Source: Abditibacteriota bacterium (GTDB taxonomy: Bacteria; Armatimonadota; UBA5829). Taken from it: 49,688 bases of DNA. Shown here in pieces: positions 1-49,688 of this stretch (positions are counted from its first letter, which is position 1; every line of letters begins with the position of its first letter). Location: the NCBI GenBank assembly GCA_017552965.1, contig JAFZNQ010000054.1:1-49688 (forward strand), in the 5' to 3' direction. A program made the position numbers and the translations under genes. The notes under the pieces were generated by a model, which made no database searches, had not been told where the DNA came from, and saw nothing but the letters and a program-made list of their open reading frames with translations.

Positions 1-780
1 CCCGGCCCCCCTTCGGAATTCATCCCCATGTGGCAGCAGTCGGTGAAGCCCTACCTGCTGAGGGAGTTTCCCCCGGAAAAGTCTCTCGTCAGCGCCATCC
101 TCCGCATATACGGGGTGGGCGAGTCGGCTGTGGCCTCCCGGTTGGGGAGCCTGCTCTCCGGCTCCGAGCCTTCCATGGCCACCTATGTGGGAAAGGGGGA
201 CGTGCTGGTGCGGGTCACCGCCTGTTCTCCGGAAGCGGTGGCTGACGGTATAGCCCGGGTGAGAGATATATTCGGCCCGGCCCTGTATTCCGAGGACGGC
301 TCCTCCATGGAGGAGACGGTGGTGCGGCTGGCCGCCGCGAACAACAAGACCCTGGCCACCGCCGAGAGCTGTACCGGCGGTCTGGTGGGCAAGCTGCTGA
401 CGGACGTGGCCGGCAGCTCCGCCGTGTATTCGGGAGGCGTGGTGAGCTACTCCAACTACTGCAAAAACAAGGTGCTGGGAGTGCGGCAGGACACCCTGGA
501 CTCCGTGGGCGCCGTGAGCCCCGAGACTGCCCTGGAGATGGCCCTGGGAGCCAGGAAGCTCCTGTCGGCCGACATAGCCGTATCCCTGACGGGCATAGCC
601 GGCCCCGGGGGCGGCACTGCCGAAAAGCCCGTAGGGCTGGTGTATATGGGCGTGGCCACAGGCGCCGGGGTCCGGACGGAGGAGCTGCGCTTTGCCGGCT
701 CCAGAGACAACGTGCGCCTCAGGAGCGCCATGGCAGCCCTGAACGCCATGAGGCTGGCCCTCACAGACCCACGATCATGA
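1..780 (+). CDS. cinA: CinA family protein, 3' part (C-terminal nicotinamide-nucleotide amidase domain)
   Basis: The frame is open from the first base, so the gene begins upstream; only the last 259 codons are present. The first residues (PGPPSEFIPMW) match the end of the MoaB/MogA-like N-terminal domain, where CinA proteins have a PGVPSEM-type motif. From about residue 104 the CinA C-terminal domain follows, with the typical TAESCTGG segment and SLTGIAGPGGG. In known family members this domain deamidates nicotinamide mononucleotide (pyridine nucleotide salvage), and CinA has also been linked to competence. The stop overlaps the next start (ATGA), which suggests translational coupling. The missing N-terminus is a window-edge effect, not a truncation. 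Confidence 0.93.
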   Translation, partial: PGPPSEFIPMWQQSVKPYLLREFPPEKSLVSAILRIYGVGESAVASRLGSLLSGSEPSMATYVGKGDVLVRVTACSPEAVADGIARVRDIFGPALYSEDGSSMEETVVRLAAANNKTLATAESCTGGLVGKLLTDVAGSSAVYSGGVVSYSNYCKNKVLGVRQDTLDSVGAVSPETALEMALGARKLLSADIAVSLTGIAGPGGGTAEKPVGLVYMGVATGAGVRTEELRFAGSRDNVRLRSAMAALNAMRLALTDPRS

Positions 781-1961
781 TCATAGAGACAAAAGGCGAC
801 ACCATCACTCTCAACGGGGTGATAGACAAGAATATCTGGCCTGCCCTGCAGGCCGCCGTGGCGGTGCTGCTGAAGGACCATCCCGCAGGCATCATCATTG
901 ACTGCGGCTCCATCACCCGCATCACTCCCGCCGGCATAGGCACCTTTGCCTCCGCCTTCAGATATATCACCCAGAAAAATGCGGGCATCATATTCGTGTC
1001 CGCCTCGGAGGAGGTCATCAGTCTGGCCCGGGCCACCGAGGGAGTGCGTTCCAAGATGCCTGTGGCCGCCGACGTGGAGGAGGCCAGGCATTCCCTGAGC
1101 CTGAGAGAGACCGTCATCCGGAAGCTGGGAGGCAAAAACAATATAGTCGTGCCTCTCACCGACGGCTGGCAGACGGCCCTGGCCTACGCCGTCAGGCTGC
1201 GAAAGGGCAAGGAATACAGGTATCACGCCGCCGCCCTCATCAGGCTGCCCCTGTCTCTCAGCATATACCACCCCATGCCCGCCGAGGAGCAAAAGGCGGA
1301 GAAGGATCTGGACAAGGCGGAGGACATGGTGGAGGGCTTTGGGGAGACCGTGTGCAGACGCTACACCCTGAGGGTGCGCAACGCAGGCGATATTTTCCAC
1401 AGGTTCCCCGACGAAAGGACCCGTTTTCTGCTGCCGGACGCCGCTCTGGGCGCCGACAGACAGAGCCGGGGCCCGGCGCTCATGGATCTGCTGCGCTCCC
1501 GGGAGCATACGGTGGAATTGTTCAGCGTCAAGGGGGCCTCGGACCCGGACAAGATAAAAAGGGTGATGACGGTGTATGACCCGGGCCTCAGACAGATACT
1601 TGCCGACTGCGAGCAGCTGGCGAGGGTGGCCGACGAGCCCAGGGTGGAGGTGACGGTGGTGTTTGCCGAACAGGTGCCCCGGAGCATGGACATTGCCGCC
1701 GCGGCCCCTCCGGAGGCCTTTGGCCGGGCTCAAAAGGAGCTCAGGAGCATGTGCGCGAGGCTGAAGCACGTAGAGGCAGGGCTCACCTTCCTGCCGGTGC
1801 GCAGCTATGCGTCGGACGTAGCCGCCCTGGCGGAAAAGGAGCAGACCGAGCTGTTCGTCATCCCTCTGGAGACCTCGCTTCCCGTCCACAGCCAAAAGCT
1901 GCAGCTGGCCATGAGCCTCTACTACTCGGAGATATGCTCCCTGTTCATCCCGAGGGTATGA
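777..1961 (+). CDS. STAS-domain protein fused to USP-like region(s)
   Basis: This 394-residue cytosolic protein has no signal peptide or membrane segment. Residues 1-110 look like a STAS / anti-sigma-factor-antagonist domain: alternating strands and helices, with a hydrophobic strand and DCGSITRITPAGIGTF at the place where a phosphorylatable Ser/Thr normally lies. From about residue 120 (NIVVPLTDGWQTALAYAV) the sequence resembles a universal stress protein fold. A second alpha/beta unit of similar character fills about residues 265-394 (VEVTVVFAEQVP, then ELFVIPLETSLP). The STAS assignment is moderate and the USP assignment is by pattern only. The ATG lies inside the cinA stop (ATGA). A regulatory or sensory role is plausible, but no partner kinase or phosphatase is encoded nearby. 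Confidence 0.6.
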   Translation: MIIETKGDTITLNGVIDKNIWPALQAAVAVLLKDHPAGIIIDCGSITRITPAGIGTFASAFRYITQKNAGIIFVSASEEVISLARATEGVRSKMPVAADVEEARHSLSLRETVIRKLGGKNNIVVPLTDGWQTALAYAVRLRKGKEYRYHAAALIRLPLSLSIYHPMPAEEQKAEKDLDKAEDMVEGFGETVCRRYTLRVRNAGDIFHRFPDERTRFLLPDAALGADRQSRGPALMDLLRSREHTVELFSVKGASDPDKIKRVMTVYDPGLRQILADCEQLARVADEPRVEVTVVFAEQVPRSMDIAAAAPPEAFGRAQKELRSMCARLKHVEAGLTFLPVRSYASDVAALAEKEQTELFVIPLETSLPVHSQKLQLAMSLYYSEICSLFIPRV

Positions 1962-1962
1962 G

Positions 1963-1991
1963 TGGACAACCCGGCCGAAAATAGGTATAAT
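1963..1991 (+). promoter_or_regulatory. Sigma70 promoter of efp
   Basis: TGGACA at 1963-1968, a 17-base spacer and a perfect TATAAT at 1986-1991, placed just after the stop of the STAS gene and 35 bases before the efp start. The same TGGACA-N17-TATAAT pattern precedes the acyl-CoA ligase at 23641. Confidence 0.8.
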
Positions 1992-2025
1992 ATATTATAG
2001 CAGAAACAACAAGAGGTGATCTGGT

Positions 2026-2583
2026 TTGGATACAAGTGATTTCAAAAACGGGATCTCCATCGTAGTGGACGGAGATATCTGGACTATCGTGGAATTTCAG
2101 CACGTCAAGCCGGGCAAGGGCCCCGCTTTTGTCCGCAGCAAGCTGAAGAACGTGAAAAACGGCAAGGTGGTGGAAAAGACCTGGAGAGCCGGCGAGAGAA
2201 TGGATCAGGCCTTCATAGAACGGGGTCCTCTGACCTACAGCTATCAGGAGGGGGACGAGCTCTATTTCATGGACGAGGATTATGAGCTCAAGAGCGTGCC
2301 TGCCGAGGTCCTGGGCGACGGCATCAAGTATCTGCAGGAAGGCATCGAGGTCATGGCCCTCTATCATGACGGCAACCTGCTGTCCGTAGAGCTGCCGGTC
2401 AATATCACCTCCACCGTGGTGGATACAGAGCCCGGCGAAAAGGGCAACACCGCTTCCGGCGGCTCCAAGCCCGCCACTATCGAAACCGGCGCCGTGGTCA
2501 ACGTGCCCTTCTTCATCAACATAGGGGACAGGATCAAGGTGGACACCCGCACCGGCGAATATATGGAACGGGTGAAGGAATGA
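2026..2583 (+). CDS. efp: Translation elongation factor P
   Basis: A 185-residue protein of normal EF-P length. EF-P binds between the P and E sites of the ribosome and relieves stalling at polyproline stretches. Three domains are visible: the KOW-like N-terminal domain with the exposed loop KPGKGPAFVR (Lys31 at the site that carries the modification in lysine-type EF-Ps), a central OB domain, and a C-terminal OB domain ending in the signature around VPFFINIGDRIKVDTRTGEY. The start is TTG, chosen because AGAGGTGAT lies at 2012-2020 and because the EF-P family begins exactly here. No modification enzyme (epmA, earP or similar) is in the window. The gene heads the acc-nusB-folD block from its own promoter. 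Confidence 0.97.
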   Translation: MDTSDFKNGISIVVDGDIWTIVEFQHVKPGKGPAFVRSKLKNVKNGKVVEKTWRAGERMDQAFIERGPLTYSYQEGDELYFMDEDYELKSVPAEVLGDGIKYLQEGIEVMALYHDGNLLSVELPVNITSTVVDTEPGEKGNTASGGSKPATIETGAVVNVPFFINIGDRIKVDTRTGEYMERVKE

Positions 2584-2587
2584 TACC

Positions 2588-3697
2588 ATGAGCGCGCAGG
2601 AAACACGCAAGCCTCCCGTCAAGGAGAAGAGTCATATACAGGAATACGTCAGCGCCGCCGGCTATTGGGTCTTCCGGGTAGCCGGAGCCGTCTTCTTTAT
2701 GAGCTTTTTGTATCTGATAGTAGTCTACTTCGGTCAGAACGTCCGTCAGATAGGCTCCATGCAGCCCGCAGATCAGGTGTATTTTTCCAACGTCCTCAAA
2801 TACGTCACCCTGATATGCTTCTGGTCCGGTGTGCTGTCGGTGATCAGCTCCGCCGTGGCCTTCTTTCTGGACTATACCTACGGGCAGTTCATCTTCGTGC
2901 TGGGCATAGCCTTTTCCTACGGACTGCCGTATCTGCTGTATTATTACACCCCGCAGAGCGACTATTCCAGAGTGTTTTATTATCTGCCGGGCGACCCCAA
3001 TCCCCATTACTTCCTGAACGAGTTCAACGCCATGTATATCAAGCTGGGCTATCTGATGCTGGCGGTGGGCGCAGTGCTGCTCCTGAGAGAGCTCGTTCTG
3101 GAGATAAAGGACGCCAGCGAAAAGAGCCGCAAGACCAAAAAGCAGACCCGGAGCAAAAAGAGCCTGGACCTGGGGATCAACGTCCACTGCTGGGACACCA
3201 GCTTTTGCGCCGCGGAGGTCAAAAACGTGTGCCCCGCCTTTGCCGCCAAAAAGAATTGCTGGAAGATGGGCACCGGCTGCTGTGACGAGTCGCTGCTGAT
3301 GCTCAGCATGGCCGGCAGCAAAAACAAGTATTCGGACAGGCTGAAGGATATGCTCAACCCCCACTCGGCGGAAGAGCGCAGGACCAGGACCTGCAGGACC
3401 TGCCACATATACAACGCCCATCAAAAATACAAGTACAGAGCCTTGCTGCCTCTGGTGGTGCTGTTTTCTCTGGGCATAGGCTACCTGTGCTACAAGCCTT
3501 TGTTCAACTACTTCCAGAAGGCCATGATGGAGGCGGACAAATTTGCCAGCTTCCTCATCAACAACAATCAGCTGTTGATGGACACCCAGGCCAAGCTGGT
3601 GGGCTTTGTGATGTTTGCTGTGGTGATGGCCGTGCTTGCCATGACCGCGGCGGGCGTGTCGCTGCTCAACTATCTGATCTTCAAGCTGAAACTGTAG
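2588..3697 (+). CDS. Membrane protein with a cysteine-rich soluble domain, function unknown
   Basis: This 369-residue protein is not recognised as a known family. Four hydrophobic segments (about residues 26-50, 68-93, 100-120, 150-170) precede a basic stretch and a soluble domain at about 195-283; two more segments follow (about 284-304 and 337-360). The soluble domain holds eight cysteines: C201, C207, C215, C224, C231, C232 and the CxxC pair C269/C272. That spacing would suit a zinc site or an Fe-S cluster, although no standard ferredoxin motif is present. The start lies 4 bases after the efp stop, so it is probably co-transcribed with efp. It sits between efp and accB, which are normally adjacent. 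Confidence 0.7.
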   Translation: MSAQETRKPPVKEKSHIQEYVSAAGYWVFRVAGAVFFMSFLYLIVVYFGQNVRQIGSMQPADQVYFSNVLKYVTLICFWSGVLSVISSAVAFFLDYTYGQFIFVLGIAFSYGLPYLLYYYTPQSDYSRVFYYLPGDPNPHYFLNEFNAMYIKLGYLMLAVGAVLLLRELVLEIKDASEKSRKTKKQTRSKKSLDLGINVHCWDTSFCAAEVKNVCPAFAAKKNCWKMGTGCCDESLLMLSMAGSKNKYSDRLKDMLNPHSAEERRTRTCRTCHIYNAHQKYKYRALLPLVVLFSLGIGYLCYKPLFNYFQKAMMEADKFASFLINNNQLLMDTQAKLVGFVMFAVVMAVLAMTAAGVSLLNYLIFKLKL

Positions 3698-3704
3698 GTG
3701 CGTT

Positions 3705-4094
3705 ATGAATATTGACAGAGCCGAAGAGCTGGCCGAGCTGCTGCGCGGATCCGGCTGCTCCCAGCTGACAGTGAAGGAGGGGGATACCCTCATCCGTCTG
3801 AAAAAAGCCCCCGCCGGCCGCCGGGCGGCGAAAGAGGCGCCGGCAAAGCAGGCCCGCCCCGCCGACAAGACCGTCGAGGTCAGGTCGGATATGGTGGGCA
3901 TGTTTACCTTTGCGGAGCCCTTTGCCCCGGGCGCCCGGGTAGAGGCTGGCAGACTCATCGGGCACATCAAGTCCTTTTCCATAGTCAACGACGTGCTGGC
4001 TCCCTGCGACGGAGCCATAGCGGAGATCCGCTGCGAGGACGATGCTCCCGTGGAATACGGTCAGGTCATTATGATCCTGAAAACAGGTGGATAA
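3705..4094 (+). CDS. accB: AccB-like biotin carboxyl carrier homologue lacking the biotinyl lysine
   Basis: This 129-residue AccB homologue has a typical N-terminal helix plus strand (ELAELLRGSGCSQLTVKEGD), a short Ala/Lys/Pro linker, and a biotinyl/lipoyl beta-barrel domain from about residue 57. In active carriers the domain has an E-A-M-K motif with the biotinylated Lys about 34 residues from the C-terminus. Ungapped alignment of the last 33 residues puts Ser92 at that Lys (K89-S90-F91-S92 replaces EAMK), while the flanking V-N-D-V and G-A-I-A-E-I are kept. The protein should therefore not be biotinylated at the normal site. Plant BADC proteins show the same loss and bind acetyl-CoA carboxylase as negative regulators. 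It lies upstream of accC; no lysine-bearing AccB is in the window. Confidence 0.8.
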   Translation: MNIDRAEELAELLRGSGCSQLTVKEGDTLIRLKKAPAGRRAAKEAPAKQARPADKTVEVRSDMVGMFTFAEPFAPGARVEAGRLIGHIKSFSIVNDVLAPCDGAIAEIRCEDDAPVEYGQVIMILKTGG

Positions 4095-4096
4095 TC

Positions 4097-4468
4097 ATGA
4101 ACAACGAGCGAGGCTTTTCTTACGTGGCCCTGATCTTTTCCCTGGCTATCATTGCAGTGCTGGTGGCGCTGATGATGGGCGGCCTGGGCAAACAGAAGCC
4201 GGATACCATGACGGACTGGTCCAAGAGTGAAAAGCAGACCACATACGGGCAGGCCATGGACGCCGCCCAGGCTGTCACCTGCCAGAACAATCTGGCCCAG
4301 GCGCGCAACGCCATCAATATGTATCTGCAGTCGGGAGAGACGCCTCCCGCAGACATCAAGGGGCTGAACCTGCCGGACTCCTGCACCAAGTGCGCAGTCA
4401 GCGGCGAGCCCTACGTCTATGACCCTCAGGCGGGCAGGATATCCTGTCCCACCCATACCGGCTTTTAG
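4097..4468 (+). CDS. Type IV pilin-like (pseudopilin) protein
   Basis: A 123-residue protein with a short basic leader (MNNERG), then F-S-Y-V-A-L and about 20 hydrophobic residues, which is the layout of a class III signal cleaved by prepilin peptidase after Gly. The usual Glu at position +5 is absent (the mature form would start FSYVAL), a feature seen in some minor pseudopilins. The rest is a small soluble domain with four Cys (CQNN, DSCTKC, SCPTH), and the C-terminal CPTHTGF resembles ends found in short Gram-negative and Armatimonadota prepilins. AGGTGG at 4085-4090 serves as the ribosome site. The gene splits the accB-accC pair, so it is likely co-expressed with lipid synthesis genes. 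Its function is unknown. Confidence 0.7.
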   Translation: MNNERGFSYVALIFSLAIIAVLVALMMGGLGKQKPDTMTDWSKSEKQTTYGQAMDAAQAVTCQNNLAQARNAINMYLQSGETPPADIKGLNLPDSCTKCAVSGEPYVYDPQAGRISCPTHTGF

Positions 4469-4479
4469 CGAGGTGCTGT

Positions 4480-5823
4480 GTGTTTAAGAAGATACTCATC
4501 GCCAACCGGGGCGAGATAGCGGTGCGGGTCATCAGGGCCTGCAGGGAAATGGGCATCAAGTCTGTGGCCGTGTATTCGGAGGCGGACAGAGAGTCTCTCC
4601 ACGTCAAGCTGGCCGACGAGGCCATCTGCGTGGGTCCCGCCATGAGCAAGGACAGCTATCTGAATATGCCCAACATCCTGAACGCCGCCCTCTTTACCGG
4701 CGCCGACGCCATACATCCCGGCTTTGGCTTTTTCAGCGAAAATCCGGGCTTTGTGGAGGCCTGCGACAGCTGCGGTCTGGTGTTCATCGGCCCAAGAGCC
4801 GAGACCATCGAGCTCCTGGGTGACAAGGCGAGAGCCAAGCAGACGGCCCGGGAAGCCGGCTGCCCAGTGATACCCGGCGGCGAAGGCATCCTGAAGAGCG
4901 AGCAGGAAGCGGCGGAGCTGGCCGAAAAGATGGGCTATCCCGTCAGGCTGAAGGCCACCGCCGGAGGCGGCGGCAGAGGCATCAGGATAGTCAACGTCCC
5001 GGACGACCTGTCCAACGCCTACAGAGTGGCGTCGGCCGAGGCCGAGGCTTCCTTTGGCAACGGCGATCTGTACATCGAAAAGGACGTGCTGGACCCCCGC
5101 CACGTGGAGGTGCAGCTGCTGGGAGACAAGCGCGGCAACTACGTATATCTGGGCGAAAGAGAGTGCTCCATACAGCGCCGCAATCAAAAGCTGCTGGAGG
5201 AATCTCCCTCTCCCGCCATAGACGACGCCCTCAGACAGAAGATGGGGGAGGCCGCCGTGGGGCTGGCCCGCTACGTGGGCTACGAGAACGCCGGCACGGT
5301 GGAATTTTTGCTGGACTCCCGGGGCGACTTTTACTTCATGGAGATGAACACCCGGGTGCAGGTAGAGCATCCCGTCACCGAATACGTGACCGGCGTGGAT
5401 ATAGTCAAGGAGCAGATCAGGATAGCCGCAGGCGAGGCTCTGTCGGTCCGGCAGGAGGACATCCGCATAGAGGGGCACGCCATAGAGTGCAGGATCATAG
5501 CCGAGGACCCCTCCAACAACTTTGCCCCCTCCATAGGCAAGATCAGGCTCTTCGTGCCCGCCGGAGGCCCGGGAGTGAGGATCGACACCCACATCTACGA
5601 CGGATATGAGATACCTCCCTACTATGACGCCATGATATGCAAGCTCATAGTCCACGACAAGGACAGGCCCTCCGCCATCAGACGCATGAAGCGGGCCCTG
5701 TCGGAATTCTATCTGGAAGGCATCAAGACCAATATCGAGTATCAGCTGAAGATCATAGACAACGAGTATTTTGTAAAAGGGGATATCACCACCGGTTTTA
5801 TTCCCAAAAGGATGAGTCGCTGA
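4480..5823 (+). CDS. accC: Acetyl-CoA carboxylase, biotin carboxylase subunit
   Basis: A 447-residue ATP-grasp enzyme that carboxylates biotin on the carrier protein in the first step of malonyl-CoA formation. Visible features are the N-terminal KILIANRGEIAVRVIRA, the HPGFGFFSEN motif, the ATP-binding Lys158 and glycine-rich loop GGGGRG (162-167), and the metal and catalytic segment MEMNTRVQVEHPVTE. Length is as in E. coli AccC. The start is GTG at 4480 with GCGAGGT just upstream. The carrier encoded upstream lacks its biotinyl lysine, so this subunit must use another AccB encoded elsewhere, or a different partner. The stop is 1 base before the nusB start. Confidence 0.96.
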   Translation: MFKKILIANRGEIAVRVIRACREMGIKSVAVYSEADRESLHVKLADEAICVGPAMSKDSYLNMPNILNAALFTGADAIHPGFGFFSENPGFVEACDSCGLVFIGPRAETIELLGDKARAKQTAREAGCPVIPGGEGILKSEQEAAELAEKMGYPVRLKATAGGGGRGIRIVNVPDDLSNAYRVASAEAEASFGNGDLYIEKDVLDPRHVEVQLLGDKRGNYVYLGERECSIQRRNQKLLEESPSPAIDDALRQKMGEAAVGLARYVGYENAGTVEFLLDSRGDFYFMEMNTRVQVEHPVTEYVTGVDIVKEQIRIAAGEALSVRQEDIRIEGHAIECRIIAEDPSNNFAPSIGKIRLFVPAGGPGVRIDTHIYDGYEIPPYYDAMICKLIVHDKDRPSAIRRMKRALSEFYLEGIKTNIEYQLKIIDNEYFVKGDITTGFIPKRMSR

Positions 5824-5824
5824 G

Positions 5825-6694
5825 TTGGCCGGAAAATCACAGGAACACAAGCTATACGCCGAGCGCCGGGCTGCCCGGGAGCTGGCAGCCAACATCATAT
5901 ACAGGCTGCTCCTCACGGACCCGGTGGACGAGCATTATGCCCGCCGGCTGCACCTCCTGGCCGAGGCTGCCGACAGAGTCCCTCTGCAGATAGGCTCTCT
6001 GCTGGGCGGGGAATGCTTTGGGGTATTCGGCCGGCTGTGCGGCATCCACAAGGCTGCTGTCAGAAAGGCTCTGGCCGCCGGCAGCGGCCCCGAAGAGCTG
6101 TCCCTGGCCCTTGACAGGCGTCTTGGACGGCTGACCTGCGGAGAGGTGCTCCGGGTCAGAAGGGACCGCAGGGAGGAGCCTTACAAGGTGTGCCCCGTGC
6201 ACAAAAGGCTTTCGCTGACTCTGGCGCAGGAGGTCCTCGCGGACTGCGCCGGGGAGGACCGGCTGTCCGGTCCGGCGGAGGAGGTGTCCGCTATGCTGGA
6301 CGACCCCGCCACAGCGGAGGACGCGGTGTTCGGACCGGCAGCGGACATGCTGGGCAAGGTGTCCGACAGAGAGGCCTCCAAGGCCCGCATCATGGATTAC
6401 GCCCGTTTTCTGGCAGGGGGCGCCCTGCAGCTGCGGGAAGAGATAGACGGCTTCATCGCCGGCTTCAGCGACAAATACACCCCCGACAGGATACAGCCCA
6501 GCGTAAAGGCTTTTATACTGCTGGCGGCCTTTGAAGGCACCTCTGCGGAAGGGGTGGACTTTGCCGTGGCAGTCAACGAAGCTCTGGAGCTGCTCAAAAT
6601 ATACGCAGGGGACGACAGCGTCAGATTTGTCAACGCTCTGCTGCAGGACTATTACGATACGCGAAAGGACATATCACATGGCACAACTCCTTGA
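5825..6694 (+). CDS. nusB: NusB-type antitermination factor with a large internal insertion
   Basis: Residues 13-33 (ERRAARELAANIIYRLL) match the first helix of NusB, and residues about 187-280 match the rest: ARFLAGGALQLREEIDGFIA, the DRIQPSVKAFILLAAFE helix, the VAVNEALELLKIY helix, and RFVNALLQ. NusB binds BoxA RNA with NusE/S10 in rRNA antitermination. The family is about 130-160 residues, whereas this protein has 289, because about 150 residues (about 36-185) lie between the first helix and the rest. The insertion is unrecognised; it contains two Cys-x-Cys-like spots and an acidic linker. The start is TTG one base after the accC stop. Position between accC and folD is the standard nusB location. 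Confidence 0.82.
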   Translation: MAGKSQEHKLYAERRAARELAANIIYRLLLTDPVDEHYARRLHLLAEAADRVPLQIGSLLGGECFGVFGRLCGIHKAAVRKALAAGSGPEELSLALDRRLGRLTCGEVLRVRRDRREEPYKVCPVHKRLSLTLAQEVLADCAGEDRLSGPAEEVSAMLDDPATAEDAVFGPAADMLGKVSDREASKARIMDYARFLAGGALQLREEIDGFIAGFSDKYTPDRIQPSVKAFILLAAFEGTSAEGVDFAVAVNEALELLKIYAGDDSVRFVNALLQDYYDTRKDISHGTTP

Positions 6695-7535
6695 CGGAAA
6701 AGCTCTGTCACAGACCATCAGAGGCGAGATACGGCAAGAGGTGGAGCGCCTCGCCGCAAAAGGGGTGACCCCCAGACTGTCGGTGATACTGGTGGGCTCC
6801 GACCCGGCCTCCGTCACCTACACCCGCATGAAGAAAAAGGCCTGCGAAAAGCTGGGCATGATCAGCGATCTCATCGTGTTTCCCGAGGACGCCCGTCAGG
6901 AGGAGATAGAGCAGAAGATAGACTCCCTCAACGCCGACCCCTCGGTCCACGGCATCATGGTGCAGCATCCGGTGCCCCGGCATCTGGACGAGCTGGCCAT
7001 CCTTTCCCGGGTCAGCGTCGCAAAGGACGTGGACGGCATCAGCAGCCATTCTCTGGGCAATCTCTGTCTGGGGACCGCCGACTTTGTCAGCTGCACGCCT
7101 CTGGGCATAGTGACCATGCTGGAGCGCTATGATATACCCATAGAGGGCAAAAAGGCCGTGGTCATAGGCCGCAGCATCATTCTGGGCAAGCCGGTGGCCC
7201 TGGCCCTGCTGGAGCGCAACGCCACCGTGACCATATGCCATTCCCGGACCCGGGAGCTGCCGGAGATCATCGGACAGGCCGACATAGTGGTGGCCGCCAT
7301 AGGCAAGCCCGAATTCATCAAGGGCGAGTGGATCAAGGACGGAGCCGTGGTGGTGGACGCCGGCTACAACAAGGTGGAGGGCAGAGACCACGACGTGGGA
7401 GACGTGGAGTATGAGGAAGCCGCAAAAAGGGCTTCATGGATCACTCCCGTTCCGGGCGGCGTAGGCCCCATGACCATCACCATGCTGCTGTGGCAGACCC
7501 TGAAAAGCGCCAAAAAGGCTGCGGGGGAACGGTGA
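6678..7535 (+). CDS. folD: Bifunctional methylene-THF dehydrogenase / methenyl-THF cyclohydrolase
   Basis: A 285-residue protein of normal FolD length that interconverts methylene-, methenyl- and 10-formyl-tetrahydrofolate with NADP(H). The catalytic Tyr-x3-Lys pair (Y48/K52 in YTRMKKKACEKLG), the VQHPVP motif, the nucleotide-binding VIGRSIILGKPVA and the end signature TPVPGGVGPMTI are all present. The open frame extends further upstream, but ATG 6678 gives the canonical N-terminus MAQLLDGKALS. It overlaps the nusB 3' end by 17 bases, so translation is probably coupled. The stop overlaps the ATG of the GNAT gene. Confidence 0.96.
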   Translation: MAQLLDGKALSQTIRGEIRQEVERLAAKGVTPRLSVILVGSDPASVTYTRMKKKACEKLGMISDLIVFPEDARQEEIEQKIDSLNADPSVHGIMVQHPVPRHLDELAILSRVSVAKDVDGISSHSLGNLCLGTADFVSCTPLGIVTMLERYDIPIEGKKAVVIGRSIILGKPVALALLERNATVTICHSRTRELPEIIGQADIVVAAIGKPEFIKGEWIKDGAVVVDAGYNKVEGRDHDVGDVEYEEAAKRASWITPVPGGVGPMTITMLLWQTLKSAKKAAGER

Positions 7536-8014
7536 TGCATATACGCCCCTTTGAGCCCGGGGATCTGCCCCGCATGGCCGAGATATGGAACGAAATAGTG
7601 GAGGAAGGCATAGCCTTTCCCCAGGAAGAACTCCTTGACCCCGACGGGGCAAGGCGTTTTTTTAATGAGCAGAGCCGGGTGGGAGTGGCCGAGGATGAGG
7701 AAGGGATCTGGGGCCTCTATATCCTGCACCCCAACAACGTGGGCCGCTGCGGACACCTCTGCAACGCCAGCTACGCCGTGGACTCCCGCAGGAGAGGGCG
7801 GCGTATAGGCGAGGCCCTGGTAAAGGACTGTCTGATGCAGGCGAAGGCTCTGGGCTTCCGGGTGCTGCAGTTCAACGCGGTGGTGGCGACCAATATGCCT
7901 GCCAGACGCCTGTATGAGAAGCTGGGCTTTGTGCAGCTGGGAGTGATCCCCGGAGGCTTTCGGATGAAGGACGGCTCCTACGCCGACATATGCCCTTATT
8001 ACAAGACCCTTTAA
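7535..8014 (+). CDS. GNAT family N-acetyltransferase
   Basis: This 159-residue single-domain GNAT protein starts at ATG 7535, overlapping the folD stop by one base (TGATG). Longer in-frame starts lie inside folD and give a low-complexity His-rich extension, so they are rejected. The acetyl-CoA pyrophosphate-binding motif is RRRGRRIGEAL, followed by the family's NMPARRLYEKLGF helix and strand. The N-terminal IRPFEPGDLPRMAEIWNE is typical. The substrate cannot be told from sequence; small amines or amino acids are common for this type. Confidence 0.9.
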   Translation: MHIRPFEPGDLPRMAEIWNEIVEEGIAFPQEELLDPDGARRFFNEQSRVGVAEDEEGIWGLYILHPNNVGRCGHLCNASYAVDSRRRGRRIGEALVKDCLMQAKALGFRVLQFNAVVATNMPARRLYEKLGFVQLGVIPGGFRMKDGSYADICPYYKTL

Positions 8015-8031
8015 CGAAAAAAGGAGATACT

Positions 8032-9063
8032 ATGAAATACCTGCTCATGTTGTGGCTGGCGTCAGCGCTTGTCTTCCTTGGCAGCGGAGCCCGGGCGGGA
8101 GTGGTGATGTTTCCCCAGCCCTGGAGAGAGAGCGGAGCCAATCTGCGGGAGATGATAAACGATCCCGACGGCTGGAAGGAAAGCCGTGCGGGAGTGGATA
8201 CCATCGGCTACTGGCCCTGGCTCATGCACGTATATCACCCGGCAGAGGAGCAGCGGCTCTTTTTTGACCGCCTGAGAGAGTGGGGCAAGCAGTTCTGCTT
8301 TGAGGTGCCGGTAGTGAAAGGGCACGACTGGTGCGGCACCCTGGAGCCTCTGAACGGCACTACGGCTTTTCGCTTTTATCTGGAGCTGGAAAAGGAATTC
8401 AAAAAGAACGGCCTTGCAAAGGTGGACTGCTTCGCCTTTGACGAGCCCGTGTATGCCGCCCTCGCGGTCATTCCTCACCAGATAGCCCAGGGGACCCTGA
8501 CCATAGATGGCTATCGGCTGTCGGACGACCACAAGGTCCGTATGGACTACGGCCTCAGAGAGACTGCCAAATATATGAAGCATATGAGGGAGCGGTATCC
8601 CGATGCGAAATATATGGACATTGAGCCCTATCCCGCCATGAGCCTTGAGGCTCTGAAATACTCCGTGGACGGTCTTATCCGGGAGTGCGCCGCCCTGAAG
8701 ACTCCCGGCCCCGACGCCCTGCGGATAGACGTGGATTGGGCCGCTATGGAAGCCGGCCTCCTGGAGGGCAGTTGGAAAGAGGTAAAGGAACTGGCCGAAT
8801 ACGTCCGCTCAAAGGGCATGGAGTTCAGCCTCATCTACTGGGCGGCGGACAAGCCCCGGCTGGACGACAGGGGCATAGACAAGCCTCTCCAATGGTATGC
8901 GGGGGTGCTGCACATGCTGGGAGTGACCAAAACTGCAGGACTTGAGCCCGACGAATACGTGATGGAGAGCTGGATACATATGCCGGGCCGTTTCGGCCCC
9001 GAGACGGACAACACTGCTTATACGGGCTGCCTCAGGGACTGGCTGGAGCTTATTAAGAAATGA
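8032..9063 (+). CDS. Secreted protein of an unknown three-member paralogue family, copy 1
   Basis: A 343-residue protein with a Sec signal peptide (about residues 1-22, ending SGARA). The start at 8032 is fixed by AAGGAGAT at 8021-8028. It is about as long as a single TIM barrel. Conserved acidic or aromatic motifs fall at regular intervals at the ends of predicted strands: WPWL (61-64), FDEPVYAA (136-143), DIEPYP (196-201), RIDVDW (231-236), IYWAA (268-272), ESWIHMP (312-318). This pattern suggests a glycoside-hydrolase-like barrel with D137/E138, E198, D233/D235 and E312 as candidate catalytic residues. No known family is recognised. Copies 2 and 3 follow at 10257 and 12176. A hairpin terminator follows directly. 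Confidence 0.75.
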   Translation: MKYLLMLWLASALVFLGSGARAGVVMFPQPWRESGANLREMINDPDGWKESRAGVDTIGYWPWLMHVYHPAEEQRLFFDRLREWGKQFCFEVPVVKGHDWCGTLEPLNGTTAFRFYLELEKEFKKNGLAKVDCFAFDEPVYAALAVIPHQIAQGTLTIDGYRLSDDHKVRMDYGLRETAKYMKHMRERYPDAKYMDIEPYPAMSLEALKYSVDGLIRECAALKTPGPDALRIDVDWAAMEAGLLEGSWKEVKELAEYVRSKGMEFSLIYWAADKPRLDDRGIDKPLQWYAGVLHMLGVTKTAGLEPDEYVMESWIHMPGRFGPETDNTAYTGCLRDWLELIKK

Positions 9064-9068
9064 TCCGT

Positions 9069-9096
9069 CAAAGCGGCTTCGGCCGCTTTGCCCGTT
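9069..9096 (+). terminator. Hairpin terminator after paralogue copy 1
   Basis: A perfect 9-bp stem (9069-9077 with 9082-9090) closed by a TTCG tetraloop, followed by CCCGTTTTAT. The U-tract is short, so termination may be partial. Confidence 0.65.
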
Positions 9097-9113
9097 TTAT
9101 GGGGAGGTGAGAT

Positions 9114-10103
9114 ATGGACAAACCGCTTGAGAAAAAGAAAAGTCCGTTCAAAAACTATTGGCTGAGGGCTGCCGGAGTATGCCTGCCGGTCATCATTTTT
9201 ATGTGGACTGCCGGCCTGAGCAGCCCCAGAAATATGGGACACAAGATGCTCTCTGCAGGCTTAATGAGCGTTTATGCCGTGATGAAGACCTGCGAGGGAA
9301 TAGTCGGCCTGGCTGAAAGATATGTTCCTAAAAAGCATATACCGGATATGAGGATATATGATACCGATGTTTTCAGATACGCCTATTATACGGTTTACAG
9401 ACACCGGCTCCATTACGGCTACGGCAGCTTTTTCCATAACGGCGGCGTAGTCCGGTATATGAACATGCAGGACGTGCCGGAACGCTTCGTCAATGAGTAT
9501 CTCAATAGCTGTACTGCCTTTGAAATGAAGCATAAGCCGTATAAAAAGACTGTTGTCGGGGACGGACTGACTCTTGTTGAATACAATATCAACGACGCCA
9601 TCAACGAGTATTATTCCCGTCCCGGGTGGAGGATCGGGAGAAATGACGATTTCGGGATCCTGCACGTCCTTCTGGACGGTGTCAGAGTCGTCTGGTTGTC
9701 GGGCAGAAGCCGCCTGGTTAGCGCGGAGCGTAATGAGAACGGCTATTATATCATTACAGACAGGGGCGCCGGATTCGTTGCAGAAGAAAAGGGCAGATAC
9801 GTCTGCGATTATTACTTAAAGGGAAGCGATATGCATCCGGGGAGCAAAATTGCCGCAGCGCGGATGCTCGACGGCAATACTGCCCGAATAGAGTATAAAA
9901 GCGGCGGCGTTGCCCACTGGAGGATCAGGCTGTCAAAAAGAGACTGCGTCAGAAATATCAGAGCCAACGCCGGCGAGAAGTGCGGGGATTATCATAAAGC
10001 CTCGGCTTCGATAGTCTGGCATAACGATCGGTTGACCGGAAGTAAGCTCCTTTATGCCTGGGACATGAATCCGGATACCTCCGTGGAGCCGGAATACAAA
10101 TAA
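9114..10103 (+). CDS. Hypothetical protein with N-terminal membrane anchor
   Basis: A 329-residue protein of unrecognised family. A basic N-terminus (MDKPLEKKKSPFKNYW) is followed by one hydrophobic segment at about residues 19-35, so the rest is probably extracytoplasmic (single-pass, N-in). The soluble part is rich in Tyr, Arg and Asn, which hints at a beta-rich fold. GGGAGGTGA at 9101-9109 supports the start. The DNA looks less GC-rich than its neighbours, with more ATA and TAT codons, so it may be a later arrival. It lies between copies 1 and 2 of the secreted paralogue family and ends at a strong terminator. Confidence 0.6.
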   Translation: MDKPLEKKKSPFKNYWLRAAGVCLPVIIFMWTAGLSSPRNMGHKMLSAGLMSVYAVMKTCEGIVGLAERYVPKKHIPDMRIYDTDVFRYAYYTVYRHRLHYGYGSFFHNGGVVRYMNMQDVPERFVNEYLNSCTAFEMKHKPYKKTVVGDGLTLVEYNINDAINEYYSRPGWRIGRNDDFGILHVLLDGVRVVWLSGRSRLVSAERNENGYYIITDRGAGFVAEEKGRYVCDYYLKGSDMHPGSKIAAARMLDGNTARIEYKSGGVAHWRIRLSKRDCVRNIRANAGEKCGDYHKASASIVWHNDRLTGSKLLYAWDMNPDTSVEPEYK

Positions 10104-10133
10104 GGATCATTCCGGACTGTAAGCCCTGAAAGC

Positions 10134-10174
10134 AGCCGGAGGCGGACAGGCATCCGCCTCCGGCTTTTGCTTTT
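10134..10174 (+). terminator. Strong intrinsic terminator
   Basis: A perfect 13-bp GC-rich stem (10134-10146 with 10153-10165), a 6-base loop and a T-rich tail (TTTTGCTTTT). It separates the anchored hypothetical protein from paralogue copy 2. Confidence 0.92.
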
Positions 10175-10202
10175 GACCGGCGCCGCTGTGATATAATAAT
10201 AT
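10173..10202 (+). promoter_or_regulatory. Probable promoter of paralogue copy 2
   Basis: TTGACC at 10173-10178, an 18-base spacer and TAATAT at 10197-10202, inside an AT-rich TATAATAATAT run. The exact -10 register is uncertain because a perfect TATAAT at 10192 has a spacing of only 13. Confidence 0.5.
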
Positions 10203-10256
10203 CGGGAGACCCGGGCCGATCCGGCCCCGGCTGTCAAATATGAATGCAGGTGATCT

Positions 10257-11282
10257 ATGAAACATTTGGCCGTTATTGTTATGCTCGTGTTGCTGGCATC
10301 CGGCATGGTCCGGGCCGGCGTAGTCATGTTCCCCCAGCCCTGGCGGGAGGGCGGCGCCAATATGCGGGAGATGATAAACGATCCCGACGGCTGGAAGGAG
10401 AGCCGGGCAGGCGTGGATACCATCGGCTACTGGCCCTGGCTCCTGGAACTGTATCACCCGGCGGAGGAGCAGCAGCTCTTTTTTGGCCGGCTGAAGGAAT
10501 GGGATAAAAAACTGGATTTTGAGGTGCCCGTAGTCAAGGGCTACGAGTGGACTCAGACCAAGGCTCCGCTGGAGGCCGTCGCCGCTTACAGATTCTATAT
10601 GGCACAGGACCGGCAGTTCAGAAAGAACGGTATGGAAAAGGTGGACACCTTTTCCTTTGACGAGCCGGTTTACGCCGCCCGGGTGGTCCTGCCCTCCCAG
10701 ATAGCGGAGGGAAAGCCTGAGTTTCCCGGTTTCCGCCTGTCGGAGGACCCTAAGACGTATATCGACTACGCCTGCCGCCAGACGGCCCTTTTTATGAAGC
10801 TTATGCAGAAGGAATACCCGGACGCCCGTTACGTGGATATCGAGCCCTATCCGGGGCTCAGCCTGGAGGAGCTGAAATATACGGCGGACGCTCTCCAAAG
10901 GGAGTGTGAAAAGCTAAGGATAAAGGAGCCGGACGCCCTGCGGATAGAGATAGAATGGTCCACCGTAGAGGCCGGGACCAAAGAGGGCAGCTGGCAGGAC
11001 ATCAGGAAGCTCTGCGATCACGTGCGCTCAAAGGGCATGGAGTTCAGCTTTATCTACTGGGCGGCGGACAAGGCCCTTATAGACCCTCTGGGAGTGGAGC
11101 TGCCGCTGCAATGGTATTGGGGAGTGATGCACAATCTGTCCGCGGCCAGAATAGCGGGCATAGTGCCGGACGAATTCGTGTATGAAAGCTGGATACACAT
11201 GCCCAACCGTTTCGGCCCCGAGACGGACAACACTACCTATACCGGCTGCCTCAGAGACTGGCTGAGCATGATAGGAAAATAG
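10257..11282 (+). CDS. Secreted protein of an unknown three-member paralogue family, copy 2
   Basis: A 341-residue paralogue of the protein at 8032, with signal peptide MKHLAVIVMLVLLASGMVRA. All family motifs are kept: WPWL, FDEPVYAA, DIEPYPG, the strand ending in EIEW (copies 1 and 3 have DVDW), IYWAA and ESWIHMPNRFGPETDNT. A 37-base stretch (10363-10399) is identical to copy 1 (8144-8180), and a 36-base stretch (10326-10361) is identical to copy 3 (12245-12280), so the duplications are recent or kept alike by gene conversion. GCAGGTGAT at 10246-10254 supports the start. It is transcribed from its own promoter and has a terminator-like hairpin after it. Confidence 0.75.
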   Translation: MKHLAVIVMLVLLASGMVRAGVVMFPQPWREGGANMREMINDPDGWKESRAGVDTIGYWPWLLELYHPAEEQQLFFGRLKEWDKKLDFEVPVVKGYEWTQTKAPLEAVAAYRFYMAQDRQFRKNGMEKVDTFSFDEPVYAARVVLPSQIAEGKPEFPGFRLSEDPKTYIDYACRQTALFMKLMQKEYPDARYVDIEPYPGLSLEELKYTADALQRECEKLRIKEPDALRIEIEWSTVEAGTKEGSWQDIRKLCDHVRSKGMEFSFIYWAADKALIDPLGVELPLQWYWGVMHNLSAARIAGIVPDEFVYESWIHMPNRFGPETDNTTYTGCLRDWLSMIGK

Positions 11283-11300
11283 ACATCGCGGCATTATTAC

Positions 11301-11332
11301 GCCGGCGGCACAGTGTCTGCAGCCGGCCTTTT
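11301..11332 (+). terminator. Probable terminator after paralogue copy 2
   Basis: A GCCGGC/GCCGGC stem with a further GCA/TGC inner pair around CAGTGTC, followed by CTTTTGCG. Moderate strength. Confidence 0.5.
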
Positions 11333-11405
11333 GCGTGGTGATATGTGCTATAATAATAACCGGATAATGCGGCTTTTGCCGCAGAGAAACTGTGCGAGGT
11401 TGTTT

Positions 11406-12176
11406 GTGTTCAGGATAATGATCATGTTCTGTGCCCTTGTCCTGCTTTTATGCGGGACCGCCGTGTATTCCGCAGACAGAAATTATGTGGTGCAGAAAAC
11501 GCGGGAGGACGCCGGATCCCGGCTGGGCGCCTTTATATCCCTGCGTGTGGCAGAGAGCTGCGCGGACGCCCACCCCGGCTACGCGGTCTTTGACGCTGCC
11601 GGCAGACAGGTGTATCCCGTCCCGGGGACGGTCTTTCCCCGATATGCCCTTTCTCATGAACAGCTGGTAAAGATAGCCCGGCTCTGTCAGCAGGAGCAGG
11701 GGAGCGTGAAGGGAGCAATGGCAGAAGCCTCCCTGATGGCCAACCAGCTGGAGACCGATGCTTCCCGCCGTGAAAAATACGGAGAAGGGGCTGACGGTCT
11801 GTACAACTGGGTGCGGAACGGCGGGTGGTTTTACAGGTCAAAATATTATATGGACAACGGCAAGCTGAAGGAAGCGGTGCTGGAAGGAGTGAGGGACGTG
11901 CTCGTAAACGGCCGCCGCACTCTGCCCCTCTTTGTGGACGAGCACGACTGCTTTTCGGACATCGAGTCCATTTCGACAGGCAAGGTGAAGCACAGAAAGC
12001 ACTACGTAAAGGGAGAGACCCTGGTCAAAAACGTATACGGCTCCGTATATACTTTCTGGTGCTTCCCGGACGCCAAGGCCGACCCTTTTGGATATACCGA
12101 TGAGGCCGTGAAGGCCGTAAAGGAAATGGGGGGCCAGGGACCCGAAGAGCTGCTGAAGACCGGGGAAGGAGAATGA
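11406..12176 (+). CDS. Secreted cell-wall-hydrolase-like protein
   Basis: A 256-residue protein with a signal peptide (about residues 1-23, ending AVYSA). The start is GTG 11406: GCGAGGT lies at 11394-11400, and a TATAATAAT run at 11349 implies that longer upstream starts would precede transcription. The segment IARLCQQEQGSVKGAMAEASLMANQLE resembles the SleB-like cell wall hydrolase fold (catalytic Glu in the QEQGS context). The following VRNGGWF, VLVNGRRTLP, FVDEHDCFSDI and YTFWCFPDAKADPFGYT blocks match a widespread gut Firmicutes protein type with this domain. This recognition is from memory of family patterns and is moderate. The stop overlaps the start of paralogue copy 3, so the two are probably co-translated. 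Confidence 0.6.
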   Translation: MFRIMIMFCALVLLLCGTAVYSADRNYVVQKTREDAGSRLGAFISLRVAESCADAHPGYAVFDAAGRQVYPVPGTVFPRYALSHEQLVKIARLCQQEQGSVKGAMAEASLMANQLETDASRREKYGEGADGLYNWVRNGGWFYRSKYYMDNGKLKEAVLEGVRDVLVNGRRTLPLFVDEHDCFSDIESISTGKVKHRKHYVKGETLVKNVYGSVYTFWCFPDAKADPFGYTDEAVKAVKEMGGQGPEELLKTGEGE

Positions 12177-13186
12177 TGAAAAGGCTTATCGTTTTTGTAT
12201 GCGCGCTGTCGGTTCTCGCCGGCGCTTGCTTGGCAGAGGTCATAATGTTCCCCCAGCCCTGGCGGGAGGGCGGCGCCAATCTGCGGGAGATGATCGCCGA
12301 TCCCGAGGGCTGGCAGGAAAGCCGTAAGGGCGTGGACACCATCGGCTACTGGCCCTGGCTCATGGAAAGAGATCAGGACGCGGAGTCGCAAAAACGGTTT
12401 TTCCGCTGCCTGAAGGACTGGAACAAAAAGCTGCAGTTCGAGGTGCCGATCATCAAGAGCTTTGGCTGGAAGGAGGGCAAGCCTCCCCTTGACGCCGACG
12501 AGGCCTTCGCCTTTTATATGGCCCAGGACCGCATGTTCAAAAAGAACGGTCTGGTGAAGGTGGACTCTTTTTGCTTTGACGAGCCCGTATACGCCGCCCG
12601 GGTGGTGATACCCGCCGATATCGCAGGGGGCCAGCCTCCGGTGCCGGGCTTCCGCATGTCCGATGACCCCAGAGTGTATATAGACTACGCCTGCCGGGAA
12701 ACGGCAAAGTTCATGAAGCTGATGAAGAAGGAATATCCCGAGGCCAGGTATATGGATATCGAGCCCTATCCTGCCCTGAGCCTTGAAGAGCTCAAATACA
12801 GCGTGGATATCCTGAACCGGGAGTGCAAAAGGCTCCGGATCAAGGGGCCCGACGCCCTGCGGATAGACGTGGACTGGGGCAGCATGGAAGCGGGAGTCCT
12901 CTCCGGCAGCTGGGCTGAGCTTGGGGAGCTGGCGGGATACGTGCGCTCCCGGGGTATGGATTTCAGCCTCATCTACTGGGCCGCAAATCAGCCCTCCGGG
13001 GACATATCCATGCACTGGCGCAACGGGGTCCTGCATATGCTGGACTGCACGGAGAAGGCCGGCCTGAAGCCGGACGAATACGTGCTGGAAAGCTGGATAC
13101 AGATGCCCAACGCCTTCGGTCCGGAAACTGATCAGACAGCCTATGCCGGCTGCCTCAGGGACTGGCTGAAGCTGATAAAGAAGTGA
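12176..13186 (+). CDS. Secreted protein of an unknown three-member paralogue family, copy 3
   Basis: A 336-residue third paralogue with signal peptide MKRLIVFVCALSVLAGACLA. Two adjacent ATGs exist (12173 and 12176); 12176 is better spaced from AAGGAG at 12166-12171 and overlaps the upstream stop by one base. Family motifs WPWL, FDEPVYAA, DIEPYPA, RIDVDW, IYWAA and ESWIQMPNAFGPETD are kept. This copy is shortened where copies 1 and 2 carry DKPRLDDRGIDKP-like residues. It is coupled to the hydrolase-like gene, which suggests work on the same extracellular polymer, though that is inference. The zinc-ribbon membrane gene follows 18 bases later. Confidence 0.75.
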   Translation: MKRLIVFVCALSVLAGACLAEVIMFPQPWREGGANLREMIADPEGWQESRKGVDTIGYWPWLMERDQDAESQKRFFRCLKDWNKKLQFEVPIIKSFGWKEGKPPLDADEAFAFYMAQDRMFKKNGLVKVDSFCFDEPVYAARVVIPADIAGGQPPVPGFRMSDDPRVYIDYACRETAKFMKLMKKEYPEARYMDIEPYPALSLEELKYSVDILNRECKRLRIKGPDALRIDVDWGSMEAGVLSGSWAELGELAGYVRSRGMDFSLIYWAANQPSGDISMHWRNGVLHMLDCTEKAGLKPDEYVLESWIQMPNAFGPETDQTAYAGCLRDWLKLIKK

Positions 13187-13204
13187 CGCAGATAGGAGGG
13201 GAAT

Positions 13205-13750
13205 ATGTCAGAATGTCCGTTTTGCGGAAAAGAGCTGCCCGAGGAAAGCGGGCTTTGCCCGAAGTGCGGCAGAGAGCAGGCAGGGCCTGCGGAGAATGAC
13301 GCTGCGGAAGACACAGCCATCCGGGAGGCCCTGCTCGGAAATCATGCGGCAGAATACATCGGAAAGTTTGACCGTATGGCAGCGGCCCGAAATCCCCTGT
13401 CCTGGAACACGGCGGCCTTTTTCTTCGGAGCCCTGTGGATGGCCTACCGCAGGCTCTACGTCCAGGCCCTGTGCTTCACCCTGCTGGGGGCTTGCGTGGG
13501 CTGGAACGTGACCGACCTTACTCTGTCTGCGGCTCTGACCGTCGCCCTGGGGCTGGTGGCCGGGGTCTTCGGCAACAGGATATATATGAGCGCAGTCGGC
13601 GCCCGGGCGGCAAAGGCCCGGACCCTGCAGGGAGCCGCCCGGGAAGCCTACGTAAAAAGAAACCGCCCGAGCCTGTGGGGGGTCCTCATATTTCTGGCGG
13701 TCCTGGCGGCCATCCTCTTTGCCGTGCTGTGGTATGCATCGTCGGATTGA
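13205..13750 (+). CDS. Zinc-ribbon DUF2628-like membrane protein
   Basis: A 181-residue protein. An N-terminal zinc ribbon (C4, C7, C18, C21 in CPFCGKELPEESGLCPKCG) is followed by about 30 acidic residues and a DUF2628-type region: NPLSWNTAAFFFGALWMAYRRLY, then three or more hydrophobic segments (about residues 85-120, 120-140 and 160-178). Proteins of this layout are common and uncharacterised. AGGAGGGG lies just before the ATG. It is probably the last gene of the unit beginning at 11406, since a bidirectional terminator follows at once. Confidence 0.8.
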   Translation: MSECPFCGKELPEESGLCPKCGREQAGPAENDAAEDTAIREALLGNHAAEYIGKFDRMAAARNPLSWNTAAFFFGALWMAYRRLYVQALCFTLLGACVGWNVTDLTLSAALTVALGLVAGVFGNRIYMSAVGARAAKARTLQGAAREAYVKRNRPSLWGVLIFLAVLAAILFAVLWYASSD

Positions 13751-13758
13751 CGGCAAAA

Positions 13759-13795
13759 GCCCTTCTGCCTGTGAGGCAGAAGGGCGTATTTTTGT
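13759..13795. terminator. Bidirectional terminator between convergent genes
   Basis: A 12-bp perfect stem (13759-13770 with 13774-13785). On the plus side it is followed by GTATTTTTG, and on the other side AAAA precedes it, giving a T-run on the minus strand. It separates the plus-strand zinc-ribbon gene from the minus-strand aminotransferase. Confidence 0.88.
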
Positions 13796-13804
13796 GTGGG
13801 CGGA

Positions 13805-15064
13805 CTACAGGTCGGACACCATTTCTATGGTCTCGGCTATGGCCTCGTCCAGAATGCGGAGAGCCGTGTCTATCTCCTCCCGGGTGACGATGAGAGGCGG
13901 CTCCAGCCGGACCACTCTCGGATTGTTGAGGGAGTAGGCGCAGAGCAGGTCCCGCTTGCCGCAGGCGGCTATGAGCAGAGAGCCGATGTCCTCGTCCTCG
14001 AATTCCAGGCCATACACCAGTCCAATGCCCCTGGCGTCCTTGATCCAGTCGGGATAACGGGCCTGCAGGGCCTTGAGGCCCTCAAAGAGCTGGGCTCCTC
14101 TTTCCCGGCAGTTGTCTATGACCCCCAGCTTTTTGGTGGTCTCGATGGCCGAGAGCACTGCGGCGCAGGCCAGAGGGTTGCCGCCGAAGGTGGTGGAGTG
14201 CATAAAGGGATTCTGTCCGAAGAGGGCATTCCACACCTTTTCGTTCGCCGAAAAGCCTCCTACGGGCATGACTCCGCCTCCCAGAGCCTTGGCCATGGTG
14301 ATGATGTCGGGGACGATGCCCGAGTGCTGGCAGGCAAACCACTTGCCGGTCCTGCCAAAGCCGGTGCGCACCTCGTCCACTATGAGCAGGGCGCCCTTGT
14401 CCCGGGTGATGCGGCGGACGGCCCGCATATATTCGTCGTCGGCCACGTTGACGCCGCCCTCGCCCTGGAGCGCCTCCAGAATCACTGCGGCGGTGTCTTC
14501 GTCCACAGCCTTTTCCATGGCTTCGACGTCATTGAAGGGCACGCAGCAGGTCTCCTGCAGCAGGGGCTTGAAATGCTGCTTGTACACCTCTCTGCCCGAG
14601 ACAGACAGACCGCCGTAGGTCTTGCCGTGAAAGCCGTTGACGCAGCTCACGTATTTGGGGCGGCCGGTGGCGATCCTGGCAGCCTTGAGAGCTCCCTCCA
14701 CTGCCTCCGTGCCGGAGTTGCACAAAAAGGTGTAGCATATGTCTCCGGGCAGCACCTCTGCCAGGGCCTCGCAGGCGTCTGCCAGCTCGGTGGACAGGAA
14801 AAAGTGGCTCTTCAGGGCCTCCTTGTCCAGCTGGGCTCTGACGGCGGCCACCACGTCGGGGTTCCTGTGGCCCAGGCTGAAGGCGCCGTAGCCTCCCACG
14901 AAGTCCAGAAAACGTCTGCCGCTGATGTCATATATATAGCAGCCCTCGGCCCGCTCCTCGGGCACCGAAAAGCCCGAAAACTGCAGTATGTTGGCGTATG
15001 CCGGGTTGACGTATTTTCTGTATTTGGCAATGGTTTCGTCCGATATGCGTTCGATGTCTGTCAT
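13805..15064 (-). CDS. Class III PLP-dependent aminotransferase
   Basis: A 419-residue fold-type I aminotransferase, putrescine/acetylornithine/4-aminobutyrate type. Visible features are NSGTEAVEGALKAAR (117-131), VNGFHGKTYGGLS, EALQGEGG, the PLP-contacting Asp230 in IVDEVRTGFGRTG (Arg233 where Gln is usual), and Lys259 in MAKALGGGVMP, which forms the internal aldimine. The STTFGGNPLACAAVL motif is also present. The substrate cannot be fixed; length and the SHFFLST segment favour a putrescine- or ornithine-type enzyme over GSA mutase. It lies 38 bases downstream of the sigma region-4 gene and has AGGACAGGACC before its ATG, so it may be the last gene of the dnaG operon. Confidence 0.87.
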   Translation of the reverse strand: MTDIERISDETIAKYRKYVNPAYANILQFSGFSVPEERAEGCYIYDISGRRFLDFVGGYGAFSLGHRNPDVVAAVRAQLDKEALKSHFFLSTELADACEALAEVLPGDICYTFLCNSGTEAVEGALKAARIATGRPKYVSCVNGFHGKTYGGLSVSGREVYKQHFKPLLQETCCVPFNDVEAMEKAVDEDTAAVILEALQGEGGVNVADDEYMRAVRRITRDKGALLIVDEVRTGFGRTGKWFACQHSGIVPDIITMAKALGGGVMPVGGFSANEKVWNALFGQNPFMHSTTFGGNPLACAAVLSAIETTKKLGVIDNCRERGAQLFEGLKALQARYPDWIKDARGIGLVYGLEFEDEDIGSLLIAACGKRDLLCAYSLNNPRVVRLEPPLIVTREEIDTALRILDEAIAETIEMVSDL

Positions 15065-15102
15065 TGGTCCTGTCCTGTGTATTCCGGCCGGGGCCGGTGT
15101 GT

Positions 15103-15423
15103 CTATCGCTGTTTTCTCGTGCGCCTCGCAAGCTCCACTCCGTGGGCCAGTATGCCGATAGCCTTGTTTTCTATCTGTCTGATGCGCTCTCTGGTGAGCC
15201 CGAATTCCCTGCCCACCTCTTCCAGGGTGCGGGGCTTTTGTTCCTCTGTCCCGCAGCGCATGAAGAGGATGCGCTTTTCCCGGTCGGTCAGGAGATACAT
15301 ATGCTCCTGGGCCAGACGCGCGTACCGGTCATAGTCTGCGACTTCTCCGTTCAGCCGGCGGGCTACCTTGACTACCAGCAAGGGGGAGTATTTCGCGTGC
15401 ATGTCATTGGTCTTGTCGTTCAT
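15103..15423 (-). CDS. Stand-alone sigma70 region 4 protein
   Basis: A 106-residue protein consisting of little more than sigma70 region 4. Residues about 40-60 ([18 protein letters not shown]) match region 4.1, and 65-92 ([28 protein letters not shown]) match the region 4.2 helix-turn-helix that reads the -35 element. Regions 1.2, 2 and 3 are missing. The recognition helix TRERIRQIE is identical to that of both full-length sigma factors upstream. It lies 19 bases after the second rpoD-type gene in the same direction, so it could be a shortened third copy. Split sigma systems (for example Bacillus SigO-RsoA) exist, but no region-2-only partner is seen here. A DNA-binding regulator is equally possible. 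Confidence 0.85.
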
Positions 15424-15442
15424 CTTGTCGTTTCGTGTCCTC

Positions 15443-16561
15443 TTATTGGAGATATTCCTTCAGGCTCTTGTTGTAGGATTCTCTCTGCAGCTTCTTGATG
15501 GCCTTTGATTCTATCTGTCTGATGCGCTCTCTGGTCACGTTCAGCTTGCGCCCCACCTCCTCGAGAGTGCAGGGGTTGCCGCCGTTGAGGCCAAAGCGCA
15601 TGATGATCACTTCTCTCTCCCTCTCCGTGAGCATGTTGAGGGCCTCTTCCACCTTTTCCTTGAGCACCGAGTTGTTGGTGGCGTCCTGAGGGGATATGGT
15701 GACGTCGTCCTCTATGAAGTCCGACAGGTGGGAGTCTTCCTCTTCGCCGATAGGCGTCTCCAGACTCAGGGGCTCGGGAGCGATCTTGATGATCTGGCTC
15801 ACCTGTTCGTCCGTGAGGTCCATAGCCTTGGCTATCTCCTCCAGAGTCGGCTCTCTGCCGTTTTTCTGCTGCAGACGGGAGCGGGTCTTGGACATCTTGT
15901 TGATGGTCTCCACCATGTGCACCGGTATGCGGATGGTGCGGCCCTGATCCGCTATGGCTCTGGTGATGGCCTGCCGTATCCACCAGGTGGCGTAGGTGCT
16001 GAACTTGAAGCCTCTCCGGTAGTCGTACTTGTCCACCGCGCGCAAAAGACCTATATTGCCCTCCTGTATCAGGTCGGAAAATATCATGCCTCTGCCCACG
16101 TATTTCTTGGCGATGCTCACCACCAGCTTCAGATTGGCCTGCACCAGCTTGTCTCTGGCCGCCTCGTCTCCCTTGGCTATCTTGTGGGCCAGCACCATCT
16201 CGTGCTCGCTGGACAACACGGGAGTATTGCCTATCTTCTTCAGCCACATCTTGACCGTGTCGTCGGGAGGTATGACCTCCAGCTCCGACTCGATCTTGGT
16301 GTATTCGGTGGCTGCATCCTCCAGGTCGGCGTCATTGGGCTCCGCGTCGCTCAGCCTGTCCTGGCGGGACGCGGACTTCACACAGGAAATGCCCATTTTC
16401 TCCAGCCTGCCTATCAGGTCGCCGAGCACGTCCGGATCCGTGATCCTGGTGTTGCCCAGCAGCTCGTTGAGGCGGTCGTAGGTGATCTGCCTTACGTCCG
16501 GATCCAGGGAGTTGGATATCCTGAGGACCAGCTCGCCTATGTCATCTTTTTGTCTGCTCAT
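15443..16561 (-). CDS. rpoD: RNA polymerase sigma70 factor, second tandem copy
   Basis: A 372-residue complete group 1/2 sigma factor. A region 1.1-like N-terminus (about 1-65) and an acidic linker precede region 1.2 (about 100-130), region 2 (about 138-208, with [14 protein letters not shown] and [18 protein letters not shown]), region 3 (about 215-290) and region 4 (about 305-370, [17 protein letters not shown]). The region 2.3-3.0 block of 32 residues (187-218) is identical to the same block in the neighbour at 16571, so -10 recognition should be the same. It starts 9 bases after the first copy's stop. Which copy is the housekeeping factor cannot be told from sequence. Confidence 0.93.
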
Positions 16562-16570
16562 ATATAGTCG

Positions 16571-17719
16571 TTACCCTTTTCTTTTTTCCAGCCATTCTCT
16601 CAGATAGTTTCTCAGAGCGGCGCTCCTGGAGGGATGGCGCAGCTGGCGTATGGCCTTGTTTTCTATCTGTCTGATACGCTCTCTGGTCACGTTGAAGTGG
16701 GCTCCCACTTCCTCCAGGGTCCTGGGACAGCCGTCGTGGAGCCCGAACCGCATGATGATCACTTCTCTTTCTCTCTGTCCCAGCATGCCCAGCGCTTCGT
16801 CCAGCAGCTCATTGAGCACCGTGTTGTTGGTGGCGTCGTTGGGGGAGGGGGAATCGGTGTCCACCACGAACTCGATGAGATGGGAGTCCTCCTCCTCTCC
16901 TATGGGCGTCTCCAGACTCAGGGGATCCTGGGATATGGTCCTGATCTCGTGGATCTTTTCCAGAGGGATGCCGGTCTCCTTGACCAATTCGTCGGTGGTG
17001 GGCTCCCTGCCGTTGCGCTGCACGAAGTTTTGCTGTGTCTTGACCAGGTGATTGATCTTCTCCACCATATGCACCGGTATGCGGATGGTGCGGCCCTGGT
17101 CCGCTATGGCTCTGGTGATAGCCTGCCGTATCCACCAGGTGGCGTAGGTGCTGAACTTGTAGCCCTTGGTGTGGTCAAACTTTTCCACTGCCCTGATGAG
17201 GCCTATGTTGCCCTCCTGTATCAGGTCCGGGAAGCTGAGGCCCCGCCCCAGGTATTTCTTGGCTATGGCCACCACCAGCCTCAGATTGCACTCTATGAGG
17301 TTGGACTTGGCGTCCTTGTCGCCCTTTTTGACCTTGCAGGCCAGTATCACCTCCTGACTGGAGGTCAGCAGATTCTTTTTGCCTATCTGGGACAGCCAGC
17401 TCTTGACGCTGTCGTCTATGCGGACTCCCGCTCCGGTGAGCTGCTCCTCCAGCTTGGTCTCGCTGATGTCCTCCAGCTCGTCGGCCTCTACCTCAAAGTC
17501 TATCAGATTTTCGTTTTCTTCCGGCGTGGTCTTGAAGCCGTTCTCTGCCAGCATATCCAGCAGGAGCTCCTGACAGTTGAGGTCGGGGAGATGGGTCTCC
17601 ATATAGTAGAGCAGCTGGTCGTAGGTGATGAATTGCTTGTCGCCTACGCTGTCAACTATCTTTGTGTACAGATCCTTCAGGTCCCTGTCGCTATCAAAGG
17701 ACGCTGTTTCCCTTGGCAT
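16571..17719 (-). CDS. rpoD: RNA polymerase sigma70 factor, first tandem copy
   Basis: A 382-residue complete sigma70. The N-terminal 65 residues ([18 protein letters not shown] and so on) resemble region 1.1. An acidic stretch (70-95), region 1.2 (101-130), region 2 (137-210), region 3 (215-290) and region 4 (300-365, [20 protein letters not shown]) follow. The [13 protein letters not shown] end is typical of primary sigma factors, which favours this copy as the ancestral housekeeping one; its position directly after dnaG supports this, since dnaG-rpoD is the usual order. It begins 10 bases after the dnaG stop. Confidence 0.94.
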
Positions 17720-17729
17720 TGAATTCTCC

Positions 17730-19499
17730 TTACTTTGCTGAGAAGCCCTTGCTTTTCATAAGCGTGAGCAGCTCCTGGTATTCCGGGTCGGAGGCCTTCA
17801 GCTCGCCTCTCGAGAGCTTGTCGGTCAGTTCTTTTTTTCTGTCGGTCCGGCGGGCAAGGGCTTCCTCTTTGATGATGCTCATCAGCTCCGCAGGGGAGCC
17901 CGTGAGCAGCTCCGTGTCCGCCAGCATGGTGTAAAAGGGCTCCTGCAGCCCGTTCTCGGCTATCTCCCGGGTCAGATCGTCGAAGGATATGCTCTCCCCG
18001 GCGTCACAGTGAGCCTTGAGCAGCTCTGCCAGCCGGCGGAAAAAGCCTCCGGCAAAATACTCCGTGGAGATGCACGAAAAGATCTCGCTGAGACTGAAGT
18101 CGTCCTGGACGGCTCCCGCCAGCAGCAGCTCCTGCGCCCTGAAATACTTGCTGCGGGCGTCGGGCCTGAAGGGCTCCTCCTCTCCCGCGGCTGCGGGAGC
18201 GGGGCCGGAGAGACGATCCACTTCTTTGCGTATCTGCTCTTCGGCGTTGGCGCCGGTCTGGTATCTGGGGTGCAGATAGGCCACGTCTCCGATGAGGGCG
18301 TCCCTCTTGATGCCGTTGGGCTCTTTGGCTATGATGGGCATCACCGCATTCAGGGCCTCCATCCTGCCCTGACGGCCGGAGAGGTCGTAGCCTTTGAGGG
18401 TGTGTCGTATCTCAAACTCCAGCAGACCCGTGTCGGCGGCCAGGATGTCCGCAAAGCGTCCGAAGCCTCCGCTTCTGATGAGAGAGTCCGGGTCCTCGCC
18501 CTCCGGGAGGCCGGCGCATTTGACGTTCATACCGGCGGCCAGGAGCAGCTCTCCGTTGCCGAAGGCCGCCTTGACTCCGGCTTTGTCCGCGTCAAAGCAC
18601 AGAATGACGTTCCTGGTGTAGCGGGCCAGCTTTTTGATGTGCTCGGTGGTCATGGCCGTGCCCAGGGTGGCCACGGCGTTGGTGATGCCGGCAGAGTGGC
18701 AGGCAATCACGTCCATATAGCCTTCTACTATTATAACACGATCAGCTGCAGATATCTCACCGTGAGCCAGATCCAGAGCATAAAACTCCTTGCCTTTGGT
18801 AAAAAGAGGCGTCTCGGAGGTGTTGAGATACTTGCGCGGGTCCTTGTCGGCGTCGATGATCCTGCCGCCGAAGGCTATGACCTGCCCCAGTATATTGCGT
18901 ATGGGGAACATGAGCCTTCCGCGAAAACAGTCATAGACCCGCCCCTGTTCATTCTGGCTCAGAAGGCCGGCCTTCAGGGCCGTCTGCCGGGGGATGCGCT
19001 TGCTCTCCAGATAATTCAGGAGCCCGTCCCATTTGTCCGGAGCCCAGCCCAGGCCGAAGCGGGCTATCATGTCGCTGTCGATGCCTCTTCTGGAGAGATA
19101 GCTGATCACAGCGGGCTCCGCGTTCTTCAGCGACAGGGCAAAATAGTCGGCGGCCACACTGTTGGCCTCCAGCAGCTGCTCCTTTTCCGAAGCCTTTTCC
19201 CGGGCCCGGGGGTCTCTCCTGATGGTGACTCCCGCTTCCCTTGCCAGCAGCTCCAGAGCCTCCGGAAAGGACAGATTTTCTTTTTTCTGGATGAACGAAA
19301 AAATATCTCCCGCTTCACCGCACCCGAAGCATTTGAAAAACTGCTTTTTGGGGTCCACGTTGAAGGAGGGGGTCTTTTCGCTGTGAAACGGGCACAAGCC
19401 CAGATATTTGCTGCCCTGCTTTTTCAGCGATACGTATTTTGAGATAACGTCTACTATGTTCAGCCGGCTTTTGATCTCGCCGACGTAATCCTCAGCCAA
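17730..19499 (-). CDS. dnaG: DNA primase
   Basis: A 589-residue primase that makes RNA primers at replication forks. The N-terminal zinc site is C36, H39, C57, C60 ([11 protein letters not shown] to KCFGCG). The RNA polymerase core follows with the Toprim motifs VIIVEGYMD and LCFDADKAG. The C-terminal helicase-binding region is about 150 residues and poorly conserved, as usual. The start is TTG at 19499, supported by AAAGGAGA about 8 bases upstream and by the family N-terminus ([18 protein letters not shown]). It leads the dnaG-rpoD-rpoD-sigma4 cluster, a variant of the macromolecular synthesis operon without rpsU. Confidence 0.96.
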
Positions 19500-19536
19500 T
19501 GGTCCGTCTCCTTTATACGTATGGTTTTCTACTATT

Positions 19537-19542
19537 ATTATA
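19537..19542 (-). promoter_or_regulatory. -10 element of the dnaG operon
   Basis: A perfect TATAAT reads on the minus strand about 40 bases before the dnaG start. No good -35 hexamer is seen at 16-18 bases, so the promoter may be weak or depend on another feature. Confidence 0.45.
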
Positions 19543-19554
19543 CGCTATCGACGC

Positions 19555-19586
19555 GTAAAAAGTGCCCGGAAACGGGTCCGGGCACT
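19555..19586 (-). terminator. Intrinsic terminator of the Met-Pro-Thr-rich protein gene
   Basis: A 10-bp perfect stem (19561-19570 with 19577-19586), a 6-base loop, and TTTTTACG on the minus strand. It lies between the minus-strand gene at 19604 and the dnaG promoter. Confidence 0.87.
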
Positions 19587-19603
19587 GATTTTGTGATGAG
19601 AGA

Positions 19604-20584
19604 TCAGTTGTAGATGGGATCGCCTACGGCGATGGTCAGAGCCACCAGCTTCTTGTTCAGGAAGGTGTAGGCCACGCCGAACTTGTCCATGTAGTCCATT
19701 CTCATGTAGTTGCCCAATATCTGAATGTTGGAGGGGTCGATGCCCATGAGGTAGGTGACCAGCTTGTAGGTGTCGCCTATCATGATGCCGTTGTTCAGCT
19801 TGGCATACTTCCAGGGATACAGGCTGACTACGGTGATCTGGCTGATCTTGCCGCCTGTGACTATGAACTCCAGATTGGTGCCTGCGGGCAGGTCATACTG
19901 CCAGCACAGGGACTCTTCGTCTATCCTGGAGGAGGTGCCTGCAAAGGCAGTGCCTGCAGTCTGCGCGCCGCCGGCTGCGGTGGCGCCGCCCATACCGGGC
20001 ATGGAAGGCATGGTGGGAGAGCCGGGCATGGTGGGAGTAGGCATTGACATAGCTCCCGGATCAGGCGTAACGGACATACCGCCTCCCGAAGGCATGCTGG
20101 GAGTACTGGGCATGGTAGGAGTACTGGGCATGGTAGGGCTGGTGGGCATAGTCGGTGTCGGCATGGTCAAAGCCCCCGAGGGCATGCTGGGCGAAGTCGG
20201 CATGGTGGGAGTAGGCATAGTCAAAGCGCCTGCGCCCATAGCAGAAGTGCCGCCCATGGTGTCGGTGCCCATCATTCCGGTGCCCATCATTCCGGTGGAC
20301 TGCTGAGGAGCTGCGGAATGGATGATGACCTTGGTGGGGTTGCCATACTTTTCCAGGATTCTCAGAGCGTTGTCGCCCAGCTTGACGCCGGCCAAAGAGG
20401 TCTCCTTTGTCTTGACGCTCTTGAATACTCTGCCGGCAGTGACGTCAGATCCGTTCAGGATGCTGGCGGGTACCTTTTTGGAAGCCGGGGCGGCTTTCTT
20501 CCCTGCGCAAAGACCGGGAACGGCCGCTGCTGCGATGAGAATGGCTATCAGCACACACAAGGCTGCTTTTGCTTTTGATGTCAT
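19604..20584 (-). CDS. Secreted protein with a Met-Pro-Thr-Ser-rich tract
   Basis: A 326-residue protein with a signal peptide (about residues 1-27, ending PGLCAG). Two related segments, LAGVKLGDNALRILEKYGNP (64-83) and LNNGIMIGDTYKLVTYLMG (about 266-284), look like a repeated small alpha/beta unit. Between them, residues 98-200 form a low-complexity tract of MPTPTMPTSPTMP-type repeats with Gly/Met-rich flanks. The tract resembles a flexible, possibly surface-exposed linker. A similar tract occurs in the lipoprotein at 32293. Function unknown. GAAGGAGA precedes the ATG, and the gene has its own promoter and terminator, so it is a single-gene unit. Confidence 0.65.
   Translation of the reverse strand: MTSKAKAALCVLIAILIAAAAVPGLCAGKKAAPASKKVPASILNGSDVTAGRVFKSVKTKETSLAGVKLGDNALRILEKYGNPTKVIIHSAAPQQSTGMMGTGMMGTDTMGGTSAMGAGALTMPTPTMPTSPSMPSGALTMPTPTMPTSPTMPSTPTMPSTPSMPSGGGMSVTPDPGAMSMPTPTMPGSPTMPSMPGMGGATAAGGAQTAGTAFAGTSSRIDEESLCWQYDLPAGTNLEFIVTGGKISQITVVSLYPWKYAKLNNGIMIGDTYKLVTYLMGIDPSNIQILGNYMRMDYMDKFGVAYTFLNKKLVALTIAVGDPIYN
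19985..20293 (-). repeat. Tandem degenerate repeat coding for the Met-Pro-Thr tract
   Basis: Short direct repeats around an ATGCCTAC(T/C)CC-type unit (minus strand) encode residues 98-200. Two longer copies of GALTMPTPTMPTSPxMPS occur in a row, so the tract probably grows and shrinks by slippage. Confidence 0.7.
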
Positions 20585-20662
20585 TTGACTTCTCCTTCTT
20601 CAACACATGAAACGTATATGAAACACATACAGAGTTGTGAGAAAATACGGTTCTCTATATTC

Positions 20663-20692
20663 ATTTTACTATGTTCACAAAAAGTTTTTCAA
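20663..20692 (-). promoter_or_regulatory. Promoter of the Met-Pro-Thr-rich protein gene
   Basis: On the minus strand: TTGAAA (20687-20692), an 18-base spacer, TAAAAT (20663-20668). The same N18-TAAAAT layout precedes the prepilin gene at 49576. Confidence 0.6.
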
Positions 20693-20725
20693 GCATTTTT
20701 TGCCCGCGGACGGAAAAATTTTTAA

Positions 20726-22432
20726 TTATTTTATTATTTCCTCCATGGTCACGCACTTATAGCCGTTGCTGGCGGCGTGGTCCAGTATCACCGGCAGGGC
20801 TTTGGTCACCGCTACCACGTCGTTGTGGAGCAGGTAGATGAACCCGGGCTTCATGCTGCTGATGCAGTAGTCCGCCAGTATCTCGGGAGTGGATTCCTGC
20901 AGGTGGGTGGAGTTCTTGGTCCAGAGGCCTATATGGACGCCGTATTCCCGGGACAGCCTGCTCTGCTCTTCGTCCCTGTTGCCGCCGGGAGGGCGGAAAT
21001 ACAGGGTGGGCTTGCCGCCGCAGGTCAGGATGGAGCAGTAGCACTGCAGGGTCTCCTTGACTATGTCCGGGTAGTCCAGCTTGGTGTAATTGGGATGGTT
21101 CTGGCTGTGGAGCGCCAGCTGGTGGCCGTCCTCCATGATCTGCTTGATGATCTCGGGATACTTCTCCGCCTGCCTGCCCACCAGGAAAAAGGTGGCCTTT
21201 ACTCCGTATTCCTTCAGTATCTTCAGGTTTTCCAGAGTGGTGGGGGTGGGGCCGTCGTCAAAGGTGAGGCATATCTGCTTTTTGTCGGGATTGCCCTTTT
21301 CGATGACGCTGACTCCCTCGGATATGAAGTAATACCTGCGCAGCAGGTCCGAGGCGTCTCTGTACTGGGGGTTGGCCGCCACGCATTGGATCAGCGATTT
21401 TTCGTGGAGCTCCAGGTCCTTTTCTCTGGCGGCGCAGACCGCCATGAGATAGTTCACCGATTCCATGCCCTGACGGGGAGTGACGAACTCGGTGAGCCGG
21501 TCCCATATCTTCTGCTCGTCCGGAGCGGCGTGCTCCTTCTGGTTGAACACCTCGATGGTAAAGGTCTTGTCGGAGAGCTTGTTGCCATAGGCGTCCATGG
21601 CCGTGATCTTCACGTCGTGGATGCCGTTGAGCAGGGTCTCCGTATTGAGGGTGAAGCTGTAGGGATAGGAGTTGGTGACGCTCCTCATCCTGCCGTCTAT
21701 ATACAGCATGGCGGACTTGATATCGTCGTTGCTGCCTATGTCCGCCTTGATGCTGGCCTTGCCCTGCAGGGTGTAGTCCGCCTTTTTGGTCTGCGCGTCC
21801 AGGCCTATGGGACCCTTGACGGAGAGAGCGTTGAAGAATATGGGCTTCTTGTAGTCATAGGCCAGTATGATGCCCTTGGTGTCCTTGTATATGTCTCTGC
21901 CCTTGACCCGCTCTATCTCCCGCAGGCCCTTCAGAGAGTCGGCTATGTTGTCCCGCAGCATGTTCCAGTAGGCGTGAAGCTCTATGGCGGGCAGGTTGTC
22001 CGCAGGCAGCTCGGGGTCGCAGTAGTCGGCGTCCTGCATGGTCCTGAGGAAGGCCATGATCACCTCGTAGCCCTCTATGCGCCCCTCAAAAGCCGAGAAG
22101 GCCTCTATGGCCTGGGGATATTTGGCCCTCCGGGCCAGCAGCACGGCCTTGCACAGCTCCGCCACCGGATTGGTCTCGGCGTCAAATATCTTCTGGGCTT
22201 CGTCTCCGTAGCCGCCTATCATCAGGTCGATGCCGTACAGAGTGCGGATATAGACGTCCTCTCCGAAATACTTTTTCATATTGCGGAGCACTTCTATGGA
22301 CGCGTTGGTGTCGCCTATCTCCGTGTAGGAGATGGCGTCGTTCATCAGACGGGAATAATCGTCGCCGTCGTCCGCCGCTGCCGCGCAGGCCAGGGCCAGG
22401 AGCAATATGAGGGCTGCTAAAAACCTTTTCAT
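20726..22432 (-). CDS. Secreted polysaccharide deacetylase with TPR-like and Ig-like regions
   Basis: A 568-residue exported protein (signal peptide about 1-20). Residues about 25-190 are helical and TPR-like. About 205-295 resemble a bacterial Ig-like domain (SIKADIGSNDDIKSAMLYID to DKTFTIEVFN). The C-terminal 180 residues are a NodB/CE4 deacetylase domain with TFDDGP, the metal-binding HSQNH, and RPPGG. The later W-x-D motif is altered (LWTKNSTH). Such enzymes remove acetyl groups from peptidoglycan or exported glycans; the substrate is not clear here. The start has no obvious Shine-Dalgarno and lies just after the rpmA terminator, so expression may depend on read-through. Confidence 0.85.
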   Translation of the reverse strand: MKRFLAALILLLALACAAAADDGDDYSRLMNDAISYTEIGDTNASIEVLRNMKKYFGEDVYIRTLYGIDLMIGGYGDEAQKIFDAETNPVAELCKAVLLARRAKYPQAIEAFSAFEGRIEGYEVIMAFLRTMQDADYCDPELPADNLPAIELHAYWNMLRDNIADSLKGLREIERVKGRDIYKDTKGIILAYDYKKPIFFNALSVKGPIGLDAQTKKADYTLQGKASIKADIGSNDDIKSAMLYIDGRMRSVTNSYPYSFTLNTETLLNGIHDVKITAMDAYGNKLSDKTFTIEVFNQKEHAAPDEQKIWDRLTEFVTPRQGMESVNYLMAVCAAREKDLELHEKSLIQCVAANPQYRDASDLLRRYYFISEGVSVIEKGNPDKKQICLTFDDGPTPTTLENLKILKEYGVKATFFLVGRQAEKYPEIIKQIMEDGHQLALHSQNHPNYTKLDYPDIVKETLQCYCSILTCGGKPTLYFRPPGGNRDEEQSRLSREYGVHIGLWTKNSTHLQESTPEILADYCISSMKPGFIYLLHNDVVAVTKALPVILDHAASNGYKCVTMEEIIK

Positions 22433-22439
22433 AATAGAT

Positions 22440-22468
22440 GAAAAGCCGGTCTTCGTAAGACCGGCTTT
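22440..22468 (-). terminator. Terminator of the rplU-rpmA operon
   Basis: A 12-bp perfect stem (22442-22453 with 22457-22468) with a 3-base loop. On the minus strand it is followed by TTTTC. Confidence 0.85.
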
Positions 22469-22480
22469 GTGTGGTCGTGA

Positions 22481-22732
22481 TCAGTCGTTGTAAACGCTGA
22501 CGGCTTTTCTGCCCTTTACGTTTTCAAATTTGACCGTGCCGTCAATCAGAGCAAACAGGGTATCGTCCTTGCCTCTCCCGACGTTGTTGCCGGGATGGAT
22601 GCGGGTGCCTCTCTGTCTCACGATGATGCTGCCCGCCGTGACTATCTCGCCGCCGTATTCCTTGACACCCAGTCTTTTGGGATTGGAATCACGTCCGTTG
22701 CGCGTACTGCCAACACCTTTTTTATGTGCCAT
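22481..22732 (-). CDS. rpmA: 50S ribosomal protein L27
   Basis: An 83-residue L27 near the peptidyl transferase centre. It begins directly with [20 protein letters not shown], without the cleavable N-terminal extension found in Firmicutes, and keeps the [22 protein letters not shown] core. It is 13 bases downstream of rplU in the conserved L21-L27 pair. The obg gene, which often follows, is not here. Confidence 0.97.
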
Positions 22733-22745
22733 GGTATGCCTCCGT

Positions 22746-23060
22746 TTATGCTACAGTGATCTTGCTGATCTTTACAGCGGTCAGATCCTGTCTGTGTCCG
22801 TATTTCTTGTGGTAGTCCTTCTTGGGCTTGTAGATATAGCCGTTGATCTTCTTGCCGCGGTAGTTCTTGATGACTTCGCCTTCCACCACAGCGCCTTCCA
22901 CGAAGGGAGTGCCTACCTTGATGTCGGCATCCACCACCAGAAGTATATCCTTGAATTCTATTTTGTCGCCGGCGTTCACGTCCGAGAGTCTGTTGACGGA
23001 GATGATGTCGTTCTCCGAGACCTTGAACTGCTTGCCGCTGGTCTTGATAATGGCGTACAT
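22746..23060 (-). CDS. rplU: 50S ribosomal protein L21
   Basis: A 104-residue L21 of normal length. The ATG at 23060 is chosen over longer frames because [14 protein letters not shown] is the family N-terminus and AGGGGG lies just upstream; a longer reading would start near or before the promoter. The C-terminus carries [22 protein letters not shown], the rRNA-binding basic tail. It is driven by a consensus promoter at 23107-23135. Confidence 0.97.
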
Positions 23061-23106
23061 ATGTGTGCCCCCTAATCTTTTCTTCATTTTCAGACAGACA
23101 AATACT

Positions 23107-23135
23107 ATTATACACGTTTCCGGAGCGCTTGTCAA
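23107..23135 (-). promoter_or_regulatory. Consensus promoter of rplU-rpmA
   Basis: On the minus strand: TTGACA (23130-23135), a 17-base spacer, TATAAT (23107-23112). Both hexamers are perfect. The leader to the L21 start is only about 40 bases. Confidence 0.92.
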
Positions 23136-23212
23136 ATACCTCCGGAAAAAAAGGCCGGGACTTTCCGCATAAATTATTATAGCAGAATCTTCAAAAAAAA
23201 TCCCGGGGCCAG

Positions 23213-23241
23213 TTGACAGGGGCCTGTCAAAGGATTATAAT
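23213..23241 (+). promoter_or_regulatory. Consensus promoter of the structured RNA
   Basis: TTGACA (23213-23218), a 17-base spacer, TATAAT (23236-23241). This is a perfect sigma70 promoter, divergent from the rplU promoter. The expected start of transcription is about 23248-23250. Confidence 0.9.
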
Positions 23242-23247
23242 GTATAT

Positions 23248-23436
23248 GTAAGTCGCATAAACGAATGTGTATATAGCTATGAAAACCATTACTTCTCAGG
23301 TAAAATTCATTATACAGGATACTATCAAGGCGCATTTCTGGCAGAGCTGAGCGCTGCCGGAAATGCATCATCAACTCCGCAGCGCAACGACACGGCGCTG
23401 CGGTTTTATATTGCCGCAGTTTATGCGGCTTTTTTG
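23248..23436 (+). ncRNA. Putative structured small RNA of about 189 nt, family not recognised
   Basis: The unit runs from a perfect promoter to a strong terminator and has no convincing protein. The 5' end (23250-23262) can pair with the 3' end (23419-23431) over 13 consecutive base pairs with one G-U. Further pairing continues inwards: 23266-23269 with 23415-23418, and 23271-23276 with 23406-23411. Inside this closing stem are a 13-bp hairpin with one G-U (23332-23344 with 23354-23366) and a 9-bp perfect hairpin (23377-23385 with 23395-23403). A weaker arm is possible at 23280-23309. Size and paired ends recall 6S RNA, but no 6S sequence motif is seen and the interior is branched. A 23-codon ATG frame at 23279-23350 has no ribosome-binding site. 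A leader or attenuator for the gene at 23641 is the main alternative. Confidence 0.65.
23413..23435 (+). terminator. Terminator of the structured RNA
   Basis: A 6-bp GCCGCA/TGCGGC stem with a GTTTA loop and a T6-G-T5 tail. The 3' arm of this hairpin is the same sequence that can pair with the RNA 5' end, so the two structures exclude each other. Confidence 0.82.
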
Positions 23437-23582
23437 TTTTTCGGACGTTTTTCGGGCCGCTTCTCCGGAGCGCAAAAAAGAAGCGGAAAAGCGTTCAGGC
23501 ACCGCCCTTCTGCGGAAAAAATAAACAATTGGGTAAGAATGTAAATATAACGACTGATATAAAGGAGGCGCTCCGGCGGGTG

Positions 23583-23611
23583 TGGACAACGTGTTTCAAA
23601 ACTGATATAAT
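23583..23611 (+). promoter_or_regulatory. Promoter of the acyl-CoA ligase gene
   Basis: TGGACA (23583-23588), a 17-base spacer, TATAAT (23606-23611), 30 bases before the ATG at 23641. This independent promoter argues that the upstream RNA is not simply the ligase leader. The stretch 23437-23582 holds only a weak CCGCTTC/GAAGCGG inverted repeat and no gene that I can see. Confidence 0.8.
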
Positions 23612-23640
23612 AATATTAATGATCATTAGAGGTTAACCAG

Positions 23641-24927
23641 ATGAATTACTACTTCAACGCCATGGCGGAGACCATGAGCCAGGATCAGCTGAAGACCGTT
23701 CAGCTCCGGGGCCTTCAGAGGACCATCCGCAACGCCTATATCAACAACGAGTTTTACCGCAGCAAGTTTGACGCGGCGGGAGTGAACCCCAACGACATCA
23801 AGAGCCTGGACGACCTGCCTCTCCTGGGCTTCATAGACAAGAACGACCTGCGGGACCAGTTCCCCCTGGGCATGCTGTGCAAGCCCGAAGAGGACATCAG
23901 GGAAATGCATATGTCCTCGGGTTCCACCGGGACTCCGGTGGCCATGGTGTATGACGAGCACGACCTGGACCAGTGGGCGGAATGTATGGCCCGCTGCTAT
24001 CATATGGCGGGGGTCCTGCAGGGCGACAAGGTGCAGATCACCCCTACCTTCGGCCTCTTCAACGGCGGCTTCGGCATGTATCACGGCGCCAGAAAGGCCG
24101 GCCTCTTCGTGGTGCCTGCCAGCAGCGGCAACACGGCGCGCCAGATAAGGCTCATCAACAGCTTCCACGTCAAGTGCCTGACCGGCGTGGTCAGCTACAC
24201 CATGCGCATCATGGAGGTCATGAACGAAATGGGCGTCACCATGCCTTCCCTGAAGGTGGGCATCTTCGGCGCGGAGACCTTTTCGGACAAGATGCGCGAA
24301 AAGATAGAGAAGGGCCTCAATATCGAAGCCTTTGACATCTACGGCATGACCGAGACCGGAGGCGTGGGCACCACAGGCATGGACTGCGCCGCTCACGACG
24401 GCATCCATATTTTTGAAGACCAGTATATCATCGAGATCATCGATCCGGAGACCGGCAAGGTGCTTCCGGACGGCCAGAGCGGCGAGGTGGTCTTTACCAG
24501 CCTGAACCGCAACTGCATCCCCATCATCCGCTTTAAGACCGGCGACATCAGCCGCATCATTTCCAGAGAGACCTGCGCCTGCGGCCGCACCCATGCCAGA
24601 ATAGACCGCATCAAGGGCAGGATAGACGACATGCTCATAGTCAAGGGCGTCAACTTCTTCCCCAAGCAGGTGGAGCAGGCTCTGATGGAGATCCCCGGCG
24701 TGCTGTCCGACTATCGCATCATCATCTACGAGAACCACGGCATCAAGGACGTGCGCATAGAGGTGGAGGCCGAGGAAGGAGTCACCGGCTACACCGTGGA
24801 GAAAAAGCTCAAGGAAGTGCTGGGCTTCTCTCCCAAGGGCGACGTTTACAAGCCCGGCAGCCTGCCCAGAAGCGAAGGCAAGGCCAAGAGAGTCTTTTAC
24901 CAGAACGAAAACGGCGAGCTTGTGTAG
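23641..24927 (+). CDS. Phenylacetate-CoA ligase-like AMP-forming enzyme
   Basis: A 428-residue PaaK-type adenylate-forming ligase. The AMP-binding loop is SSGSTGTPVAMVYDE, with a later YGMTETGG motif, RFKTGDIS, and the C-terminal domain IKGRIDDMLIVKGVNFFP, typical of PaaK rather than of longer acyl-CoA synthetases. Such enzymes activate aromatic acids (phenylacetate, indoleacetate) to CoA thioesters. No other phenylacetate pathway gene is nearby; in anaerobes PaaK homologues often pair with indolepyruvate oxidoreductase, which is not seen here. The substrate is therefore open. The permease gene follows 3 bases after the stop. Confidence 0.88.
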   Translation: MNYYFNAMAETMSQDQLKTVQLRGLQRTIRNAYINNEFYRSKFDAAGVNPNDIKSLDDLPLLGFIDKNDLRDQFPLGMLCKPEEDIREMHMSSGSTGTPVAMVYDEHDLDQWAECMARCYHMAGVLQGDKVQITPTFGLFNGGFGMYHGARKAGLFVVPASSGNTARQIRLINSFHVKCLTGVVSYTMRIMEVMNEMGVTMPSLKVGIFGAETFSDKMREKIEKGLNIEAFDIYGMTETGGVGTTGMDCAAHDGIHIFEDQYIIEIIDPETGKVLPDGQSGEVVFTSLNRNCIPIIRFKTGDISRIISRETCACGRTHARIDRIKGRIDDMLIVKGVNFFPKQVEQALMEIPGVLSDYRIIIYENHGIKDVRIEVEAEEGVTGYTVEKKLKEVLGFSPKGDVYKPGSLPRSEGKAKRVFYQNENGELV

Positions 24928-24930
24928 AGC

Positions 24931-25980
24931 ATGAAAGCCGTTACCCCCCGCACGATCTACGGAGCGGTGTGCCTCACCCTGATCCTGCTGCTTTTGGCAA
25001 AATTTGCGGGAGCCATGTCCTCCGTCATCATCAGTCTTGCGCTGTCTGCCATTCTGGCGGCGGCGCTGGACGCGCCCGTCAGCTGGCTGGAACGGCGCAG
25101 GGTCTCCCGCAGCGTGGGGACCTTTTTGTGCGTTGTGGCGGCGCTGGGGCTGGCGGTGTTTGCAGTCAGGCTGGTGGCCCCAATGGTCAGCAGCCAGGCC
25201 CAGGCCCTGTCGGACCAGTGCCCCCGCTTGGTGAAGCAGCTGGACGCCAAGGCCGAAAAGTATCTGAAGACCATCAAGGTGGATCCCAGACACCTGGATC
25301 TGGCCAAGCTGGACATCAAGCCCGGCGCCGTGGCCAAGGGCGTGGCCGGCAGCGCCGCCTGGGTGGGTCAGAACGCTCTGAGCGCTCTGACCGGGGCCTT
25401 TTTGGTGATAGTCTTTACCATATATATCCTCATAGAGCCCAGGCCTCTCATCAAAGGGGCGCTGCACCCGTGGCCTGCGGACGTCCGCAAAAAGATACGC
25501 CGGTGCCTCATCCGCATTAAGAAGGCCATTTCCTACTGGGTCGTGGGCCTTATGCTGGGCAGCTGCTGCATATTTTTGCTCACCTGGCTGGGGCTCTCCC
25601 TGATCAGGATGCCCAACGCCTTCCTGTTCGCCGTCATTGCCGGCCTGATGAACATCATCCCCACTCTGGGGCCCATCCTTTCGGCGGTGCCTCCCGTGCT
25701 CATAGCCATAATAACCAACCCGGTCATGATCCTGAAGGTCATAGTGGTCTACGTGGTGGTGCAGCAGTGCGAAGGGCACCTGGTGACCCCTCTGGTCATG
25801 CAGAAGCAGCTCTCCATACACCCGGTGGTGCTGCTCTTCTCCATATTCGTTATGGGCACCCTGTTCGGGGTGGCGGGCATATTCATCACCGCCCCCGTGG
25901 TGGCTTCCGTGGGCATCATCTACGACGAATTCTACGCCAAGGAGGCCCGGCGCCGGGCGGGGAAAAGCTCCGGCGGATAA
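24931..25980 (+). CDS. AI-2E family (PerM/YdiK-type) membrane transporter
   Basis: A 349-residue polytopic protein with hydrophobic segments near residues 8-26, 30-46, 60-80, 145-165, 200-225, 228-250, 255-290 and 300-335. The family core is clear: a soluble region after the third segment, then FTIYILIEP, the AVIAGLMNIIPTLGPILSAVPPVLIA signature, VVQQCEGHLVTPLVMQKQLSIHP, and a final G-x-F-x-A-P pair. Members have been linked to AI-2 export, Na+/H+ antiport or lipid transport, so the cargo is uncertain. It is probably co-transcribed with the ligase gene. Confidence 0.88.
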   Translation: MKAVTPRTIYGAVCLTLILLLLAKFAGAMSSVIISLALSAILAAALDAPVSWLERRRVSRSVGTFLCVVAALGLAVFAVRLVAPMVSSQAQALSDQCPRLVKQLDAKAEKYLKTIKVDPRHLDLAKLDIKPGAVAKGVAGSAAWVGQNALSALTGAFLVIVFTIYILIEPRPLIKGALHPWPADVRKKIRRCLIRIKKAISYWVVGLMLGSCCIFLLTWLGLSLIRMPNAFLFAVIAGLMNIIPTLGPILSAVPPVLIAIITNPVMILKVIVVYVVVQQCEGHLVTPLVMQKQLSIHPVVLLFSIFVMGTLFGVAGIFITAPVVASVGIIYDEFYAKEARRRAGKSSGG

Positions 25981-26104
25981 GCCCCTCGCCGGCATTTTGC
26001 CTTCCCCGGACCGTAAAAGGCTGCGCGGCATAACGTTCCGCCCTGCGGATGCGCAGACGGCCGTCCGCGGGAAAGCCGGCAATACGCATAAAAGGTGAGA
26101 AACT

Positions 26105-27703
26105 ATGATGAATTACCGGAGACATTTGAGATCCGTTCCCTTTACGGTCCTGTTTGCGGTTGTCTGCGCGGCGCTGGTCATTCTCGGGCGGACACTGCCC
26201 TTCGGAAGCACCGTGAGAATCGGGGACATGCCGTTTCCCTACACCGATGCCTTTGTCATGATCTCTTACGGGCTCGGAGGGCTGGGCTGCGGATTATTAT
26301 CCTTTGTCATCCTTTTCGCCGGAGAATTTATGCTGGCGGAAGGAAACCCTTCCATATACGCCTCTTCCGTTTATCTGATAATCGGGCTGGCTTTCTCTGC
26401 CATGTCCTTCAACGGCTGGTTTGCGGACGTGAAGAAAACGCTTTCCGGCATTGTCCTGCTGTCCGTCCTGCTTGCGCTTTCCTGGCATTTTGCTTTTACC
26501 GTCCTGGCAGTCGATGCCGACACCTCGAATATGTTATACGGTATACCTGTCCCCAAGCTCTTTCTCTGCGCGCTGCCTCAGACCGTTCTGGCGGTCCTGG
26601 CTGTCGGCGGTTTTTTCAAATACGCGCCGGACAAATACAAGCGTATTGCCGGCTGGGCCGACCGGGACATATTCAGCGCCCGCGAAGGGGAGAACAGGTC
26701 TGTCCTGGCAAGGCGCATCACCTTATTGTCCCTGTTGGGGTCTGTACTGCTGGGCGCCGCCGCGATATTCAGCGCGTGTCTGTTCTCGGCCGCGGGTGAA
26801 GGGGTACCCTTCAGCCTCGGATATTTTGTTTCCAGATGGCAGTTTAACCTGCAGCTGGGACTGATGATGCTGTGCACCTCCGCGCCGGTTGCCTTCCTGG
26901 TAAATCTGTACGTCATGATGAGGGTCGCCGTTCCCATCAATGAAATGTCGTATTTGACGGAAAAATACTACGAGGATGGAGATGAGCTCCGTCCGGAGGA
27001 GTTCTCGGAGCTGCGGATCCGTACCGGCGACGAGATAGAAAAGCTCTATCGCAGTATGCTGAAAATGCAGGGAGATATATCCTCGTATATCGCCCGTCTC
27101 GTTGAAGAGGAACGCCATTCGGCGCACCTGACAAAGGAGTTCATGCTGGCTCTCTCCAAAGCCGTTGACGCCAAGGATCACTATACCAGCGGCCATTCGC
27201 AGCGGGTAGCGGAATACTCGAGAGAGATCGCAAGACGGATGGGCAAAAGCCTCGGGGAGCAGGAAGATATCTACACCATGGGGCTGCTGCATGACATCGG
27301 AAAGATCGGCGTTCCGGAGTCCATCATCAATAAGAAAGGGAAGCTGACCGATGAGGAGTTTCAGGCTGTCAGGGAGCATCCTGTGACGGGACATGAGATA
27401 CTGAAGACCGTTGAGGAGATCCCCCGACTGGCTGTCGGAGCGCGCTGGCATCACGAAAGGTATGACGGACGCGGCTATCCGGACGGGCTGAAGGACGGCG
27501 AAATACCGGAGGAGGCGCGGATCATAGGCGTGGCCGATGCGTATGACGCTATGACCAGCAATCGAAGCTATCGCAACGTCATGCCCCGGGAAAAAGTGCG
27601 GGAACAGATAGAGAACGGCAGGGGGACGCAGTTTGACCCCCGCATCGCAGACGTGATGCTGACTATGATGGAAGAGGATAAGGAATTCCGGATGCAGGAG
27701 TAA
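26105..27703 (+). CDS. Membrane-bound HD-GYP domain protein (c-di-GMP phosphodiesterase type)
   Basis: A 532-residue protein. The N-terminal 290 residues contain about six to eight hydrophobic segments, forming a membrane sensor module. A HAMP-like linker (VAVPINEMSYLTEKYYED to ELRIRTGDEIEKLYRSMLKM) and a short coiled coil lead into the HD-GYP domain (about 350-510): GHSQRVAEYSREIA, the metal-binding LLHDIGKIGVPE (His-Asp near 396), HPVTGHEIL, HHERYDGRGYPDG (GYP near 456) and VADAYDAMTSNRSYR. All metal ligands look intact, so it is probably an active phosphodiesterase. AGGTGAG at 26093-26099 precedes the ATG. Codon use seems less GC-biased than its neighbours, which may mean transfer. Confidence 0.9.
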   Translation: MMNYRRHLRSVPFTVLFAVVCAALVILGRTLPFGSTVRIGDMPFPYTDAFVMISYGLGGLGCGLLSFVILFAGEFMLAEGNPSIYASSVYLIIGLAFSAMSFNGWFADVKKTLSGIVLLSVLLALSWHFAFTVLAVDADTSNMLYGIPVPKLFLCALPQTVLAVLAVGGFFKYAPDKYKRIAGWADRDIFSAREGENRSVLARRITLLSLLGSVLLGAAAIFSACLFSAAGEGVPFSLGYFVSRWQFNLQLGLMMLCTSAPVAFLVNLYVMMRVAVPINEMSYLTEKYYEDGDELRPEEFSELRIRTGDEIEKLYRSMLKMQGDISSYIARLVEEERHSAHLTKEFMLALSKAVDAKDHYTSGHSQRVAEYSREIARRMGKSLGEQEDIYTMGLLHDIGKIGVPESIINKKGKLTDEEFQAVREHPVTGHEILKTVEEIPRLAVGARWHHERYDGRGYPDGLKDGEIPEEARIIGVADAYDAMTSNRSYRNVMPREKVREQIENGRGTQFDPRIADVMLTMMEEDKEFRMQE

Positions 27704-27768
27704 GGCAGCCCTGTCCGGCGTGTTTCATATCTGCAATATTCCGAAGCAACCCCGTTAGGAGGTCTTTT

Positions 27769-30330
27769 ATGATCACAAAGCTTATTGTATGCTGCGCGGC
27801 GTGCCTTTTGCTGCAAAGCGTGGTGTTTGCAGGCGAGGGCGGGTATTCCCGCTATCTGGCCGATATGCTGTTTCCCGCCGGCAAGCCGGCGGAGGCGGCC
27901 CGCGTACGGGTCGTAAGGGATTTTTCGCCGGGCTGCACCAAGTTCGGCAGCCGCTGCGCGGGAGGCCCGTGCCAGCTGGGGGGCAAAACCTACCCGAGGG
28001 GCATCGGCGCCAATTCGCCTTCCGAGATACTGGTATCTCCCCTCAAGCCGGTGAAAAGGCTGACGGGCCTCTACGGCCTGGATATGAGCGCCTTCCGGTC
28101 TCCGGGCTCCTGCGAATTTATCGTAAAGGCCGGAGAGGAGGAGCTTTTCCGTTCGCCGGTGATAAAGGGCGACGGCAAGGCCTATCCTCTGGACGTGGAT
28201 ATGAAGGGCGTCCGGGAGTTTTCCCTGGTCATCACCGACGGGGGCGACGGCCCCACCAGCGACCACGGCGACTGGGCGGAGCTGAAGGCGGAGTATGAGG
28301 ACGGGACGGAGGAATATCTCAGCGATATTGCCGGCATCCCGGCGGCCGAGCCGGTCCCCTTTTCCCTGGAATACGGCGGCCGGGCTTCCGGGGAGTTTCT
28401 TGCCGGCTGGGTCTATGACTGCCGGGACAGGGAGCTGGAGGACAGGACCGTGCGCACCGCCGTCTGGTCGGACCCGGCCACGGGGCTGGAGATAAAAGCG
28501 GTGGTGAATATATACCGGAAGACCTCCGGGGTGGACTGGACTCTTTACCTGACCAACAGGGGCGGCAAAAACACTCCCGTGATCCGTTCCCTGCGGGCTC
28601 TGGACACCCGGTTTTATCCTGCCGGGGCGGACAGGACCGGGGCGGAATATGCCGCTCCCGACGTGCCTCAGCAGCCCGACGCGGCCGCCTCGTCTGCTCC
28701 CGTATTATACAGGCAGGAGGGCTCCGAGGGCATGGTGCATTTTACCCACAGGGAGTTCATGCCTCTCACGGACCTTCTGGAGGAGGGCGCCAGAATTGAA
28801 TTCGGCACCAAGGACGCCTATTCCTCCTCCGGCGCCTTCCCCTTTTACAGCCTGTCCTTCGGCCGTTACGGCATAGTCACCGCTCTGGGCTGGACCGGGC
28901 AGTGGGACGCCTTTCTGGAGAACCGGGAGGGCAGGGTCCGTTCCTCCGCGGGTATGACGAAGCTGAACACTTATCTCGAGCCCGGGGAAAGCATCAGGAG
29001 CCCCCGGGTGCTGCTCACCCTCTGGAAGGGGCTTCCCGAGGACGGCTGGAATTATTTCAGGCATACCATGCTGGAGTATATCGTGCCCCGGTACCGGGGG
29101 GAAGTGATCCGGGAGCCCCTGTTCCATATGTGCTCCTGCTTCAATGAGACCAACTCCACCACCTTTGAGAACGAAAAAAGCTATATAGACAATATCGTCA
29201 GGCACTCTCTGCCCTTTGAGGTCTACTGGCTGGACGCCTGGTGGCACAAGGGAGGCTTCCCCGCAGGTCTGGGCAACTACGGCTATCCTCTCGAAAGGGC
29301 CATAGCCCTGGACCGGTTCCCCGAGGGGGTCAAGGGCATCAGCGACTACGCCCACCAAAACGGCCTCAAAGTAATGTGCTGGTTTGCTCCGGAGCAGCTG
29401 GCGGAGGGCAGCCTGCTGGTCCGGGAGCATCCCGACTGGGTGCTGCCTGCCGGGGCTTCCTCCGGGTGTTTCAACCTGGGGATAGGCGAGGCCCTGGACT
29501 TCATGTCGGACTATATGAACACCTGCATCAGGGAATGGAATATCGATATCTGGCGCACGGATATCGGCTACACTCTGGGGGGCATCCGGGAAATGGAAAA
29601 GGAGACTCCCGACAGGGTGGGCATACTTGAGATCCGACAGGTGGAAGGCCTTTACGAGCTGTGGGACAGGATCACAAAGGCCAATCCGGGGCTCTTTATA
29701 GACAACTGCTGCGGCGGCGGAGGCAGGATAGACCTGGAGACCAGCGCCAGGGCCATTCCCGTGTGGCGCACTGACAGCGGCAACTTTACCGCAGGCTCCC
29801 GCAACATGAAGGATATGGCCATCCAGAATCAGGACATCAATGCCAACCTGAACCTCTACGTCCCCCAGAACACGGGGCAGACCTTCGGTACGGAGCCCTA
29901 CTATATCCGTTCGGCCTTCAACGGAGGCTTCCTCTTCGGTGAGGACAACCGGGGGGAGGACTATGACAACAAGACCCTGCGGACGGCCCTGCAGGAAGTG
30001 AAAAGGCTCCAAAAATACACCCTGGGAGATTTTTACAGGCTGGTGTTCAAGGGCGAAGCCCCGGACGAATGGTGCGCGTATCAATACCACCGGCCCGAAG
30101 AAGGGGACGGAGCCGTGTTTGCCTTCCGCAGGGACGACTCGCCCATACTGGCCATGGAGCTGCCTCTGCGGGGCATAGACCCGGACAAAAAATACTCCGT
30201 AACGGTTTACGGCGAGAGCTACAAGCCGGCCCGCCGCCTGACCGTGAAGGGCAGGGACCTGGCCCGGCTGAAGGTGGAGATCCCCGGGGCGCCGGCTTCG
30301 GCGCTCATAGAATACGCAGTTGCTCAGTGA
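27769..30330 (+). CDS. Secreted GH36-like alpha-galactosidase with NPCBM domain
   Basis: An 853-residue exported enzyme (signal peptide about 1-21). Residues about 22-190 match an NPCBM carbohydrate-binding module (FGSRCAGGPCQLGGKTYPRGIG to DHGDWAELKAEYEDG). A beta-sandwich follows, then a GH36/GH27-type TIM barrel with FEVYWLDAWWHKGG, GLKVMCWFAPEQLAEGS and HPDWVLP. The expected nucleophile is Asp598 (WRTDIGY, where classical GH36 has WD-x-N), and the acid/base is Asp669 after CCGGGGRIDLETSARAIPVW. A C-terminal beta domain ends the protein. Substrate is probably an alpha-galactoside, though the altered nucleophile motif leaves other alpha-linked sugars open. AGGAGG at 27757-27762 fixes the start. 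Confidence 0.87.
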   Translation: MITKLIVCCAACLLLQSVVFAGEGGYSRYLADMLFPAGKPAEAARVRVVRDFSPGCTKFGSRCAGGPCQLGGKTYPRGIGANSPSEILVSPLKPVKRLTGLYGLDMSAFRSPGSCEFIVKAGEEELFRSPVIKGDGKAYPLDVDMKGVREFSLVITDGGDGPTSDHGDWAELKAEYEDGTEEYLSDIAGIPAAEPVPFSLEYGGRASGEFLAGWVYDCRDRELEDRTVRTAVWSDPATGLEIKAVVNIYRKTSGVDWTLYLTNRGGKNTPVIRSLRALDTRFYPAGADRTGAEYAAPDVPQQPDAAASSAPVLYRQEGSEGMVHFTHREFMPLTDLLEEGARIEFGTKDAYSSSGAFPFYSLSFGRYGIVTALGWTGQWDAFLENREGRVRSSAGMTKLNTYLEPGESIRSPRVLLTLWKGLPEDGWNYFRHTMLEYIVPRYRGEVIREPLFHMCSCFNETNSTTFENEKSYIDNIVRHSLPFEVYWLDAWWHKGGFPAGLGNYGYPLERAIALDRFPEGVKGISDYAHQNGLKVMCWFAPEQLAEGSLLVREHPDWVLPAGASSGCFNLGIGEALDFMSDYMNTCIREWNIDIWRTDIGYTLGGIREMEKETPDRVGILEIRQVEGLYELWDRITKANPGLFIDNCCGGGGRIDLETSARAIPVWRTDSGNFTAGSRNMKDMAIQNQDINANLNLYVPQNTGQTFGTEPYYIRSAFNGGFLFGEDNRGEDYDNKTLRTALQEVKRLQKYTLGDFYRLVFKGEAPDEWCAYQYHRPEEGDGAVFAFRRDDSPILAMELPLRGIDPDKKYSVTVYGESYKPARRLTVKGRDLARLKVEIPGAPASALIEYAVAQ

Positions 30331-30334
30331 GCCG

Positions 30335-30363
30335 TTGCTTTTATCCGTATTTTAGTATATAAT
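30335..30363 (+). promoter_or_regulatory. Promoter of the flavodiiron fusion gene
   Basis: TTGCTT (30335-30340), a 17-base spacer, TATAAT (30358-30363). It begins 4 bases after the glycosidase stop. Confidence 0.72.
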
Positions 30364-30395
30364 AGATGTGAAATCAATTGAAAGCAGGAAGCAGT

Positions 30396-32192
30396 ATGAA
30401 CATCACCGACACTATTTTCTACGCTGGCGTAAACGATCACGACATAGATCTGTTTGAGGGACAGTACGACGTGCCCAACGGCATGGCCTACAACTCCTAC
30501 GTCATCAAAGACCAAAAAACGGCCGTCATGGACACGGTGGACAAGCGGTTCTTCCACCAGTGGCTGGACAACGTCCAGAGCATCCTTGAGGGCGCCGGGC
30601 CGGACTATCTCATAGTCCAGCACATGGAGCCGGACCACTCCGCCAACATCTACGATTTTATGAAGACCTACCCCAAGTGCACGGTGGTGTCCAGCGTCAA
30701 GGCTTTTACTATGATGGAGAATTTCTTCGGCGAAGGCTTTGAGGACAGACGCATAGTGGTGGGAGAGGGGGACACCCTCTCGCTGGGCGAGCACACTCTG
30801 ACCTTTGTGGCGGCCCCCATGGTCCACTGGCCCGAAGTGCTGGTGACCTATGACGCCCGGGACAAGGTGCTCTTCTCCGCCGACGGCTTCGGCAAGTTCG
30901 GCGCTCTGGATGCCGATGAAGACTGGGCCTGCGAGGCCCGCCGGTATTACATCGGCATAGTGGGCAAATACGGCTCCCAGGTGCAGGCTCTGCTGAAAAA
31001 GGCTGCGGGGCTGGACATCGAGACCATATGCCCCCTCCACGGCCCCGTGCTGAAGGAGGATCTGGGCTACTACATCAATCTGTATGACATATGGTCCTCC
31101 TACGGCGTGGAGACCGACGGCATACTCATAGCCTACACCTCCGTGTACGGCCATACGAAGCAGGCTGTGCTGAAGCTGGCGGATATGCTGAAGGAAAAGG
31201 GCTGCCCCAAGGTGTCGGTCACAGATCTGGCCCGGGACGATATGGCGGAAGCGGTGGAGGACGCCTTCCGCTACGGCAAGATAGTGCTGGCCACCACCAC
31301 CTACAACGCCGACATCTTCCCCTTCATGAAGGAGTTCATCAATCACCTGACCGAGCGGAATTTCCAGAACAGGACCGTGGCCTTTATCGAAAACGGCAGC
31401 TGGGCTCCCCTGGCGGCCAAGACCATGAAGAAGATGCTGGAGGGCTGCAAAAAGCTCACCTTTGCCGACAATCAGGTGACTATCCGGTCGGCCATGAACG
31501 CAGAGAGCGGAGCGGCTCTGGAGGCTCTGGCGGAGGAGCTGTGCAAGGATTATCTGGCCCAGCATGACGAGACTGCCAACAAGAACGATATGACCGCCCT
31601 GTTCCGCATAGGCTACGGGCTCTACGTGGTCACCTCCAATGACGGCAAGAAGGACAACGGGCTCATAGTCAATACGGTCACCCAGGTGACGGACACCCCC
31701 AACCGGGTGGCGGTGTGCATCAACAAGCAGAACTACTCCCACCACGTCATAAAGCAGACCGGCATCATGAACGTGAACTGCCTCAGCGTGGACGCTCCCT
31801 TCAGAGTGTTCGAGCACTTCGGTTTCCGCAGCGGCCGGTCTGCCGACAAGTTCGCCGACTGGAGCGACGAGTCCTTCAGAAGCGGCAACGGTCTGGTGTT
31901 CCTGTCCAAATATATCAACGCCTTTATGTCTCTCAAGGTGGAGCAGTATGTGGACCTGGGGACTCACGGCATGTTTATCTGTCAGGTGACGGAGGCCCGG
32001 GTCATCAGCGACCGGGAGACCATGACCTACACCTATTATCAGAAAAACGTGAAGCCCAAGCCTCAGACCGAGGGCAAGAAGGGCTTTGTCTGCACGGTGT
32101 GCGGCTACGTGTATGAAGGAGATGAGCTGCCCGACGACTACATCTGCCCTCTGTGCAAGCACGGAGTCGCCGATTTTGAGCCGATAGAGTAG
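30396..32192 (+). CDS. Flavodiiron protein fused to flavin reductase-like and rubredoxin domains
   Basis: A 598-residue multidomain protein for reduction of O2 (or NO) in an anaerobe. Residues 1-245 form the metallo-beta-lactamase-like diiron domain with all ligands: H76, E78, D80, H81, H144, D163, H215. A flavodoxin domain follows (about 250-395, ILIAYTSVYGHTKQ). Residues about 405-550 are a flavin reductase-like split barrel (ALFRIGYGLYVVTS). The C-terminal 37 residues are a rubredoxin with two Cys-x2-Cys pairs (CTVCGYVY, CPLC). The fusion puts the likely electron-transfer chain in one chain. ATG 30396 has AGGAAG upstream; an earlier TTG six codons before is less likely. Confidence 0.93.
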   Translation: MNITDTIFYAGVNDHDIDLFEGQYDVPNGMAYNSYVIKDQKTAVMDTVDKRFFHQWLDNVQSILEGAGPDYLIVQHMEPDHSANIYDFMKTYPKCTVVSSVKAFTMMENFFGEGFEDRRIVVGEGDTLSLGEHTLTFVAAPMVHWPEVLVTYDARDKVLFSADGFGKFGALDADEDWACEARRYYIGIVGKYGSQVQALLKKAAGLDIETICPLHGPVLKEDLGYYINLYDIWSSYGVETDGILIAYTSVYGHTKQAVLKLADMLKEKGCPKVSVTDLARDDMAEAVEDAFRYGKIVLATTTYNADIFPFMKEFINHLTERNFQNRTVAFIENGSWAPLAAKTMKKMLEGCKKLTFADNQVTIRSAMNAESGAALEALAEELCKDYLAQHDETANKNDMTALFRIGYGLYVVTSNDGKKDNGLIVNTVTQVTDTPNRVAVCINKQNYSHHVIKQTGIMNVNCLSVDAPFRVFEHFGFRSGRSADKFADWSDESFRSGNGLVFLSKYINAFMSLKVEQYVDLGTHGMFICQVTEARVISDRETMTYTYYQKNVKPKPQTEGKKGFVCTVCGYVYEGDELPDDYICPLCKHGVADFEPIE

Positions 32193-32224
32193 CGGCTCGG
32201 CGGACGGAAAAAAAGCAGATTTAC

Positions 32225-32254
32225 TTGCGTATATCCGGAAAAATGGTATATAAT
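32225..32254 (+). promoter_or_regulatory. Promoter of the Pro-rich lipoprotein gene
   Basis: TTGCGT (32225-32230), an 18-base spacer, TATAAT (32249-32254), 39 bases before the start. Confidence 0.65.
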
Positions 32255-32292
32255 AGATTATAGATGTATATTTCGCTCTAACGAGGTAAACG

Positions 32293-33006
32293 ATGAAAAA
32301 ATACTTTTTGATAGCTGTATTGCTGACAGCGGCCCTGGCATTCTGCGGCTGCGGCAAGGATGACGCCCAGGAGACTCCCAACTCTATCGCCATGCCTACT
32401 GCCGGTCCCACTATGGGCCCCACCATGCCCGGCTCGCCCAGTACTCCCAGTACTCCCGGTATTCCCGGCTCGCCCGCGCCCACTATGCCCTCCATGCCCA
32501 GTCTGCCGACTGCTCCCGGTATGGCCGGCGGCACTGCTGCTGCCGCTCCCGCCGCTCCCGCCGCTGCGCCCGCAGCCGACGCTGCATCGGACACTTCTTC
32601 GGCGGCCAAGATCATACCCGCTCTGCCTACCCTGTCCCACGGGGATGCGGTGAAGGATGACAACGGCGAGGTCCGCAGATACACCGCCTATCCCGAATAC
32701 ACTGCCGGCAAGCGCTCTGCGAAGCCCTTCGGAGCCGATGAAAAGAGCTGCCGCGAGGCCGCTCTGGCATTCGTCCGCGCTTACTACTATGACTTTGACA
32801 GCATGAGCTTCCAGTACAGGGACGTGCCCGGCGTGTGGAAGGGAGACCGCTGGCAGTACACCTTTACCCAGATCATCAGAGAGACCAAGCGCACCGGCAA
32901 CACCATCACCATAGCCGTGAATCCGGACTACTATGACGCCGACAACGACATGCATTATCCCGAGGTAGTGTATTACAGCTCGGTAAAGAAGATCTGGACC
33001 AACTGA
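32293..33006 (+). CDS. Putative lipoprotein with Met-Pro-Thr/Ala-Pro-rich tract
   Basis: A 237-residue protein. The N-terminus (MKKYFLIAVLLTAALAFCGC) is a lipoprotein-like signal with Cys18 or Cys20, although the lipobox is not ideal. Residues about 34-100 are low-complexity: TMGPTMPGSPSTPSTP-type repeats, then Ala/Pro runs, closely like the tract in the protein at 19604. The C-terminal domain (about 115-237) has SCREAALAFVRAYYYDFDS and WQYTFTQIIRET, and is not recognised. GAGGTAA lies 4 bases before the ATG. The ACT gene starts right after the stop, so they share a transcript. Confidence 0.6.
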   Translation: MKKYFLIAVLLTAALAFCGCGKDDAQETPNSIAMPTAGPTMGPTMPGSPSTPSTPGIPGSPAPTMPSMPSLPTAPGMAGGTAAAAPAAPAAAPAADAASDTSSAAKIIPALPTLSHGDAVKDDNGEVRRYTAYPEYTAGKRSAKPFGADEKSCREAALAFVRAYYYDFDSMSFQYRDVPGVWKGDRWQYTFTQIIRETKRTGNTITIAVNPDYYDADNDMHYPEVVYYSSVKKIWTN

Positions 33007-33007
33007 T

Positions 33008-33574
33008 TTGTACAGATATATAATCACTCTGCTTTCCAAGGACAAGCCCGGCATCATCGCCGACATCTCGTCTGCGGTGGCGGCTCTGGACGGCAATATC
33101 AACGAGGTCAGCCAGACAGTGGTAAAGGGCTACTTTACCATCATAGTGTTTGCCTCGTTTCCCCGCAGCGTGGCTGACGGGGAACTGTCCGAGGCCATAT
33201 GCGGCAGGAGGCCCGAGGAAAGCGGAGATTATCATATCAACATGGTGCCCTACGAAGAGCTCAGGGGCGGCGATGGCGCAAAAAAGGAGAAGTATATCCT
33301 CACCATCAAATGCACCGAGCAGTCGGGCATCATCAGCGAGATCACCTCGTATCTCTACGGGCGCCGCATCAATATAGAGGACTTCTATGCCTACATTGCC
33401 CATGGGACGCCCTATATGCTGGCTCAGATAGCCGTTCCCGATGACGGAGTGGCGGACGAGATCAGAGACGCCCTGGAGCAGATCGGCAAAAAGTGGCACC
33501 TGACGGTGACTCTCAGTCACGAGAATATCTATATAGCCACCAGCACTGTGTGTCCCACCATCAAGCTGGTCTGA
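33008..33574 (+). CDS. Double-ACT-domain protein (GcvR-like)
   Basis: A 188-residue protein made of two ACT domains: residues 3-80 (YIITLLSKDKPGIIADISSAVAALDGN) and about 95-175 (YILTIKCTEQSGIISEITSYLYGRRINIEDF). ACT domains bind amino acids. Two-ACT proteins of this size resemble GcvR, a glycine-responsive regulator, but no glycine cleavage genes are near, so the ligand is unknown. The start is TTG one base after the lipoprotein stop, chosen because the first ACT strand begins at once. A strong terminator follows. Confidence 0.82.
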   Translation: MYRYIITLLSKDKPGIIADISSAVAALDGNINEVSQTVVKGYFTIIVFASFPRSVADGELSEAICGRRPEESGDYHINMVPYEELRGGDGAKKEKYILTIKCTEQSGIISEITSYLYGRRINIEDFYAYIAHGTPYMLAQIAVPDDGVADEIRDALEQIGKKWHLTVTLSHENIYIATSTVCPTIKLV

Positions 33575-33592
33575 CACTGCAAAAGAGGCGCA

Positions 33593-33625
33593 AGGCAAAA
33601 AACCTCCGGGTTTTTTGCCTTTTTA
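33593..33625 (+). terminator. Strong intrinsic terminator
   Basis: A 12-bp perfect stem (33593-33604 with 33609-33620) around a TCCG loop, then TTTTTAC. Confidence 0.9.
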
Positions 33626-33645
33626 CTTGTACACGGAGACGACCA

Positions 33646-35061
33646 TTGACCAAGCGCGGCGCCCGCCCCTTTGACTGGGGCGAATTTATCAGGAGGACTG
33701 CCCGTATAGCCCTGCCCGTGGCTCTGCAGAACCTGCTGGGAGTGACCAGCGGCATGGTGGACACCATCATGCTGGCCTCCCAGGGCTCCAGAGCCGTGGG
33801 GGCCGTGGGCCTGTGCGCCCAATACACCACCGTCATGTTCAGCTGCTACTGGGGCTTCATGGCGGGAGGCATGCTGTTCTATTCGCAGTATTGGGGAGCA
33901 AGGGACCACGACGGCATCAGGCGGGCCTACGGCACCACCCTGGTGTTTATGATGACCGTGGCCTTCATCTTTGCCGGCCTGGCTCTGCTGAAGCCGGAGC
34001 TGGTCATGAGCATCTACACCGACAAGACTGCCATCAGGGCCATAGGGGTGGAATATCTGCGCATAGTGGGCTACGCCTACGTGTTTCAGGTGTTCGTCAT
34101 GTGCGTCAGCGCCCTGATGCGCTCCACCGAAAGGGTGCGGATGCCCCTGGCTGCCACCATATGCGCCGTGGCGGTCAACATCTTCCTGAACTGGGTGCTC
34201 ATATTCGGCCGGCTGGGCTTTGAGCCCATGGGAGTGAGGGGCGCCGCCCTGGCCACCACTATAGCCTCGGCCTTCAACGTGGCTGCGTTGCTCTTGCTGG
34301 CGGCGTGCAGGGATTATCACTACGTGTTTCAGGTGTCGGGGCACTTCCGCTGGAGCGTGGGGTGGCTGAAGGAATATCTGCAAAAGTCCTCCTTCATCAT
34401 AGTGAACGAGGTGTTTGTGGGGGCCGGTCTCATGGGTATCAACATAGTCCTGGGGCATCAGTCCGAGAGCGCCATTGCCGCCGTGGCCGTGTTCAGGGTG
34501 CTGGAGGGCTTTGTCATAGCCTTTTTCTCCGGGGTCTCCAACGCGGCCTCCGTGCTGGTGGGCAAATGCATAGGGGCGGGGGACCACGTGAACGCTTACA
34601 GAAGAGCGGTGCGCATGGTGCCTCTGTGCGCTGCCATGGTCCTCACTGCCCTCCTGATACTTATAGCCGTGCACAAGCCCCTGCTCCACGCCATGAGCCT
34701 GTCGGGAGAGGCCTACCGCATAGGCTGCGGCATGCTGTATATATACGCCGTGGCATCCCTTCTCAAGATGTGCAACTGGACCCAGAACGACACCTTCCGC
34801 AGCGCCGGGGAAACGGTGTACGGCACCACCATAGAGATACTCCTGATGTGGCTCCTGGAGCTGCCGGGAGTGTATCTGGCGGGCATGGTGTTCAAGCTGC
34901 CGGTCTTGTGGGTGTTTTTCTTCGTCTATTCCGGCGAGCCCATATGGTTCTGGCTTATGCAGAAGAGGCTCTATTCCGGCAGGTGGATCAAGCCGGTCAC
35001 TCCTCAGGGCCGGCGGGCCATCAAAGCCTTCCGCCGGGCCCTTATCCACAAAGAGCTCTAA
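33646..35061 (+). CDS. MATE family multidrug/cation efflux transporter
   Basis: A 471-residue polytopic protein of the MATE family, with about 12 membrane helices. N-terminal hallmarks are FIRRTARIALPVALQNLLGVTSGMVDTIMLA and QYTTVMFSCYWGFMAGG. The second half repeats the pattern (FIIVNEVFVGAGLMGINIVLG, then GVSNAASVLVGKCIGAGD). MATE pumps export drugs or metabolites with Na+ or H+ antiport. The start is TTG 33646, with CGGAGACG at 33634-33641; upstream in-frame codons lie in the terminator. Its stop overlaps the stop of the convergent ABC gene by 4 bases. Confidence 0.9.
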   Translation: MTKRGARPFDWGEFIRRTARIALPVALQNLLGVTSGMVDTIMLASQGSRAVGAVGLCAQYTTVMFSCYWGFMAGGMLFYSQYWGARDHDGIRRAYGTTLVFMMTVAFIFAGLALLKPELVMSIYTDKTAIRAIGVEYLRIVGYAYVFQVFVMCVSALMRSTERVRMPLAATICAVAVNIFLNWVLIFGRLGFEPMGVRGAALATTIASAFNVAALLLLAACRDYHYVFQVSGHFRWSVGWLKEYLQKSSFIIVNEVFVGAGLMGINIVLGHQSESAIAAVAVFRVLEGFVIAFFSGVSNAASVLVGKCIGAGDHVNAYRRAVRMVPLCAAMVLTALLILIAVHKPLLHAMSLSGEAYRIGCGMLYIYAVASLLKMCNWTQNDTFRSAGETVYGTTIEILLMWLLELPGVYLAGMVFKLPVLWVFFFVYSGEPIWFWLMQKRLYSGRWIKPVTPQGRRAIKAFRRALIHKEL

Positions 35062-37013
35062 TCCAGCTCCTCCGCCCCCGTGTAGAGCTGATAGTAGCGG
35101 CCCCTGAGGGCCAGGAGCTCCTCGTGGGTGCCCCTTTCTATGATCTCCCCGTGCTCCAGCACCATGATGGCGTCGGCGTTGCGCACCGTGGAGAGCCTGT
35201 GGGCTATCACAAAGGTGGTGCGGTCCTTCATCAGGCTGTCCATGCCCCTTTCTATATGCTTTTCCGTGCGGGTGTCCACGCTGGAGGTGGCTTCGTCCAG
35301 CACCAGCACCGGCGCCTTGGACAGGGCCGCCCGGGCTATGTTGAGCAGCTGTCTCTGGCCCTGGGACAGATTGACTCCGTCTCCCTCCAGCACAGTGTTG
35401 TAGCCCTCCGCAAGCCGTGTGATAAAGGAATGGGCGCTGGCCGACCTGGCAGCCTCTATGACCTCTTCGTCCGTGGCGTCCTGCCTGCCGTAGCGTATGT
35501 TTTCCATGACCGTCCCCGTGAAGAGATGGGTGTCCTGGAGCACCATGGCTATGTTTTTGCGCAGGAAGGCCCTGTCTATGCGGCGTATGTCGATGCCGTC
35601 CAGGGTGATGGAGCCCTGATGCACGTCGTAAAACCTGTTGAGCAGGTTGGTGACGGTGGTTTTCCCGGCGCCGGTGGAGCCCACGAAGGCTATTTTCTGC
35701 CCGGGCAGGGCCGTGAGGGATATGTTCTTCAGCACCAAACGGTCTTCCGTATAGCCGAAGCTCACCCGGTCCAGCTCCACGCTGCCCCTGATCTCCTGCT
35801 GCAGAGCCTCGCCCCGGCTGTCGGCGTCTTCGGGAGGCTCGTCCATGACGGCAAAGACCCTCTCGGCGCCGGCCAGGGCGGCGAATATGGTGGGCATCTG
35901 CTGGGTGATCATGTTGATGGGCATGGAAAAGGTGCGGGAATACTGGGCAAACACGGTGAGGGCCCCGGGGGTCAGAGCCCCGGCTATCATCATGAGGCCT
36001 CCCGCTCCCACGGTGACTCCGTAGCATATCTGCGAGGCGTTGCCCATGATGGGCCCCATGACGCCTCCCCAGAACTGGGCGTAGAACTGCTTGCCCTTCA
36101 GGTCGCTGTTCAGGAGGGCAAACTCATCCTTGCAGATGTCTTCGTGGCCGAAGACCTTGATCTCCTTTTGCCCCGTGATGGTCTCCTCTATATAGCCGTT
36201 CACCGAGCCCAGAGCGTCCTGCTGGTCCTTGTAATACCTGTGGGACTTTTGGCCTATGGCGCTGCCGCCGATGGCGTAGATGGGCAAAAACAGTATGGTC
36301 ACCAGAGTGAGCACCCAGTTGGTGGTGAGCATGAACAAAAAGGTGCCCACCAGAGTGATGGACCCGGAGACTATGTTGATGAGGGCGCCGTTGAGCATCA
36401 CGTCTATGTTGTCCACGTCGTTGGTAAAGCGGCTCATGAGCTCGCCGGTGGAATTGGTGTCATAATACCTGACGCCCAGGGTCTGCAGCTTGTTGAACAG
36501 GTCGCCTCTGATCTTTTCCACCGTGTCCTGAGTGACCTGCAGCATGAGCCTGTTCTGGAGATAGGTGCACAGGACTCCGATGAGATAGATGGCCAGCATC
36601 ACTGCCAGAGCGGCGATGACGTAGGTGAGCACGTCGTGAAAACGGCCCTCCGGCGCCAGGCTCCCGAAGCAGTCCAGCTCCGCCAGACGGCTGATGCACC
36701 AGTCTATCCTCCTGCCCATGGCCGAGGCGGAGGGCTTGCCTGCGATCTTGTCCACTATGGGCGCCAGCAGATAGCCCCCCACCAGACCCGTCAGGGTGGT
36801 GGTCAGCATGAAAACGAACACCAGAAACAGCCTGAAAAAGCTGCCCTTCAGATAGCCGAGTATCCTGAGAAGGGACCTGTGGGTGTTCTTGGGCTTGCCC
36901 CCGCCCAGAATGGGGCCGGGGCCGTGACGGCGGGGCCCGCCGGGCTGTCTGCCGGGGCCCTTGCTCTTCCAGGAATAACGCTTTTGCAGCTCTTCAAGAT
37001 TGCGCACGGCCAT
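35058..37013 (-). CDS. Heterodimeric ABC exporter, catalytically canonical half
   Basis: A 651-residue ABC half-transporter. A Gly/Pro/Arg-rich cytosolic N-terminus (about 1-48) precedes six membrane helices and the nucleotide-binding domain: Walker A GSTGAGKTT, the non-standard signature LSQGQRQ, Walker B VLVLDEATS with the catalytic Glu, and the H-loop IAHRLS. This set (canonical Walker B and H-loop, altered signature) matches the TM288-type half of heterodimeric drug or lipid exporters. The partner starts upstream and ends 1 base before this ATG. A 35-residue insertion between the first two helices (PSASAMGRRIDWCIS and on) is notable. Confidence 0.92.
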   Translation of the reverse strand: MAVRNLEELQKRYSWKSKGPGRQPGGPRRHGPGPILGGGKPKNTHRSLLRILGYLKGSFFRLFLVFVFMLTTTLTGLVGGYLLAPIVDKIAGKPSASAMGRRIDWCISRLAELDCFGSLAPEGRFHDVLTYVIAALAVMLAIYLIGVLCTYLQNRLMLQVTQDTVEKIRGDLFNKLQTLGVRYYDTNSTGELMSRFTNDVDNIDVMLNGALINIVSGSITLVGTFLFMLTTNWVLTLVTILFLPIYAIGGSAIGQKSHRYYKDQQDALGSVNGYIEETITGQKEIKVFGHEDICKDEFALLNSDLKGKQFYAQFWGGVMGPIMGNASQICYGVTVGAGGLMMIAGALTPGALTVFAQYSRTFSMPINMITQQMPTIFAALAGAERVFAVMDEPPEDADSRGEALQQEIRGSVELDRVSFGYTEDRLVLKNISLTALPGQKIAFVGSTGAGKTTVTNLLNRFYDVHQGSITLDGIDIRRIDRAFLRKNIAMVLQDTHLFTGTVMENIRYGRQDATDEEVIEAARSASAHSFITRLAEGYNTVLEGDGVNLSQGQRQLLNIARAALSKAPVLVLDEATSSVDTRTEKHIERGMDSLMKDRTTFVIAHRLSTVRNADAIMVLEHGEIIERGTHEELLALRGRYYQLYTGAEELD

Positions 37014-37014
37014 A

Positions 37015-38763
37015 TCAGGACACCTCCGCAGCAGTCTGGGAATAGTATATTTCCTGATATTCCCGATTGGACCTGAGGAGCTCTTCGTGGCTGCCGGCGC
37101 CGGTGATCCTGCCTTCGTCCATGACCACTATCAGGTCGGCGTCCATCACCGAGCTGATGCGCTGAGCGATGATGATGGTGGTGGTGCCCGCCAGCTTGTC
37201 CGCAAAGGCTTTGCGTATGGCGGCCTCGGTGGCGGTGTCCACCGCCGAGGTGGAGTCGTCGAGTATCAGCACTTTGGGCTTTCTCAGCAGGGCTCTGGCG
37301 ATACACAGCCTCTGCTTTTGGCCGCCGGACACGTTGGAGCCTCCCTGCTCGATGGGGCTCAGGTAGCCCTCCCGGAAGCCTGTGATGAAGCCGTGGGCCT
37401 GGGCGGCTTTTGCCGCCTCCTCCACTTCCTCGTCGGAGGCGTCCTCGGAGCCCCACAGCAGATTGTCCTTCACGGTGCCTGTGAACAGGGTGTTTTTCTG
37501 CAGCACCATGCTCACGCTCCTGCGGAGATTGTCCAGCGAATAGTCCCTGACGTTGACGCCGTCCAGCAACACCTCTCCGCTGTCGCAGTCATACAGCCGG
37601 GGGATAAGGGAGACCAGAGTGGTCTTGCCGCAGCCGGTGGAGCCTATGATGCCCACCCGGGCGCCGGCGGGAATGGTGAGGCTGACGTCAGAGAGCACCT
37701 CCTCCCGGTGATTTTTGTAATAGCGAAAGCTCACGTGGCGAAACTCTATCTCTCCCCGGTCTGCCAGCTTGTCCTTGCAGGCGGCGTCGGCGTCGGTGAG
37801 GTCCGGGGCTTCGTCCAGCACTTCTGTGATGCGCCGGGCGGAAGCGAAGGCCCTGGAGGAGGCCATCATGAGAAAGGTGACGAACATCAGGGAGGAGAGT
37901 ATCTGGGTCACGTAGGTCACAAAGGCTGCCAGGTCGCCCACCTGCATGCCTCCCACTGTGCCCTGTTCCTGCAGCACTATGTTGCCGCCTATCCACAGCA
38001 CGGCTATGATGGTCAGATTCATGACCACGGTCATCACCGCAGGCATCACTATCATGACTCCCACGGCGGAGAGGCAGGCTTCCTTCAGCCTGCGGTTGGC
38101 GCCGGCGAACTTGCGCTTCTCGTAGTCCTCCCGCACGAAGGATTTGACTACCCGCACGTTGGTGATATTTTCCTGGATGGCCGAGTTGAGCCGGTCCAGC
38201 TTTTCCTGCATGACGGAAAAGCGGGGAAAGCCTATCCTGATGAGGCTGAACACCGACACGAACAGCACGGGGATGGACACGAAGAACACCGCGGTCAGGG
38301 AGGGGCGTATGGCTATGGCCATGATGAGGGCCCCTATCATCATACCCGGCGCCCGGAGACCCATGCGCAGTATCATGCCGGTGAAGTTTTGCAGCTGGGT
38401 GACGTCGTTGGTCAGCCTGGTGATCAGGCTGCCGGTGGAGAACTTGTCTATGTTGGCAAAGGAAAAGCTCTGTATCTTGCCGTATATGTCTTCGCGGAGA
38501 TCGGCTGCAAAGCCCACTGCGGCCTTGCTGCCGAACCAGGCGCCGCCTACGCCTCCCAGACCCATGAGCACCGCCGTCAGGGCCATAAGCCCCGTGTAGC
38601 GCAGGGTCTGCCCAGTGGTGAGAGTGCCCAGAGTGCCGCCGGTCACTATGAGGGACATCACCTTGGGCATGACCACCTCGCCTATGACCTCGGCGATCAT
38701 ACACAGGGGACCCAGGATAAAGGCGGGCAGATAGGGCCTGATATACTTATACCATCGTTTCAT
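37015..38763 (-). CDS. Heterodimeric ABC exporter, degenerate half
   Basis: A 582-residue ABC half-transporter with six membrane helices and a nucleotide-binding domain: Walker A GSTGCGKTT, canonical signature VSGGQKQR, Walker B VLILDDSTS with Asp in place of the catalytic Glu, and Gln in place of the H-loop His (IAQRIS). These two changes define the degenerate site of TM287/288-type heterodimers. ATG 38763 is chosen because GGAGGT lies just before it; the upstream TTG would place the Shine-Dalgarno inside the coding region. Substrates of such pumps include drugs, peptides and lipids. Confidence 0.93.
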   Translation of the reverse strand: MKRWYKYIRPYLPAFILGPLCMIAEVIGEVVMPKVMSLIVTGGTLGTLTTGQTLRYTGLMALTAVLMGLGGVGGAWFGSKAAVGFAADLREDIYGKIQSFSFANIDKFSTGSLITRLTNDVTQLQNFTGMILRMGLRAPGMMIGALIMAIAIRPSLTAVFFVSIPVLFVSVFSLIRIGFPRFSVMQEKLDRLNSAIQENITNVRVVKSFVREDYEKRKFAGANRRLKEACLSAVGVMIVMPAVMTVVMNLTIIAVLWIGGNIVLQEQGTVGGMQVGDLAAFVTYVTQILSSLMFVTFLMMASSRAFASARRITEVLDEAPDLTDADAACKDKLADRGEIEFRHVSFRYYKNHREEVLSDVSLTIPAGARVGIIGSTGCGKTTLVSLIPRLYDCDSGEVLLDGVNVRDYSLDNLRRSVSMVLQKNTLFTGTVKDNLLWGSEDASDEEVEEAAKAAQAHGFITGFREGYLSPIEQGGSNVSGGQKQRLCIARALLRKPKVLILDDSTSAVDTATEAAIRKAFADKLAGTTTIIIAQRISSVMDADLIVVMDEGRITGAGSHEELLRSNREYQEIYYSQTAAEVS

Positions 38764-38825
38764 GTGTACCTCCGGCAAGCCCTGCGGACTGCGCTCCGCA
38801 GCGCGCGGGCCGTGCCATAATAAAT

Positions 38826-38854
38826 ATTATATATTATCCCCCGTTGTTTTGCAA
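38826..38854 (-). promoter_or_regulatory. Promoter of the ABC exporter operon
   Basis: On the minus strand: TTGCAA (38849-38854), a 17-base spacer, TATAAT (38826-38831). A GC-rich inverted repeat (TGCGGA/TCCGCA) lies in the leader around 38780-38796. Confidence 0.72.
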
Positions 38855-38935
38855 GGGCCGGGGGGAGGGGCCCGCTTGAAGTTTTTGACGGTTTGTAGTA
38901 TCATAGTGTAGTGGAATACGGACGACAGGTGCGAT

Positions 38936-39850
38936 ATGTTTGATACGGTGTACTCTATAGTGCTGATGGTGCTGCTGGGCTACGGCGCCAAGATGTTGGG
39001 GATCTTCAAAGAGAGCGATACCCCCATAGTGAACAACGTCATCCTCTACGTGTGCCTGCCCTGCTTCATAGCCCACTTCGTCATGAACTGCGCTCTGGAC
39101 AGGGAGATGTTTATGACCCCTCTGGTGGCCATAGTCGTGGAGCTCATCCTGATATTCCTTTCCCTCCCGGTCTGCCGCCTCATGAAGCTGTCCCCCGCCA
39201 AGACTATTTCCGTGGTCATGACCGCCTGCTTTGCCAACACCGGCTTTGTGGGCTATCCGGTGATCAGCTCGTTTTTCTCAGACCCCAAAGCCATTCCCAC
39301 CGCCGTCATCATAGACCAGTTCGGCATGTCCGTGCTGATGCTGTGCACCGCTCCCGTGCTGATGCGGGCGCTGCACAAGGAGGGGGGAGGCTTCAGGCCC
39401 GGGGACCTGATGGTGTTTTTCCGCCGGCCGGCCATTCCCGTGTTTTTGCTGTGCCTTTTGCTCCACGGGCTCAGACTGCCCACCTTTCTGGACTCCACTC
39501 TGGAGACGGTGGGCAAGGCGGTGGTGCCCCTGTCCATGCTGTCTATCGGCCTGAATCTCAGGATAGACCGCAAATTGCTGCTGGAAATGAGACCCCTCAG
39601 CGTGGTCATCATATTCAAATTCGTCTTTTCGCCCCTGCTGGTATATGCGGGAGTGCGTATGCTGGGGCTCAGCCAGCTCATAGGCAACGTGGCTGTGCTG
39701 CAGCTGGGGCTTTCCAGCGCGGTCATCGCAGGCATCATGGCCTCGGACAACGGCGGCGACAAGGCCTTTGCCAGCCAGTCGGTGTGCGTGACCACTCTCC
39801 TGAACGTGATCTACATACCCGTGTGCGCTTTTTTGCTGGGGATAGTGTGA
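38936..39850 (+). CDS. AEC family (auxin efflux carrier-like) transporter
   Basis: A 304-residue membrane protein with about ten hydrophobic segments. AEC features are the N-terminal GYGAKMLGIFKESD, the NNVILYVCLPCFI segment, CFANTGFVGYPV in the first half, and PLSMLSIGLNLR plus GLSSAVIAGIMA in the second. Bacterial members export small carboxylates such as malate or malonate. ACAGGT precedes the ATG. The stop overlaps the next start (TGATG), so this carrier is coupled to the corrinoid adenosyltransferase gene. Confidence 0.87.
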   Translation: MFDTVYSIVLMVLLGYGAKMLGIFKESDTPIVNNVILYVCLPCFIAHFVMNCALDREMFMTPLVAIVVELILIFLSLPVCRLMKLSPAKTISVVMTACFANTGFVGYPVISSFFSDPKAIPTAVIIDQFGMSVLMLCTAPVLMRALHKEGGGFRPGDLMVFFRRPAIPVFLLCLLLHGLRLPTFLDSTLETVGKAVVPLSMLSIGLNLRIDRKLLLEMRPLSVVIIFKFVFSPLLVYAGVRMLGLSQLIGNVAVLQLGLSSAVIAGIMASDNGGDKAFASQSVCVTTLLNVIYIPVCAFLLGIV

Positions 39851-40371
39851 TGAAGGGACTCGTTCACGTCTATACAGGCTGCGGCAAGGGCAAGACCACC
39901 TGCTCTCTGGGGCTGGCCCTCAGGGCCCTGGGCTGGGGCAAAAGGGTGTGCATGGTGCAGTTTATCAAGGGCTGGGAGCATACTGGCGAGATGCAGTTTG
40001 CCAAAAAGTGCGACGGCTTTGACGTCATACAGACCAACGAGAGCCGGACCCTGAATATCACCAAAGACTTTGCCGAGGCGGCGGGCCCCGCCTGCCGGGA
40101 GGCTCTGGCAAAGGCCCGGGAGGTCATCCGGTCCGGCGCCTGGGACGTGGTGATACTGGACGAAGTGAACGGCGCTGTGGATATGGGCTTTGTCAGCCCC
40201 GCCGAGATCATAGAGCTGATAAAGGAGAAGCCCGAGGCAGAGGAGCTGATCCTCACAGGCCGCAACGCAAAGCCGGAGGTCATGGAGGCGGCGGATTACG
40301 TCACCGAGATGACCCTTGTGAAACACCCCTTTGACAAGGGGGTAAGCGCCAGGAGGGGCGTGGATTTTTGA
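39850..40371 (+). CDS. cobO: Corrinoid (cobalamin) adenosyltransferase, CobA/CobO/BtuR type
   Basis: A 173-residue enzyme that transfers the adenosyl group from ATP to Co(I) corrinoids. The P-loop is GCGKGKTT at residues 10-17, followed by LALRALGWGKRVCMVQFIKGW, the VVILDEVNGAVDMGF motif, and the end LVKHPFDKGVSARRGVDF, all typical of this family. No other cobalamin genes are in the window, so it may serve corrinoid salvage. Start and stop both overlap neighbouring genes by one base. Confidence 0.94.
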   Translation: MKGLVHVYTGCGKGKTTCSLGLALRALGWGKRVCMVQFIKGWEHTGEMQFAKKCDGFDVIQTNESRTLNITKDFAEAAGPACREALAKAREVIRSGAWDVVILDEVNGAVDMGFVSPAEIIELIKEKPEAEELILTGRNAKPEVMEAADYVTEMTLVKHPFDKGVSARRGVDF

Positions 40372-41126
40372 TGAACACATACCATATACTGACGGAATAC
40401 ATGGGGACTCTGTCCCCGGGAGCCGTGCTGTTTTCCGGCGGCATGGATTCGACTCTGGTGCTGTGGGCAGCCCGGGAGGTCTGGGGCAGGGCGGCCCTGG
40501 CTCTGACGTTCCACACTCCCACTCTCACAGACAGAGACCGCCGTTACGCCGAGAGCTTTTTGGCCAGATGCGGCGTCCGGTCGGAGACCATACCCATGGA
40601 CAACCTGCAGGTGCCGGAGGTCAGGGCAAACCGCCGGGACAGATGCTATCACTGCAAAAAAGCCCTGCTGGCAAAGGCCCTGACTCTGGGCCTGCCGCTG
40701 TATGACGGCACCAACCGGGACGACGCCGGGATCTACCGGCCGGGGCTGCGGGCCAAGGAGGAAGCGGGAGTCATCTCGCCCCTGGCGGACTGCGGCTTAG
40801 GCAAGGAGGAGGTCCGGGAGTGCCTGAGGGAGCTGGGCCTGGGAGAATACGTCCGGGGGTCGGACTCGTGCCTCGCCACCAGATTTCCCTACGATCATCC
40901 CCTTTGCCATGAGAGCCTGGACCGGGTGCGGCGGGCGGAGGTGCTGGTCGCAAGCCTTTTGCCCCCCGGCGCCACGGTGCGCTGCAGGGTAAAGGACGGC
41001 TTCTTCTCGGTGGAGACCGACAAGCAGTATATACCTATATTGAAAAATGAAGAGACAGCCCTCGAAGCTCTGGGCGCATACGAGATATGCCAAGAAGGCT
41101 TCGTGTCGGGCAGACAGGACAAATAA
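40371..41126 (+). CDS. larE: LarE-like ATP-dependent sulfur transferase
   Basis: A 251-residue PP-loop ATPase: SGGMDSTLVLWAA, then RDRCYHCKKAL, GTNRDDAGIYRPGLRA, and SDSCLATRFPYDHPL, where the family's sacrificial Cys lies. LarE donates sulfur to pyridinium-3,5-biscarboxylic acid mononucleotide during synthesis of the nickel-pincer cofactor of lactate racemase. The other genes of that route (larB, larC, larA) are absent here. Related PP-loop sulfur transferases exist, so the exact substrate is uncertain. ATG 40371 is used (overlap with the upstream stop, AGGAGGGG nearby). Confidence 0.83.
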   Translation: MNTYHILTEYMGTLSPGAVLFSGGMDSTLVLWAAREVWGRAALALTFHTPTLTDRDRRYAESFLARCGVRSETIPMDNLQVPEVRANRRDRCYHCKKALLAKALTLGLPLYDGTNRDDAGIYRPGLRAKEEAGVISPLADCGLGKEEVRECLRELGLGEYVRGSDSCLATRFPYDHPLCHESLDRVRRAEVLVASLLPPGATVRCRVKDGFFSVETDKQYIPILKNEETALEALGAYEICQEGFVSGRQDK

Positions 41127-41127
41127 T

Positions 41128-42480
41128 ATGGCTACCAAAACCGTGTTCGTGTGCCGGGACTGCGGCTACGAGAGCTCCCGCTGGATGGGCAAATGCCCTC
41201 AGTGCGGAGAGTGGAACACCATGGAGGAGGACGTGTCTCAGGTCAAAAAGAGCTCCTCTTCCACCGCCCCGGCAGCCGTGGGCGGCGCTCCCGAAAAGCT
41301 GTCGGAGGTGTCGGCTTCTCAGGGCCTGCGCAGCAGCACGGAGCTGGCGGAGCTGGACAGGACTCTGGGGGGCGGAGTGGTCCCCGGCAGCGTGATCCTC
41401 ATAGGCGGCGACCCCGGCATAGGCAAGTCCACCATACTCATGCAGGCGGCCCAGGGGCTGTGCCGGCAGGGCAGGGTGCTGTATATATCCGGAGAGGAAT
41501 CCCCGGGGCAGATCAAGATGCGGGCCGACCGTATGGGCATAAAAGGGGAGGACATATACCTCCTGTGCGAGACGGACGTCAATGCGGCTCTCGCCAGAGC
41601 GTCGGCTCTGAAGCCCGCTTTTATCATAGCCGACTCCATCCAGACCCTCACGGACGACAGCGTCAGCGGCTCCGGCGGCTCCGTGAGCCAGGTGCGCAAC
41701 GCCTGCAGCCTGCTGACCCGGGTGGCCAAGACAGAGAACATCCCGGTGTTTCTGGTGGGCCACGTGACCAAGGAGGGCTCCATAGCGGGCCCCAAGGTGC
41801 TGGAGCATATGGTGGACACGGTGCTCTATTTTGAGGGCGAAAGGCTCAGCAACTACCGCATACTCCGGTGTGTGAAGAACCGCTTTGGCTCCACCGACGA
41901 GATAGGCATATTTGAAATGACCGGCGAGGGCCTCAGGGAGGTGACCAATCCCTCCGCCCTCTTTACCGGCGGCAGGGAGCACCGGGGCGGCTCGGCGGTG
42001 GTCCCCGTGCTGGAGGGCACCCGGACCATATTGGTGGAGGTGCAGGCGCTGGTCTCCAAGAGCTACCTGCCCAACCCCCGCCGCATGGCCTACGGCTTTG
42101 ACCTGAACAGGCTCAGCATGATCATAGCAGTGCTGGAAAAAAAGGTGAATATCCCCTTTACAGCCAAGGACGTATGGGTCAACGTGGCCGGCGGCGTGCG
42201 CATCAGCGAAACTGCCGCCGACCTGGCAGTGGCCGCCGCATTGGTGAGCTCCAATCTGGATACCCCTCTGGACCCGGCCGCCGTGGCTCTGGGAGAAGTG
42301 GGGCTGGGAGGCGAGCTCCGGCAGGTGTCCTACGCGGACAAGCGATTGGCAGAGGCGGAGAGGCTGGGCTTTGAGACCTGCGTGATGCCCCGGCAGAGAG
42401 TGGCCTCCGGCCATATGACAGTCAGGCAGGCCGCTTCGCTGGGCGAAGCCGTGAACCGGCTGCTGAATACGGAGAAGTGA
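41128..42480 (+). CDS. radA: DNA repair protein RadA
   Basis: A 450-residue RadA (Sms), a branch-migration helicase-like factor in recombination. Domains in order: zinc finger (CRDCGYESSRWMGKCPQC), RecA-like ATPase with Walker A GGDPGIGKST and the RadA-specific KNRFGS, and a C-terminal Lon protease-like domain (LSMIIAVLEKKVNIPFTAKDVWVNVAGG). ATG 41128 gives the family N-terminus; earlier in-frame codons lie inside the LarE gene. It starts one base after the larE stop. Confidence 0.96.
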   Translation: MATKTVFVCRDCGYESSRWMGKCPQCGEWNTMEEDVSQVKKSSSSTAPAAVGGAPEKLSEVSASQGLRSSTELAELDRTLGGGVVPGSVILIGGDPGIGKSTILMQAAQGLCRQGRVLYISGEESPGQIKMRADRMGIKGEDIYLLCETDVNAALARASALKPAFIIADSIQTLTDDSVSGSGGSVSQVRNACSLLTRVAKTENIPVFLVGHVTKEGSIAGPKVLEHMVDTVLYFEGERLSNYRILRCVKNRFGSTDEIGIFEMTGEGLREVTNPSALFTGGREHRGGSAVVPVLEGTRTILVEVQALVSKSYLPNPRRMAYGFDLNRLSMIIAVLEKKVNIPFTAKDVWVNVAGGVRISETAADLAVAAALVSSNLDTPLDPAAVALGEVGLGGELRQVSYADKRLAEAERLGFETCVMPRQRVASGHMTVRQAASLGEAVNRLLNTEK

Positions 42481-43169
42481 TGAGAGAATTGTTGCGAAGC
42501 GAGATCACCGGCTGGAAATGGTGGGAGGTCCTGTGGCTGGCAGTGGGCGTGTCGGCGGTGACAGCCGCCTCGCTGCTCTTTCACAGCCCGGGCCTGCGCA
42601 TATTCCAGGCGGTCTGCGGCGTGGTGTCGGTGATACTCATGGGCAAGGGCAAGCCTCTGGGCTTTGTGTTCGGAGCGGTGAACGCCCTGCTGTATTCATG
42701 GGTGTCCTGGCAGGTGCCCTATTACGGCGAAGTGGCCCTGAATATGCTCTACTACGTGCCCGCCAACGTCATAGGCTTTTTTACCTGGCGGCGCTATATG
42801 AACAGCGGTACTCTGGAGGTCATCAAGAAGAAGCTGCCCCCCGCAGGCGCTGTGGCCGTCTATGTGGGTACGGCGGCCGCCATAGTGGTGTTTGGCCTGG
42901 TCCTGAAGGCCATAAAGGGCAGCCTGCCCTTTGTGGACGCCACCAGCACCGTGGTGGCGGTGGTGGCCATGATACTGGGCATCAGGAGATATTCGGAGAC
43001 CTGGTTTTTGTGGATCGGCTCCAATACCGTGTCCGTCATCATGTGGGTGTATCAGGTGAACAGGGGCGGCGAGATGGTGAATCTGCCTGTGGTCCTCATG
43101 TGGAGCGTGTTTACCGCAAACAGCGTGTTCAGCTGCATCAGGTGGTACAGGGAAGCCTCCCGGAAGTAA
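42480..43169 (+). CDS. pnuC: PnuC-type nicotinamide riboside/NMN transporter
   Basis: A 229-residue membrane protein with seven or so hydrophobic segments and PnuC hallmarks: WEVLWLAVG at the start, GKPLGFVFGAVNALLYSW, the AxNMLYYVPANVIGFFTWRR segment, and ETWFLWIGSNTVSVIMWV near the end. PnuC proteins take up nicotinamide riboside; homologues for thiamine and riboflavin exist, so the vitamin is not certain. ATG 42480 overlaps the radA stop and is spaced 5 bases from GGAG. It closes the unit; a long hairpin follows. Confidence 0.9.
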   Translation: MRELLRSEITGWKWWEVLWLAVGVSAVTAASLLFHSPGLRIFQAVCGVVSVILMGKGKPLGFVFGAVNALLYSWVSWQVPYYGEVALNMLYYVPANVIGFFTWRRYMNSGTLEVIKKKLPPAGAVAVYVGTAAAIVVFGLVLKAIKGSLPFVDATSTVVAVVAMILGIRRYSETWFLWIGSNTVSVIMWVYQVNRGGEMVNLPVVLMWSVFTANSVFSCIRWYREASRK

Positions 43170-43170
43170 G

Positions 43171-43205
43171 AAAAAAAAGGCAGTCCTGCGGGACTGCCTT
43201 TTTTT
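43171..43205. terminator. Strong bidirectional terminator
   Basis: A-run (43171-43178), GGCAGTCC / GGACTGCC stem around TGCG, T-run (43199-43205). Works for pnuC on the plus strand and can stop minus-strand transcription of the isomerase gene. Confidence 0.93.
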
Positions 43206-43235
43206 GCGTTTCGGGGGCGTGACGCCAAAAGGACA

Positions 43236-43260
43236 GGGTCGGAGACAATGTCTCCGACCC
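43236..43260 (-). terminator. Hairpin after the isomerase gene
   Basis: Perfect inverted repeat GGGTCGGAGACA/TGTCTCCGACCC (43236-43247 with 43249-43260). On the minus strand it is followed by TGTCCTTTTGG, a weak U-tract, so it may instead protect the 3' end of the isomerase mRNA. Confidence 0.55.
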
Positions 43261-43280
43261 GGTATTTGCAGTCAGCTGTG

Positions 43281-44984
43281 TCAGAGCTTTTTGGCCAGCA
43301 TCAGCTTGGTGTTGTCCTCGCCGCCGTTGGCCAGATACAGGAGAGGCATAGGCCTGTCCACTCCTTCGATGTAGGAGGGGCGGGCGTTCCAGGCCTGCTG
43401 GCTGAGCACGTTGCAGAGGTCCATCCAGTATTCCAGCACCGCGGGCTTGAGGCCCTCTATCATGTGGATATGGTTGGCGGGCGGGAAGTGCTTGTATTCG
43501 TTCATGGTGGCGTATTTGGGCGTCAGGAAGGTGTGAGGCCAGGTGGGGTCCGTCAGGTCCGCAAATTCCTTGCGCATATCTGCAGGTATGTCCGCCGTCT
43601 CGGCTTCGTCCCAGCTCATGGAGAAGAGGCCGCTGATCTCAGAATACATCATCCTGCCGGCTATGCCCTTTATGCCGCCGGGGGAATGGAAGCAGGCGGA
43701 GTTGCCGCCGCCGATAAAGTAGGCGGGGTCTGCCAGAGGGAAGGTGACGTTCTTCATGAGGGCGTCCACGCTGTCGCCGGGCATGCCGGCCCAGTCAAAG
43801 GCTGCGGAGCCGGAGTTGTTGCCGTCCACGAAGCCCTTGCCGGCCCACAGAGCGTTCTCGTCGATGGAGATGCCTTTTTCCGCTGCCAGAGCCTTGATCT
43901 CGTCGGGCTCCCACACCTTGCGGAAGTCCATGAAGAGAGGAGCCTTGCCTGCGGTGAGGCAGGAGAAGATGAGCATGGTGAGCATGCCCTGCATGTCCGC
44001 TTCGGTGGCGAAGGGGATGGGGGCCTTTTTGCCCTGATGGTCAAAGGTGGAGTTGAAGAAGCACTCGGCTATGTCGGGAGTGGCCATGCCGATGCCCCGC
44101 TTGTCGGAGCCCCATTCCAGCTGGTTCATAAAGCCGCCGCCTATGGCGTTCAGGTCCTTGAGGAAGTCTCTGAGCACCAGATACATGGCGCAGGACTCTT
44201 CGAACTTGGCTTCGTCGTCCGCATTGTTCAGCTGGACGCCGCCGCTCTTGGCCTTGAGCCAGGAGGCCAGCTCCTTCTGCTCCTTCTTGCAGTAGGCTTC
44301 CTTGCGCATCAGGTCGCTGATGAGCTTCATATCCACCCGGGCAAATTCCAGACCGAACTGCTTGCGCACGGGGATGATGTGGGCCATGGCGGTCTCCATA
44401 CCCATGGAGTCGTGGCCTATGACGGCTACCCGCTTGCCCTTCAGATACTGCTTGGTGACGGCGGCGTGGCACCAGTCCACCAGTCTGTCAATGGTGTCGG
44501 GCTTGACCTTGGGGAACATGCCCCGGTCCTCCCAGGTGCCCACGTTCATGTGGATGAGCCTGTACTGGCTGACGGCGCCGGCGGTGGCCTGGGCATACAC
44601 CACGCCCGGCTTGGGGCCCGCGTTGCCGCAGGTCAGGTTGATGGGAGTATCCTTGGGGAAGTGGGCCATCAGGGAAATGGTGGTCAGCTGGGGGAAGGAC
44701 CAGGTGTCGGGCACTCCCACCAGAATGTTCACTCCGGCCTCCTTGAAGGCGGCGGCCACTATGTCGGCGGTCTTTTCGCCGTCCACCAGAGTGCGGGAAT
44801 AGACCACCTGGCAGGGCTCGCCGGTAGGGAGCAGCACTCTGCCTTCGATGGAGTCGGCAATGATCTTGACTATATTGCGGCACCTGTCTCTGACGGTCTC
44901 GTCGAGACGGGGGTCGCCGGGGGCAAATACGCCTATGACCGGGTTGTTGGCGCGGTGTGAGTCTGCTAATTCGATAGCGGGCAT
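43281..44984 (-). CDS. fucI: L-fucose/D-arabinose isomerase family protein
   Basis: A 567-residue FucI-type isomerase. The Mn2+ and catalytic residues expected from E. coli FucI are present: Glu in PFATEADMQG, Asp in PLFMDFRKV, and His in PPANHIHMIEG. N-terminal features include IGVFAPGDPRLDE and VVYSRTLVDGE. FucI interconverts L-fucose and L-fuculose and also D-arabinose and D-ribulose, so either sugar is possible. AAGGAGATTAAAC precedes the ATG, which lies 2 bases from the stop of the secreted protein gene. It is the last gene of a unit starting with GH172. No fuculose or ribulose kinase is in the window. Confidence 0.88.
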   Translation of the reverse strand: MPAIELADSHRANNPVIGVFAPGDPRLDETVRDRCRNIVKIIADSIEGRVLLPTGEPCQVVYSRTLVDGEKTADIVAAAFKEAGVNILVGVPDTWSFPQLTTISLMAHFPKDTPINLTCGNAGPKPGVVYAQATAGAVSQYRLIHMNVGTWEDRGMFPKVKPDTIDRLVDWCHAAVTKQYLKGKRVAVIGHDSMGMETAMAHIIPVRKQFGLEFARVDMKLISDLMRKEAYCKKEQKELASWLKAKSGGVQLNNADDEAKFEESCAMYLVLRDFLKDLNAIGGGFMNQLEWGSDKRGIGMATPDIAECFFNSTFDHQGKKAPIPFATEADMQGMLTMLIFSCLTAGKAPLFMDFRKVWEPDEIKALAAEKGISIDENALWAGKGFVDGNNSGSAAFDWAGMPGDSVDALMKNVTFPLADPAYFIGGGNSACFHSPGGIKGIAGRMMYSEISGLFSMSWDEAETADIPADMRKEFADLTDPTWPHTFLTPKYATMNEYKHFPPANHIHMIEGLKPAVLEYWMDLCNVLSQQAWNARPSYIEGVDRPMPLLYLANGGEDNTKLMLAKKL

Positions 44985-44986
44985 GT

Positions 44987-45850
44987 TTAATCTCCTTGTA
45001 CTTTGTTATGATCTATCTTGATGGCGATAGTGATATACAGATCTTTTTCCTTGGCATCCGCCACGGTGATAGGCTGTCCGTGAGGCATCAGGATGCCGGT
45101 GATATAGTAGTTTTCCTGAGCCTTCAGCACCTGTCCCTTTTGGATGTCAAAGGTGAAAAAGGCCGTGTAGGACACGTCTGCCGTGCCCTCATAATCTCTG
45201 AAGGTCAGAGCGAATCTGGAGCCCAGCTCCTTTTTCTGCCGGTCCAGGCTGTCCATGGTGAGCACGCCCTTGCCGGTGTCCGGCTTTTGGGAGGCCGCCG
45301 AGATGGAGGCCACTCCGTCCCTGACGCTGACCAGGGTGCACACGGTCTTCAGGACGGTGCCGGAAAAGGGATTGATCACCTGTCCGGTCCATCTGGAGGC
45401 TGCAGCCTGCTGCCTGAAGTCTCCGCTGCCTCTGGCCAGCGAGGCGAGAGGCGTCACCGGGCCGTCGGGAAGGCTCAGCTGGGGCACCGTGGCCGCCTCG
45501 GACATGTTGTCGCCTATGAACAGCTTGTCCTTTGCGGGCAGGAGCCGCATCCCCCGGGGCGTCAGCTCAAAGGGGATGGAAGCGCGCCTGACGGCAGACT
45601 GTGACAGGGCGCTGCCCCTGGGGCCTTCGGTCTCTGCCAGCAGCTCGCTGCCGGAGGGAGTGACTGACGAGTCGTAGATGAGCCTGGAGACGGCCTTGGA
45701 GCTGCCCGCGTCCGTGGTGATGTCAAAGGTGATGACGCTCCGGACGGCGGCGGGAGCCTGCAGGACCAGAAGGGTGTCAGTCTGGGCCCGGCAGGCCGGG
45801 CAGCACAGCAGAGCCCAAAGGACCGCAAGGACCGGAAGGGCCTTCATCAT
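44987..45850 (-). CDS. Secreted hypothetical protein
   Basis: A 287-residue protein with a signal peptide (about 1-22, ACRAQ) that has two Cys near its end, so lipidation is possible but not clear. No family is recognised; the sequence is rich in Ser, Thr and Val with likely beta structure, and has FAFFTFDIQKGQ-like and YYITGILMP segments near the C-terminus. Two ATGs (45850 and 45847) overlap the stop of the GH172 gene. It lies between GH172 and the isomerase, so a role in sugar handling (binding or sensing) is only inferred from context. Confidence 0.6.
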   Translation of the reverse strand: MMKALPVLAVLWALLCCPACRAQTDTLLVLQAPAAVRSVITFDITTDAGSSKAVSRLIYDSSVTPSGSELLAETEGPRGSALSQSAVRRASIPFELTPRGMRLLPAKDKLFIGDNMSEAATVPQLSLPDGPVTPLASLARGSGDFRQQAAASRWTGQVINPFSGTVLKTVCTLVSVRDGVASISAASQKPDTGKGVLTMDSLDRQKKELGSRFALTFRDYEGTADVSYTAFFTFDIQKGQVLKAQENYYITGILMPHGQPITVADAKEKDLYITIAIKIDHNKVQGD

Positions 45851-46917
45851 ATGATTTCCAGATAGTCCTTGTCGGGCAGGGCCGGGAAGGGGGCCGTGGG
45901 CAGTGTCTGGTACCAGTAGGCCACAGAGGCTATGTCGTCCTGGTTGGGCAGGTATCTGCCGCCCGAGCGCCAGCCCAGAGCCTGGATGGTGACCCTGATA
46001 TCCTGCTCAAAGCGTATGGGATCCATGATGTGCCACCTGTACAGTGAAAATCTCTGCTGGCTCTGATAGGTGCCGTCCGGGCGCACCACGTGGGGCATGC
46101 CGGAATAGGGAGAGGCAAACTCGGTGTAGCTGCCGCCTATGTCAAAGTTGTAGCTGCCGCAGAAATAGTCCTCTGTGCCGGTGCCGCAGATGGTGGGATA
46201 GTCGGTGTCGCCGTCATAGTAGAATTTGATCTCGCCTTCGCCCCACCAGCCCGTGTTGTTGACCTGCCAGGCCATATAGGTGCCCACGTAGTGGCCCCGG
46301 CCTTTGACTCCGTCAAGTATGGTGTACACGCTCTTGTAGGGCAGGGGATTGGTCCGGCGGAACTGGGCGTGAAAATAGGCGCAGTCCTCAGGTATCTCCG
46401 TCAGGGTGTAGTCTATCTGATAATACAGCACGAAGTTGTCCGGAGACAGATTTTCCATGGTGATGCGGCAGCGCTTGCGGAAGGGCATCTCAAAATAGCA
46501 GTTCATGCCGCTGCGGGGATTCAGACACATGGCCAGGGATCCAAAGGGCTTGGCGTCGGGCCAGCCGGCGGCAAAGAAGTCCGACATGGGGCACTCCACC
46601 GAAGGCTGCGTCTGGTCGTCCCAGTATATGCGCAGTATCTGCCAGCGGCTGACGCCGCCGGGGGTCATCCAGATGTGCTGGATGGCGCCGGGACCCTCTA
46701 TATCTGCCAGCTCTCTCGTCTCCCCGGGCTTGATAAAAATGGATGGGGATATCTTCCAGCCGGGCCCCAGCTCTCTGGCGCAGCCGGCTCCGGTGCCCTC
46801 AGTGGCTCTGGCGCCGCCTCCCTTGGCTCCGTCGAAATTCTCGGCGGATATGGAGCGGGTGCGGGCGTCGGACAATCGGGACAGATTGCCCATATTCATT
46901 CCCAGTCCGTTAAACAT
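45847..46917 (-). CDS. GH172 (DUF2961) family glycosidase
   Basis: A 356-residue protein without signal peptide, hence probably cytosolic. DUF2961/GH172 hallmarks are SISAENFDGAKGGGARA (about 22-38), IEGPGAIQHIWMT, the NTGWWGEGEIKFYYDGD segment and ICGTGTEDYFCGSYNF; the two Glu in the latter segments match the catalytic pair of the family. Known GH172 enzymes act on difructose dianhydride I and on D-arabinofuranosides of arabinan. ATG 46917 is chosen because GCGAGGT lies 6 bases before it and the promoter is just upstream; longer in-frame starts would precede the promoter. It is the first gene of the GH172-secreted protein-isomerase unit. Confidence 0.9.
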   Translation of the reverse strand: MFNGLGMNMGNLSRLSDARTRSISAENFDGAKGGGARATEGTGAGCARELGPGWKISPSIFIKPGETRELADIEGPGAIQHIWMTPGGVSRWQILRIYWDDQTQPSVECPMSDFFAAGWPDAKPFGSLAMCLNPRSGMNCYFEMPFRKRCRITMENLSPDNFVLYYQIDYTLTEIPEDCAYFHAQFRRTNPLPYKSVYTILDGVKGRGHYVGTYMAWQVNNTGWWGEGEIKFYYDGDTDYPTICGTGTEDYFCGSYNFDIGGSYTEFASPYSGMPHVVRPDGTYQSQQRFSLYRWHIMDPIRFEQDIRVTIQALGWRSGGRYLPNQDDIASVAYWYQTLPTAPFPALPDKDYLEII

Positions 46918-46948
46918 AGGTGTACCTCGCAAGTTCGTAGTTAATATT

Positions 46949-46977
46949 ATTATATCATCAAACAGCCCGGCGTTCAA
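46949..46977 (-). promoter_or_regulatory. Promoter of the GH172-isomerase unit
   Basis: On the minus strand: TTGAAC (46972-46977), a 17-base spacer, TATAAT (46949-46954). Confidence 0.78.
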
Positions 46978-46991
46978 CACCGCCGGAGGGT

Positions 46992-48338
46992 TTATTTGGT
47001 GTCGCCGTAAATATTGTCTTTGATGATGACCCGCTTGCCCTTCTTTTTGTTCACCGGCTTTTTCTGTGTCCACAGAGTGTTCTGGGCAAAGATGCAGGAA
47101 TTGGCTGTCTTTTCTATGACGATGGGTATGGGGTCCAGAAACACGTTGCAGTAGAATATGCTGTCTGTGACCGTGAGCTGGCCTTCCTCCTGGCGGAAAT
47201 AGGCTGCTGTCTGAGTCGCGCCGTTGATGGCGTAGAAGTGGCAGCTGTCAAAGACCACGGCTCCCTTGCATTTGACCAGTATGGTCTCCTCCTCAAAGGG
47301 CTCCTTGACTATCTGGCAGCCGAAAAAGCCGCAGTTCGAAAACTTGATGGGGCCGTAGTTCTTCTCGTCTATCAGTATCCTGCCGAACATCTGGGAGTTG
47401 GTAAAGGACACGCCGCTGTGCCCCTGGGTCTCCTCTATGTGCAGGGCCATGTCGCAGCCGTCCGCTCCGGACTGGCTGCAGAGAAAATTGCCCGGTCCGT
47501 CGGGAGCGGAGGTCTTGAAGTGAAAGCCCTTCCAGTAGGAGATGCAGAAGCAGTTGGACACGTATTCCCAGTCGCCTCTGGAGAATATAAAGGCGGTGCC
47601 GTGCTTGAGGGTCCAGTCGGTGAGGGGGGCTGTGTCCTGTCCTTCCCGCTGCACGTGGGCGGTCCAGAAGGGCCACAGGTGCACGTTTTCCAGCCTGCCT
47701 ATGTCATAGCACTTGTCCACGAAAATGCCCTTGTAGATGGCCTGGGCGTAAAAGTTGCGGATGAGGTGCCTGCCTGCCGGGTCGGAGCCGAAGTCTATGG
47801 CCTGATAGGGATTGACGAAGAGGCAGTCCAGCACGGCTATGTTGTCTCCGATGCCCGCCACCGTCCAGGGGTAGGGGATGGGGACCGAGTCGGTGATCTG
47901 GTCGGGATAATAGACCACTATCCCCTTCAGGGTGGAGTTGCGCTCCATGCGCATAAAGGGCGCGGCGTCCCGGTCACCGGCGCCCCAGGTGGTGAGGAGC
48001 ACGCTGCCGGAGATGATGTCCTTGTCCGGGTCGTAGGAGCCGGTGACGCTCTTCGCCTCCGGGTCAAAGATGGTGGCGCAGGCGGGGGCTTCGCCTTCTC
48101 CCAGGAGAGTGACGCTGTAGCGTATGGTGATGTGTCCCTTCAGGAGAAACTGTCCGCCGGGCACCAGCACCCTGCCTCCTCCCGCTTCGTAGGCCGCGTC
48201 TATGGCCTTTTGAAAGGCTTCGGTGCAGTCGGTCCTGCCGTCCGGGACGGCGCCGTGGTCGGTGACCCGGGTCTCAAAGGCCCAGGCGGCTCCGCAGCAC
48301 AGGGCCAGAGCCAGACACAGTATGAGCAGCTTGGTCAT
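46992..48338 (-). CDS. Secreted right-handed beta-helix (pectate lyase-like) protein
   Basis: A 448-residue exported protein (signal peptide about 1-20, GAAWAF). The start of the mature part, VTDHGAVPDGRTDCTEAFQKAIDAA, is the Pectate_lyase_3 / GH28-type beta-helix entry motif, followed by GGRVLVPGG. The rest has many short strand repeats (for example VFDSCHFYAING, SDSIFYC). No catalytic residues of a specific lyase class can be assigned, so the enzyme activity is not certain. GAGGTAA precedes the ATG. A TATAAT on the minus strand at 48355-48360 without a clear -35 may be its promoter. Confidence 0.82.
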   Translation of the reverse strand: MTKLLILCLALALCCGAAWAFETRVTDHGAVPDGRTDCTEAFQKAIDAAYEAGGGRVLVPGGQFLLKGHITIRYSVTLLGEGEAPACATIFDPEAKSVTGSYDPDKDIISGSVLLTTWGAGDRDAAPFMRMERNSTLKGIVVYYPDQITDSVPIPYPWTVAGIGDNIAVLDCLFVNPYQAIDFGSDPAGRHLIRNFYAQAIYKGIFVDKCYDIGRLENVHLWPFWTAHVQREGQDTAPLTDWTLKHGTAFIFSRGDWEYVSNCFCISYWKGFHFKTSAPDGPGNFLCSQSGADGCDMALHIEETQGHSGVSFTNSQMFGRILIDEKNYGPIKFSNCGFFGCQIVKEPFEEETILVKCKGAVVFDSCHFYAINGATQTAAYFRQEEGQLTVTDSIFYCNVFLDPIPIVIEKTANSCIFAQNTLWTQKKPVNKKKGKRVIIKDNIYGDTK

Positions 48339-48388
48339 GGGTATTACCTCGTATATTATATTTTTTTGTATAGCTTATCGTGGCTCCC

Positions 48389-49090
48389 TCAGGGCAGGAG
48401 ACGGGCCGGAGCGCTGCCGGGAAAGGTCCTGTCCGGCCTGAAGCCTTCGGCAAAGAGGCAGCCGCAGGCCAGTCCCCTGAAGCGGGCCATGGTCTCAAAG
48501 GAGTAGGCAAAATCCATGCCGTATTGGGACCTGAGCCAGCTGATCTGGCTCCGGTGGCAGGCCATCATCTTCAGCTTCGTGTCCATGACGGAGGTGACGT
48601 CCACGTATTCCTCCGGCTCAAAGCTCACTCCGTTGGGATGGTCGTGATAGAAGATGTAGGGAGTCCGGTCCGTGGCCGGATGCCCCGTCTCTATCAGGGG
48701 AGCCGACGCCAGCAGGGCAGCGTCCCGGGCCAGCAGGCTGCAGGCCCGGTGGTCCGGATGATAGTCGTCCGGCGAGGGGCACAATATGACGTCGGGCCTG
48801 CTCCTGCGTATAATGTCTATAAATATATTTCTGTTGTCTATGGAGTCCGTGAGAGAGGCGTCGCCGAGGCCCGCCCAGATCACCTCGGCGCCTATGACGG
48901 CGGCTGCGGCCCTCGCTTCGCCCTCTCTGACGGCAGCCAGCTCGTCGGGCGCATACTCCATGCTGCCCATGTTGCCGTTGGTGATGCAGGCATTCGTTAT
49001 CCTGTGTCCCCGCTCCGCATAGAGAGCCAGAGCGCCGCCGCAGTAGCACTCTATGTCGTCGGGATGGGGGCCTATTGCCAGTATGTTCAT
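48389..49090 (-). CDS. PIG-L (LmbE-like) family deacetylase
   Basis: A 233-residue Zn-dependent N-acetylglucosaminyl deacetylase-like protein. The zinc motif AIGPHPDDIE (residues 5-14) and the second HPDH motif are intact, as is the Rossmann-like start MNILAIGPHPDDIE. The family includes enzymes that deacetylate GlcNAc in phosphatidylinositol or mycothiol and bacillithiol precursors; which substrate applies is unknown. ATG 49090 is chosen by family N-terminus and AAGGACG upstream; longer frames run into the promoter. Confidence 0.88.
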   Translation of the reverse strand: MNILAIGPHPDDIECYCGGALALYAERGHRITNACITNGNMGSMEYAPDELAAVREGEARAAAAVIGAEVIWAGLGDASLTDSIDNRNIFIDIIRRSRPDVILCPSPDDYHPDHRACSLLARDAALLASAPLIETGHPATDRTPYIFYHDHPNGVSFEPEEYVDVTSVMDTKLKMMACHRSQISWLRSQYGMDFAYSFETMARFRGLACGCLFAEGFRPDRTFPGSAPARLLP

Positions 49091-49127
49091 AGGTTCGTCC
49101 TTGTCTTCGGTGTGGTATATCAGATTC

Positions 49128-49156
49128 ATTATATACCCTGGGGGCGCCGGTGTCAA
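49128..49156 (-). promoter_or_regulatory. Consensus promoter of the PIG-L gene
   Basis: On the minus strand: TTGACA (49151-49156), a 17-base spacer, TATAAT (49128-49133). Both hexamers are perfect. Confidence 0.9.
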
Positions 49157-49189
49157 CAAGGATTTTTGCAGGTTTTTTTGCCGGGCAGG

Positions 49190-49223
49190 TTGATTTTCCT
49201 CCCGGTTTGTGATATCATATAAT
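49190..49223 (+). promoter_or_regulatory. Probable tRNA-Ala promoter
   Basis: TTGATT (49190-49195) with TATCAT at 49213-49218 (17-base spacer); a perfect TATAAT at 49218-49223 overlaps but is 22 bases from that -35. The latter -10 would start transcription at the tRNA 5' end. Confidence 0.5.
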
Positions 49224-49230
49224 TGTCCAC

Positions 49231-49306
49231 GGGGATATAGCTCAGCTGGGAGAGCATCACACTGGCAGTGTGAGGGTCAGCGGTTCGAGTCCGCTTATCT
49301 CCACCA
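49231..49306 (+). tRNA. tRNA-Ala (anticodon GGC)
   Basis: A 76-base cloverleaf with encoded CCA at 49304-49306. The acceptor stem pairs GGGGATA with TATCTCC and includes the G3-U70 pair that identifies tRNA-Ala. The anticodon loop is CTGGCAG (anticodon GGC), and the T-loop is TTCGAGT. It decodes GCC and GCU. Confidence 0.97.
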
Positions 49307-49310
49307 TCAG

Positions 49311-49335
49311 GAGCCCTTTGAGGGCTCTTTTTTTT
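49311..49335 (+). terminator. Terminator of tRNA-Ala
   Basis: GAGCCCT/AGGGCTC 7-bp stem with a TTG loop and a run of eight T. Confidence 0.93.
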
Positions 49336-49378
49336 GCCCCGCTCGGCGCCTGCAAGGCCTGCGCGGGGCCTTTTTTTT
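49336..49378 (+). terminator. Second tandem terminator
   Basis: GCCCCGC (49336-49342) pairs with GCGGGGC (49363-49369), with an inner GCC/GGC around TGCAA, followed by eight T. It backs up the first terminator. Between here and the next promoter (49379-49508) the DNA is AT-rich with one GGCGGC/GCCGCC hairpin and no gene that I can see. Confidence 0.75.
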
Positions 49379-49508
49379 GGCAGCTTGTATAGGATAAAAA
49401 TATTATATACATATATAATAATAGTTTGCTATACAGGGCCCTGCAGGGCGGCTCGGCCGCCTCGGTCTGGCAAATAAAAAATATTTCAATTTCTTTGGAA
49501 CTTAGGGC

Positions 49509-49538
49509 TTGACATGTCTGTCCCATAAGTGGTAAAAT
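49509..49538 (+). promoter_or_regulatory. Promoter of the prepilin gene
   Basis: TTGACA (49509-49514), an 18-base spacer, TAAAAT (49533-49538), followed by a short TTGG-TAAA-CCAA repeat in the leader. Confidence 0.8.
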
Positions 49539-49575
49539 CATATTGGTAAACCAAATACACTTTTAGGAGACACAA

Positions 49576-49688
49576 ATGAAAAAAGGTTTTACACTCATCG
49601 AACTCTTGGTAGTCATCGCAATCATCGCCATTCTGGCGGCCATCCTGTTCCCTGTTTTCGCGCAGGCCAGAGAAAAGGCCAGACAGAC
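49576..49688 (+). CDS. Type IV prepilin-like protein, 5' part only
   Basis: Only the first 37 codons are inside the window. The leader MKKG followed by [19 protein letters not shown] is a classic class III signal, with the conserved Glu5, and prepilin peptidase should cleave after Gly4. The following [13 protein letters not shown] is the pattern seen in the very large prepilin (DUF1559/H-x9-DG) families of Armatimonadota and Planctomycetota. AGGAGA at 49565-49570 supports the start. The rest lies outside the window, so the family cannot be confirmed. Confidence 0.9.

Follow-up and report, generated by a model that had tools for sequence, protein, structure and literature searches.

What does a bacterium make from a stretch of DNA that begins with a perfect promoter, ends with an intrinsic terminator and encodes no plausible protein? 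The question is raised by a locus in the 49,688-nt contig C54 (the window), part of an Abditibacteriota genome that totals 2.78 Mb and is split into 138 contigs. The locus lies between rplU on the minus strand and the gene of an AMP-binding ligase on the plus strand, which is followed by the gene of an AI-2E family permease. The nearest named relative, Abditibacteriota bacterium RGIG10284 (G002), belongs to the same genus and was assembled from yak rumen; we infer that the host genome is likewise of rumen origin.

Promoter, terminator and paired ends

Transcription is predicted to start from a sigma-70 type promoter on the plus strand, TTGACA-N17-TATAAT (23213-23241), which agrees with the consensus at 12 of 12 positions with a 17-base spacer, just as the initial annotation had it. 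Perfect promoters of this kind occur 50 times in the genome, compared to none for the reversed pattern, and the consensus is thus really in use in the host. Of the 30 sites inspected together with their surroundings, most precede genes or tRNAs, so that a perfect promoter is in itself not rare here. Its spacing places the predicted transcription start at 23248-23250, 6 to 8 nt past the -10 hexamer. The other end is provided by an intrinsic terminator on the same strand (23413-23436), composed of a stem (23413-23429) followed by UUUUUUG. The unit would therefore measure about 187 nt, close to the 189 nt or so estimated earlier, with GCCGCAGTTTATGCGGC-TTTTTTG as its 3' end, and the sequence speaks clearly for a discrete, promoter-driven and terminated structured RNA, as had been proposed. 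The -35 hexamer is spanned by an inverted repeat, TTGACAG-GGGC-CTGTCAA (23213-23230), which is a possible operator; a regulon under its control is unsupported, as both of the other genomic copies that were inspected lie within genes. The divergent promoter of rplU, a perfect one outside the RNA unit (minus strand, 23107-23135), also has inverted repeats flanking its -35 hexamer (CCGGAG..TTGACA..CTCCGG).

The stretch from 23249 to 23436 folds to -68.3 kcal/mol (z -5.9), and none of 200 shuffled sequences folds as low. This is within the top 1 % of 660 stretches of the contig, but it is not the most structured among them. Most of the energy is contributed by two hairpins, the strong internal ones of the initial annotation, on the plus strand at 23332-23366 (15 pairs, P 0.98-1.0, z -5.2) and 23377-23403 (9 pairs, P 0.95-1.0, z -4.4). 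They are separated by the unpaired linker AUCAUCAACU (23367-23376), a possible target seed. The sequence that precedes them (23263-23331) is A+U-rich, poorly structured and contains a frame of 23 codons; the 5' third of the RNA as a whole (23249-23330) folds no better than shuffled sequence (z about +0.8).

The two ends of the predicted RNA are joined by a closing stem, in which the 5' arm AAGUCGCAUAAAC (23250-23262) pairs with a 3' arm (23419-23431) that overlaps the loop and the 3' arm of the terminator. The 13 consecutive pairs described earlier are indeed present, one of them a G-U pair, with pair probabilities of 0.73-1.0 that approach 1 except for the outermost pair; the stem persists when another start site is chosen and at temperatures of up to 55 °C. 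When the 5' part was shuffled, 13 pairs were obtained once in 2000 trials and the duplex energy of -18.6 in none of the 2000. The helix starts 1-3 nt from the predicted transcript start and stops at the U tract. It had also been thought to continue inwards through two further helices; both are predicted (23266-23269 with 23415-23418, and 23271-23275 with 23407-23411), but they are weak, with probabilities of 0.33-0.49. The competition between the 5' end and the terminator for one and the same 3' arm, on which the idea of a switch was based, is real in energetic terms, since the closed form (-68.3 kcal/mol) is better by 5.7 than the form that retains the terminator (-62.6 kcal/mol). On these computed energies a switch between the two forms is physically possible.

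Both the perfect promoter and terminator, which frame a single structured unit without a protein, and the end helix, which exceeds chance and is bounded exactly by the predicted start and the U tract, support the existence of an RNA gene. The reading towards which we lean on this sequence evidence is a stand-alone, lineage-specific gene for a small non-coding RNA of about 187 nt, which most likely acts as a regulator in trans.

Distribution among relatives

The initial annotation had looked to relatives for conservation of the closing stem and had counted its lack against the proposed RNA. When 291 genomes of the phylum, among them the host itself and two other species of its genus, were searched at the DNA level, the RNA was found in its own genome and in none of the 290 others at E values up to 0.001; a DNA search of relatives with E values allowed up to 1 turned up nothing but short matches attributable to chance. 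A covariance model built from the single sequence matched only the RNA itself and its own reverse strand, and none of the 27 other genomes of the class gave a hit. Phage and plasmid records contained no match to the RNA, and exact patterns run against IMG/VR gave scattered matches of 16 to 17 bases without extension. So far as these searches reach, the stem is not conserved.

For the host and G002, the syntenic spacer is decisive. In G002, rplU (86 % protein identity) and the ligase gene (98 %) are found in the same order, and the DNA similarity reaches to about 23136 in blastn, or to about 23183 when the sequences are aligned, and restarts at 23603. The spacer between the two genes is about 160 nt long in G002 compared to about 466 nt here, that is about 300 nt shorter, and the RNA is absent from it. 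A conserved RNA would have been noticed by this method: blastn found the 6S region of G002 (72 % over 1751 bases), and the leader RNA of S-layer-type genes of the host is readily recovered there at 74-78 %. The absence of the paired-end RNA is therefore informative, with the proviso that the G002 assembly is 84 % complete and a copy that had moved could sit in the missing part. In the more distant genome G001 blastn is weak, and even the 6S region matches over just 23 bases. Without a homologue, neither covariation nor any trace of selection on the structure is seen, which speaks against a regulatory RNA.

This is precisely what would be expected of an inert transcribed unit, in which a promoter and a terminator came together recently in an intergenic spacer of high turnover and the pairing is a by-product of palindrome-rich DNA. 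Indeed, the two species of the genus differ completely in the spacer that separates rplU from the ligase gene, and inverted repeats abound on both strands of the whole stretch. However, an inert transcript does not predict pairing at the exact ends of the RNA at an energy that shuffled sequences never attain, nor a perfect consensus promoter of a type found here as a rule at genes and tRNAs. We regard the inert transcript as a doubtful reading, albeit the most serious of the alternatives.

A candidate regulatory RNA and the remaining alternatives

The preferred reading, a small regulatory RNA restricted to its lineage, can be put as a sequence of events. Transcription would start from the strong promoter at about 23248-23250 and the RNA would be released at the terminator near 23435. 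Minimum-energy folds of the growing transcript were computed, and since the closed form needs the finished 3' arm, the likely order is formation of the terminator hairpin, release and then exchange to the closed form. In this exchange the 3' arm of the terminator would leave its hairpin and pair with the 5' end of the transcript instead, placing the 5' triphosphate end in the 13-pair helix and leaving only the U tail free. It is established that hiding the 5' end of an RNA in a helix slows 5'-end-dependent cleavage, and the paired ends would in this way shield the RNA from 5'-end-dependent decay. The free U tail would be available for putative binding by Hfq, and the A+U-rich segment (23263-23331) and the linker (23367-23376) would be the likely contacts with target mRNAs.

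Several traits are shared with the Hfq-dependent sRNAs. The candidate is by its sequence a stand-alone transcription unit with its own promoter, an intrinsic terminator and a free U tail, it has an exposed A+U-rich segment, it falls into their size range, and an hfq gene is present in the genome (PF17209, 86.1 bits, G000:C101:65729-65923). A 13-pair helix joining the very ends, in turn, is not known to be usual in trans-acting sRNAs that depend on Hfq. Strong G+C-rich hairpins are not unique to this RNA within the contig, which also counts against the reading. Hfq-dependent sRNAs pair with their target mRNAs, as a rule close to the ribosome binding site. As to possible targets, the exact complement (11-mer) of the linker occurs at four other sites in the genome, all within coding frames, and that of a second exposed segment (13-mer) at no other site; exact complements of these two segments thus revealed no target genome-wide. 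The distribution is alike as well: a large part of the RNAs bound by Hfq is known to be accessory (PMC8913705), a pattern that the absence from the G002 spacer fits.

The initial annotation had seen no plausible protein in the unit, and the reading frames bear this out: the longest plus-strand frame wholly within it has 27 codons from a GTG at 23267, or 23 from an ATG at 23279 (23279-23350), and neither start is preceded by a Shine-Dalgarno sequence, whereas the neighbouring rplU has one. The shorter frame could nevertheless belong to the mRNA of a type I toxin-like peptide, locked by its paired ends in the manner of hok and opened to translation only once its 3' end had been trimmed. In hok, end pairing of the mRNA blocks translation, as summarised in a review (PMC4147584, citing Franch and Gerdes 1996). 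The candidate resembles mRNAs of this type in that the ends of the full-length transcript pair and a small frame is present, here within the less structured 5' part, and a lineage-specific distribution is common for such loci. It differs from them by the missing Shine-Dalgarno sequence, by a peptide, MKTITSQVKFIIQDTIKAHFWQS, that is not of the hydrophobic membrane type (its average hydropathy is near zero by hand arithmetic), and by the lack of an antisense promoter of at least 9/12 on the minus strand within 23249-23436, a threshold below which weaker promoters may remain. The hok mRNA is also about twice as long as the candidate. A toxin mRNA is therefore improbable.

The unit could also be a terminated leader of the AMP-binding ligase gene, in which the 5' arm would act as antiterminator by engaging the 3' arm of the terminator. 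The ligase gene is the next one downstream on the same strand, and the 5' arm and the terminator stem do compete for a single 3' arm. However, the gene lies 205 nt away and is separated from the unit by a near-perfect promoter of its own (plus strand, 23583-23611, TGGACA-N17-TATAAT with TG), and so the RNA is not needed as its leader; the orthologous ligase of G002, with 98 % protein identity, has no such leader. Moreover, the closed form likewise presents a stem, of 13 pairs, followed by the U tract and need not block termination. Attenuation is thus distinctly unlikely.

Finally, a second 6S-like or other housekeeping RNA with paired ends is very improbable: a length of about 187 nt and paired ends do recall 6S RNA (RF00013), but the interior is branched, with two hairpins at P near 1 in place of the single long 6S-type rod with its central bubble, neither the 6S nor the SRP models of Rfam match at E up to 10, and the true 6S gene of the genome lies elsewhere (G000:C76:86834-87045, 47.3 bits at a cut-off of 46.4). 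A 6S RNA is found in most relatives too. The kinship with conserved paired-end RNAs such as 6S and SRP that had been considered at first is accordingly not borne out. The statement that no family could be recognised stands, since Rfam as a whole returned only chance matches, at gathering level as well as at E up to 10. A transposable element of the inverted-repeat type, in which the closing arms would serve as terminal repeats, was rejected: the sequence is single-copy, no target-site duplication was seen and the promoter lies outside the repeats. Nor does the context suggest a retron, the flanking genes being rplU and those of the ligase and the AI-2E permease, with no adjacent reverse transcriptase.

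An ordinary regulatory RNA, specific to its lineage, is the most likely identity of the candidate, rather than a new class of RNA machine. That it might be a small RNA of a new kind, which exchange of the terminator 3' arm would toggle between a form that is locked and stable and one that is open and active, seems to us a rather distant prospect. If both forms exist, they would show on a small scale how a terminator can serve a second time, as the lock on the completed RNA. The papers searched describe no small RNA in Abditibacteriota, and the candidate, if confirmed, would be the first regulatory RNA of the phylum. For now it is an orphan, and any bacterial genome yields a great many such candidates.

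Neighbouring sequences and the leader of SLH-like genes

The most structured of the 660 stretches of the contig is the minus strand at 23099-23286 (z -6.6), which is the upstream region of rplU. Another low value (z about -6, 43049-43386) is accounted for by a strong hairpin at 43179-43206, which lies between convergent genes, has A and T runs on either side and is probably a two-way terminator. Downstream of the RNA, the ligase and permease genes (23603-25958) have 90.7 % DNA identity to G002, compared to 72-79 % for the adjoining stretches. This difference suggests that the two-gene block, whose left edge adjoins the spacer of the RNA, was recently recombined or transferred. An HD-GYP-type gene (HD_5, 26105-27703) between the permease gene and a glycosidase-like gene is absent at that position in G002.

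Elsewhere in the genome, the genes for SLH (S-layer homology)-like proteins read so far have a leader of about 175 nt in common, which in three cases is preceded by a perfect consensus promoter. Copies are located at C4:65638-65821 (L164:1501-1684, minus strand), C4:63106-63282, C59:19832-20003 and C6:6098-6148 (L166, L168 and L170) in this genome, and at L165, L167, L169 and L171 in G002. The leader has no match in Rfam. Six aligned copies from the two species share the invariant blocks GGCGCAGC...AAGGAGGTGA, GAGT..GCTGTGAGTGCC and TGCAGG.AACA.GGATACTGC, which lie partly in predicted loops, and 3 of the 25 consensus pairs show double changes. From these alignments, the leader is a candidate cis-regulatory RNA whose conservation exceeds that of the paired-end RNA, and it looks the more promising of the two.
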